Source: Turneriella parva
Lineage (GTDB): Bacteria; Spirochaetota; Leptospiria; Turneriellales; Turneriellaceae
Direction: 5' to 3'
Length of the DNA: 42,133 nucleotides
Assembly (NCBI GenBank): GCA_020719945.1
Contig: DYPL01000018.1
Span: 1 to 42,133 of the forward strand
Within the stretch, counting starts at the first letter, position 1. The number at the start of each line of letters is the position of its first letter. Positions 1 through 42,133 of the stretch are shown here, piece after piece. The notes below the pieces were generated by a model that ran no database searches, was not told the DNA's origin, and was given only the letters and a program-made list of their open reading frames with translations. A program made the translations under genes and the position numbers.

Positions 1-2516
1 TATCCGCACCAGCTGATGTATCCGCCGGGGGAAGTTTTTCGGAACCCGCTTTTCCAGAACCGCTCTCTCTTGACGACGTAAACCCGGACGTAGTACTTAA
101 AGGGGCAGCGCCTTCCATACAGGATGAATTTGCTGAACTGCACAAAGAATATGCCGGGGGATCGGGCTCTATTTTCTCCGATGCTGAAATACAGACATTC
201 CGCACAAATGCTAAGCGGTATTCTCTCCCCTTCCGAAAGGCTCTGGTAGATCTGTTGCTGCGTCCGGATATAATGCCGGGCATCCGCGAAGAAATTATGC
301 GGCGCGTAATTTCCGGTTCGGGGGAGCTGGCACTTTCTGAATACATTGAATCCGAAACGGGCGAAAAAATTTCGCGTGAATTAAAAGGTGGTCCTTCCAA
401 AGTAATCGTCACACGGCCAGAGTATACCGACAGCGGCTTGGCTAGACAGCAGAAAATACTTAAACTGATTCGCCTGGGTTCCATCGCTGCGCTTGCCGTT
501 ATTATCATTTCTGCGGCAGCCTGGCTTGGAGTCATAAAGCCCATGCGCTATAATAATTTTATCGAGTCTGGCAGAAACCTGATTCTGCATGCAACTCCGG
601 ATTCCAAACAGAAACCAGAGGAACTTTTTGAAAAGGCAGTTCGCTTGTACCCCCATAAGCCCGACGCCTTTTTGCGCTTTGCCGATGCCTATCGCAAAAA
701 GGGAATGTACCGCGAGGCTTTTGTAAAACTGTACGGAGATATTGGGCTCCTTTCTTCCCCACTGCGCTTTCAATCGCGAGAGTTTACCTCTGCTGACGAA
801 ATCTGGAACAGTTTTGAAAAAGTTCCCGTCGCTGCCTATGGCCCTAAAAATAATATTCTCCTGCTCAATGGCACAGCCTTTTCGCTCAAGAGCAAAGGGG
901 CGTATCTCATCACGCATCTTGACAAAAAGAAAAACGACGGCAGGGTTCTCATGGCTCTCGCTGCTTTTCATTCCAACCATTCGCGACGGTTTCACGATTC
1001 GCCCTACCGCAATAACAGGCTGGGAATAGATTATTACCAGAGAATTTTAAATTTTAAGACGGAATTTCCGTTTGGAAAAAAAGCCCGCTATCTCAATGAC
1101 TCGGTTATGGGAATCGGAGAAATTTATTTCAATCAAAATAATTATACTAAAGCCCTCGAATATTATGAGCGGGTCGTCTTGGCCAATCCAAGAAATCCGG
1201 GAGGCCAGAGCGGTATTCTGCGCTCTCTGATTCGCATTTCAAAAACAAATAACGATCCCAAGCTGGTAATCCAGACACACAGCGTTATCAAGCACACGCT
1301 GGACATGGAAAATTCTCTCCCCATGCATGTAATGGCAGAACTCGCTGCTTTTTATATCGATCTTCCCGACGAAAACACTTTGAGGATAAAATATAATTTG
1401 TCTCCGGAAGACAAGGTTAACTCGACGCAGTTGCGCAGACGGGCTCTGGAACTGCTCACGAAAATCCGGGAGAAAAAAGAAACGGACGCCTTTGGAAATG
1501 TTAAAAACGGTAAAACATATGCAGAGGCGTATTACCAGCTTGGGCGCTATTACCGCCATGTGGAAAAAAATCACATCATGGCACTTAAACAATTTGAATA
1601 CGCCTTTACCTACGACAAACGACATTTCATGGCGCTCAACGACAGAGCAGAACTGCTCCTTGAAATTAACGATTACCAGGGAGCGGCGGAACATCTGAAA
1701 CTCGCTGCTCCATTAATTTCAGCAGAGGCATTGTCTGTTCTCGGAGACTCTCCCGAAGATGAAAGTCTGCTCCGGGCAAACAGAGCCAAGATACCTTTTA
1801 ACGCGGGCAAAGCCATTTTTCTCAATGCGGTGGATTCTTTGGGGCCAACGGACGACTGGATTCGCATGCTCGAAACGAGCCGGTATTCTACTCCGGAGCA
1901 AAGCGGCGAACTTGCCTTCTTGGCAGCTCTCGATCAGGCAGAGGCGCACTGGGCAGCAGCCGATGCCATGGGCACTACCGACGAATCTCTCAAGGCAGAG
2001 ATGAATTACAGCCGTGGCTGGGCGGCCTACGCGCGCGGCGACTATCGGCAGGCCCTGCAGTTTCTGGAATCCATGCCCATGGAAATGCAGCAGAAAAACC
2101 CGCACATTGAGCTCGCGCGCTCAAACAGCTGGTACCGCATGGCTCTGTCGGATCCTGCCAACCGGGAAAAATATCTCGAGAACGCGCTTGGCATACTAGG
2201 ATATTTGGAAAGTTATTATGCAGAAAAGGCGGCAGCACTTTCTGATAAATCTCTGGGCAAACCGGAAAACATGCGCCTGATTTCGCAGCTTGCCATTGTC
2301 CACAATAATGAAGGAGCCATGCTGGAACTTCTTGGCGACGAAGCCGAATCTCTCGCTCATTACTGGAAGGCTGTTGATTTTACCAATCGAATCAATCGGG
2401 AAAATGAAATTTCTCTCGTGAATATGAAGTTGCATTTTAAGCGCGAGAATCTGGACGAAAAAGAGCGCTACCCTCTCATCATGGATTTTTTTCCGCCTCT
2501 GTTAGCCGATTCTTGA
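1..2516 (+). CDS. TPR-containing membrane protein, 5' end outside window
   Basis: The reading frame is open from base 3 to the TGA at 2514-2516, so the gene enters from the left and its true start is not visible. About 837 residues can be read. The first ~155 visible residues are polar and probably cytoplasmic. One transmembrane helix follows at bases ~477-536 (LIRLGSIAALAVIIISAAAW), and the remaining ~660 residues would lie on the other side of the membrane. That part carries several TPR-like helical pairs, for example FEKAVRLYPHKPDAFLRFAD, YTKALEYYERVVLANPRNPG and MALKQFEYAFTYDKRHFMAL. TPR arrays bind protein partners and no catalytic motif is visible. A role as a scaffold for an envelope complex is inference; the specific function is unknown. 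Confidence 0.85.
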   Translation, partial: SAPADVSAGGSFSEPAFPEPLSLDDVNPDVVLKGAAPSIQDEFAELHKEYAGGSGSIFSDAEIQTFRTNAKRYSLPFRKALVDLLLRPDIMPGIREEIMRRVISGSGELALSEYIESETGEKISRELKGGPSKVIVTRPEYTDSGLARQQKILKLIRLGSIAALAVIIISAAAWLGVIKPMRYNNFIESGRNLILHATPDSKQKPEELFEKAVRLYPHKPDAFLRFADAYRKKGMYREAFVKLYGDIGLLSSPLRFQSREFTSADEIWNSFEKVPVAAYGPKNNILLLNGTAFSLKSKGAYLITHLDKKKNDGRVLMALAAFHSNHSRRFHDSPYRNNRLGIDYYQRILNFKTEFPFGKKARYLNDSVMGIGEIYFNQNNYTKALEYYERVVLANPRNPGGQSGILRSLIRISKTNNDPKLVIQTHSVIKHTLDMENSLPMHVMAELAAFYIDLPDENTLRIKYNLSPEDKVNSTQLRRRALELLTKIREKKETDAFGNVKNGKTYAEAYYQLGRYYRHVEKNHIMALKQFEYAFTYDKRHFMALNDRAELLLEINDYQGAAEHLKLAAPLISAEALSVLGDSPEDESLLRANRAKIPFNAGKAIFLNAVDSLGPTDDWIRMLETSRYSTPEQSGELAFLAALDQAEAHWAAADAMGTTDESLKAEMNYSRGWAAYARGDYRQALQFLESMPMEMQQKNPHIELARSNSWYRMALSDPANREKYLENALGILGYLESYYAEKAAALSDKSLGKPENMRLISQLAIVHNNEGAMLELLGDEAESLAHYWKAVDFTNRINRENEISLVNMKLHFKRENLDEKERYPLIMDFFPPLLADS

Positions 2517-2703
2517 TGTTGGGATATCCAACTTGTTCACTTTCGCTGGAATTCTAAGGGGACCGAAGGAATGCCGAAAAGGAACTTATTCCGATGCTCA
2601 GGAAGCCCAATCGGCAGGAACAAAATGTCCTTCAACATACTCTGATCAAACAAACCGCTTATTATACAACCTCGTAAGCGGTACCGAATTTAATACGTAT
2701 ATT

Positions 2704-2726
2704 TTAGGTACCCTCTGAAAAAGTCC
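2704..2726 (-). repeat. Dispersed repeat copy R1, left arm of a 23-bp inverted pair
   Basis: Read on the minus strand this segment matches 3673-3695 at 21 of 23 positions; the only differences are the two bases after TTAGGTA (CC here, AA there). The pair therefore faces inward and brackets the Lrp/AsnC gene and the small gene after it. The core CTCTGAAAAAGT recurs near 14456 and, shortened by one A, at 34112. Confidence 0.75.
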
Positions 2727-2819
2727 TTCCGGGGACAAAATATTTTTTCTCTGACAAAAAATCCCTGCGCGGGTAGCGCATTTTGGTTGACAGACTGGGA
2801 ACAGGCGACAGAAAGCAGC

Positions 2820-3323
2820 ATGCTGAAACCACTCTCCGGTGACGAACTTAAAATACTCGATGCCCTGTCGAACAATGCTCTGCTCACCAATACAGAACTG
2901 TCTGCAAATACGGGAATCCCCGAACAGGACGTAGAAAAATTGCGGCTGCATCTGGAATCAGAAGGAATTATCCTTAAATACAAAGCAATAGTAAACTGGG
3001 AAAAAATAGAAAGTCCGGAAGTGATTGCTCTCATCCAGGTTAAAGTTACTCCCAAGCGGGGACAGGGGTATGACGAAGTTGCCCGCAGAGTAGCCTCTTT
3101 TCCCGAAGTGGTATCGTGCATGCTCGTTTCAGGATCGTTTGATCTCCTCGTAGAGGTGCAGGGCCCTTCCCTCAAAGATGTCGCTTTTTTTGTGGCCGAT
3201 AAGTTATCCCCCATTGAAGGTGTGGAGCACACGAGCACAAACTTCCTTTTAAAGAAATACAAACAGGGCGGGGATCTGTTTGCTACCGGCGCTAAAACGC
3301 ATCGGCTTCCCGTCGTCGTATAA
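2820..3323 (+). CDS. Lrp/AsnC-family transcriptional regulator
   Basis: The 167-residue product has the two-part layout of the Lrp/AsnC (feast/famine) family. An N-terminal helix-turn-helix spans about residues 6-50 (LSGDELKILDALSNNALLTN, then IPEQDVEKLRLHLESEGII). A ferredoxin-fold ligand/oligomerisation domain follows at about 66-145 (VIALIQVKVTP, VVSCMLVSGSFDLLVEVQG, VEHTSTNFLLKKYK). Family members form dimers or octamers and control amino-acid metabolism in response to small ligands; the targets here cannot be read from sequence. I chose the ATG at 2820 because the domain begins right after it; an in-frame TTG at 2787 would add 11 residues. The gene lies between inverted repeats R1 and R2, with the small gene at 3364 following after 40 bp. 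Confidence 0.85.
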   Translation: MLKPLSGDELKILDALSNNALLTNTELSANTGIPEQDVEKLRLHLESEGIILKYKAIVNWEKIESPEVIALIQVKVTPKRGQGYDEVARRVASFPEVVSCMLVSGSFDLLVEVQGPSLKDVAFFVADKLSPIEGVEHTSTNFLLKKYKQGGDLFATGAKTHRLPVVV

Positions 3324-3363
3324 AATCTGTTGTGCGGATGGTACCAGATTCCGATAAAAAAGC

Positions 3364-3699
3364 ATGGCCGGCAAAGAAATGGATCCCAAGAAGAAGGCAG
3401 AATTAGTGAGAATGGGCAACCAGCTATATAACAGTGGCGACATTGAAACGGCGGCCCAGGTTTACAAAGCCACCGGATACCGCGACGGGCTCATCCGCGT
3501 GGGTGATTATTTTTACTTTGAAAAGCACCAGCCGCTGCGCGCGTACGGCTATTACCGCCAGGCCAACCATGAAAAAATGCTCAACCGAATTTCCTCTGGC
3601 TTTGTGTTCGCCCTGAAAATGTGGCTCTGGGAAACTCCCGAAGAAAAAGCCGCAGGCAAAAAGTCTAAGGAGGGACTTTTTCAGAGTTTACCTAAGTAG
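3364..3699 (+). CDS. Small helical protein of unknown function
   Basis: This 111-residue protein starts MAGKEMDPKKKAELVRMGNQ and continues with TPR-like helical pairs (LYNSGDIETAAQVYKATGY, then FYFEKHQPLRAYGYYRQAN). It has no signal peptide or transmembrane segment. It follows the Lrp-type gene by 40 bp and may be co-transcribed with it. The last residues (KEGLFQSLPK and the TAG stop) are encoded inside repeat copy R2, so insertion of the repeat may have reset the C-terminus. A second in-frame ATG at 3379 (MDPKKK) is an equally plausible start. The style resembles small conserved proteins of Leptospira, but I do not recognise a named family. Confidence 0.7.
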   Translation: MAGKEMDPKKKAELVRMGNQLYNSGDIETAAQVYKATGYRDGLIRVGDYFYFEKHQPLRAYGYYRQANHEKMLNRISSGFVFALKMWLWETPEEKAAGKKSKEGLFQSLPK

Positions 3700-3718
3700 C
3701 CTCTGAACGCGAAGCGTG
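3673..3718 (+). repeat. Dispersed repeat copy R2, right arm of inverted pair, with hairpin
   Basis: Bases 3673-3695 are the inverted partner of R1. The segment continues as TAAGTAGCCTCTGAACGCG plus AAGCG, which matches the start of copy R3 (14403-14426). TTCAGAG at 3680-3686 and CTCTGAA at 3701-3707 are exact reverse complements around a 14-nt loop, so a hairpin can form on either strand. It contains the stop codon of the 3364 gene and lies in the gap before the convergent thrC. Confidence 0.75.
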
Positions 3719-3746
3719 CACTCTTCGGGTACAGCCCGCAAGACCG

Positions 3747-5087
3747 TTATCCTCGTAGAACGCTGTCGATGCGCTCGTCTACTGCGCGACGCACGGCATC
3801 GATGCTCGCCTCCAGCAGAACCGGCTTATTGGGCATGGCAGACATTACTTCCTTAAGCTTTCCCTCGTGGTAGTGAACTTTAAAATCCGTGAATTTTAAC
3901 CCGTTGGCGGTAGAAATTACAACGGCGGATTCTTCTGGCGAAATCACTTTCTTCGCAATCAGCTTTTCAAGAGCGGCAAGAGCCACGCCCGTATGCGGAT
4001 CCGAAAACAGTCCAGCAAGATCAGACTTTGCGGCTGCATTGGATAACTCGGTTTCGCTTGCCTGCTCCACCACTCCATTAAATGTTTTGAGAGTGCGAAT
4101 GGCTTTCTGCACAGACACCGGATTGCCAATGCGAATGGCCGAAGCCTGTGTTTCCTGCGCTGTCACAGAAGAGAACTCTTCAAAGTTTTTAAGAAAGGAC
4201 AAATAGAGAGGATTTGCTTTTTCGGTTTGTGCTACGGCAATGCGCGGCAGTTTGTCTATCAGGCCGAGTTCTTTGTACAGCAGCAGGCCGTTTCCGAGGG
4301 CCGATACATTGCCAAGATTTCCGCCCGGAATAATGAACCAGTCTGGCACATTGTAGCCAAGCTGCTCCACAACCTCCATGCCAACGGTTTTTTGGCCTTC
4401 TATGCGCAGCGAGTTCATGGAATTGGCGAGATATATTTCTTTCTCCTGCGTGAGTTCCTGCACGAGTTTCATTGCTCCGTCAAAATCTGTATCGAGAGCA
4501 AGCACCAGTGATCCATTGGCCACGGGTTGAATCAACTGTGCCAGCGACACTTTATTGTGCGGCAGCAAAATGACAGAAGGGATATCGGCAGCGGCAGCAT
4601 AGGCAGCCAGTGCGGCGGATGTATCTCCGGTGGAGGCGGCGGCAACAGCGCGGATGGGCACGCCTTCTTTGCGCATCTGGTTTACCTGCGAGACGAGAAC
4701 CGTCATTCCGAGATCTTTAAACGATCCGGTATGGGAATTGCCGCACAGTTTCACGTGCAGTTCGCGTATGCCAAAAAGCTTATTCAGTTTTTCTGAATGA
4801 AAAAGCTGCGTGTAGCCTTCTCCCAGAGTGACTATGTTCTCCGGTTTTAGATGTGGCATCACCATTTCGCGCTTAGCCCAAATGCCAGAATTGTCTGGTG
4901 CTGTCACCGAGCGGTAACGGGAGGCGAATGTCTGTTTCCATTCTGTGGCTGATATCTTTTTGAGTTCGTTCAGATCGTGCCGCACTTCGAGGAGTGCTCC
5001 ACATTTTGGACAGGTATAGATAACTTCGTTTAGAGAATAGGAAGGTTCGCATCCATTGATGCACTGGAAATGCGCGTTAGGTTTCAT
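3747..5087 (-). CDS. thrC: Threonine synthase
   Basis: The product converts O-phosphohomoserine to threonine using pyridoxal phosphate, the last step of threonine synthesis in the cytoplasm. The 446 residues match the fold-type II threonine synthases. An N-terminal zinc-ribbon-like segment has C9, C13, C26 and C29 (CINGC, CPKC). The PLP lysine lies in HTGSFKDLGM (K124). AAASTGDTSAALAAYAA is the phosphate-binding loop region, and IPGGNLGNVSALGNG follows further on. Length is normal for the long bacterial form with the zinc ribbon. The gene stands alone, transcribed toward the R2 repeat, with the ferredoxin locus divergent upstream. Cysteate synthase is a related alternative but less likely. 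Confidence 0.93.
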   Translation of the reverse strand: MKPNAHFQCINGCEPSYSLNEVIYTCPKCGALLEVRHDLNELKKISATEWKQTFASRYRSVTAPDNSGIWAKREMVMPHLKPENIVTLGEGYTQLFHSEKLNKLFGIRELHVKLCGNSHTGSFKDLGMTVLVSQVNQMRKEGVPIRAVAAASTGDTSAALAAYAAAADIPSVILLPHNKVSLAQLIQPVANGSLVLALDTDFDGAMKLVQELTQEKEIYLANSMNSLRIEGQKTVGMEVVEQLGYNVPDWFIIPGGNLGNVSALGNGLLLYKELGLIDKLPRIAVAQTEKANPLYLSFLKNFEEFSSVTAQETQASAIRIGNPVSVQKAIRTLKTFNGVVEQASETELSNAAAKSDLAGLFSDPHTGVALAALEKLIAKKVISPEESAVVISTANGLKFTDFKVHYHEGKLKEVMSAMPNKPVLLEASIDAVRRAVDERIDSVLRG

Positions 5088-5221
5088 GCGGTTATTCTTG
5101 AAATCCAGGTTGAACGGACAAGCCTATAGTTGAAAGCCTTTATCACCTGAATGCAAAATAATCCCTCGCAAAAACTGCGGCGACTGCGTTTGCCTTGCAC
5201 GACACGGCACAACCAGAAGAG

Positions 5222-5401
5222 ATGGCTGCAGCCGACTTTGTTGAAGAGAAGCTCCTTGCACAAGGTGAATCAGAATCCAGTGAATACTATTTCAACGACG
5301 TAGAATTTAACGACAACTGGGAAACCGATCCCGCCGATTTTCAGAGCAACGATGGAGAGTACGATGGAGACGGTGGTTGCGGCGATGGAGATGGAGACTA
5401 A
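5222..5401 (+). CDS. Small acidic protein upstream of ferredoxin
   Basis: This encodes 59 residues from ATG 5222, or 68 from an in-frame TTG at 5195. It is very rich in Asp, Glu and Gly, and ends in a low-complexity tail (DGEYDGDGGCGDGDGD). No fold or family is recognised. It runs in the same direction as the ferredoxin gene, whose ATG lies 76 bp past this stop, so the two may share a transcript. The repetitive GATGGAGA stretch at the 3' end is open in a second frame that leads without a stop into the ferredoxin, so a frameshift or a different gene boundary is possible. Coding is plausible but unproven. Confidence 0.45.
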   Translation: MAAADFVEEKLLAQGESESSEYYFNDVEFNDNWETDPADFQSNDGEYDGDGGCGDGDGD

Positions 5402-5477
5402 AGGCAAAGTCCCTATTATTACTGTACAGGGAAAACCACTCAAGCAGATTGACCCTTATAAATATAAGGAGTTTAAC

Positions 5478-5693
5478 ATGAGCAAAGTAGTAACAGTAAA
5501 CAAAGACGATTGCACAAGCTGCGGCCTGTGCACAGACACCCTCCCGAAAGTCTTCCGCCTTGACGCAGATGATCTCGCAGAATCACACAACGACGATGCC
5601 AACGTGAACAAAGCCGTTGTAGATGGTGCAGACATTGACAAAGTCCAAGAAACCATAGACGATTGTCCGGGCGAGTGCATCCACTGGGTGTAA
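5478..5693 (+). CDS. 4Fe-4S ferredoxin
   Basis: A 71-residue soluble electron carrier. CTSCGLCTDTLP supplies three cluster cysteines in CxxCxxC spacing, and DDCPGECIHWV at the end supplies the fourth, as in single-cluster bacterial ferredoxins of the D. gigas/Thermotoga type. The remainder is highly acidic, as usual for this family. The start is set by an AAGGAG at 5466-5471, six bases before the ATG. The same frame stays open upstream through ATGs at 5385 and 5352, which would add a 31- or 42-residue extension; the ribosome site argues against that. A strong terminator follows directly. It could be the partner of the FNR encoded at 26154, but nothing here links the two. Confidence 0.92.
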   Translation: MSKVVTVNKDDCTSCGLCTDTLPKVFRLDADDLAESHNDDANVNKAVVDGADIDKVQETIDDCPGECIHWV

Positions 5694-5699
5694 GTTTTT

Positions 5700-5728
5700 A
5701 GCAGGGGTTTGATCCCCTGCTTTTTTTT
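5700..5728 (+). terminator. Rho-independent terminator after ferredoxin
   Basis: AGCAGGGG and CCCCTGCT form an 8-bp perfect stem around TTTGAT, followed by an unbroken run of T. It begins seven bases after the ferredoxin stop codon. Confidence 0.92.
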
Positions 5729-5906
5729 GCACGAGGTTAGCCCTATGCAGTTTTCCCTGAACTTTCGAAGGGTTGAAGGGGGCGGCAATACCAGAAGACC
5801 CTGCGGGTCGCTCTCACTTAAACGGGCAACCGTTCTCATAGATTTCCGCGAAAAATCATTTATTTGTCTCTAATCAAAGAGGCAGATTCTCTTCCAAAAT
5901 ATACAC

Positions 5907-7124
5907 TCAGCGAATCATTTCTGTCAATTTGTAAATCGGAAGAATCACGGCAGACATAATTCCAGCAATAAGCCCCCCCATCACGACGAGCATGAGAGGC
6001 TCTAAAGCAGCGGTAAAACGCTTCACGGCAGAATCTACTTCAGAATCCATTATGGCGGCAACCTTCAACAGCAGTTCGGCAAGACGGTCAGAAGACTCCC
6101 CCGCCGCAATCATCCCCAGAGTCATTTGGTCGAGCACGCGGGAATTCCGCAGAGATGTTCGAATTTTTCCACCTTCGCGTATTTCTTTGGCTGCCATTTT
6201 CAGCTCTTCGCGGAATACGGCATTGCCAACAGTTCCAGCAAGAATCTCAAGAGTCTGCAACAGCGGAACATGCGATTCCTGCAACAAGCCAAAATTGCGT
6301 GCAAATCGAGATATTTCAATTTTGCGTAAAAGATCCCCAATTAATGGCGTTTTAATCATGCGAGCGTCTGTCTTGAGCCTTCCCTGCGGAGTCGCATAAT
6401 AGCGCGAAAATGCATACAAGCCACCGGCAGACGCAAGCAGAGCAATATGCCAGAAAGACTGCATGAACGAAGAAATGGCAAGCACCAGGCGCGTTGGCCA
6501 GGGCAGATTTCCTTCAAAACTCGAAAACAGCATTTCCATTTGCGGCACCACCGAAGTCAAAAGAAAAATTACGACAAAGACAGACAAAACGAGCATAATG
6601 GCGGGATAAATCAAAGCTGTAATGGCCTTACCCTTCAGCTCGTCATTTTTTTCTTCCATCTCGGCCAGGCGCAGCAATATGGCTTCGTAGGAACCGGTTG
6701 CCTCCCCTACCCTCACCATGTTCTCGTACACCGGTGGAAAAATAACCGGATGCATGCCAAAAGACTGCGAAAGAGTTTTTCCTTCGGTCACCGCCTGTTT
6801 CATCTCCAGAATCACTTTGCGGAATGTCGGATTTTTGGTCTGCTCCAGAACAGAAGACAGGGATTCATCAAGAGAAATTCCAGCTCCTAACAATGTCGCA
6901 AGCTGCCTGCTGAAAATGCCTATTTCCTTGCGGGATATCGTATTGAGCAATTTGGATAAAACAGGAAACAAATCGCGGTCGCGCCTGGCCGTGTCTGTTT
7001 GAACAATTTTGGGATAAAGATTCTGGCTTTTCAGCTTGGCAATGGCGGCCTCGCGGTTAGGAGCTTCTAAGACCCCCTTTACCGCATCGCCCCGCTGGTT
7101 CATGGCATCGTACTGAAAAATCAT
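5907..7124 (-). CDS. gspF: Type II secretion inner-membrane platform protein GspF
   Basis: This 405-residue polytopic membrane protein forms the inner-membrane platform that couples the GspE ATPase to pseudopilus assembly. It starts MIFQYDAMNQRGDAVKGVLE, the usual GspF/PilC opening. Two T2SSF helical domains follow (IGIFSRQLATLLGAGISLDE near residue 68 and ISRFARNFGLLQESHVPLLQ near 271). Hydrophobic segments occur near residues 165-190, 220-240 and 375-400. The start codon shares one base with the gspE stop, so the two are translationally coupled. A PilC of a type IV pilus is the main alternative; the adjacent GspD-type secretin favours type II secretion. It is the last gene of the cluster, with no pseudopilin gene after it. 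Confidence 0.9.
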   Translation of the reverse strand: MIFQYDAMNQRGDAVKGVLEAPNREAAIAKLKSQNLYPKIVQTDTARRDRDLFPVLSKLLNTISRKEIGIFSRQLATLLGAGISLDESLSSVLEQTKNPTFRKVILEMKQAVTEGKTLSQSFGMHPVIFPPVYENMVRVGEATGSYEAILLRLAEMEEKNDELKGKAITALIYPAIMLVLSVFVVIFLLTSVVPQMEMLFSSFEGNLPWPTRLVLAISSFMQSFWHIALLASAGGLYAFSRYYATPQGRLKTDARMIKTPLIGDLLRKIEISRFARNFGLLQESHVPLLQTLEILAGTVGNAVFREELKMAAKEIREGGKIRTSLRNSRVLDQMTLGMIAAGESSDRLAELLLKVAAIMDSEVDSAVKRFTAALEPLMLVVMGGLIAGIMSAVILPIYKLTEMIR

Positions 7125-8806
7125 CAGGTAATCCGCAGAGCTTCTTCTAACGAGGTTTCGCCCGCGAGCACTTTTTCAAGCGCTGCTTCGCGAAGCGTCT
7201 GCATCCCCCTTTTTACGGCTTCCTCGCGGAGTTCATCAATCGATGGATTCTTTAATATAATCTCACGCATTTCTGGGCCCGTCACCATCAGCTCATATAC
7301 CCCGATTCTGCCGCGATACCCCGTATTCATACATTTGTCGCATCCGGTTGGTTCATAGATCTGAATTTTCTTTTTGGGCAAAGCAGCACGATAACCTGCC
7401 GCTTTTAAATCCTCCGGAGACAAACCAACAGGTCTTTTGCAATCGCAGAGTTTGCGCACTAGGCGCTGCGCCATAATGCCACGAGCCGTAGAAGTAATCA
7501 GATACGGCTCTATGCCCATGTCCAGTAGACGCGTCAGCGCAGAGGGTGCATCGTTCGTGTGCAACGTAGAAAAAACGAGGTGTCCGGTAAGGGAAGCCTG
7601 TATGGCAACGCGCGCGGTTTCTTCGTCGCGGATTTCCCCTACCATAATCACATCTGGATCCTGGCGCAGAATGGATCGCAGACCCTCTGCAAACGTCAGG
7701 CCAATTTTATGGCGAGCCTGCACCTGGCTAATCCCGGCAATCTGGTATTCAATAGGGTCTTCTACAGTGATAATATTGCGGGTGTTGTCATTCAAGGAAT
7801 TCAGAGCCGCATACAAAGTCGTCGTTTTTCCGGAACCCGTTGGACCGGTAATCAGAATAATTCCATTGGGCAAGGCGAGTAGTTTCTTAAGTTCTGTTAA
7901 GACATAATCTGGAAAGCCAATTTTTTCAATTTCGTAAGATACATCGGTGCGCCCTAAAAGACGCATTACAATGCGCTCTCCAAAAGCGGTAGGCAAAGAA
8001 GAAACGCGAATATCGAGCTCCCGCCCCGCAAAACGAATTTTGATTCTGCCATCCTGAGGCAAACGGTTTTCAGCAATATTCATTCCGGCCATAATTTTAA
8101 TACGGGAAAGAATACCGCTCTGCACAGATTTAGGGGGAGACAAAACTTTGTACATCATTCCGTCTATGCGATAGCGAACGGTGATTTCTTTTTCCTGCGG
8201 CTCAATGTGAATATCAGACGCTCTCTCCGAAACGGCATTGGACAATATCACATTGACGAGTTTAATAATGGGGGCCTGGTTGGCCAGATCAGAAGATTCA
8301 TCAAGATCTTCAATGTCCGCGAGCAGTTCAAAATCGCTCTCGCCGGAAATTTCATTCTCTCCCCTTTTGCGGCTGTCTTCATCAAAGTGATTGTGCAGTG
8401 CACGCAGAATTTCTGATTCCCTGGACAGCCCCACGCTGATCTCGAAAGCCGAAAGCATAATGCGGGCCTCGTCAATAGCGTGCAGGGTAGAAGGGTCCGA
8501 GACGGCAAGGTACACATGCCCGGATTCAAAGCGATAGGGAACCAGACGATATTTCTGTAAAAAGCGAAGCGGAATAAGTCCGCGAATTTCGTCTATGCCG
8601 GCAATCTCGAGTTTATCGAGATAGGGCATCCCATAAATTTCTGCGAGAACGCGGAACAAATCTTCTTCTGTAATGGAGCCCTTTTTAAGAAGAAATTGTC
8701 CTGCTTTGAGCAGAGATCCCGATTGCTTTTTGAGCAACTTCACGTCTTCCGGGGAGACGAGATTTTTCTGCTCTAACACAAAAACAAACTGCTCAAGAAG
8801 CGTCAT
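7124..8806 (-). CDS. gspE: Type II secretion ATPase GspE
   Basis: This cytoplasmic AAA-type ATPase, 560 residues, powers pseudopilus extension. The N-terminal GspE/PilB N1-type domain is at about residues 1-145. The catalytic domain shows Walker A GPTGSGKT (321-328), the Asp box ITVEDPIEY (~346), Walker B DPDVIMVGEIRDEET (~383-397) and the His box FSTLHTNDA (~412). A C-terminal zinc module has C454, C456, C489 and C492. The ATGA overlap with gspD and the one-base overlap with gspF indicate one operon. Sequence alone leaves PilB-like ATPases close; the secretin partner decides for GspE. Confidence 0.93.
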   Translation of the reverse strand: MTLLEQFVFVLEQKNLVSPEDVKLLKKQSGSLLKAGQFLLKKGSITEEDLFRVLAEIYGMPYLDKLEIAGIDEIRGLIPLRFLQKYRLVPYRFESGHVYLAVSDPSTLHAIDEARIMLSAFEISVGLSRESEILRALHNHFDEDSRKRGENEISGESDFELLADIEDLDESSDLANQAPIIKLVNVILSNAVSERASDIHIEPQEKEITVRYRIDGMMYKVLSPPKSVQSGILSRIKIMAGMNIAENRLPQDGRIKIRFAGRELDIRVSSLPTAFGERIVMRLLGRTDVSYEIEKIGFPDYVLTELKKLLALPNGIILITGPTGSGKTTTLYAALNSLNDNTRNIITVEDPIEYQIAGISQVQARHKIGLTFAEGLRSILRQDPDVIMVGEIRDEETARVAIQASLTGHLVFSTLHTNDAPSALTRLLDMGIEPYLITSTARGIMAQRLVRKLCDCKRPVGLSPEDLKAAGYRAALPKKKIQIYEPTGCDKCMNTGYRGRIGVYELMVTGPEMREIILKNPSIDELREEAVKRGMQTLREAALEKVLAGETSLEEALRIT

Positions 8807-10443
8807 TTTTTATCTCTGTCTTTAAACTGCCCGCTGTGTTTTCCAAGTGCTTCTTCCGTTACCTTGTCTGCAATATCACGATTGGTAAGAATATGCGGCG
8901 TTATAAAAACAAGAAGATTTGTCTTCTTCGTGACATTGCTGTTTCTCTTGAATAAATAGCCAATCAATGGAATATCGCCGAGAATTGGAATTTTGCGAAT
9001 ACTTTTTGTTCGCTCCGTTGCAATGAGTCCCCCGATTACAATAGTCTGGTGGTCCGCAACCTGAACCACCGTGCGAATATCTCGCTTGTTAAAGGTAGGG
9101 TTGGCGTTGGAGTCCTGTGTAGCTCCGGAAATAGATTTCACTTCCTGGTAAAGCTTCATCGTAATCATTTTGCTTTTATTAATGCGGGGCGTAAACTTGA
9201 GCTTAACCCCAGTAGGGCGGTACTCATAAGAAAACGTGGTAACTTCGTTGTCCCCGCCACCCGAAACCCGGTTACCGGTAATCACAGGTACGTCCTCACC
9301 TACGTTAATCTCTGCCTCCTGGTTGTCCATGGTTAACACCTGAGGGGCCGACAAAATTGCAAAGTTGTCTTTTTTTACATTGGCATTGAGAAGAGCCATA
9401 ATACTCTGGGCACCGTCTTCAATAAAACCTACCGAAAAACCGAGCAGAGTATTCACGCCGGTTATATCTCCCGAACGACTCAACATGCCGGATTCGGCGA
9501 GCAGCCCGGAATTAAACTGCGCGCTGCCATTCTTTCCGAACAGCCAGTCCACACCAAAAGAATTCTGATCGTCTGTATTAATTTCGACAATGAGAACCTC
9601 CAGCAGCACCTGGTCTAACGGCAGATCCAGTTTGCGGATAATGGCTTCTATCTCTGCAAAACGCTCCGGTGAGCCAATAAAAATGAGAGAATTGGATTCA
9701 GCATGGGCAACAACTTCAATTTTTTCTGCTGGTTTGTTCTCGCCGGGCTGTGGCTGTGCCTGCATTTTTTTGAGAGTGGCTTCAATGTTGGCTGCCTCAC
9801 TGTTCTCCAACCTGTAAATGGAAACATTGCCAAGGGTCTCTACCTGCGTTCCGTCCTGGTTTGTCTCTTTATCGATCAACTGAACCAAGCGCAGAAGGCG
9901 GTCTACTTCCAGATACGTTCCCGTAATCAAAATCATGCGGGAATCGTCGTATTCTATAATATCCGTATTGGTGTTCGTGAGTCTTTTTAGAAGAGCTGCA
10001 AGTTTACTGGCCGTAGTGCCATACACCGGAACCACCTGCGTAATAATCTGGTCTTTGCTTTCTTCTTTCGTAAAGGCAATCTCGCGGCCCAGGCTGATAA
10101 CCGTGTTGCCAGCAAAAGCGTCTTTCAGAGGAACCACGCGAATCAGATCCGGTCCCTCTTCGATAATACCAAACCCCCGCACGCCCAGTACACTTTTGAG
10201 ATAATCGTAAGCGCGGGACGATGGAATCCGTCGGGGAGAGATCACTGTAATTTTTCCCTTGACTCTGTCGTCTGTCACAATGTTCTTATTGACAATGCCC
10301 GACATGGTTTTCAGAAAATCCTGAATCTCCACATCCCGAAAATCGGGGCGAAAGAATTTTTCCTGAGCCAATCCTGAGCCGGAAAAAAACAGAACTAAAG
10401 AGACAAAAATTGCCGCAAGCAGATGGCGGTGGGGAAAATTCAT
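8803..10443 (-). CDS. gspD: Type II secretion outer-membrane secretin GspD
   Basis: The product, 546 residues, forms the multimeric outer-membrane channel of type II secretion. From ATG 10443 it begins with a signal peptide (HLLAAIFVSLVLFFSGSGLA, cleavage likely before QEKFF). Then come an N0 domain (FRPDFRDVEIQDFLKTMSG), two or more N1/N2 repeats (TQVVPVYGTTASKLAALLKR; VSIYRLENSEAANIEATLKK) and the C-terminal secretin domain with VGEDVPVITGN, YRPTGVKLKFTP, ADHQTIVIGGLI and IPILGDIPLIGYLFK. The upstream in-frame codons to 10488 lie inside yqeY and would spoil the signal peptide. The start follows the yqeY stop by one base. No separate pilotin or gspC is present. Confidence 0.94.
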   Translation of the reverse strand: MNFPHRHLLAAIFVSLVLFFSGSGLAQEKFFRPDFRDVEIQDFLKTMSGIVNKNIVTDDRVKGKITVISPRRIPSSRAYDYLKSVLGVRGFGIIEEGPDLIRVVPLKDAFAGNTVISLGREIAFTKEESKDQIITQVVPVYGTTASKLAALLKRLTNTNTDIIEYDDSRMILITGTYLEVDRLLRLVQLIDKETNQDGTQVETLGNVSIYRLENSEAANIEATLKKMQAQPQPGENKPAEKIEVVAHAESNSLIFIGSPERFAEIEAIIRKLDLPLDQVLLEVLIVEINTDDQNSFGVDWLFGKNGSAQFNSGLLAESGMLSRSGDITGVNTLLGFSVGFIEDGAQSIMALLNANVKKDNFAILSAPQVLTMDNQEAEINVGEDVPVITGNRVSGGGDNEVTTFSYEYRPTGVKLKFTPRINKSKMITMKLYQEVKSISGATQDSNANPTFNKRDIRTVVQVADHQTIVIGGLIATERTKSIRKIPILGDIPLIGYLFKRNSNVTKKTNLLVFITPHILTNRDIADKVTEEALGKHSGQFKDRDKK

Positions 10444-10444
10444 T

Positions 10445-10873
10445 TTACTTAAACAATTCCTTGGCGATTTCAGAAGCAAGTTTGCCATCGTACTGGCCGT
10501 CGTGGTGCTCTTTGAGATGCTTCATGGCCAGACCCACATTGGCAGCGCCAGACTTTTGAACGGCAGCGTGGATTTCTGCTGCCGACATCTGCTGTGGCAA
10601 ATAAGATTCCAGAATATTTTTTTCGTTCTCAAAACTTTCTTTTTTGTCGACAGAGATTTTACCCTGCTCTACCAAAGAAAGATTTTCGTTGACTCCTTTT
10701 AAGAAAGAACGAATAACCTTAAGGACAAGTTCGTTCGAGACGGAGTCCCGGTGGCCCTCGTCAATAGCGGCAGTCTTGGCCTGAGCGAGAACTGTCGTCA
10801 GCAGGGAACCTTTCTCTGTATTGCGCTCTTTGCGGGCAGTCAATGAATCTTTCTGTATTTTTTCAAACAGCAT
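10445..10873 (-). CDS. yqeY: GatB/YqeY domain protein
   Basis: This 142-residue small cytoplasmic protein is of the YqeY family, which resembles the C-terminal tRNA-binding tail of the GatB amidotransferase subunit. The match is seen in MLFEKIQKDSLTARKERN at the start, ESYLPQQMSAAEIHAAVQ in the middle and YDGKLASEIAKELFK at the end (family ending K...A..VK). The exact role is not established; tRNA-related binding is inferred for the family. I chose the ATG at 10873 because the family begins this way; an ATG at 10888 adds five residues. It is the first gene of the yqeY-gspDEF group and lies one base from gspD. Confidence 0.85.
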   Translation of the reverse strand: MLFEKIQKDSLTARKERNTEKGSLLTTVLAQAKTAAIDEGHRDSVSNELVLKVIRSFLKGVNENLSLVEQGKISVDKKESFENEKNILESYLPQQMSAAEIHAAVQKSGAANVGLAMKHLKEHHDGQYDGKLASEIAKELFK

Positions 10874-10888
10874 GGGCTTTTCTTTCAT

Positions 10889-11209
10889 TCACGGGGCGGG
10901 TGTCAAGATTTTCCTTGTCCATTACGGTTGGCGCTTGCGCGCAGCATTTTTTCGCCGACAGGAGGTACTATACCGCCAAAGGGGCAGCCATTCTATTGAA
11001 AGATCCTAACGCTATGAAATTCTTGCTCTTATTATAACCAGCGAAATATTTTCATCGCTGGCTATTCTCTGTTCTCAAAGCAGCGAAGCAAAAGTTGCTC
11101 CTTAGCTTACTCCTGGTTTAACCTTAAAAAAGCATTTTTTTAAAAATTATCCAAGAAAATTCTAAAAAAATTAAAAAATCTCTATTTCAAACACATTATA
11201 TCTATTAAG
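10889..11209. other. Divergent intergenic region with AT-rich leader
   Basis: About 320 bp separate the divergent yqeY and the 11210 gene. No convincing ORF is present. The part next to yqeY is GC-moderate. The last ~100 bp before 11210 are strongly AT-rich with runs of A and T, typical of a promoter/leader of the plus-strand gene. Hairpin repeat H1 sits in the middle at 11023-11064. No confident -35/-10 pair stands out. Confidence 0.5.
11023..11064 (+). repeat. Hairpin repeat H1
   Basis: CCAGCGA (11038-11044) and TCGCTGG (11055-11061) form a perfect 7-bp stem around a 10-nt AT-rich loop, preceded by TTGCTCTTATTATAA. Almost the same prefix and stem recur at 22072-22109 before aconitase. There is no T-run, so this is not a standard terminator. 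Confidence 0.6.
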
Positions 11210-11803
11210 ATGCAAAAGATAGATCAAAACGAACACCACCGTACCTCCGTAACAATTACGCCAAAATGTAAGAGACGCATCAAGGCAGCCCTCTTGATCC
11301 TTAAGCGCAACGGAGTTATCTGGTCCGAATCCGATCTCCTGCGTCAACTGGCCATGCTCTACCTGCAATCCTGGCGAGGCAACAAACTCAAGTCGGCCAC
11401 CGCAAGGCGCTACAACAATACAATTAAAGGCTGGAGATATGTTCGAGTTTCCTGGTACATAGACAAGGTGCTGTACTCCATTCTCTGGGAAAGGGGAGTG
11501 CATTCCGGCATGTCTGTTTCGAGGATGCTCGAATTTGCGCTGCAGTATTATATGCCGAGGCTTATGGAGGTCATTTTGCGCAATCCGATACGGGGCAATG
11601 CAGCCTCGCAGCGGAATGCTCCTTACTGGCAGAAGCGCTATGAGCAGCGTGCCAGACCAAAACCCAAAATCGTTGTTATCTACGCAGCGAAAACACAGAT
11701 GAACTCTATAATACGGCTTAAATCTCGACAATACTACAGAATTTTGCCTTTCGGTTATCTTTTGGAAGGAAAAATCCCCCCGGGTTGGGCCATTTTATTC
11801 TGA
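11210..11803 (+). CDS. Basic protein of unknown function, possible DNA-binding
   Basis: The 197-residue product is strongly basic, with no signal peptide or membrane helix. The N-terminal part (TSVTITPKCKRRIKAALLIL, then SESDLLRQLAMLYLQSW) resembles a ribbon-helix-helix arrangement: a short strand followed by two helices. A second similar unit may follow (RYVRVSWYIDKVLYSILWER, then SGMSVSRMLEFALQYYMPRL). This recalls small Leptospira-lineage proteins of the DUF1564 kind, but that is recollection and needs a profile search. The C-terminal 40 residues (IIRLKSRQYYRILPFGYLLE) look less ordered. The gene stands alone behind an AT-rich leader and points toward argH, which is convergent. A regulatory role is inference. 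Confidence 0.6.
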   Translation: MQKIDQNEHHRTSVTITPKCKRRIKAALLILKRNGVIWSESDLLRQLAMLYLQSWRGNKLKSATARRYNNTIKGWRYVRVSWYIDKVLYSILWERGVHSGMSVSRMLEFALQYYMPRLMEVILRNPIRGNAASQRNAPYWQKRYEQRARPKPKIVVIYAAKTQMNSIIRLKSRQYYRILPFGYLLEGKIPPGWAILF

Positions 11804-11977
11804 CAGCTCATTGAAAATCTGTAGGAATCTGGAAACCGCGCAAGCGTTGCGTTGAGCTATTTATAATCAACTTTCCAAGTTTGCTATTTTCATTTTGGCC
11901 AGTCGAAAAACAGGCTGAAAAACGAGCATTAGATCAGTGGCCAATCTATCGATTTAATAATCTTTACCGGCTGCGCC

Positions 11978-11999
11978 GCCCTGCCCGGGTAGGGCTTTT
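11978..11999 (+). terminator. Weak terminator-like hairpin between convergent genes
   Basis: GCCCT (11978-11982) and AGGGC (11991-11995) pair around GCCCGGGT, followed by TTTT. It could end the 11210 transcript about 180 bp after its stop. The stem is only five pairs, so support is weak. Confidence 0.3.
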
Positions 12000-12069
12000 A
12001 TAACCGTGTTGTTTTCCCAATCTGACGCGCAGTTTACTTGCAGCGATTTCATCACTACATAAGCCCATT

Positions 12070-13506
12070 TTACAAAGTAGACGGTCTGAATACTTGACGC
12101 GCCCCGGATGGCTTTTCTTGTTTGATGCCGATCAACGATGTAGCCAGAGTAAACTGCTCCCCGAGAGACTTTGGCGAAGTAGAACCCCTTCCCTGCCGTC
12201 TGTTCGGTGACTGCCGCAAATCGAGAATTTCGCGAGGCAGAGTAAATTTGCCTTGCCAGAGTTCTGCTATTTCGCCATCCGAAAGCGTGCCAAGAGTTTT
12301 GGCATTTTCTTCGCAATAGCGAACGAGTCTGCCGCTCAGTTCGTGGGCTTCCCTGAAGGCAACTCCATGTGTAGACACCAGATAATCTGCGATGTCGGTA
12401 GCCTGCGCAAAACCCTTCTCCAGCGACTGGATAATTTTATCCGGAAAGAATGCAGTATTACGCAGAATTTCAGAGAGGCCTTCTAACCCCATGGCAACCT
12501 GGTCTATTGTGTCAAACAGGTAAACCTTGTCTTCTTGGAGATCGCGATTATAGGTGGACGGCAGGCCCTTTAGATTCACGAGCAGTGACAAAAAATTACC
12601 AATCACGCGGGCAGATTTTCCACGCAGCAGTTCGGCTATGTCCGGATTTTTTTTCTGAGGCATAATAGAAGATCCGGTTGTTACTGCGTCAGACATGCGG
12701 ATATAACCGGCCTCTGCCGTACTGTAAAATATCAAGTCTTCAGCAATTCTGGAAATATGGATAAACAGTCGAGTTGCAAAGAAATGAAAAGACATTTGGT
12801 AATCCCGGTTCGCTACGGCGTCCATGGAGTTTTCGTAAATGGCTTCGAAGCCAAGACGCGTTTTGGTATAATCGCGGTCTATGGGATAATTGGCTCCACC
12901 CATGGCAGCGGCCCCCAGAGGGGAGCGCATGGATTCGCGTCTCGCAAACCGCAGCAATTCCAAATCTCTATAAAAAGCCCAAAACCAGGACATTAAGTAA
13001 TGTCCCAAAAGAACTGGCTGAGCAATCTGTAAATGAGTATAGCCAGCCCATATATCATCTTTGTGTTTTTGAGCAACTTCAAGAATCTCGCGAAGCAGCG
13101 ACTGCAATTTTTCTTCTGCCGCAGAGATCGCTTCACGCACGTATAGATGGGTATCGGTAGCTACCTGATCGTTTCGCGAGCGCCCCGTGTGCAGCCTTTT
13201 GCCTGCATCGCCAATCAAATCTGTAAGACGTTTTTCGATGTGCATGTGGATATCTTCGAGTTCTGGGGAAAACTGCATCTGGCTTGATTCAATTTCTTTT
13301 TTAACCTTTTTTAAGCCATTTTCTATTGCCTCAAAATCTTCTTGAGTAATAATATTCTGACGCGCAAGCATACGCGCGTGTTCGGTGGATGCCTGTATAT
13401 CTACTTTGTACAGGCGATGGTCAAACGATATGGATTCTGAAATTCGTTCAGCGACGGAGGATGGCTTTCCGGAAAACCTTCCTCCCCACATGGAAGAAGA
13501 CTGCAT
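12070..13506 (-). CDS. argH: Argininosuccinate lyase
   Basis: The product cleaves argininosuccinate to arginine and fumarate, the last step of arginine synthesis. The 478-residue sequence opens with MWGGRFSGKPSSVAERISES as is typical. It contains LHTGRSRNDQVATDTHLYVR, GYTHLQIAQPVLLGHYLMSW and the fumarase/aspartase-superfamily signature TGSSIMPQKKNP. The last part (TDIADYLVSTHGVAFREAHE and RGSTSPKSLGEQ) is also characteristic. Its length is close to the family norm (~460), with about 20 extra C-terminal residues after the last conserved block. It follows murI on the same strand with a gap of about 50 bp and may be co-transcribed with it. No other arg genes are in the window. Confidence 0.95.
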   Translation of the reverse strand: MQSSSMWGGRFSGKPSSVAERISESISFDHRLYKVDIQASTEHARMLARQNIITQEDFEAIENGLKKVKKEIESSQMQFSPELEDIHMHIEKRLTDLIGDAGKRLHTGRSRNDQVATDTHLYVREAISAAEEKLQSLLREILEVAQKHKDDIWAGYTHLQIAQPVLLGHYLMSWFWAFYRDLELLRFARRESMRSPLGAAAMGGANYPIDRDYTKTRLGFEAIYENSMDAVANRDYQMSFHFFATRLFIHISRIAEDLIFYSTAEAGYIRMSDAVTTGSSIMPQKKNPDIAELLRGKSARVIGNFLSLLVNLKGLPSTYNRDLQEDKVYLFDTIDQVAMGLEGLSEILRNTAFFPDKIIQSLEKGFAQATDIADYLVSTHGVAFREAHELSGRLVRYCEENAKTLGTLSDGEIAELWQGKFTLPREILDLRQSPNRRQGRGSTSPKSLGEQFTLATSLIGIKQEKPSGARQVFRPSTL

Positions 13507-13554
13507 GCGGCAGAACGTTTTGGACTACTGCGTGGTCAAGCGGTAAACGATATT

Positions 13555-14358
13555 TCACCAACCCATGCTAACCTTTTCAATGGAATCGATACTCTTGCCC
13601 ATAAACAGTTTTTCCATTTCTGGAAGATTGTCCGTAATATCAGAAAAATACAAATCGATTTTTCCCTGTTGGCCGGCGTTCCCGGAAAGCTGATTCACTG
13701 CAAGAGATTCTTCGAGTGTGCGCGCAATTTCGCGGGAAGAATCAATCAGTTCAAAATGAGGGTAAAGTCTGCGAATAGCAGGTTTCAGGAGTGGATAATG
13801 CGTGCAGCCCAGAATAACATAGCGTATTCCCTCGCGGTCTATTTCGTCAAGATATTCGCGCAGTACCATTTCGGTTACTTTTTTGTCTTGCATGCCCTCT
13901 TCTACAAGAGGCACGAGCAACGGGCACGCCCTCTCGACCAGAGAAAGCGTAGCATCGGTAGCATAGAGAGTGCGGGAATATGAACCGCTGCGCACGGTAG
14001 ATCGCGTTGCAATCACGGCGGCCTTTTCCTGCGTTCCAGCCTCCCGCAACAGTGCCTGAACTCCCGGTTCTACAACGCCAATCACGGGCACCGGAGATTT
14101 TTCGCGCAGTGCCGTTAAAGCGTGGGAGCTTGCCGTATTGCAGGCAACGACAATTGTTTTGACTTCTTTTGATAAAAGAAAATCGAGAATCTCAAGCGAG
14201 TATCGGACTACCGTTTCGGCAGATTTGGAACCATAGGGGACGCGGGCCGTATCTCCAAAGTAGATAAGGTTTTCATGGGGAAGCTGCTCGGCAATGGCAG
14301 ACAAAACGGTGAGCCCGCCAAGCCCGCTGTCAAATACTCCGATCGGTTTCTCGTTCAT
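13555..14358 (-). CDS. murI: Glutamate racemase
   Basis: This enzyme interconverts L- and D-glutamate without a cofactor and supplies D-glutamate for peptidoglycan. From ATG 14358 the protein is 267 residues and begins MNEKPIGVFDSGLGGLTVL, the family opening. The catalytic cysteines are in VVACNTASSHA (C73) and ILGCTHYPLL (C185), and YFGDTARVPYG forms part of the substrate site. The frame also extends 12 codons upstream to a TTG at 14394, preceded by AGAGA, but family length favours the ATG. It is followed by argH on the same strand. Repeat copy R3 begins about 45 bp upstream of the start. Confidence 0.95.
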   Translation of the reverse strand: MNEKPIGVFDSGLGGLTVLSAIAEQLPHENLIYFGDTARVPYGSKSAETVVRYSLEILDFLLSKEVKTIVVACNTASSHALTALREKSPVPVIGVVEPGVQALLREAGTQEKAAVIATRSTVRSGSYSRTLYATDATLSLVERACPLLVPLVEEGMQDKKVTEMVLREYLDEIDREGIRYVILGCTHYPLLKPAIRRLYPHFELIDSSREIARTLEESLAVNQLSGNAGQQGKIDLYFSDITDNLPEMEKLFMGKSIDSIEKVSMGW

Positions 14359-14402
14359 CGATAGAAGCACGTGGCTTTGCAAACGTGCTGTCAATTCTCT
14401 TT

Positions 14403-14487
14403 AAGTAACCTCTGAACGCGAAGCGGCGGAGCGACGCGAAGCGAGCCGTAGGCAAACTTTTTCAGACCTTACTTAGGTAGCCTCTGT
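14403..14487. repeat. Dispersed repeat copy R3, compound
   Basis: Two modules occur in one tract. TAAGTAACCTCTGAACGCG plus AAGCG (14403-14426) matches the right half of R2. AAACTTTTTCAGACCTTAC plus TTAGGTAGCCTCTG (14455-14487) matches R2 from its start. Between them lies a GC-rich stretch with GACGCGAAGCG-type units and GCCGTAGGC. The tract sits in the divergent gap between murI and ttcA. Confidence 0.7.
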
Positions 14488-14529
14488 CGAGCCCGAATAC
14501 TCTGTGTAAACTGCCAGAAAAACTCAGCC

Positions 14530-14544
14530 TCGCGCGAAGCGCGA
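14530..14544 (+). repeat. GC-rich hairpin upstream of ttcA
   Basis: TCGCGC and GCGCGA form a perfect 6-bp stem on a GAA triloop. It is followed by a T-rich stretch (AACTTTTATTTTTT) and lies about 40 bp before the ttcA start. It may be a leader hairpin or an upstream terminator; it cannot be decided from sequence. Confidence 0.4.
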
Positions 14545-14582
14545 ATCCCCAACTTTTATTTTTTACACGGCGGGGAACAAAC

Positions 14583-15344
14583 ATGGAATTACCAATGGAC
14601 CGAGGATTGTTTCGCAAACATTACAGAAAAGCACTGCGTGCGGTCGGTTCCGCCATCGAAGCGTACAGGCTTATCGAAGAGGGAGATCATATTCTGGTGG
14701 CCGTGTCTGGAGGAAAAGATTCTCTCTTTCTTTTGCACATTTTGTTGGATCTCCAGAGAAAAGCACCCGTTCGGTTTCAACTCACCGCCTATACGCTGGA
14801 CCAGGGATTTCCGGGTTTTCGCAGGGATATCCTGAAAAAACACTTTGAATCGATTGGCATTCCGCATGTTTTTTCCAGCCAGAACGTTCCGCAGGCGGCA
14901 GAAGCATCCATGCACGGCGATATGCTTTGTGCCTTTTGTTCCCGCATGCGACGGGGAAAAATGTACGAAGACGCAGAGAGAATTGGCACCAACAAAATAG
15001 CCCTGGGCCACAACGCAGATGATGCCATGGAAACTCTGTTTCTCAATATGTTCAATAACGGCCGGTTGGCCGCTATCCCTCCCAAAATCCGCAGTGACAA
15101 CGACAAGCACTGGGTCATACGCCCGCTCATCACCATGGACGAACGAGCGATCATTCTGTTAACCGAAGCTCTCGCGCTTCCTGTAATTCCCGGCAACCTC
15201 TGCGGCATGGCTGACAGGCAAAAACGGCAGGAATTAAAGCAGTGGCTGAACGAAAGAGAATCTGTTTTTCCCGGAGCGCGCGGTTCCCTGAAAAATGCAC
15301 TATCCAATGTTCAATCTCGCTATCTATGGGATAAACCTCTGTGA
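14583..15344 (+). CDS. ttcA: TtcA-type tRNA 2-thiocytidine synthetase
   Basis: The family adenylates C32 of certain tRNAs and replaces its oxygen with sulfur, using an iron-sulfur cluster. The 253 residues show the PP-loop ATP motif SGGKDS (42-47) and the central cysteines C116 and C119 in CAFCSRMRRGKMYEDAERIG. They also show LGHNADDAMETLFLNMFNNG and the third cysteine in IPGNLCGM (C207). All agree with TtcA rather than TilS or MnmA. An upstream GGGGA precedes the ATG at a suitable distance; a second ATG at 14595 is possible. It is a single gene, convergent with gltD downstream. Confidence 0.9.
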   Translation: MELPMDRGLFRKHYRKALRAVGSAIEAYRLIEEGDHILVAVSGGKDSLFLLHILLDLQRKAPVRFQLTAYTLDQGFPGFRRDILKKHFESIGIPHVFSSQNVPQAAEASMHGDMLCAFCSRMRRGKMYEDAERIGTNKIALGHNADDAMETLFLNMFNNGRLAAIPPKIRSDNDKHWVIRPLITMDERAIILLTEALALPVIPGNLCGMADRQKRQELKQWLNERESVFPGARGSLKNALSNVQSRYLWDKPL

Positions 15345-15607
15345 CATCTAAGTACGGTCTAAAAAATTAGGATTCCGAAATCTGTACAGGTTCGTATGGG
15401 AAATCCATACGCTGATAATCAGTGAGCTGTGTTTATGCGAGGAAATTTTCACGAAACTATTTTTCCCGGGTAGACGAGAGCATCCGCACAGCTCTTTGGG
15501 AATGTTAACCCCGGAAGAGTTTACAAGTAGATTCTATCAGGAAAACAGAATAGAGCTAATCGCGTGACATTGCGAAAAGAGGGGGAAGGATAACGAAAAT
15601 CCCTGAA
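15345..15607. other. Convergent intergenic region rich in hairpins
   Basis: There is no ORF here, between the ends of ttcA and gltD. CGTATGG (15393-15399) pairs with CCATACG (15405-15411) on a 5-nt loop. CTGAT-A-ATCAG follows at 15412-15422. GAGCTGTG (15424-15431) pairs with CACAGCTC (15487-15494), with a nearby ATGC/GCAT pair inside. Such clustered pairing suggests a structured transcript or a two-way transcription stop. No known RNA family is recognised. Confidence 0.4.
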
Positions 15608-15625
15608 TCAGGCGTCCAGGGATTT
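15595..15625 (-). terminator. Hairpin over the gltD stop codon
   Basis: AAATCCCTG (15597-15605) and CAGGGATTT (15617-15625) form a perfect 9-bp stem around an 11-nt loop that contains the gltD stop. On the minus strand the hairpin ends in TTTTC, so it can act as a short terminator for gltBD. Confidence 0.5.
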
Positions 15626-17059
15626 CAAATACCGGTCAACAGCTGCGGCTGCCTTGCGACCCTCGGAAATGGCCCACACGACAAGAGACTGGCCACGGCG
15701 AACATCGCCCGCAGCAAACACTTTGGGAATCGAAGTCTGGTGGGAGCCGACAGCCGTACCAAAGGTTGCAGCAACGTTTCCACGGGAATCGATGGTAAGC
15801 CCTTCCGAAGACAGCTGTTCCAGAAGACCTTCGCGAACGGGATGAACAAAGCCCATCGCCAATAGAACCAGATCAGCCTTGATCTCGCGTTCTGTGCCCG
15901 GGACTTCCTCTAACTTACCGCCAGCAAATTTCACATCTACCACTATAATGGCAGTGAGTTTGCCATTTTCATCGCGAATAAATTCTTTCGTATTGATGCT
16001 CCACAGTCTGTCTAAAATGGCAGCTCCCTCTTCGTGAGAAGTAGAAGTGCGCAGTTTATTGGGCCAGTAAGGCCAGGGAGTGGACGCCGGGCGCTCTTCC
16101 GGAGGTTTGGGAAAAATCTCGAGCTGTAAAATTTTCTCGGCAGCATGGCGCACAGAAGTCCCCACACAGTCAGAACCAGTATCTCCCCCGCCAATCACTA
16201 TGACATGCTTGCCAGTCGCCATAATTTGATTTTCGGGAGCATGGCCCGCTACAGCGCGATTATTGGCCGTCAAAAATTCCAGGGCAAAATGAACGCCTTC
16301 GCCTTCGCGCCCAGGGATCGGTAAATCCCTCGGTTTCTCGGAACCCATGGCAAGAACAATGGCATCATACCTGGCCATGAGATCTTTTGCGGTAATATCT
16401 TTTCCAGCCAAAGTATTGTTTTTAAAGACTACGCCTTCGGCTTCCATCTGCTTCACGCGACGATCGATAACAGACTTCTCCAGCTTAAAATCGGGAATGC
16501 CATAACGCAACAGACCGCCGGGGGCTTCGTTCTTCTCGAACACGGTTACCTTGTGTCCCAAACGCGCCAACTGCTGGGCAGCGGCCAAACCGGCAGGACC
16601 AGCACCAATCACGGCTACGGCATAGCCGGATATTTCACGCGGCGGACGGGGAATTACCCAGCCATTTTCAAAGCCGGTTTCTATAATTGTTCTCTCTATG
16701 GCCTTAATGCTCACGGGCTCTTCGTTTATACCAAGAGTACAGGCAGATTCACAGGGAGCCGGACAAACACGACCCGTAAATTCGGGAAAATTGTTTGTAC
16801 TATGCAGATTGAGCAAGGCTTCCTTCCACTGGCCCTTAAAGACGAAATCATTAAATTCGGGGATGTAATTATCGACAGGACAACCTGTATCGCCGTGGCA
16901 AAAGGGAATGCCGCAATCCATGCAGCGGGCCCCCTGCTCGTGCGCTTCATCCTGCGTGTAATGTTTGTCGAACTCTTTATAATTTTTGATGCGCTCTGTA
17001 ACGGGAAGATATTTTAACCCGACGCGGCGATATTCCTTAAATCCTGTTGGCTTACCCAT
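15608..17059 (-). CDS. gltD: Glutamate synthase small subunit
   Basis: The small subunit of NADPH-dependent glutamate synthase takes electrons from NADPH through FAD and iron-sulfur clusters to the large subunit. The 483 residues include cluster cysteines C46, C49, C54 and C60 ([11 protein letters not shown]) and C99, C103 and C107 (CPAPCESAC). The FAD motif is GAGPAG (152-157) and the NADPH site is GGGDTGSDC (290-298). The final FAD-binding segment is [20 protein letters not shown]. It overlaps gltB by 8 bp and has a GGAGG six bases before its ATG (minus strand), so the two subunits are co-translated. Length is normal. Confidence 0.96.
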
Positions 17060-20000
17060 GTTTTACCTCCGCCATCTTTTTAGACGGGTCCTCTTTTTCG
17101 GCCTGTTCAAGTTGCTTCAATTTTTCCAGAGCCGCTCTGTATTCGCGCGGCATCACCTTCACAAAGTTTGACTTTTCTTCTTCCCAGTTGCTCAAAATAA
17201 AATTGGCGCGGTTAGAGGATGTATACTCATAATGCGAACTAATCAGAGAATGCAATTCTTCCAGATCCGCTGAATCATTCAGTTCTTCCAGATCGACCAT
17301 GTCTGCATTGACAAGCTTCTCAAACTTTTTATGGGGATTCCACACAAAAGCAATCCCGCCAGACATACCGGCTGCAAAGTTGCGACCCGTTTCACCAAGA
17401 ACGACGACGACCCCGCCAGTCATGTATTCGCAACCATGGTCGCCAACGCCTTCAATAACGGTTTTTGCCCCGGAATTGCGCACGGCAAAACGTTCGCCGG
17501 CCATCCCGTTTATATACATCTCGCCAGAAGTGGCTCCGTACAAACAGGTATTTCCGATTATGATATTCTTTGCGGGATCAAACGAACTCTCGGCAGGAGC
17601 CCGCACAATCAGGAGACCACCCGAAAGCCCCTTGCCGGTATAGTCATTCGACATTCCCGTAAGCCGCATCTCTACGCCACCCGCCAGGAATACGCCAAAA
17701 CTTTGCCCGGCAATTCCCGTAAGTTCAATGCGAATGGTTTTGCCAGGAAGACCTTTGGCCCCGTGGCGTTTAGAAATTTCGCCGGAAAGCATGGCTCCCA
17801 CAGAACGATCCGTATTGTGAACGGGTAACGAAATGGTTACTTCCTTTCCGGATTCCAAAGCCTGTTTTGACAATTCAATCAGCTTGTGATCTAACTGTGT
17901 TTCCAGTCCATGCTCCTGTTCTTTTTTGCGATGCAAAGCCGTGCCAAATTTTGGTTCGGCCTGGTGGGTAAGCGGAGCCAAATCAATACCGCGCAGTTTC
18001 CAATGAGTTAGGCGCGGCTTTTGCTGTAGGCGATGCGTTTGACCCACCATATCGGTAAATTTGCGGTAGCCAAGTTGCGCCATGTATTCGCGCACTTCCT
18101 CTGCAACAAAGAACATAAAATTGACGACATTGTCTGGAGTACCGGAAAACTTTGCGCGCAGTTCCGGATCCTGCGTAGCCACGCCAACCGGACAAGTATT
18201 GAGATGGCACTTGCGCATCATGATACAGCCAAGAGTGACGAGCGGAGCGGTAGAAAAGCCAAATTCTTCGGCACCAAGAAGAGCACCCACGACTACGTCG
18301 CGACCTGTCTTGAGCTGGCCATCAACGGCGAGATACACGCGATCGCGAAGACCATTGAGAACCAGAGTCTGCTGGGTTTCGGAAAGTCCCAGTTCCCACG
18401 GAGTTCCCGCATACTGTATAGAACTGATGGGAGAAGCTCCCGTTCCACCATCATGGCCAGAAATCAAAATATGATCAGCATGGGCTTTGGCAACGCCGGC
18501 GGCAACTGTCCCTACCCCAGTCTCCGATACCAGCTTAACGCTGATGCGCGCCGTCGGGTTAATATTTTTGAGATCAAAAATCAGTTGTTTAAGATCCTCA
18601 ATGGAATAAATATCGTGGTGAGGAGGAGGAGAAATCAGCGTAACGCCCGGAGTAGAATGCCGAACTTTCGCAATAATCGTGTCCACCTTGAATCCGGGCA
18701 GCTGTCCACCCTCGCCCGGTTTAGCGCCCTGGGCCATTTTAATCTGAATTTCGTCGGCATTGACGAGATAGTGAGCCGTAACACCAAAGCGGCCAGAGGC
18801 AACCTGTTTAATGGCAGAGCGCATCGAGTCACCATTGGGCTGCGGCACAAAGCGATCCGGCTCTTCGCCACCCTCTCCCGTATTCGACTGCCCGCCAAGC
18901 CGGTTCATGGCAACCGCGAGAGAAGTATGGGCCTCACGGGAAATAGAGCCATAGCTCATGGCTCCCGTGGCAAAGCGCTTCACGATTTCTTTAGCGGGTT
19001 CCACCTCGTCTATGGAAACGGCAGGCAGATCCGAAGTAAATTCAAAGAGGGAGCGCAGGGTCACTGGCCCGTCTGCCTGCTCGTTGATCAATTTTGCATA
19101 TTCTTTGTATTCATCGTAATTATTAACGCGAACCGAGTTCTGCAGTTTGGCAATAGTAAGCGGCGTCCAGAGATGCTTTTCGCCGTCCATTCGAAAATGG
19201 TGCAGACCACCCGAGGCAAGTCTGTTTCTGGAAATTTCTTCAAACGCGGCAGCATGGCGGCGGCGCGTTTCTTCTTCTATCATTTCCAGCGACATGCCTT
19301 CTATCACGGTGGGCGTACCGGCAAAGAAGCGATTGACGACTTCGCGATCCAGACCCACTACTTCAAAAATCTGTGCTCCGCAATACGACTGAAGCGTAGA
19401 AATTCCCATTTTAGAGAATATCTTGAAGAGCCCCTTGCCAATTGCCTTGCGGTAATTGTATTCAATTTTTTCCACAGAATCTGGTCCTTTGAGAAGGCCT
19501 TCCCGGAACATGTCGTGGAGAGTTTCGTAAGCCAGATACGGGTTGATGGCATTGGCCCCATAGCCGAGCAGTGAGGCAAAGTGGTGCACGTCGCGCGGCT
19601 CGCCACTTTCGAGAATAATACCTGTCTGGGTGCGCATGCCTTGGCGGATCAGATGGTGGTGCAGTCCGGCAACCGCCAGCAAAGAAGGAATGGGTGCCTG
19701 GTGTTCATCGGCACCGCGATCCGTAAGAATGAGAAGATTCACGCCACTGCGCACGGCATTCTCGGCGGCTAAAAACAAAGCGTCCAGTTTTACGCGCATG
19801 TCATTTTTTTCGCGCGGATCAAAATGCATGGACAACGTAGTCGCCTTAAAATGGCCTTCTGCAATGGAGCGAATCTGCTCTAACTCCCGGTTGGATAACA
19901 CGGGATGAGGAAGCTCTAAACGGTGCGCATGAGCTGGCGTCTCTCCGAGAACGTTTTGTTCTGGGCCAACATACGTAGTGAGCTCCATGACAATTTCTTC

Positions 20001-21632
20001 GCGGATGGCGTCAATGGGAGGATTGGTTACCTGCGCAAAGAGCTGCTTAAAATAGCGGAACAGGGGCTGCGGCTGATCAGAGAGAACAGCTAAAGAAGCA
20101 TCGGTTCCCATAGAGCCAAGGGCCTCCTCTCCGTTTACAGACATGGGCCGCATGACAATATTGAGATCTTCTTTAGTATACCCAAACACCTTCTGGCGCA
20201 TGGCAACGGTTTCGTGATTGGGCTCTTTTACGTTGCGCGGTTCGGGCAGATTATTGAGGCGAAGAATATTGTCTTCTACCCACTGGCGGTACGGCTGCTG
20301 CGTCGTTATTTCTTTTTTGATTTCCTCGTCGTCTATGATGCGCCCTTTTTCGAGATCAATCAGGAACATTCTACCCGGTTGAAGCTTACCGCTGTATTCA
20401 ATTTCGGCGGGATCCACATGGATGGTGCCGGCCTCGGAGGCCATAATCACGCGGCCATCTGTAGTGACAATATAGCGGGCGGGGCGAAGACCATTGCGGT
20501 CTAATGTGGCACCAACCACGCGGCCATCGGTAAAAGCAACGGCGGCGGGACCATCCCAGGGTTCCATCATGTTGGCATGGTATTCATAGAATCCCTTGCG
20601 ATCGGGATCCATGTGTGGATTTTTAGACCAGGCTTCAGGAATCATCATCATCATCGCATGCGGCAGGGAGCGCCCGGCCATCACGAGAAGTTCCAGAACT
20701 GTATCAAACGTGGCAGAGTCAGACTGGCCATCGGCCACAATCGGCAAAATGCGCTTGAGATCGCCGCCAAACAGAGGAGATTCCATGACCATTTCGCGGG
20801 TTCTCATCCAGTTGATGTTACCACGAACCGTATTGATTTCGCCGTTATGGGCAATCATGCGGAAAGGATGTGCGAGATCCCAGGTGGGAAACGTATTCGT
20901 GGAAAAGCGCATGTGGATCATGGCCATGGCAGATTCCATGTCTGGAGCACTCAGGTCGTGAAAAAAGCGGGATACCTGGTCGGCCAGAAGCATTCCCTTG
21001 TAAACAATGGTGCGCGAAGAAAACGATGGCACGTAATACCGACTGCGATCGAGATGCAGCTCGCGGCGGATGCGGTTGTCTATGATTCGGCGGATGATAT
21101 ACAGTGAACGTTCAAAATCTTCCTGGGTTTCAATTTCCTCCGAAGCACCAATAAAACTCTGGCGGATAAACGGAAGAGTTTCGCGGGCGGATACGCCGGG
21201 AACAGAATTGTCTACGGGTACATCGCGCCAGCCAAGAAACTGCTGGCCTTCGTCCAAGACTATTTTTTCTATGATTCGCTCTAAGGTATTGCGGAGTGCT
21301 TTGTCCTTGGGTAAAAAATGCATTCCCACGGCATAGCGGCCTTCCTCTGGAAGTGCAATTCCCTGCTCGGAAGTAACTCGCTGCATAAACCTGTGGGGCA
21401 TCTGCATGAGAACGCCGGCTCCGTCGCCGGTTTCGGGATCCGCACCTTCGGCACCACGGTGCTCAATATTGCGCAGAACCTGCAAAGCGTCGTCTATAAT
21501 GCGGCGGGATTTGGTTCCGTCTATGTTGACGACAAAGCCTACTCCGCAGGCATCATGTTCGCGGGAAGGGTGGTAAAGCCCCTGAGGGTTGGGCAGCCCG
21601 TTAGTTGTTGGTTCTATATTGCAATTGCACAT
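17052..21632 (-). CDS. gltB: Glutamate synthase large subunit
   Basis: The product makes two glutamates from glutamine and 2-oxoglutarate. From ATG 21632 it has 1526 residues. The Ntn amidotransferase nucleophile is the Cys of [10 protein letters not shown] (C29), which is normally exposed by removing the propeptide. The central and FMN domains follow, with [32 protein letters not shown] and the 3Fe-4S cysteines in [15 protein letters not shown] (about residues 1135-1147). The C-terminal beta-helix (GXXGXXXG) domain includes [21 protein letters not shown] lies just before the 21632 ATG; in-frame starts at 21644 (ATG) and 21653 (GTG) are alternatives. First gene of gltBD. Confidence 0.96.
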
Positions 21633-21722
21633 GCGTTTCTCCATGGTTGACACTCAGGACAACCGCGTGATAAGATATTAAGGATGACTTTGATTCCGGG
21701 ACACTCTGTCAAGAAAAGAGGG

Positions 21723-21897
21723 CTATTCCGCAGGAGAGTAATAACAGTTTTTGGGTGCGCCTATTTTGAGTTCTTTGATGAGGGAACCAATTTTTTGGGG
21801 ATTCAAATCCCTTTTTTTCTGCAATCTCTGTAGATTTAAGCGGTTTATCGGAGGATTTAAGCGCTTCCAAGACGGTTTGTTTGAGATCTTCTACCAT
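21723..21897 (-). pseudogene. Small winged-helix regulator, frameshifted
   Basis: On the minus strand from ATG 21897 the frame reads MVEDLKQTVLEALKSSDKPL, then STEIAEKKGFESP, a helix-turn-helix opening. At the A6 tract (plus-strand T run 21791-21796) it loses sense. In the next frame it resumes as IGSLIKELKIGAPKNCYYSP and ends AE-stop at 21723. Joined, the product is a ~57-residue winged-helix-like protein of the short type that ends in a wing plus CYYSPAE. Either a one-base insertion has inactivated it, or the homopolymer allows slippage, or the base is a sequencing error. It lies just upstream of gltB on the same strand. Confidence 0.6.
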
Positions 21898-22071
21898 GGG
21901 AAAAAGTTTGATTTTGCGGCAACCCGGCAAGTTTTTTTCCCGTTTCAAACTCTGTTTGGGGGACAAGGAGGTAACCGCACTGCGTGCGGAGGTTTAGCTT
22001 TCTGCCGGCAGCGGTTATTTTGTCGCCGGAGTGGCAACCGTTCTATGGACCGTGCCCCTGCGATGGGCTTT
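21898..22071. other. Intergenic region upstream of aconitase
   Basis: No convincing ORF. It holds a perfect CCGCAC-TGC-GTGCGG hairpin at 21975-21989. A GCCC/GGGC pair near 22053-22068 is followed by TTTTT, which could weakly terminate a plus-strand transcript just before repeat H2. Confidence 0.35.
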
Positions 22072-22109
22072 TTGCTCTTATTAAACAGCGATGTCCTCGC
22101 TGGTTTATA
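22072..22109 (+). repeat. Hairpin repeat H2 upstream of aconitase
   Basis: TTGCTCTTATTAAACAGCGA, a 5-nt gap, then TCGCTGGTTTATAC. TAAACAGCGA pairs with TCGCTGGTTTA with one bulged base. This is nearly the same as H1 (11023-11064). It lies about 60 bp before the aconitase start, in the leader, so it may affect the mRNA. Confidence 0.6.
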
Positions 22110-22168
22110 CTTTTACATTTACCTAACAAAAGCCTTGACTCCCTAAGTCTTACAGCAATCTTTTCAGC

Positions 22169-24835
22169 ATGAGCGCACAGTATAAAGACTCCTTTGGAAT
22201 ACGCACCATTCTGGAAACAAAATCCGGAAAAGCAGATTATTTTAGCCTGCCCCTGCTTGCCCAAAAGACGGGCAAAGATTTCTCCCGTCTTCCGTATTCG
22301 ATACGGGTTCTCATAGAAGCTGTTGCCCGGCAGGAAGACGGTTTTATCATCACAAAAGAAGATATTGAGCGCACCATTGCCTACAACCCTGCCTCTGTCA
22401 AAGAGGAAGAAATTCCCTTTAAGCCAGCCCGCGTGATCATGCAGGACTTTACCGGCGTTCCCGGCGTGGTCGATCTGGCCGCCATGCGCGAGGCCGTAGC
22501 TGCCCTTGGCGCCGATCCCCTCAAAATCAATCCCGTTCTACCCGTAGATCTCGTGATTGATCACTCCGTTCAGATTGATTTCTTTGGAAACGACGAAGCT
22601 GCCGAACGCAACGAGGCTCTCGAATTTGATCGAAACCGCGAGCGCTACGAGTTCCTTCGCTGGGGCTCTCGCGCCTTCCGCAATTTTCGCGTAGTTCCAC
22701 CGGCCACCGGGATTGTTCACCAGGTGAACCTGGAGTACCTTGCCACTGTTACAGCCAGCCGCGACGGCATTTTGTTTCCGGATTCTCTGGTAGGAACCGA
22801 TTCGCATACAACCATGATCAACGGTCTCGGCGTTGTCGGCTGGGGCGTTGGCGGTATTGAGGCAGAGGCCGTAATGCTGGACCAACCCATCTACATGCTC
22901 ATGCCAGAGGTTATAGGCATGCGCCTTATCGGAAAACTTCCCGATGGCGCCACGGCTACCGATCTCGTTCTTTCCGTAACTCAGATTCTTCGCAAGCGCG
23001 GCGTCGTGGGCCGTTTTGTAGAATTTACCGGACCCGGCCTGAACCATCTGTCTCTGGCCGATCGCGCCACGATAGCCAACATGGCTCCCGAATATGGCGC
23101 CACCATTGGCTTTTTCCCTGTCGACGACGAAACTCTTCGCTATATGCGACTTACCGGTCGCTCCGAAGAGCTCATAGATACCGTAGAACGCTACAGCAAA
23201 GCCCAGGGCCTGTTCCGCGATTCCTCCGAGCCCGAATTTTCAGATCTGCTGGAACTAGACATGTCTACCGTGGAACCATCGCTCGCGGGTCCGCGCCGTC
23301 CCCAGGACCGCATTCCCCTGCGCGAATCCAAAAAGAATTTTCAGATTTCCATGACAGAACTTTTTGGCAAAAAAGAAGAAAATTCTACAGAGATAGAAAT
23401 GAATGGACGCAAATTGCTTATTAAAGACGGTGCCGTCGTAATTGCATCCATCACGAGCTGCACCAATACGAGCAATCCTTCCGTGCTCATTGCTGCCGGC
23501 ATTCTTGCGAAAAAGGCTGTCGAAAAAGGCCTTTCTCCCGCGCCCTGGGTAAAGACATCTCTGGCACCTGGATCCCGCGTTGTTACCGAGTATCTACGCA
23601 AGGCTGCTCTTTTACCATTTCTCGAAAAAATTGGATACAATGTGGTTGGCTATGGCTGTACCACCTGCATTGGCAACAGCGGCCCCATTGATCCCGGTCT
23701 ATCCGCCGCTTCTAAAGACCACGACATTACTCTGGCAGCCGTGTTGTCTGGAAACCGCAACTTTGAAGGCAGAATCCACGCCGACGTGAAAGCCAACTAT
23801 CTCGCCTCGCCGCCTCTCGTCGTTGCCTATGCACTCGCCGGAACCATGAATATCGATTTTGAGACAGATCCCATTGGAACAGCTGCCGACGGCAAACCTG
23901 TTTTTCTGCGCGACCTGTGGCCCTCTTCCCGCGAAATTGGCGACGCCATTGCTGAGTCTATCACGCGCTCTCTTTTTGTCGGTGAATACAAAGATGTCTT
24001 TGCCGGCTCTGCCCGCTGGAACGATATTAAAGTTTCCGAAGGCAGCACGTATGCGTGGCAAAAGGATTCCACGTATATTCGCGAACCGTCCTTTTTCAGC
24101 AATCTTCCGCGCGAAGCCCCGGGCCTTCCAAGCTTGTCTAACCTGCGCGTGTTAGCGGTTTTAGGAGATTCCGTGACGACCGATCACATTTCTCCGGCTG
24201 GTTCCATTAAAAAGGATTCGCCCGCTGGTAAATGGCTCACCGAGCACGGAGTTGCCTTCTCTGATTTTAATTCCTATGGCTCGCGCCGTGGCAACCACGA
24301 GGTAATGGTTCGCGGTACGTTTGCCAATATCCGCATTCGCAACCATATGCTTCCCGGCGTAGAGGGCGGTTTCACCAGGCATATTCCATCGGGAGAAGTC
24401 ATGCCCATTTACGATGCCGCCATGAAATATGCGGCAGAGCACGCGGGCCTCATGATTCTGGCTGGAAAAGAATACGGCACAGGATCTTCCCGCGATTGGG
24501 CGGCCAAGGGAACCAGCCTGTTGGGGGTGCGCTCTGTTCTCGCTGAATCCTTTGAGCGGATCCATCGTTCTAATCTGATCGGCATGGGTATACTGCCCCT
24601 GCAATACCGCGATGGTGAATCTGCTGCCAGCTATGACTTAACAGGAACCGAGACGATTTCTCTACAGCTGTCTAAAGAACTTAGCCCCGGCATGGAAGTT
24701 GTACTCTCTGTGCTGCGCGCAGATGGTTCCACTAAGGAGCTGCCAACGCGCTTACGGGCAGATACCCCTGTAGAAATTGAGTATCTGAAAAACGGTGGAA
24801 TTTTGCAGACTGTATTGCGCCAGTTGATTCGTTGA
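22169..24835 (+). CDS. acnA: Aconitate hydratase, AcnA type
   Basis: The TCA-cycle enzyme isomerises citrate to isocitrate through cis-aconitate with a 4Fe-4S cluster. Cluster ligands are C431 ([11 protein letters not shown]), C497 and C500 ([12 protein letters not shown]). The 888-residue length and the order of blocks, ending in the swivel domain with [15 protein letters not shown] and [16 protein letters not shown], fit the AcnA/IRP1 type rather than Acn[21 protein letters not shown]-like sequence ([20 protein letters not shown]) lies near residue 215. The leader contains hairpin repeat H2. The GT4 gene follows within 45 bp and may be co-transcribed. Confidence 0.96.
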
Positions 24836-24877
24836 TTGCTTGACGAATACACTGGCTTTTGCACACTCCCGAAAACC

Positions 24878-26128
24878 ATGAACATAGTAATTTTTACAGA
24901 CACCTACTTTCCCAAGATTGACGGCATTGCAGTGTCTGTCGATACGTTTACAAAGCTGTTAGAGCAAAAGGGCCATAAATTTATAATTATTGCCCCCCGC
25001 TATCATGGCAATGGAAAACACGAGACGGTAACGGATAATATTGAGATTTTTCGTCTGGCAAACACGTCCCTGCCTTCTTATCCGGACGTCAAAGTTTCCC
25101 TTCCTCCCCGTTCCCGCGTGCGCCGTGCGTTAAAGGCTTTTAAGCCCGATGTTTTCCATATCCAGTCGCCGGGTTTGATTGGGCAGTACGGCGTAATTCT
25201 ATCCCGGTTATACAACATTCCGCTTGCGGGAACGTACCACACCATGATTAACGAAATGGGGACGTATTTGTCTCCGTACCGCCTGCTTCGCATTGACCAG
25301 TTGCTGAACCGCTTTCGGCGCGGGAAAAAAGTGAAGAGGGAGTTAACTAACGCGGAACGCAAATCCGAAAAATCGCTGAGCAACCGTTTGCTCTATAAAA
25401 TTACCAACAGCATATATTCTCGCGGGAAGGTAATTATTTCCCCAACCGAGCTGGTAAGGCGCGATCTCATGGCCAATGGAATCCGCAGGCCAATTGTCGT
25501 AATTTCTAACGGCATTGATCTCACGCGTTTTAAGGGAGAGATAAAATCTCTTCCCACTACGGGTCCCAAAATTCTGCACGTCGGTCGCATCTCTTTCGAG
25601 AAAAACGTGGAGGTCGTTCTCAAGGCTTTCCGCATTCTCCTCAAAAAATTTGCCGACGCGGAGCTCACTGTGTACGGGGACGGCCCTGCTCTTGCCAGCC
25701 TTAAAATTGAGGCCCGCCAGCTTGGCATTGCCGACCGCGTCCGTTTTCCAGGTTTTATTGAGCGGGAAAAACTCCCGGAAATTTACCGCGAATACGATCT
25801 GTTTTTAACGGCTTCCACGATGGAAACGCAGGGTCTCGTTGTACTCGAGGCCACCGCAAGCGGATTGCCTTCGGTTGGAGTGAATGCCTATGCCCTGCCA
25901 GAGATTATTGTGAACGGAGAAAACGGATATATTGTGGAACCTTTTGATGCGACAGCCATGGCCGCTAAGGCAGAGGAAATTTTGACCAATCCAGAATTGT
26001 ACCGCCGCTTTTCTGAAAACGGTTTGAAAATTGCGGCCACCCACGACATGCACCGCACCGCTGAGAGACTCGAAGCACTCTACGTGTCCCTTGCCAGCCG
26101 ACTACCGGATGATTTTGCAAACTTTTAA
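24878..26128 (+). CDS. GT4-family glycosyltransferase
   Basis: The 416-residue cytoplasmic or membrane-associated enzyme transfers a sugar from a nucleotide sugar with retention. From ATG 24878 it begins MNIVIFTDTYFPKIDGIAVS, the common opening of GT4 enzymes that act on lipid acceptors. The acceptor side includes AGTYHTMINEMGTYLSPYR. The donor domain has ISNGIDLTRFKG, ILHVGRISFEKNVEVVLKAF, VYGDGPALASLKIEA and the E-x7-E motif region TMETQGLVVLEATASGLPSV. Diacylglycerol glucosyl- or mannosyltransferases are close relatives, so glycolipid synthesis is the likeliest role, but the acceptor cannot be read. It sits between acnA and FNR on the same strand. Confidence 0.88.
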   Translation: MNIVIFTDTYFPKIDGIAVSVDTFTKLLEQKGHKFIIIAPRYHGNGKHETVTDNIEIFRLANTSLPSYPDVKVSLPPRSRVRRALKAFKPDVFHIQSPGLIGQYGVILSRLYNIPLAGTYHTMINEMGTYLSPYRLLRIDQLLNRFRRGKKVKRELTNAERKSEKSLSNRLLYKITNSIYSRGKVIISPTELVRRDLMANGIRRPIVVISNGIDLTRFKGEIKSLPTTGPKILHVGRISFEKNVEVVLKAFRILLKKFADAELTVYGDGPALASLKIEARQLGIADRVRFPGFIEREKLPEIYREYDLFLTASTMETQGLVVLEATASGLPSVGVNAYALPEIIVNGENGYIVEPFDATAMAAKAEEILTNPELYRRFSENGLKIAATHDMHRTAERLEALYVSLASRLPDDFANF

Positions 26129-26153
26129 ATTAACACACATATAAGGAGTTTCT

Positions 26154-27026
26154 ATGTCAGATTTTATGCGTCCAGAAGTACAGGTTAACACCTACCGAAA
26201 AGCCAGTCCCATCGAGGCAACCGTTCTCGAACACAAAAATCTTGCCGATACCAGTTTTGATTCCCAGGTATACCATATCCGCCTTTCTGTGCCGGGATAT
26301 GAATTTACAGAAGGCCAGAGTGCTGGAATTCTCCCTCCCGGCGAGGACGAAAACGGCAAACCACACAACGTAAGGCTGTATTCCATTGCCTCTATTGGCA
26401 CGGATGCGGCAGAGAAAGATATCGTGGAGCTTTGCGTTAAGCGCGTGGTATACGAAAACGAACAGGGCGAGAAAGTCAAGGGCGTCTGTTCCAATTATCT
26501 TGCCGATCTAAAGCCGGGCGACAAAGTGCAGCTTACCGGGCCTTCTGGCAGAAAGTTTATTTTGCCCGTACCCGAAGAGCGCGCCCGCCCCTACATTTTT
26601 ATGGCAACCGGAACCGGCATTGCGCCCTTCCGTGGATTTTTGCAAAGACTGTTTGGCCAGGACAAAATGACCAGCCACCCCGTTCATTTATTCTTTGGTG
26701 CCCGCCACCGCGAGGATCTCGTTTATAATGAAGAATTTGAAAAGCTTGCGGCAGAGTATCCCAACTTCTATTATCACAAGGCTATTTCCCGCGAAATGAA
26801 AAATGCCGAGGGTGGCCGCCTGTACGTGCACCATTTGTTTCACCAGATGGGCGAGGAAATGTGGAACCTGCTTTCGGACAATTCTTCTTTAATGTACATG
26901 TGTGGCCTGCGCGGTATGGAAGAAGGCGTCGTTGAAACGCTTAAGACCATGGCTGCCGAAAAAAACCAGGATTCTGCCGCCTTTCTGGAGTCCTTTGAGC
27001 CACGCTTTTTGAAAGAAGTGTATTAA
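26154..27026 (+). CDS. Plant-type ferredoxin-NADP+ reductase
   Basis: A 290-residue FAD flavoenzyme that moves electrons between NADP(H) and ferredoxin or flavodoxin. The FAD domain carries RLYSIASIGTD (FAD-binding RxYS) and GVCSNYLADLKPGDKV. The NADP domain carries IFMATGTGIAPFRGFLQRLF and MYMCGLRGMEEGVVETL. It ends FLKEVY with a C-terminal aromatic residue that stacks on the flavin, as in plastid-type enzymes. Leptospira is known to have such a reductase, which is one reason for the proposed affiliation. The start has AAGGAG at 26143-26148, six bases upstream. Its natural partner may be the ferredoxin at 5478; this is inference. Confidence 0.93.
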   Translation: MSDFMRPEVQVNTYRKASPIEATVLEHKNLADTSFDSQVYHIRLSVPGYEFTEGQSAGILPPGEDENGKPHNVRLYSIASIGTDAAEKDIVELCVKRVVYENEQGEKVKGVCSNYLADLKPGDKVQLTGPSGRKFILPVPEERARPYIFMATGTGIAPFRGFLQRLFGQDKMTSHPVHLFFGARHREDLVYNEEFEKLAAEYPNFYYHKAISREMKNAEGGRLYVHHLFHQMGEEMWNLLSDNSSLMYMCGLRGMEEGVVETLKTMAAEKNQDSAAFLESFEPRFLKEVY

Positions 27027-27402
27027 AGGATTGATGCGCTCCCGCGCGGGGCTTGATCGCCGGCAGGATTTACTTTCTTGCCGGAACGGCTTCTGCTTTA
27101 TTGTTCTTCCCGTGTGGTGGATGTGTTGTTCTAATGATTTCAGCGAGGCTGCAAGATTTTGGCAGATACCAGCAGCCCTCTGGCGACAAAGTAATTTCCG
27201 TTTATAGATGCGGAATAGTATTGCCGAGAAAAAGCACTCGAGCAGTCTTACGTGGAAAACCGTGCCCCCTCGAAGGCAGGCGGGGTAAACTCTGGTAGGG
27301 CCCCCTGTTTGTGCGCAAACAAAGTGCACTAAGAAGCCTTCCGCAAAAACATCGACAAACAAATCTCCTTGACGTGCGCCAGACAAACAGCATGCGGTCA
27401 CC
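27027..27402. other. 376-bp gap between FNR and the transporter
   Basis: No ORF with convincing composition on either strand. Close after the FNR stop lie CCCGCGCGGG (27041-27050, self-complementary) and a CCGGCAGGA/TCTTGCCGG hairpin (27060-27084), which may end the FNR transcript although no T-run follows. GTTTG-TGCG-CAAAC is at 27307-27320. The rest shows nothing recognisable. Confidence 0.4.
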
Positions 27403-29022
27403 ATGAGTAAACGCGAACACTGGTCTGGCCGCATTCTGTTTATTCTCGCGGCGGCGGGGTCGGCAATCGGCTTGGGTAACTTATGGAAATTTCCCTACAT
27501 ATCCTGGGCCAACGGCGGCGGCGTTTTCGTTCTGCTGTATATTTTTTTTATCATTCTGTTGGGGCTTCCCATCATGATCTCGGAAATTGCCATAGGCAAA
27601 GCCACAGGCACTGGATCGGCGGGAGCCTTTCGCGCTTTGGGAGGGCACAAAACACCGTTTCGTTTTGTTGGTTATCTGGGTGTAATAACCGCTCTTCTAC
27701 TGCTCAGCTATTACTCCGTTGTGGCAGGGTGGTCTCTGGAGTACACGGCCAAAGCAATCAGCCGCGACTTTGAAAGCATCCCGCCAGCAAAACTGGAGCA
27801 GCTTGCCCAAAGCGAAGCCGGTGCGCAGGCAATGAAAAACAAAGCACTAAAGCAGGAGATTGCATTTGCGACCGATTCCCAAAAAGAGGAAATTCTGCGC
27901 GATTCTGGATTGCTCCAGGCAAGCCTGCGAGAAGATGAAATGCAGACTTTCTTTCTCAACTCTGTGGAAAAAATTCCTGCCCTTTTATTAGAAAAGGGGA
28001 GAGGCGATAAGTGGGGAACCATATTCTTAAATAAAATTCAATCTTCGGGAGACTTTGTTGCATGGCAGCAGGAAGCTCTGAAACCCCTCCATTCGGATAC
28101 CATGTTTTCTGATTTTTTATCTGACAAAACAAAACTCATTGCATGGCACACCATCATCATGCTGATAACTATTCTCATTGTAGCCGGCGGAATCAAAGGC
28201 GGGATAGAGAATTCCATAAAAATTTTCATGCCACTGCTCTTTCTTATCATTGTATTTCTTACCATCAACTCTCTCCTGTTAGATAAAGAACAGGAAGGGC
28301 TGCGTTTTCTTTTATGGGGAGATCCATCCCGTTTTTCGGCAAAGTCTATTGTGGAAGCGCTGGGCCACGCGTTCTTTTCGCTTTCTGTGGGTATGGGAGT
28401 AATGATTACCTACGGATCTTATATGGGCCGTGGTAACCATGCCGTAAAAGATTCCATCTGGATTGTCAGTGCCGATACCTTCGTTTCCATCTCCGCCACA
28501 ATGATGATTTTCCCAATTATTTTCGTTTATAACATGCAGCCGACGAGTGGAGGAGCCGGCATTTTGTTTACTGCCCTGCCATTAGAGCTCGTAAAGTTTC
28601 CGGGACAAAGTCTATTCGTGTTTATTTTTTATATCCTGGTATTTATTGCCGCCATCACTTCTGCCATTTCACTTCTCGAAGTTGTCGTTACATATTTGAT
28701 AGACGAGAAAAGAATGAAGCGCTACCATGCCGCTCTTTCTGGCGGCATATTTATTTATCTTCTGGGTATTCCTTCCGCCTTGTGGATCTCTGGGTTCTTT
28801 ACGCGGCTCGATTTTCTTGTATCCAACGTTCTTTTGCCATTAGGGGGTTTACTGATCGCCATATTTGTCGGCTGGGTAGCGGAACAGAAAGCCATAGAAA
28901 AGGAATTTCACGCAAAGGGAATTCCCGCATGGACGTTTTCCGTGTATCGTTTTGTTTTGCGGATTATTACTCCCCTGTTGTTTGCCGCCGTCTTTGGCCA
29001 TTTATTGTTATCTGGTGTGTAA
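27403..29022 (+). CDS. NSS-family sodium-coupled symporter with enlarged loop
   Basis: The 539-residue polytopic protein is of the neurotransmitter:sodium symporter (SLC6/LeuT) family, which imports amino acids or related compounds with Na+. TM1 has the unwound Na+/substrate segment GSAIGLGNLWKFPY (19-32), and TM6 is reflected in GHAFFSLSVGMGVMITYGSY. Bacterial members are usually about 450 residues. Here the segment between TM3 and TM4 (about residues 115-245) is roughly 130 residues, mostly charged helix, about 90 longer than the LeuT loop. The substrate is not predictable. The gene follows a 376-bp gap and stands alone. Confidence 0.92.
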   Translation: MSKREHWSGRILFILAAAGSAIGLGNLWKFPYISWANGGGVFVLLYIFFIILLGLPIMISEIAIGKATGTGSAGAFRALGGHKTPFRFVGYLGVITALLLLSYYSVVAGWSLEYTAKAISRDFESIPPAKLEQLAQSEAGAQAMKNKALKQEIAFATDSQKEEILRDSGLLQASLREDEMQTFFLNSVEKIPALLLEKGRGDKWGTIFLNKIQSSGDFVAWQQEALKPLHSDTMFSDFLSDKTKLIAWHTIIMLITILIVAGGIKGGIENSIKIFMPLLFLIIVFLTINSLLLDKEQEGLRFLLWGDPSRFSAKSIVEALGHAFFSLSVGMGVMITYGSYMGRGNHAVKDSIWIVSADTFVSISATMMIFPIIFVYNMQPTSGGAGILFTALPLELVKFPGQSLFVFIFYILVFIAAITSAISLLEVVVTYLIDEKRMKRYHAALSGGIFIYLLGIPSALWISGFFTRLDFLVSNVLLPLGGLLIAIFVGWVAEQKAIEKEFHAKGIPAWTFSVYRFVLRIITPLLFAAVFGHLLLSGV

Positions 29023-29141
29023 AAATCCTAAAAGAAAGAAGAATAGAACATATTCACTACCAAATTCATTACCGTTTCAATACATTTAAGGATGCTAAGG
29101 TTGTATAAGGAAAATAAAATTTCATTGAAAAACGAAGCATA

Positions 29142-29170
29142 TTGACATTCCTCCTTTCATTCCATACATG
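29142..29170 (+). promoter_or_regulatory. Possible promoter of the SpoIIE-type gene
   Basis: TTGACA (29142-29147), 17 bp, then TACATG (29165-29170), which fits the -10 consensus poorly. It lies so close to the ATG at 29176 that the transcript would be nearly leaderless. Weak support. Confidence 0.25.
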
Positions 29171-29175
29171 GCAGC

Positions 29176-32100
29176 ATGGAGACATTTTTTCCAACATTTT
29201 TTTCTACGGGTGCGCTGATCGCCGCCATATTTTCTCTTTACCTTGGGCATCTTTTCTTTCGGATTCCAAACCGATCCCCTGCTTCTTTTCATTTCGCCAT
29301 GATATCATTTTCCATGGTGCTTTTGCACGGGACATACACCTTTGCCTCCATGTTCTTTCATCCCGTTATGGCCTGGAACAAGGTGCTCGCTATTGCCGCT
29401 GGATTGCTTGGAGGAATTCATGCCGCGCAAATGATTCTACACTTTCCGCAAAGAATAGATAATTTTTTCAGCCGGATAATGCCCAGAATTCAGTATGGAA
29501 TTGCATTCCTGCTTGTTATTTTGTTTGCAGTTTCCGCCTGGAACAGCGACAAACGATTCATCTTTGACGGACATTCATGGGATTATAATGCAGGCGCTAT
29601 TTACCAGATTACAAGCATAGTGATTTTACTATTCTTTGTGATCGGTTATATTATCGGTTATATAAAAGCCTTTAATGCAACTGGGAATCTTAGAACTATT
29701 TTAATAATATTAACAACTTCGTATATGCTGTTCACCTTTGTACCTGGCATTCTCAACATGCTCAGCCGCTACGGAATCGTCAACCGTGAAACCTTTCTTG
29801 TGAACACTGTCATCCTGAATCTGGCTGGGTTCTTTTTCGTGAGTCTAATATTTATCAACAATCTCCGGGAAAAATCTTCTCTGCTGCATAAAATTGTCAG
29901 CATTTCCATGCTCACTGTACTTGTAATAATACAGGCGTTCAGTTATTTCTGGCTCAAAGACCAGGACATTTCCTTTACAAGAATTTATGCAATGAAAGCT
30001 CTGACAGGGGACGCAAACGCGACCGTCTGCCGGTATGCAGAAGCACTTTCCTGCTCCGGTTTGACTGACATAACACCGGACAGCCATTTGCACAAATCCT
30101 TAGAACGCGATATGGCCGGGCTGGTTCTGCTGCAAACCCTGTCGGAGAACAAAACTCCAGCGCAATCCATGTTTACACCGGAAACTTTGGCAGGGATGGC
30201 TGCAAAGCAACTTCTTACCTCTCATTCACCACGTGAAGCATTTGATAAAATTCTGGAGATCAACAAAAAGCTATTTGCCCTGCGCGAAAAAGCATACTCT
30301 CTGAAGCAATCCAGAGATACTCAAAAACTTCTGAAAATTTTTCAGTCCCCTTTGTTTCCGGTAGAACTCCAGAGGGCCCTGAAGGAGTCTGTTTCCAGAG
30401 ATGGAGACTATTCTACTGTCTGGGAGGAAACCGTTCTAATGCTGTCACCCATTTCACTTCCCAACGAACGAACGTTTCGAGGAGAGACATTTCTTTCTCC
30501 CAAGAATTCTAATACGTCCATAGATTTTTTTGTATCTTTCCGAAATGCTAAGAATGGTGTATGGGAAGAAACTCTCTTTCCGTATATTGAATATCGGTCT
30601 TATATGGCGCGCAGTGCGGGGTTGCTGACCGCCATGATTCTAATTGTATCTGTATTACTCATTTTCAGTTTTCGATTTTTCTTTTTAGGAACCCTTATTC
30701 GCCCTCTCGAAAAAGTGATCAATGGAGTAAAAAATGTAAACGATGGATTATTAACGACCAGATTGAAAGTGGATGTGGAAGATGAAATTGGATTCCTAGC
30801 GCATTCTTTCAACAATATGACAAAGACAATTCAATCTGCCCGTAAAGAACTGAAAGAATATGCGGAGACTCTGGAAGACAAAGTAAATGAACGAACGAAA
30901 GAATTAAACGATACTCTGACCAATGTGGAGAAACTGAAAAACCAGCAGGACGGAGATTATTTTCTCACGACTCTTCTGCTTACTCCCCTATCCCAGAACC
31001 GCGTGGAAAGCCCAAATAATTCCGTATCCTTTTTCATGAAACAGAAAAAACAATTCACCTTTCAAAAATGGAAGCGGGATATTGGAGGAGATTTTTGTAG
31101 TGCCGTACCTATTTATCTAAATGAACGGGAGTACCACGTAATTGTAAATGCAGATGCTATGGGCAAATCAATGCAGGGTGCCGGTGGAGCTCTCGTCTTT
31201 GGTTCTGTGCTACATTCCATTATTGAACGCACTCATCTATCCCCCAACGTTCAAAAACAGACACCCGAGCGATGGATAAAGAATACCTTTGTAGAATTAC
31301 ACCGCGTGTTTGCCAGCTTTGAAGCTTCCATGCTCGTTTCACTCGTCTTGTCCCTGTTAGACGATGAAACAGGTATTCTGTATTTTATTAGCGCAGAACA
31401 CCCTCGCAATATTCTGCTGCGCGATGGAAAGGCATCATTCATTGAAGACATAGAAATTGTCTTTAGAAAATTAGGTACGCCTGACGCAAACAGCCAACTT
31501 TCCATATCCATTTTTCAAATGCAGCAGGGAGATATTATTCTTTTCGGCTCTGATGGGAGAGATGATGTTCTATTAGAAGATGAAAAGGGCAGCCATATCA
31601 ATGAAGACGAAAATCAAATTTTGCGAATTGTCGAAAAAGCTGCCGGGAATACAGATGCAATCTATGAGCTCCTCGTATCAAATGCGGAACTCATTGATGA
31701 TATTTCTCTGGTGCGGATACACCGAATAGCTCCGTCTCCCCTCGAGAAGAATCAATTGGCTAATAAAAGTGCGGAGATTCTCTCTGAAGCTGCATCGCTG
31801 CGGCGCGCCCATAAACCGGAAGAAGCGATTACAATGCTGCATGAAATGTTTCAGCACTTTACCGAAGCGGAAGAATCTGAGCTAAGGCGAGAGTTGATTC
31901 GCTCTCTGTTGCTGGTCCACCGTTACACCGATTTGTTGCCCTTGGCCAAACAGAATTTTCTGGCGAATCCTTCGGATTCTGAACTCCTTTACATTCTCTC
32001 GTATGCCAGCAAAAAAACCGGCGATCTCGAAGAAGCCGCGCATTACGGAGAACGGCTGCGGTTGCGCGATCCCAATCATGTTAAGAACCTGTTGAATCTC

Positions 32101-32238
32101 AGCGAAATCCATTTAAAGCGCAAAAACTATGTACGATCCAGCGAACTGCTCGAAGAAGCGCGCGAAATAAACCCTACTGCACGGCAGATAGAAAAACTAG
32201 AAAAAGCCTTGAAAAAGCTGGCTGCAAACAGGGAGTAG
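29176..32238 (+). CDS. Membrane sensor SpoIIE-type phosphatase with HAMP and TPR
   Basis: A 1020-residue signalling protein. The N-terminal third contains about eight hydrophobic helices (residues ~5-265). A ~210-residue extracytoplasmic stretch and another membrane helix (~480-503) follow. A HAMP linker spans about 505-555 (IRPLEKVINGVKNVNDGLLT, DEIGFLAHSFNNM), with a coiled coil to ~600. The PP2C-like SpoIIE phosphatase domain spans ~625-845 with metal-binding motifs DIGGDF, NADAMGKSMQGAG, FGSDGRDDV and LIDDISLV. A TPR tail covers ~870-1015 (AAHYGERLRLRDPNHVKNLL). It probably dephosphorylates a Ser/Thr-phosphorylated partner, such as an anti-sigma antagonist, when an envelope signal is sensed. 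No such partner is encoded nearby. A KdsC-like gene starts 4 bases later. Confidence 0.9.
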   Translation: METFFPTFFSTGALIAAIFSLYLGHLFFRIPNRSPASFHFAMISFSMVLLHGTYTFASMFFHPVMAWNKVLAIAAGLLGGIHAAQMILHFPQRIDNFFSRIMPRIQYGIAFLLVILFAVSAWNSDKRFIFDGHSWDYNAGAIYQITSIVILLFFVIGYIIGYIKAFNATGNLRTILIILTTSYMLFTFVPGILNMLSRYGIVNRETFLVNTVILNLAGFFFVSLIFINNLREKSSLLHKIVSISMLTVLVIIQAFSYFWLKDQDISFTRIYAMKALTGDANATVCRYAEALSCSGLTDITPDSHLHKSLERDMAGLVLLQTLSENKTPAQSMFTPETLAGMAAKQLLTSHSPREAFDKILEINKKLFALREKAYSLKQSRDTQKLLKIFQSPLFPVELQRALKESVSRDGDYSTVWEETVLMLSPISLPNERTFRGETFLSPKNSNTSIDFFVSFRNAKNGVWEETLFPYIEYRSYMARSAGLLTAMILIVSVLLIFSFRFFFLGTLIRPLEKVINGVKNVNDGLLTTRLKVDVEDEIGFLAHSFNNMTKTIQSARKELKEYAETLEDKVNERTKELNDTLTNVEKLKNQQDGDYFLTTLLLTPLSQNRVESPNNSVSFFMKQKKQFTFQKWKRDIGGDFCSAVPIYLNEREYHVIVNADAMGKSMQGAGGALVFGSVLHSIIERTHLSPNVQKQTPERWIKNTFVELHRVFASFEASMLVSLVLSLLDDETGILYFISAEHPRNILLRDGKASFIEDIEIVFRKLGTPDANSQLSISIFQMQQGDIILFGSDGRDDVLLEDEKGSHINEDENQILRIVEKAAGNTDAIYELLVSNAELIDDISLVRIHRIAPSPLEKNQLANKSAEILSEAASLRRAHKPEEAITMLHEMFQHFTEAEESELRRELIRSLLLVHRYTDLLPLAKQNFLANPSDSELLYILSYASKKTGDLEEAAHYGERLRLRDPNHVKNLLNLSEIHLKRKNYVRSSELLEEAREINPTARQIEKLEKALKKLAANRE

Positions 32239-32241
32239 CCC

Positions 32242-32772
32242 ATGCTGGAATGGGAAGCTCATAAAAATATTTTTGAGAAAATAATAAAAGTAAAACTGTT
32301 GCTGACAGATAATGACGGCGTGCTGACCGATGGAACTGCCCTGTACAGCAAGCATGGCGAAGAGATGAAACGATACAGCCTTCGCGACGGAATGGGTATT
32401 GAGCGCCTCCGCGAAATTCTCGGCATGGAAACTGGAATTATCACCAAAGAAAGTTCGCAGATTATTTTGTCTCGTGCTCAAAAATTAAAATTGAAGCATG
32501 TATATGCGGGAATCAATGACAAGCTCACCAAGCTTAAAGAAATTCTGGAGCAGGAAAATCTGTTACCAGAAAACATAGCGTATATTGGCGACGACGTTAA
32601 CGATCTGGAAGTGCTGGAATTCGTTGGTTTTTCCGCTTCGCCTGCTGATGGCATGGAGCAGGTTAAAATGCTCGTCGATTATGTGACCACGCGGCGCGGC
32701 GGAGACGGTGCACTTCGCGAACTCATTGAATTGATTCTCTTTGTACACCGCGCGCAGGGCAACAACGGGTAA
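32242..32772 (+). CDS. kdsC: KdsC-like HAD phosphatase (KDO-8-P or related sugar acid)
   Basis: This HAD-superfamily phosphatase of 176 residues is close to KdsC, which dephosphorylates KDO 8-phosphate for lipopolysaccharide. The nucleophile motif is LLLTDNDGVLTDG (D23 and D25) and the family block KRYSLRDGMGIERLREILGM follows. The Lys loop lies near KHVYAGINDKLTKLKEIL, and the final Asp motif is AYIGDDVNDLEVL. Some homologues act on phosphates of nonulosonic acids, so the substrate is only likely. It starts 4 bases after the SpoIIE-type stop and is probably in that operon, with no clear functional link. Confidence 0.85.
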   Translation: MLEWEAHKNIFEKIIKVKLLLTDNDGVLTDGTALYSKHGEEMKRYSLRDGMGIERLREILGMETGIITKESSQIILSRAQKLKLKHVYAGINDKLTKLKEILEQENLLPENIAYIGDDVNDLEVLEFVGFSASPADGMEQVKMLVDYVTTRRGGDGALRELIELILFVHRAQGNNG

Positions 32773-32813
32773 GGCGCCAAAAAATTCCCTTTCCCGGTTG
32801 TGTCGTTTAACGG

Positions 32814-34046
32814 TTAGTCGTCTTCTGTTCCGGCAGCAATTTCGGCAACCATTGGTACGGACTCCACTCCTTTAAGCTTTCGCTGGATAGCGCGCGTCCG
32901 TTTACCCATCACATCTTCAATACCACTCAATCCATTTTCAATATTCTTTTTAGCTTTTTCTAGCATTCCACCGAATGTCTCAAATTCTGTCTTTACTTCA
33001 CCCAGAATTTTCCAGACTTCGCTGCTGCGCTTTTCAATGGCCAGAGTTTTGAATCCCATTTGCAGACTGTTTAGAATGACTGCAAGAGTGGTTGGACCAG
33101 TGACAATAATTTTGTAGTTTTTCTGGAGATCTTCGAGAAGCGATGCCTTGCGAACAATTTCTGCATACATGCCCTCGAACGGTAAAAACATGATTCCAAA
33201 ATCTGTTGTATTGGGCGGATCGATATATTTGTCGCTAATATCTTTGGCCATTTTTTTTACTGCCGCCTCGAGGTTTTTCTGGGCGGATGCAATTTCCTGG
33301 AGATCCCCTTCTTCGTATGCATTCTGCACCGCCTCGTAGTAATCGCGCGGAAATTTAGCGTCGATAGGCAGGTACACGGTTCCGTTGTTTTCCCGCCCCG
33401 GCAATTTAATTGCAAATTCAACCGTATCAGAAGAGCCCACCTTTGTTTTTACATTCGCCTGGTACTGCTCCGGGGCAAGAATTTGTTCGAGCAGCATGGA
33501 AAGCTGTATTTCGCCAAAGCCGCCGCGCATTTTCACATTGCTTAGTACTTTTTTGAGGCCGCCTACATCGCTTGCAAGATTTTTCATTTCTCCAAGTCCT
33601 TCCTGAACGGCCTGCAATTGTTTTCCTACGGTTTCAAAGGATTGGCTTAAACGATCGTTTATTGATTTTTGCAATTTTTCATCGACCGTACGCCGCATTT
33701 CTTCGAGCTGTACATGGTTATCTTCGCGAATATTTTTTAACTGTTTTTCTACTGTTTCGCGCAATTCCGCAGCATTAGCAGAAAATCGGTTCGTGGAGAG
33801 CTCAAGGGAACGGGCAAGTTCTTCGCGCGCACTTTTAGCGTTTTCGTTTACTTCTGAGCGATTGCGGGAAAATTCATCTCCCACATTTTTTCTAATCTGC
33901 TCAATGACAGTATTGGACTCAGAAATCTTAGTCTCCATTTTTTGAAGAACGTCGCGAACAGGATCTGATTTTCGCAGCAGCAGTACTAATAGGGTTGCTA
34001 TCATAAGAAGCAGGTTAATAGAAAGCAGAATGATTTCGGTATTCAT
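32814..34046 (-). CDS. rmuC: RmuC-family protein
   Basis: A 410-residue protein of the RmuC family, which is linked to DNA recombination and limits inversions at short inverted repeats. An N-terminal membrane anchor (IILLSINLLLMIATLLVLLL) is followed by a long coiled coil (~35-160). The conserved nuclease-like core has GGFGEIQLSMLLEQILAPEQ, LPIDAKFPRDYYEAVQNAYE, TDFGIMFLPFEGMYAEIV and IIVTGPTTLAVILNSLQMGF. It is transcribed toward the KdsC-like gene. Repeat copy R4 starts about 25 bp upstream of its start codon. Confidence 0.92.
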   Translation of the reverse strand: MNTEIILLSINLLLMIATLLVLLLRKSDPVRDVLQKMETKISESNTVIEQIRKNVGDEFSRNRSEVNENAKSAREELARSLELSTNRFSANAAELRETVEKQLKNIREDNHVQLEEMRRTVDEKLQKSINDRLSQSFETVGKQLQAVQEGLGEMKNLASDVGGLKKVLSNVKMRGGFGEIQLSMLLEQILAPEQYQANVKTKVGSSDTVEFAIKLPGRENNGTVYLPIDAKFPRDYYEAVQNAYEEGDLQEIASAQKNLEAAVKKMAKDISDKYIDPPNTTDFGIMFLPFEGMYAEIVRKASLLEDLQKNYKIIVTGPTTLAVILNSLQMGFKTLAIEKRSSEVWKILGEVKTEFETFGGMLEKAKKNIENGLSGIEDVMGKRTRAIQRKLKGVESVPMVAEIAAGTEDD

Positions 34047-34069
34047 GGTATCTCCTTAAATGTATTTTA

Positions 34070-34123
34070 AAGTAAGGCCGGTTCGCGTAACGGCGAAGTG
34101 AGCAGAAGGCAAACTTTTCAGAG
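34070..34123 (-). repeat. Dispersed repeat copy R4
   Basis: On the minus strand it reads CTCTGAAAAGTTTGCC, then a GC-rich stretch (CTGCTCACTTCGCCG, CGCGAACCGG) and CCTTACTTTA. This follows the order of R3 with a short internal deletion. It lies between the 34118 gene and rmuC, and contains the stop codon of the former. Confidence 0.65.
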
Positions 34124-34360
34124 CTCGCTTTTCTGGCCCTCAAAAAAACGATCCAGTTTGTCTCCAGAAAGTTCTTTGAGCGTATGCTCCTGAAATTCGA
34201 GGTACGAAATCCACTGGTACAGCCTGCGCACTCTCTCTCCTTTTTGGTCGTCTGGCACGGCTTGGATTTCGGCTGTGCGGACTTCGATTTCGTTGCGAGC
34301 ATAGTCCATGGTCTGCTCTACAAAACGGCGAACAATGGCTTTTTGCAACTCGATTTCCAC
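34118..34360 (-). CDS. Small helical protein of unknown function
   Basis: This encodes 80 residues from GTG 34360. It is rich in charged residues and predicted mostly helical, for example IVRRFVEQTMDYARNEIEVR and RVRRLYQWISYLEFQEHTLK. It has no membrane segment or known motif. The stop codon lies inside repeat R4 (CTC-TGA), as with the small gene at 3364. It precedes rmuC on the same strand, separated by R4. The composition and helix spacing look like a real protein. Function unknown. Confidence 0.6.
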   Translation of the reverse strand: MEIELQKAIVRRFVEQTMDYARNEIEVRTAEIQAVPDDQKGERVRRLYQWISYLEFQEHTLKELSGDKLDRFFEGQKSEL

Positions 34361-34436
34361 CGTTTCGCTTTTCTATTTTTTTATTCTTCTGTCTACTTTT
34401 TTTTTGACAGCATGCATCGAGACGCAAAATTACCCG

Positions 34437-34601
34437 ATGGAACAGAAAACCCAGCAGACTTTTCATCGCTGCCAGAAATGCGGAAAAATTGTCGAGAAGG
34501 TCTACCAGCTCGGTTACTGTTACCAATGCCTGTCTGAATCTTTTAAGCCACTGCGCATCATTATTAACGAATCGCATGCTGGCTCTACTCCCAAAGCCTG
34601 A
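34437..34601 (+). CDS. Small zinc-ribbon peptide
   Basis: A 54-residue protein from ATG 34437 with two CxxC pairs, CQKCGKIVEKVYQLGYCYQC, the pattern of a small zinc ribbon. No further domain is present. The frame continues upstream to 34308, but that part has low-complexity hydrophobic sequence and overlaps the divergent minus-strand gene, so the short form is preferred. The start has no good ribosome site. A role in nucleic-acid or protein binding is generic for such ribbons. Confidence 0.55.
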   Translation: MEQKTQQTFHRCQKCGKIVEKVYQLGYCYQCLSESFKPLRIIINESHAGSTPKA

Positions 34602-34618
34602 ACATGAGCTATAGAAAT

Positions 34619-34635
34619 GAACTTTTCAGGTTACC
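34619..34635 (+). repeat. Fragment of the dispersed repeat (R5)
   Basis: GAACTTTTCAGGTTACC resembles the core of R2/R3 (ACTTTTTCAGA, then TTACC or TTACT) with short deletions. It lies between the zinc-ribbon gene and the kinase gene. Short, so chance resemblance is possible. Confidence 0.35.
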
Positions 34636-34696
34636 CTTGCGATGCATATAGAGAGCATTAAAAATTATTTCAACGTTTTAATAGATAGAGTATCCC

Positions 34697-35500
34697 ATGA
34701 ATTATTTTGACGCATATACCGGTTCCATTGTTTCGTACAGATCGCTGCATGGAGGAGACATTAACGAGGTGTATCACCTGAAAACCCAAAAAGGAGAATT
34801 CGTCATCAAAAAGAACCAAAAGCAATATACTGGAATGTTCCAATCGGAAGCCCACGGACTTTTCACTCTCCGATCTGCCGGTCTTCCCGTTCCGGATGTA
34901 ATTGCCATTTCTGAGAGCGCAATTTTGATGCCGTATTATCCGCCGGGCAGTCCCGACATGGCAGAAGCCGGAAGACAGATTGCGACATTGCACTCTACTC
35001 AATATGAAACAGCTGGCTTAGAAAAAGACAATTATATTGGAACTCTTCCTCAGATAAACACACCAGTAGCCAACTTCGGGGATTTTTACAGAGTGCATCG
35101 CCTGGAAGCCCAGCTCAATCTTTTGCGTTTGTCCGTTGACCAAAGGAGAAAATGGGACAGTCTGTTAAACCGGGTTGGCGAGATCACTGCCCATGTAGAA
35201 AAGACCTCTCTCCTGCATGGTGACCTCTGGAGCGGAAATCTGTACCATGCTCAATCGGGGCCCCTCTTCATTGATCCCGCTGCCTACCGTGGCGATCCCC
35301 TTGCCGAGCTGGCCTTTACTGAATTATTCGGAGGCTTTGGTTCTGCCTTCTATTCTGCCTACAGAGAGGTTCTTCCCATTTCTGCTGCCTATACAGAAGT
35401 CAAAAGTTTTTATCAGATTTATCCACTTCTCGTTCATGCCAATTTGTTCGGGGGCGGGTATTACCATTCAGCTTTTGCGGCTGCTAAAGAATATATGTAA
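34697..35500 (+). CDS. Fructosamine/ketosamine kinase-like protein
   Basis: A 267-residue kinase of the APH/fructosamine-3-kinase superfamily. The ATP-side lysine is in FVIKKNQK (K38/K39) with a following Glu in FQSEAHGL. The catalytic loop is LLHGDLWSGN (172-181) and the metal-binding motif is FIDPAAYRGDP (191-201). LAELAFTELFGGF is diagnostic of the FN3K group. These enzymes phosphorylate sugars bound to amines, helping to remove glycation damage. The HAD/heptose gene follows after 28 bp and probably shares the transcript. Confidence 0.88.
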   Translation: MNYFDAYTGSIVSYRSLHGGDINEVYHLKTQKGEFVIKKNQKQYTGMFQSEAHGLFTLRSAGLPVPDVIAISESAILMPYYPPGSPDMAEAGRQIATLHSTQYETAGLEKDNYIGTLPQINTPVANFGDFYRVHRLEAQLNLLRLSVDQRRKWDSLLNRVGEITAHVEKTSLLHGDLWSGNLYHAQSGPLFIDPAAYRGDPLAELAFTELFGGFGSAFYSAYREVLPISAAYTEVKSFYQIYPLLVHANLFGGGYYHSAFAAAKEYM

Positions 35501-35528
35501 ACGCCTAAACATGGAAAGGAGAAGCAAT

Positions 35529-36560
35529 ATGAAAAATCAAAAAATAATATTTCTCGACAGAGACGAAACTCTGAACCACGATCCAGGATATTTGCGCGAT
35601 GCTTCCCTGGTCCAACTCAAAGACACCGTTCCGGAAGGCCTTTCCCTTCTGCGCGAATTTGGATTCCGTTTTGTCGTTCTCACAAACCAGTCTGGCGTAG
35701 GTCGTGGAGTCATTTCTCCCCGCGAGCTGAGCGAAGTAAACGCCAGAATTTCAGAAATTCTTGGAGAGAATAATATTCATCTTGAAAAAATATACATCTG
35801 CCCGCATACGGAAAAAGATAACTGTAACTGCCGAAAACCGGCAGCCGGACTGTTGGAGCAGGCTATGCGGGAATTTAATGCAGATCCGGAACATTCCTAT
35901 CTCGTGGGAGACCGCATGCGCGATATTCTCCCCGGTGTCGGCACGGGAATAGAAGGCGTTCTGGTTCCAGGCCGGGAGACTGTGCCAGAAGAGCCAGCTC
36001 CCAATCTTATTTTTACAGCCGACAGCATGCTCGATGCTGCCGGCTACATACTGCAACGCGAATTTGAAAAAAAAACCGCTGAAAAGATTTTTTTCGCTGA
36101 ACAGAAGGACGCTATTCAAAGCAGAATGCAGGAGCTCAAGGCAAAGAACAAAAAAATTGTTTTTACCAACGGCGTTTTTGATATTCTGCACCCGGGCCAT
36201 GTCCAGTATCTGTACCAGGCCTCCCAGCTGGGAGATCATCTTGTATTAGGCCTCAATTCTGACGAGTCTGTGAAACGTCTCAAAGGCCCGGAAAGACCCG
36301 TAAATACTGCCCTTGATCGTGCGCTCGTTTTGGCCCGCTACAAGTTTATTAAGACAATTATAATTTTCTCCGACGATACGCCCGTAAAAACTCTGGAAAC
36401 GGTACGACCTGCCGTTCACGTAAAGGGGGGCGATTACATTGCCGAAAAACTCCCCGAGTATAAAACGGTGACAGAAAACGGAGGGAGAGTAATTATTCTG
36501 CCGTTCCGAAAAGGCTATTCCACTACTTCTGTAATTGAACGGATGAGACGACGGCAGTAA
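35529..36560 (+). CDS. GmhB-HldE(C) fusion: heptose phosphatase + ADP-heptose nucleotidyltransferase
   Basis: A 343-residue two-domain protein for ADP-heptose, a lipopolysaccharide core precursor. The N-terminal domain (1-175) matches GmhB, D,D-heptose 1,7-bisphosphate phosphatase: FLDRDETLNHDPGYLRD (D10, D12), LTNQSGVGRG, a zinc loop with C91, H93, C99 and C101, and YLVGDRMRD. The C-terminal domain (~205-343) matches the HldE/RfaE nucleotidyltransferase: VFTNGVFDILHPGHVQYL, LVLGLNSDESVKRLKGP, VHVKGGDY and GYSTTSVIERM. AAGGAG at 35516-35521 fixes the start. The HldE kinase domain is missing and must lie elsewhere. The 3' end overlaps the convergent xseA by 38 bp. Confidence 0.92.
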   Translation: MKNQKIIFLDRDETLNHDPGYLRDASLVQLKDTVPEGLSLLREFGFRFVVLTNQSGVGRGVISPRELSEVNARISEILGENNIHLEKIYICPHTEKDNCNCRKPAAGLLEQAMREFNADPEHSYLVGDRMRDILPGVGTGIEGVLVPGRETVPEEPAPNLIFTADSMLDAAGYILQREFEKKTAEKIFFAEQKDAIQSRMQELKAKNKKIVFTNGVFDILHPGHVQYLYQASQLGDHLVLGLNSDESVKRLKGPERPVNTALDRALVLARYKFIKTIIIFSDDTPVKTLETVRPAVHVKGGDYIAEKLPEYKTVTENGGRVIILPFRKGYSTTSVIERMRRRQ

Positions 36561-37869
36561 CCAGCCCATCCTGCATGCGAATGGAAATGGAATCCTCTGG
36601 TTTTAAATCCGCCGATTTAACGGCAATTTTGTCGCCAGCATATACGACAGCATAGCCGCGTTGCAGGGTTCCAAGCGGAGAAAAAGCAATAAACTTTTCG
36701 CTGATAATCGAAAGATCATTTTTCCACTGCTTCTGTTTGTGCCGCATGGCTTCGTCCAGACGGTTGCGGCCAAGTTCTGCCCGCCTGTTTTCAAGAAGGC
36801 GTTCCATGGAAGAGGAGGAATCCGGAATAGAATTCAGTCGTCCCTTTGCGTGCGACAGTACCAGCGAGAGGGAAGATCGCATGGCCTGCGCAACTCCATC
36901 GAGCCGCAGCGCAAAATTTTGAAAGAGTGCATACGGATCTGAGTAAATGGGGCGCGAAGAAAGCAATGAGAGCTTATCTCTCGTAGATCTAAATTTTTCT
37001 TCAATTTTAGCTTCTAAGAGGCGCCCGAGAATCTGGAGTCTGTCTTCGAACTCTGATATAGAGGGGAGAATTTTTTGAGCCCCCGCCGTAGGTGTCGCCG
37101 CAGCATAATCGGCAACGTCATCCGAAATGGGATGATCAATCTCGTGGCCAACGGCAGAAACAGTTGGAACGGGTAGCTCTGCAATAACGCGGGCAAGCTT
37201 TTCGTCGTCAAAGGCTAATAGATCTTCTGTACTGCCTCCACCGCGCCCAAACAAAATAACATCGACGCCCCACTCTGGTTTCGCAATTTCCTGCAAGGCA
37301 GAAATTAAACTTTCTGGAGCTCCCTCGCCCTGCACAGTCGCAGGTGCTATGACAATATCTATGTGGGGATAGCGCTGGGCTACCTGCTTGAGAATATCTT
37401 GGAGAGCAGCCGTTCCCAAACCGGTGACTATGCCCATTTTACGGGGAATTTTGGGGAGATCCCTGCGGCGGGCTGGATTGATCACCCCCTCATTAGCCAG
37501 TTGCTGGCGCAACTGCTGTATCCGCACTAACTGATCGCCAAGGCCCACTTTCGCTACGGAAGAAACGCGCAGGTTATATGTACCGTGAGGACCGTAGACG
37601 CTGATGGATCCTTGGGCAACAATTTCCAAGCCAACCGCAAGATGAAACGTGAGTCCCTTATGGAACGGAGAAAAAAAACTGCATTTCAGAATAGATTTTT
37701 CCGATGCAATCCCCTTGTCTTTCAGGGTAAAATAAATATGTCCCGAACCATGCTGTTTGTTGTACTGAACGATTTCGCCCTGTACCTGTATGTTCATAAG
37801 TTCCAGCGTACTCTCAAGGTTCGTCTTGACAATTGCTGTACATTGATTCACGCTAAGGGGTTTGGCCAC
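36523..37869 (-). CDS. xseA: Exodeoxyribonuclease VII large subunit
   Basis: The catalytic subunit of exonuclease VII degrades single-stranded DNA from both ends. The 448-residue protein starts with GTG 37869. It has an N-terminal OB fold (IQVQGEIVQYNKQHGSGHIY, FTLKDKG) and the catalytic core with PRKMGIVTGLGTAALQDIL, FGRGGGSTEDLLAFDDE, VSAVGHEIDHPISDDVAD and AATPTAGAQ. A long coiled coil follows, and the C-terminal end includes GYAVVYAGDK. Length is normal. The small subunit gene xseB, often adjacent, is not here. Its 3' end overlaps the GmhB-HldE gene on the other strand by 38 bp. Confidence 0.95.
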   Translation of the reverse strand: MAKPLSVNQCTAIVKTNLESTLELMNIQVQGEIVQYNKQHGSGHIYFTLKDKGIASEKSILKCSFFSPFHKGLTFHLAVGLEIVAQGSISVYGPHGTYNLRVSSVAKVGLGDQLVRIQQLRQQLANEGVINPARRRDLPKIPRKMGIVTGLGTAALQDILKQVAQRYPHIDIVIAPATVQGEGAPESLISALQEIAKPEWGVDVILFGRGGGSTEDLLAFDDEKLARVIAELPVPTVSAVGHEIDHPISDDVADYAAATPTAGAQKILPSISEFEDRLQILGRLLEAKIEEKFRSTRDKLSLLSSRPIYSDPYALFQNFALRLDGVAQAMRSSLSLVLSHAKGRLNSIPDSSSSMERLLENRRAELGRNRLDEAMRHKQKQWKNDLSIISEKFIAFSPLGTLQRGYAVVYAGDKIAVKSADLKPEDSISIRMQDGLVTAVVSSVQLQK

Positions 37870-37946
37870 AGATCAGGCTTATTCTTTCCGCTTTCGCGGC
37901 AAGGAATTTTTTACTTGCGGCCCGGGTTAGCCGATAATAATGCAAC

Positions 37947-39938
37947 ATGGACGCAACTTTGCAGCAGAACATTCTTGCGTTTGGAATAGAGGCAGATCTC
38001 GAAGAAGATATGTCGCATCTGCCTCCGTCCGAAGTCATTATCCTCGCAGATTCACTGCAACAGGCGCTGCGCGTAGGTGCCCGCGAAATTGAAGCCGATA
38101 TAGCAGAGCTCGATTATGAAATTCTCGAAAAAGGGAATTCCGGATTTCTGGGCATTGGCAGAATTCCCTACAAAGTAAGAATCACCAGAATGTTTTTGGC
38201 CGACCCATATTCTGACATTGAAGATCTCAACGTTTCCCTCACGGCTGCCGACATTGAAATGCGCGAAAGCCAGCATGCCGACGGCAAAGTCATCATCCGC
38301 GTCTATAAAAACGGCGTCTTCGTAAAATGCACACCTCCTCGCGGAGACGGCGTTCCTGCCACTATGGAAAGTGCGCTGAAGAAACTGGATAAAGCCGGAG
38401 TGCCCATTTTTGATCGCGGCATTTTGGAAAAAGAACTAAAAAAGCCAACGGGCGAACTCGTAAAAATAGGCAACTGGGTGCCACGCCAAGATGCAGATTC
38501 CTCTCTCACCGTCGAATTGTCTTCGGAAGAGATGGAAGCAATTGTCATTTTTACATCGCCTCGTCCCGGAGGCAGACATTTGCGCACAGCCGATGTTGTT
38601 CGCGCTCTCGAAAACGCGGGAGTCAAATACGGCATACAGGAAAAAGCCATTGAAAGAGCCCTCGAGAACGACCATTACGGGACGCCCATCCTTGCCGCCA
38701 AAGGAGACAGGGCAGATGACGGCAAAGACGCCTACATTGACTACAAAGTCAGAATTAACAAAAAGGTTGAGTTCAAGGAAGACGAACAGGGCCGCGTTGA
38801 CTTTCTGGCCAAAGAGATGGTGGAAAACGTCGTGCAGGGTCAAGTCCTTGCAGAGCTCATTCCGGCTCAATCCGGCAAGGAAGGTCGCACTCTCACCAAC
38901 CGCATCATCCCCGCCAAAAACGGCAAACCAATGGATCTTCAACCCGGAAACGGAACTATTCTATCGGACGACGGGCGGTTTCTACTCGCAGAAAAAAATG
39001 GCCAGGTCGTGTACAAGCAGGGCCGCCTGAATGTAGAAGAAGTTCTCACGATTACGGGCGATGTTGGTCTCGATACAGGAAACATTCTCTTCCTCGGTTC
39101 TGTAGTTATTCGTGGTTCCGTCGCAGACAACATGCAGGTGAAAGCTGCTGGAAATATTGAAATTGCAGGAAACGTTCAAAAATCACAGATCGAAGCAGAA
39201 GGGAACATTGTCGTGCGGGCTGGTATACAGGGAAGAGACGGAGCCCGCATTGAATCTACGACCGGTTCTCTTTTTGCAAAATTTATCCAGAATACATATG
39301 TCGTTGCAGAAAAAGATCTCAATGTTCAGGAAGGAATTCTGCATTCAAAAATATATGTAGGTGGAAAAATTATCGTAAATGGTAAGCGGGCACAGATTGT
39401 AGGTGGAGAAGTCATGGCTGGAGAATCCATACGAGTAAAACAGCTTGGTGCGCAGGCTTCTACTCCCACCCATGTCGTCGTTGGGACCAATCCCAAAATT
39501 GCCCAGCAGATTAAAGAGCTCGAAGCGTCTAAAGAAATAGCGCGCGGAACTCTTGACAAAGTGGAGCTCAACATACGCACTCTCACCATGCAGAAGTCTT
39601 CCATGGGTTCAACCTTTCCTCCAGAACGCGAAGAGCAGCTTCAGCAAATGCTCGAGAGACAGCGCAAAAACCAGGAGCGCGTTGCCGAGGCAGATACAGA
39701 AATTGCGCAACTCCGAGAGTATATGTCCATGCTATCTGAACAGGGAGCCGTACACGTAGAGAAAACTCTATTCCCGGGTGTGACAATCGAAATAAACGGA
39801 GCCGTGTTTGAAGTGAAAGATGAATTTTCCAATATTTCTCTCATAGAAGAAAATGGAAACATTAAAATTATTCCCTACGCAGAAGATGAAGAAGCTCTCA
39901 AGAAAGACTGGAAAAAACGTAGAGGTCAAAAAAAATAG
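37947..39938 (+). CDS. FapA/DUF342-family protein with Jag-type N-terminus
   Basis: The 663-residue protein has an N-terminal Jag-N-like segment (residues ~30-85, with LDYEILEKGNSGFLGIGRIP). A FapA/DUF342 region follows, including VVQGQVLAELIPAQSGKEGR and DVGLDTGNILFLGSVVIRGS. Its centre is a beta-helix of repeated short strands (IEIAGNVQKSQIEAEGNIVV), then a coiled coil at ~535-600 and a small C-terminal domain. FapA-type proteins are associated with flagellar assembly or polar localisation, but the function is poorly defined. The next gene starts ten bases after its stop, indicating an operon. Confidence 0.85.
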   Translation: MDATLQQNILAFGIEADLEEDMSHLPPSEVIILADSLQQALRVGAREIEADIAELDYEILEKGNSGFLGIGRIPYKVRITRMFLADPYSDIEDLNVSLTAADIEMRESQHADGKVIIRVYKNGVFVKCTPPRGDGVPATMESALKKLDKAGVPIFDRGILEKELKKPTGELVKIGNWVPRQDADSSLTVELSSEEMEAIVIFTSPRPGGRHLRTADVVRALENAGVKYGIQEKAIERALENDHYGTPILAAKGDRADDGKDAYIDYKVRINKKVEFKEDEQGRVDFLAKEMVENVVQGQVLAELIPAQSGKEGRTLTNRIIPAKNGKPMDLQPGNGTILSDDGRFLLAEKNGQVVYKQGRLNVEEVLTITGDVGLDTGNILFLGSVVIRGSVADNMQVKAAGNIEIAGNVQKSQIEAEGNIVVRAGIQGRDGARIESTTGSLFAKFIQNTYVVAEKDLNVQEGILHSKIYVGGKIIVNGKRAQIVGGEVMAGESIRVKQLGAQASTPTHVVVGTNPKIAQQIKELEASKEIARGTLDKVELNIRTLTMQKSSMGSTFPPEREEQLQQMLERQRKNQERVAEADTEIAQLREYMSMLSEQGAVHVEKTLFPGVTIEINGAVFEVKDEFSNISLIEENGNIKIIPYAEDEEALKKDWKKRRGQKK

Positions 39939-39947
39939 GGGTAAACC

Positions 39948-40319
39948 ATGTCCGTGAAACCACTCGATCTTCAGGTAAACATCAATGCTCTGCACAACAT
40001 AACGCGGCAGGAGGGAGAGAGAATGGCCCGCGAAACGGTGGACAGGCGAAACATGGACCACACCACAATAGCCGAAGCAAAACGCCAGAGTCAAGTTATA
40101 GAGGAATCTGCCGAGAGTGAATTTTCCTCTTTCATTAAAGATACAGAGGAACACTTCGCGCGCACCCGTGCAGAACAAAACGCCGAAGAGTTTACACGCC
40201 GCCACAGAAAAGACCTTAAAAAAAGAAAAAAAAACAGACCCTCAGAAAATGAGAATAAGGAAGAAACCGAGACAAAACTGCAACCACAGGAACCGGGTCA
40301 TTTTGACGGCTTTGCCTGA
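39948..40319 (+). CDS. Small charged protein downstream of FapA-type gene
   Basis: The 123-residue protein is very rich in Arg, Lys, Glu and Gln and mostly helical (EAKRQSQVIEESAESEFSSF, then RTRAEQNAEEFTRRHRKDLK). It has no signal peptide, membrane helix or known motif. It follows the FapA-type gene by nine bases and probably depends on the same transcript, so a shared process is likely. The last 22 bp overlap the 3' end of the convergent cca-type gene. Function unknown. Confidence 0.7.
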   Translation: MSVKPLDLQVNINALHNITRQEGERMARETVDRRNMDHTTIAEAKRQSQVIEESAESEFSSFIKDTEEHFARTRAEQNAEEFTRRHRKDLKKRKKNRPSENENKEETETKLQPQEPGHFDGFA

Positions 40320-41584
40320 GACAGTAAAAATTCTCGCGTATTGTTCGCCGGGTCCTGGTGCACGTAAGCAAGCAGCACGCGCAATCGATCTCCTACTTCT
40401 ACGCCCTTTATGCCCATGGCGAGCAAATCATTTCCATTTATGGCGAGATCCTTCACATAGATGGGATCTCTTTTTCTGAGTACGGCATATACTTCGCGAA
40501 ACAGTTTTTCTTTTTGTGCACATAAGCTCCCACCTGGATCGGAGTAGCAATGCCACCCGGCGACAAACCGCAACTGTCTGGCAATTTCTGATGCAGGCAG
40601 AGCAGATAATATTCTCCTGAGTTCTACCTTGCCCTCTGGATACTCTTTTCTAAAAGGAGACTGGAGCAGAGAAAGAGCAACCTTCATATCTCTGGCCGGA
40701 AAACGCAGTCTATGCATATTTTTTTTGGCAAAATCGATAGAGGATGTATCCCCTGAAAAATACTGTTCTGCGGCAAATAAATACGCCGCATATTCTCCCA
40801 TTCCCTTAATTCGCACACTGTTGAAAAGATTTTCCAGAAAGACAGCTGCTTCCTTGCCATGCAAATGCGGCATTTCCGGAAAAAAAACGGAAAACAGTCC
40901 CGTCTTCTCCATCAGGGAAAAAAAGCGGCCTCGAAATTTAGCGGGGATTGTCTTGCGCCACTCGTCAAAAAATCTTTCAATGGCAACCCTGCCCGCATTT
41001 TCTCTGCTCTCTCGAATGGCTTCTACAACCGAGTCATCCAGTTCAAATCCAAGGCGCGCACCAAACCGGCAAGCACGCACGGTTCGCAACCCGTCTTCCC
41101 GAAAACGTTCCAGAGGGTCTCCAATCGTCCGAATGATCCGCGATTCCAGATCTTTTAGTCCACCCGTGTAATCAAATACTTCTCCCGTGCCAGCCTGGAT
41201 GGCCATGCCGTTTATGGTAAAATCTCTGCGCAATACATCTTCTTTCAGAGACTTGCCAAAGTGGACGCTCGAAGGTCGCCTGCCGTCGAGATATTCGGTT
41301 TCCAGGCGGAACGTTGTAATTTCAATGGGAATCTTTTCAAAAGTAATGAGAACCGTACCAAACTCTTTGCCTACGGGAACAACGTGTCGAAACAGAGGTA
41401 TCACTTCGTCAGGCGTTGCATCCGTCGTAAAATCCACATCGGCGGGTCTTACCCCCAACAGCAGATCGCGTACAGAACCACCCACCATGTACGCGCGAAA
41501 TCCGGCCCGCGTAAGCGTGTCCTCCACGTGCAGAGCGGCCCTGTATTGTCGATCCGAGAGTATTCTTTGCAGTTCCAGCTTCAT
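40298..41584 (-). CDS. cca: CCA tRNA nucleotidyltransferase / poly(A) polymerase family
   Basis: A class II nucleotidyltransferase of 428 residues that adds CCA to tRNA 3' ends, or A tails to RNA. The head domain has YMVGGSVRDLLLG (33-44) and the catalytic acidic pair D49 and D51 (ADVDFTTDATPDEV). Next come TFRLETEYLDGRRP, VLRRDFTINGMAIQ and DPLERFREDGLRTVRACRFG. The C-terminal half is helical. CCA-adding enzymes and PcnB are hard to tell apart by eye. The tRNA-Phe gene here lacks an encoded CCA, which fits a need for the activity. It overlaps the upstream YqaA-type gene by 4 bp (ATGA). Confidence 0.88.
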   Translation of the reverse strand: MKLELQRILSDRQYRAALHVEDTLTRAGFRAYMVGGSVRDLLLGVRPADVDFTTDATPDEVIPLFRHVVPVGKEFGTVLITFEKIPIEITTFRLETEYLDGRRPSSVHFGKSLKEDVLRRDFTINGMAIQAGTGEVFDYTGGLKDLESRIIRTIGDPLERFREDGLRTVRACRFGARLGFELDDSVVEAIRESRENAGRVAIERFFDEWRKTIPAKFRGRFFSLMEKTGLFSVFFPEMPHLHGKEAAVFLENLFNSVRIKGMGEYAAYLFAAEQYFSGDTSSIDFAKKNMHRLRFPARDMKVALSLLQSPFRKEYPEGKVELRRILSALPASEIARQLRFVAGWHCYSDPGGSLCAQKEKLFREVYAVLRKRDPIYVKDLAINGNDLLAMGIKGVEVGDRLRVLLAYVHQDPANNTREFLLSQAKPSK

Positions 41585-41982
41585 GTCAGTAAATCCACGC
41601 CTATCAGTAAAATGGCATAGCGAATAATTTTTCCCGCACTCATCCAGAAAAGAAAAAAGCGCCAGTCCATTTTTATTATTCCGGCTGCAAGCGTAAGTGC
41701 ATCTCCAATCACGGGAAGAAAAGAGAAAAACAGCACGGGGCTGCCATATTGTCGAACGAAAGACAGTGCTCCGGTGGGTATTTTTTTATACGCCAGAAGT
41801 CGTCCGGCCATATAGTTTGTCCCCGCGCCAAGAATATTTCCTAAGGACGCAAAGAAAAGGACAAACGCAAAAGATTTTCCCTGCAGATACAGGTAAATGG
41901 CAACGGACTCCGAAGTTCCGGGAATGGGCAGGAGTGCTGCGCTCAGCAATCCTGCGGTGAAAAGTGATATGGCTTCTGTCAC
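41581..41982 (-). CDS. YqaA-type membrane protein (DedA/SNARE-associated family)
   Basis: A 133-residue inner-membrane protein with about four hydrophobic helices. From GTG 41982 it reads VTEAISLFTAGLLSAALLPI, which aligns with the start of E. coli YqaA. Later blocks (ASLGNILGAGTNYMAGR, FLPVIGDALTLAAGI, MSAGKIIRYAILL) fit the DedA-related YqaA group, inferred to act in membrane lipid homeostasis. TTG codons at 42009 and 42015 could extend it by up to 11 residues, without a ribosome site. It overlaps cca by four bases, so the two form an operon downstream of tRNA-Phe. Confidence 0.82.
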   Translation of the reverse strand: MTEAISLFTAGLLSAALLPIPGTSESVAIYLYLQGKSFAFVLFFASLGNILGAGTNYMAGRLLAYKKIPTGALSFVRQYGSPVLFFSFLPVIGDALTLAAGIIKMDWRFFLFWMSAGKIIRYAILLIGVDLLT

Positions 41983-42032
41983 GGAACAATTCTGGATAGG
42001 GATATTCAAGCACAAGGTCCACAGATTCTATG

Positions 42033-42105
42033 TAGCCAGAGAGGGAATCGAACCCCCGACACAAGGATTTTCAGTCCTTTGCTCTACCGACTGAGCTATC
42101 TGGCC
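42033..42105 (-). tRNA. tRNA-Phe (GAA)
   Basis: On the minus strand this is a complete 73-nt cloverleaf. It has a 7-bp acceptor stem, a D arm (GCTC...GAGC), an anticodon stem AAGGA/TCCTT with loop CTGAAAA giving anticodon GAA, and a T arm with TTCGATT. CCA is not encoded. The first acceptor pair is G1-U72. Confidence 0.95.
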
Positions 42106-42133
42106 GTGAGCTTACGCTCTGTAGCCAGTTCCG

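Follow-up and report, generated by a model that had tools for sequence, protein, structure and literature searches.

The lrp locus and its inverted repeat

The locus considered here holds lrp, a gene for an Lrp/AsnC-type transcriptional regulator, followed by a gene for a small protein and by the convergent thrC, with a TPR gene upstream of lrp, and the pair of lrp and the small gene lies between the two arms of an inverted repeat (Table 1). In the following, the window is the whole stretch of 42,133 bases that was analysed; it belongs to a genome denoted by G000, and the comparisons below are made mainly with G001, a genome of the same genus, and G003, a genome of the same family. All three bear the repeat described below and are fragmented assemblies, of 146, 430 and about 170 contigs, respectively. 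The small protein has no match in Pfam or NCBIfam, and of the known RNA families the window contains only a tRNA, at 42033-42105.

Table 1. Features at and near the lrp locus, in positions of the window.
Feature	Positions	Strand	Remarks
Left arm	2704..2736	+	Left end, truncated, of a MITE-like repeat of a dispersed family, body inward; starts with TTAG (2704-2707)
Leader and first codons of lrp, with a second copy beside prfB	2778..2839	+	95% over 62 nt to C13:33290-33351 (L056, about 8291-8352)
lrp, Lrp/AsnC-type transcriptional regulator	2787..3323	+	PF01037, E 7e-19; HTH_24 (PF13412); 94% identical to G001
Small protein	3364..3699	+	Last residues supplied by the repeat; relatives in G001, G004, G006, G013
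Right arm	3647..3695	-	Left end, truncated, of the same MITE-like repeat, body inward; ends with CTAA (3692-3695); overlaps the end of the small gene
Second repeat fragment, start	3692..3716	+	Abuts the right arm, CTAA common to both
Full short repeat copy, outside the bracket	14401..14476	+	74 nt match the copy on C135 at 97%; both ends found

The sequence-only reading had pointed to a 23-bp near-perfect inverted repeat, and this is borne out: bases 2704-2726 and the reverse complement of 3673-3695 are identical at 21 of 23 positions, with the inverted match extending to 24 of 27 (2704-2730 and 3669-3695). Within a spacing of 2 kb this is the sole inverted repeat of at least 21/23 in the window, and none of 60 first-order Markov simulations of the window gave one of that quality within 2 kb. 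The repeat had also been described as exactly enclosing two genes. The gene pair is indeed enclosed; the exactness does not hold, for the right arm sits inside the small gene.

A dispersed repeat family

Both arms carry the same end motif, CTCTGAAAAAGTCC, in exact form at 2713-2726 in the left arm and at 3673-3686 in the right arm. A search of 41 genomes found exact matches to this motif 16 times in G000, 74 times in G001 and 34 times in G003; in 37 of the 41 it is absent, and the reversed control gave 0-1 match per genome. The single match in a further genome, G039, was counted as chance, the surrounding sequence being unrelated. When at most one mismatch to the 14-base motif is allowed, G000 has 39 matches versus 2 for the reversed control. 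Similarly, the stretch 2600-3800 used as a query against G000 gave 34 matches, mostly short copies of the arm sequences. Compared with the left end of the copy on contig C135, the left arm matches over 33 nt at 91% and the other arm over 38 nt at 87%, both arms being truncated; the right arm is also 86-93% identical to copies on C37, C133, C71, C97 and others.

The aligned copies have common inverted ends, of the form TTAAGTAA-C-CTCTGAAAAAGT, together with several inner modules. In the scanned loci they occur in several length forms, with end-to-end lengths of 37-301 bp; this range excludes two pairs of ends lying 1600 and 1770 bp apart, as well as the pairs that abut with 4 bp in common. There are 7 such abutting pairs, the pair at the right arm included, and the composite there (3647-3709) is present whole on contig C231 of G001 at 92%. 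The pairs of ends 1600 and 1770 bp apart, both in G003, were considered as parent elements and set aside, as their ORFs, judged by reading alone, look like ordinary genes. In the three genomes the copies are thus short, non-coding, numerous and dispersed, and they have terminal inverted repeats, with 44- and 118-bp cores having inverted ends in G003. By these sequence comparisons the family is MITE-like and is present in at least two genera of this spirochaete family.

Bacterial MITEs, as reviewed in PMC10969869, are likewise short, without coding capacity and of several lengths, with inverted ends, a short target duplication and many dispersed copies. The present family differs in that it matched no described family in the searches made, and its mobilising element was not found. 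A limited search found no MITE literature for Turneriella or for Leptospira, and a G003-type copy had no match in the plasmid records searched, nor the 18-base end pattern in the viral contigs searched. Within that limited search the family looks undescribed, and with so little literature covered it may be new for this spirochaete branch; the kind of element itself is ordinary.

Evidence for mobility

For G003, stretches covering all 34 exact matches were studied. Both ends are present in 18 of these; in another 9 a contig end interrupts the copy, and the other 7 lack a recognisable right end within 145 bp. Identical 4-mers flank 11 of these 18 complete copies, a number that none of 10,000 permutations reached (mean 4.8, maximum 10). 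Ten of the 11 are TTAG or TTAA and one is TTTA. Among the 7 non-matching copies, one (L230) had been paired to an internal end and another (L219) is flanked by TCAG on either side if the boundary is shifted. The identical 4-bp flanks thus point to transposition. With a cruder automatic test, duplications were seen in 2 of 16 cases for G000 and in 0 of 10 for G001, low counts that arise in part because internal ends were paired, so that the 4-bp duplication is established for G003 only.

Two repeat loci, C132 and C58, were compared between G000 and G001. At C132, where G000 has a repeat between two TTAA, G001 has a single TTAA, so that the site looks unoccupied there, although a run of Ns is nearby. 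At C58 the site is occupied in both genomes by different forms, a short one in G000 and a longer one in G001, and thus insertion is indistinguishable there from a change in place. The short form (L273, G000:C58, about 11190-11250) is 60 bp long, and the same intergenic site in G001 (C147, about 18640-18870) holds about 230 bp; at such a site long forms may be shortened in place to give the short ones.

The four-base target (TTAR/YTAR) suggests, by analogy, that an IS5-group transposase is the mover. The target of IS5 is reported as YTAR in PMC10359306, and 4-bp duplications of this kind, mostly TTAG or TTAA, are what is found in G003. The family differs from IS5-group insertion sequences in that some of its targets (TTTA, TCAG) depart from YTAR, and in that no IS5-type transposase with these ends was found. 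The PF01609, PF01797 and PF05598 families together have 0 matches in G000, 2 in G001 and 1 in G003, none with matching repeat ends nearby, and so the search of these three fragmented assemblies gave no transposase with matching ends. A transposase, probably of the DDE type, acting in trans on a 4-bp target near YTAR would move the non-autonomous repeat. If a parent insertion sequence exists, GTAACCTCTGAAAAAGT would be its ends, lying on both sides of the transposase gene. The copies would then decay, truncate, abut one another and join in rearrangements.

The same genes without the repeat

In G001 the order is lrp, small gene and convergent thrC, as in the window, with identities of 94%, 94% and 95%, respectively, and neither arm is present at its lrp locus. 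G006 and G004 likewise have the three genes close together, and G013 has lrp close to the small gene; an exact end motif is absent from G006, G004 and G013 alike. In all, 15 genomes have this Lrp, and the small protein was found in 5 of them within the stretch of the locus examined. Since the gene pair occurs in relatives without the repeats, it predates the repeats at this locus. Two observations had been named by the sequence-only reading as telling against a bracketed unit: a related genome with the same gene pair but no repeats, and repeats at many unrelated positions. Both were made, the former in G001, the sole same-genus genome compared, and the latter in dozens of unrelated places.

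These results bear directly on the proposal of a mobile or invertible cassette. As a mobile cassette, the outward-facing repeat ends would delimit a single unit by which lrp and the small gene were brought to their present site. Blocks of genes flanked by MITEs are known, namely the MITE-flanked integrons of Acinetobacter (described in PMC10969869), and the present arrangement resembles them in having genes between two MITE-like copies, which moreover are of the same end type and in opposite orientation with bodies inward; lrp has also truly lost an old neighbour, prfB, with a remnant left behind (see below). However, the copies here are truncated, and one side retains the ancestral gene order: thrC, which is outside the unit, still adjoins the small gene as in G001, meaning that there is a break on one side only. 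The duplicated piece of lrp begins about 40 bp inward of the left arm. The two outermost 4-mers, TTAG and CTAA, do not match as a direct duplication, and presence or absence of the unit as a whole does not distinguish the genomes, because G001 has the genes beside thrC without the arms. We therefore regard a mobile cassette as highly improbable.

In the invertible form, recombination between the inverted arms would flip lrp and the small gene. It is true that near-perfect inverted arms surround a regulator, but the orientation of the two genes relative to thrC is the same in G001, G006 and G004, genomes without the arms or without the motif, and the arm sequence is that of a repeat with many copies. 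Near the bracket, the ORFs of 1-8000, four of whose proteins were scanned for families, showed no recognisable recombinase gene. A switch of this kind is extremely improbable. Both forms of the proposal are thus ruled against by the G001 gene order and the TTAG/CTAA mismatch, and they were rejected.

The right arm and a probable new tail of the small protein

The stop codon of the small gene, TAG at 3697-3699, lies just past the right arm, so that the final residues of the small protein are encoded by the repeat. Its C-terminus is EEKAAREKSAPDKG in G001 versus EEKAAGKKSKEGLFQSLPK in the window, and at the joint of gene and repeat AAGCCGCA is common to both. The right copy would have arrived at the 3' end of the small gene and would have been truncated at the joint where AAGCCGCA is common to the gene, the small protein thereby probably gaining its new tail. 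The Rickettsia palindromic elements (RPE) are similar in that a palindromic repeat is now within protein-coding sequence; by contrast with their internal in-frame insertion, the repeat here replaces the C-terminus at the end of a gene, and in a single case.

It is noted that in 4 of 30 loci of G000 with the end motif (L019, L023, L032 and the small gene of the window) an ORF of at least 100 aa has its stop within 13 bases of the motif, and that CTCTGA of the repeat can supply a TGA stop. The repeats may often supply gene ends.

The position of the right arm between two convergent genes also bears on the suggestion that the arms are transcript boundary hairpins, i.e., terminators kept for the transcript of lrp and the small gene and for its neighbours. 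The right arm folds, as AAAAAGUC...GACUUUUU, beside a second hairpin (z about -2 on both strands). The folding of the left arm, however, is at the level of shuffled sequence (z 0.58 and -0.01), and G001, in which the same two gene ends adjoin, has neither arm there. In the stretch 2400-3900 there are 4 terminator-like matches versus a shuffled mean of 1.8 (sd 1.5), of which one (2723-2736) overlaps the left arm and none is in the right arm. The right arm can form an A/U-rich hairpin and may serve as a transcript boundary, but this is not what the repeat is. Terminators as the identity of the arms are very unlikely.

The left arm and a rearrangement joint

In G001, lrp adjoins prfB. In G000, prfB is on contig C13, where it is followed by a copy of the lrp leader and first codons and then by nadC; the TPR gene that lies upstream of lrp in the window is followed in G001 by priA (prfB, nadC and priA as named by NCBIfam). 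With prfB elsewhere beside a remnant of lrp, and with the TPR gene having a changed neighbour, it follows that a rearrangement separated lrp from prfB. In the window, the joint falls somewhere from about 2516 to 2778, the stretch that contains the left arm. The left copy would have been caught at this rearrangement or would have helped to cause it, the repeat being in the latter case a putative cause of the break, and about 60 bp of lrp would have stayed beside prfB. The remnant at the prfB/nadC joint of C13, of about that length, has no copy of the repeat there. The left joint may alternatively be a misassembly; yet the two copies of the start of lrp differ, which means that a plain assembly overlap is not the explanation.

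Note also that CCCTGCGCGGGTAGCGCA, at 2756-2780 upstream of lrp, recurs upstream of another gene (G000:C88:13905-13934, 90%) and is a second short repeat.

Origin of the bracketing

Based on the above results, we propose that the arms are two independent truncated copies, both left ends, of a non-autonomous MITE-like mobile repeat spread by a transposase in trans, and that the bracketing has no function of its own. We put the probability of this reading at about 0.87. Since the close relative G001 keeps these genes in this order but has no repeats there, the bracketing is in all likelihood coincidental. The idea of two chance insertions of one repeat, which had been offered beside the others, is therefore the one supported, by the dispersed family together with the G001 gene order. 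With 39 ends in the 2.42 Mb of G000, chance alone would give 0.61 pairs of ends no more than 1 kb apart, and one other close pair of ends is found in that genome, on C97, about 0.9 kb apart with the bodies outward. The order of events at the two arms, as we infer it, would be the one described in the two preceding sections.

A stronger reading is that the family actively reshapes these genomes, its copies lying at rearrangement joints and being recruited as gene ends, with lrp and the small gene caught in becoming a repeat-bounded unit movable in trans. We consider this unlikely, and keep to the reading of two independent copies without function in the bracketing.

Accounting for the conspicuous inverted repeat as a chance arrangement of copies from a dispersed family avoids a false regulator cassette. 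In genome scans generally, the copies of a repeat that flanks genes in inverted form should be counted across the whole genome before the repeat is taken for a boundary. The locus moreover retains two datable marks, namely a gene tail that comes from a repeat and, at a rearrangement joint, what was left of the gene that moved.

Other observations

The TPR protein (255-2516) shows similarity to FlcA, the periplasmic flagellar collar protein of spirochaetes (NF047371, E 1e-16), at 60.6 bits, which is far below the cut-off of 300. Contig C389 of G001 (DYKF01000115.1) is titled 'Caldithrix sp.'; its kinship is with the genus of G000, several next-best Lrp matches are labelled Spirochaetia, and the title looks wrong. 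Beyond this bacterial group, the next-nearest relatives of the Lrp among the public genome contigs searched are mostly archaeal, from Methanosarcinales and Archaeoglobi, at 39-49% identity (L111-L183), and such a pattern of sequence relatives may reflect an old transfer.
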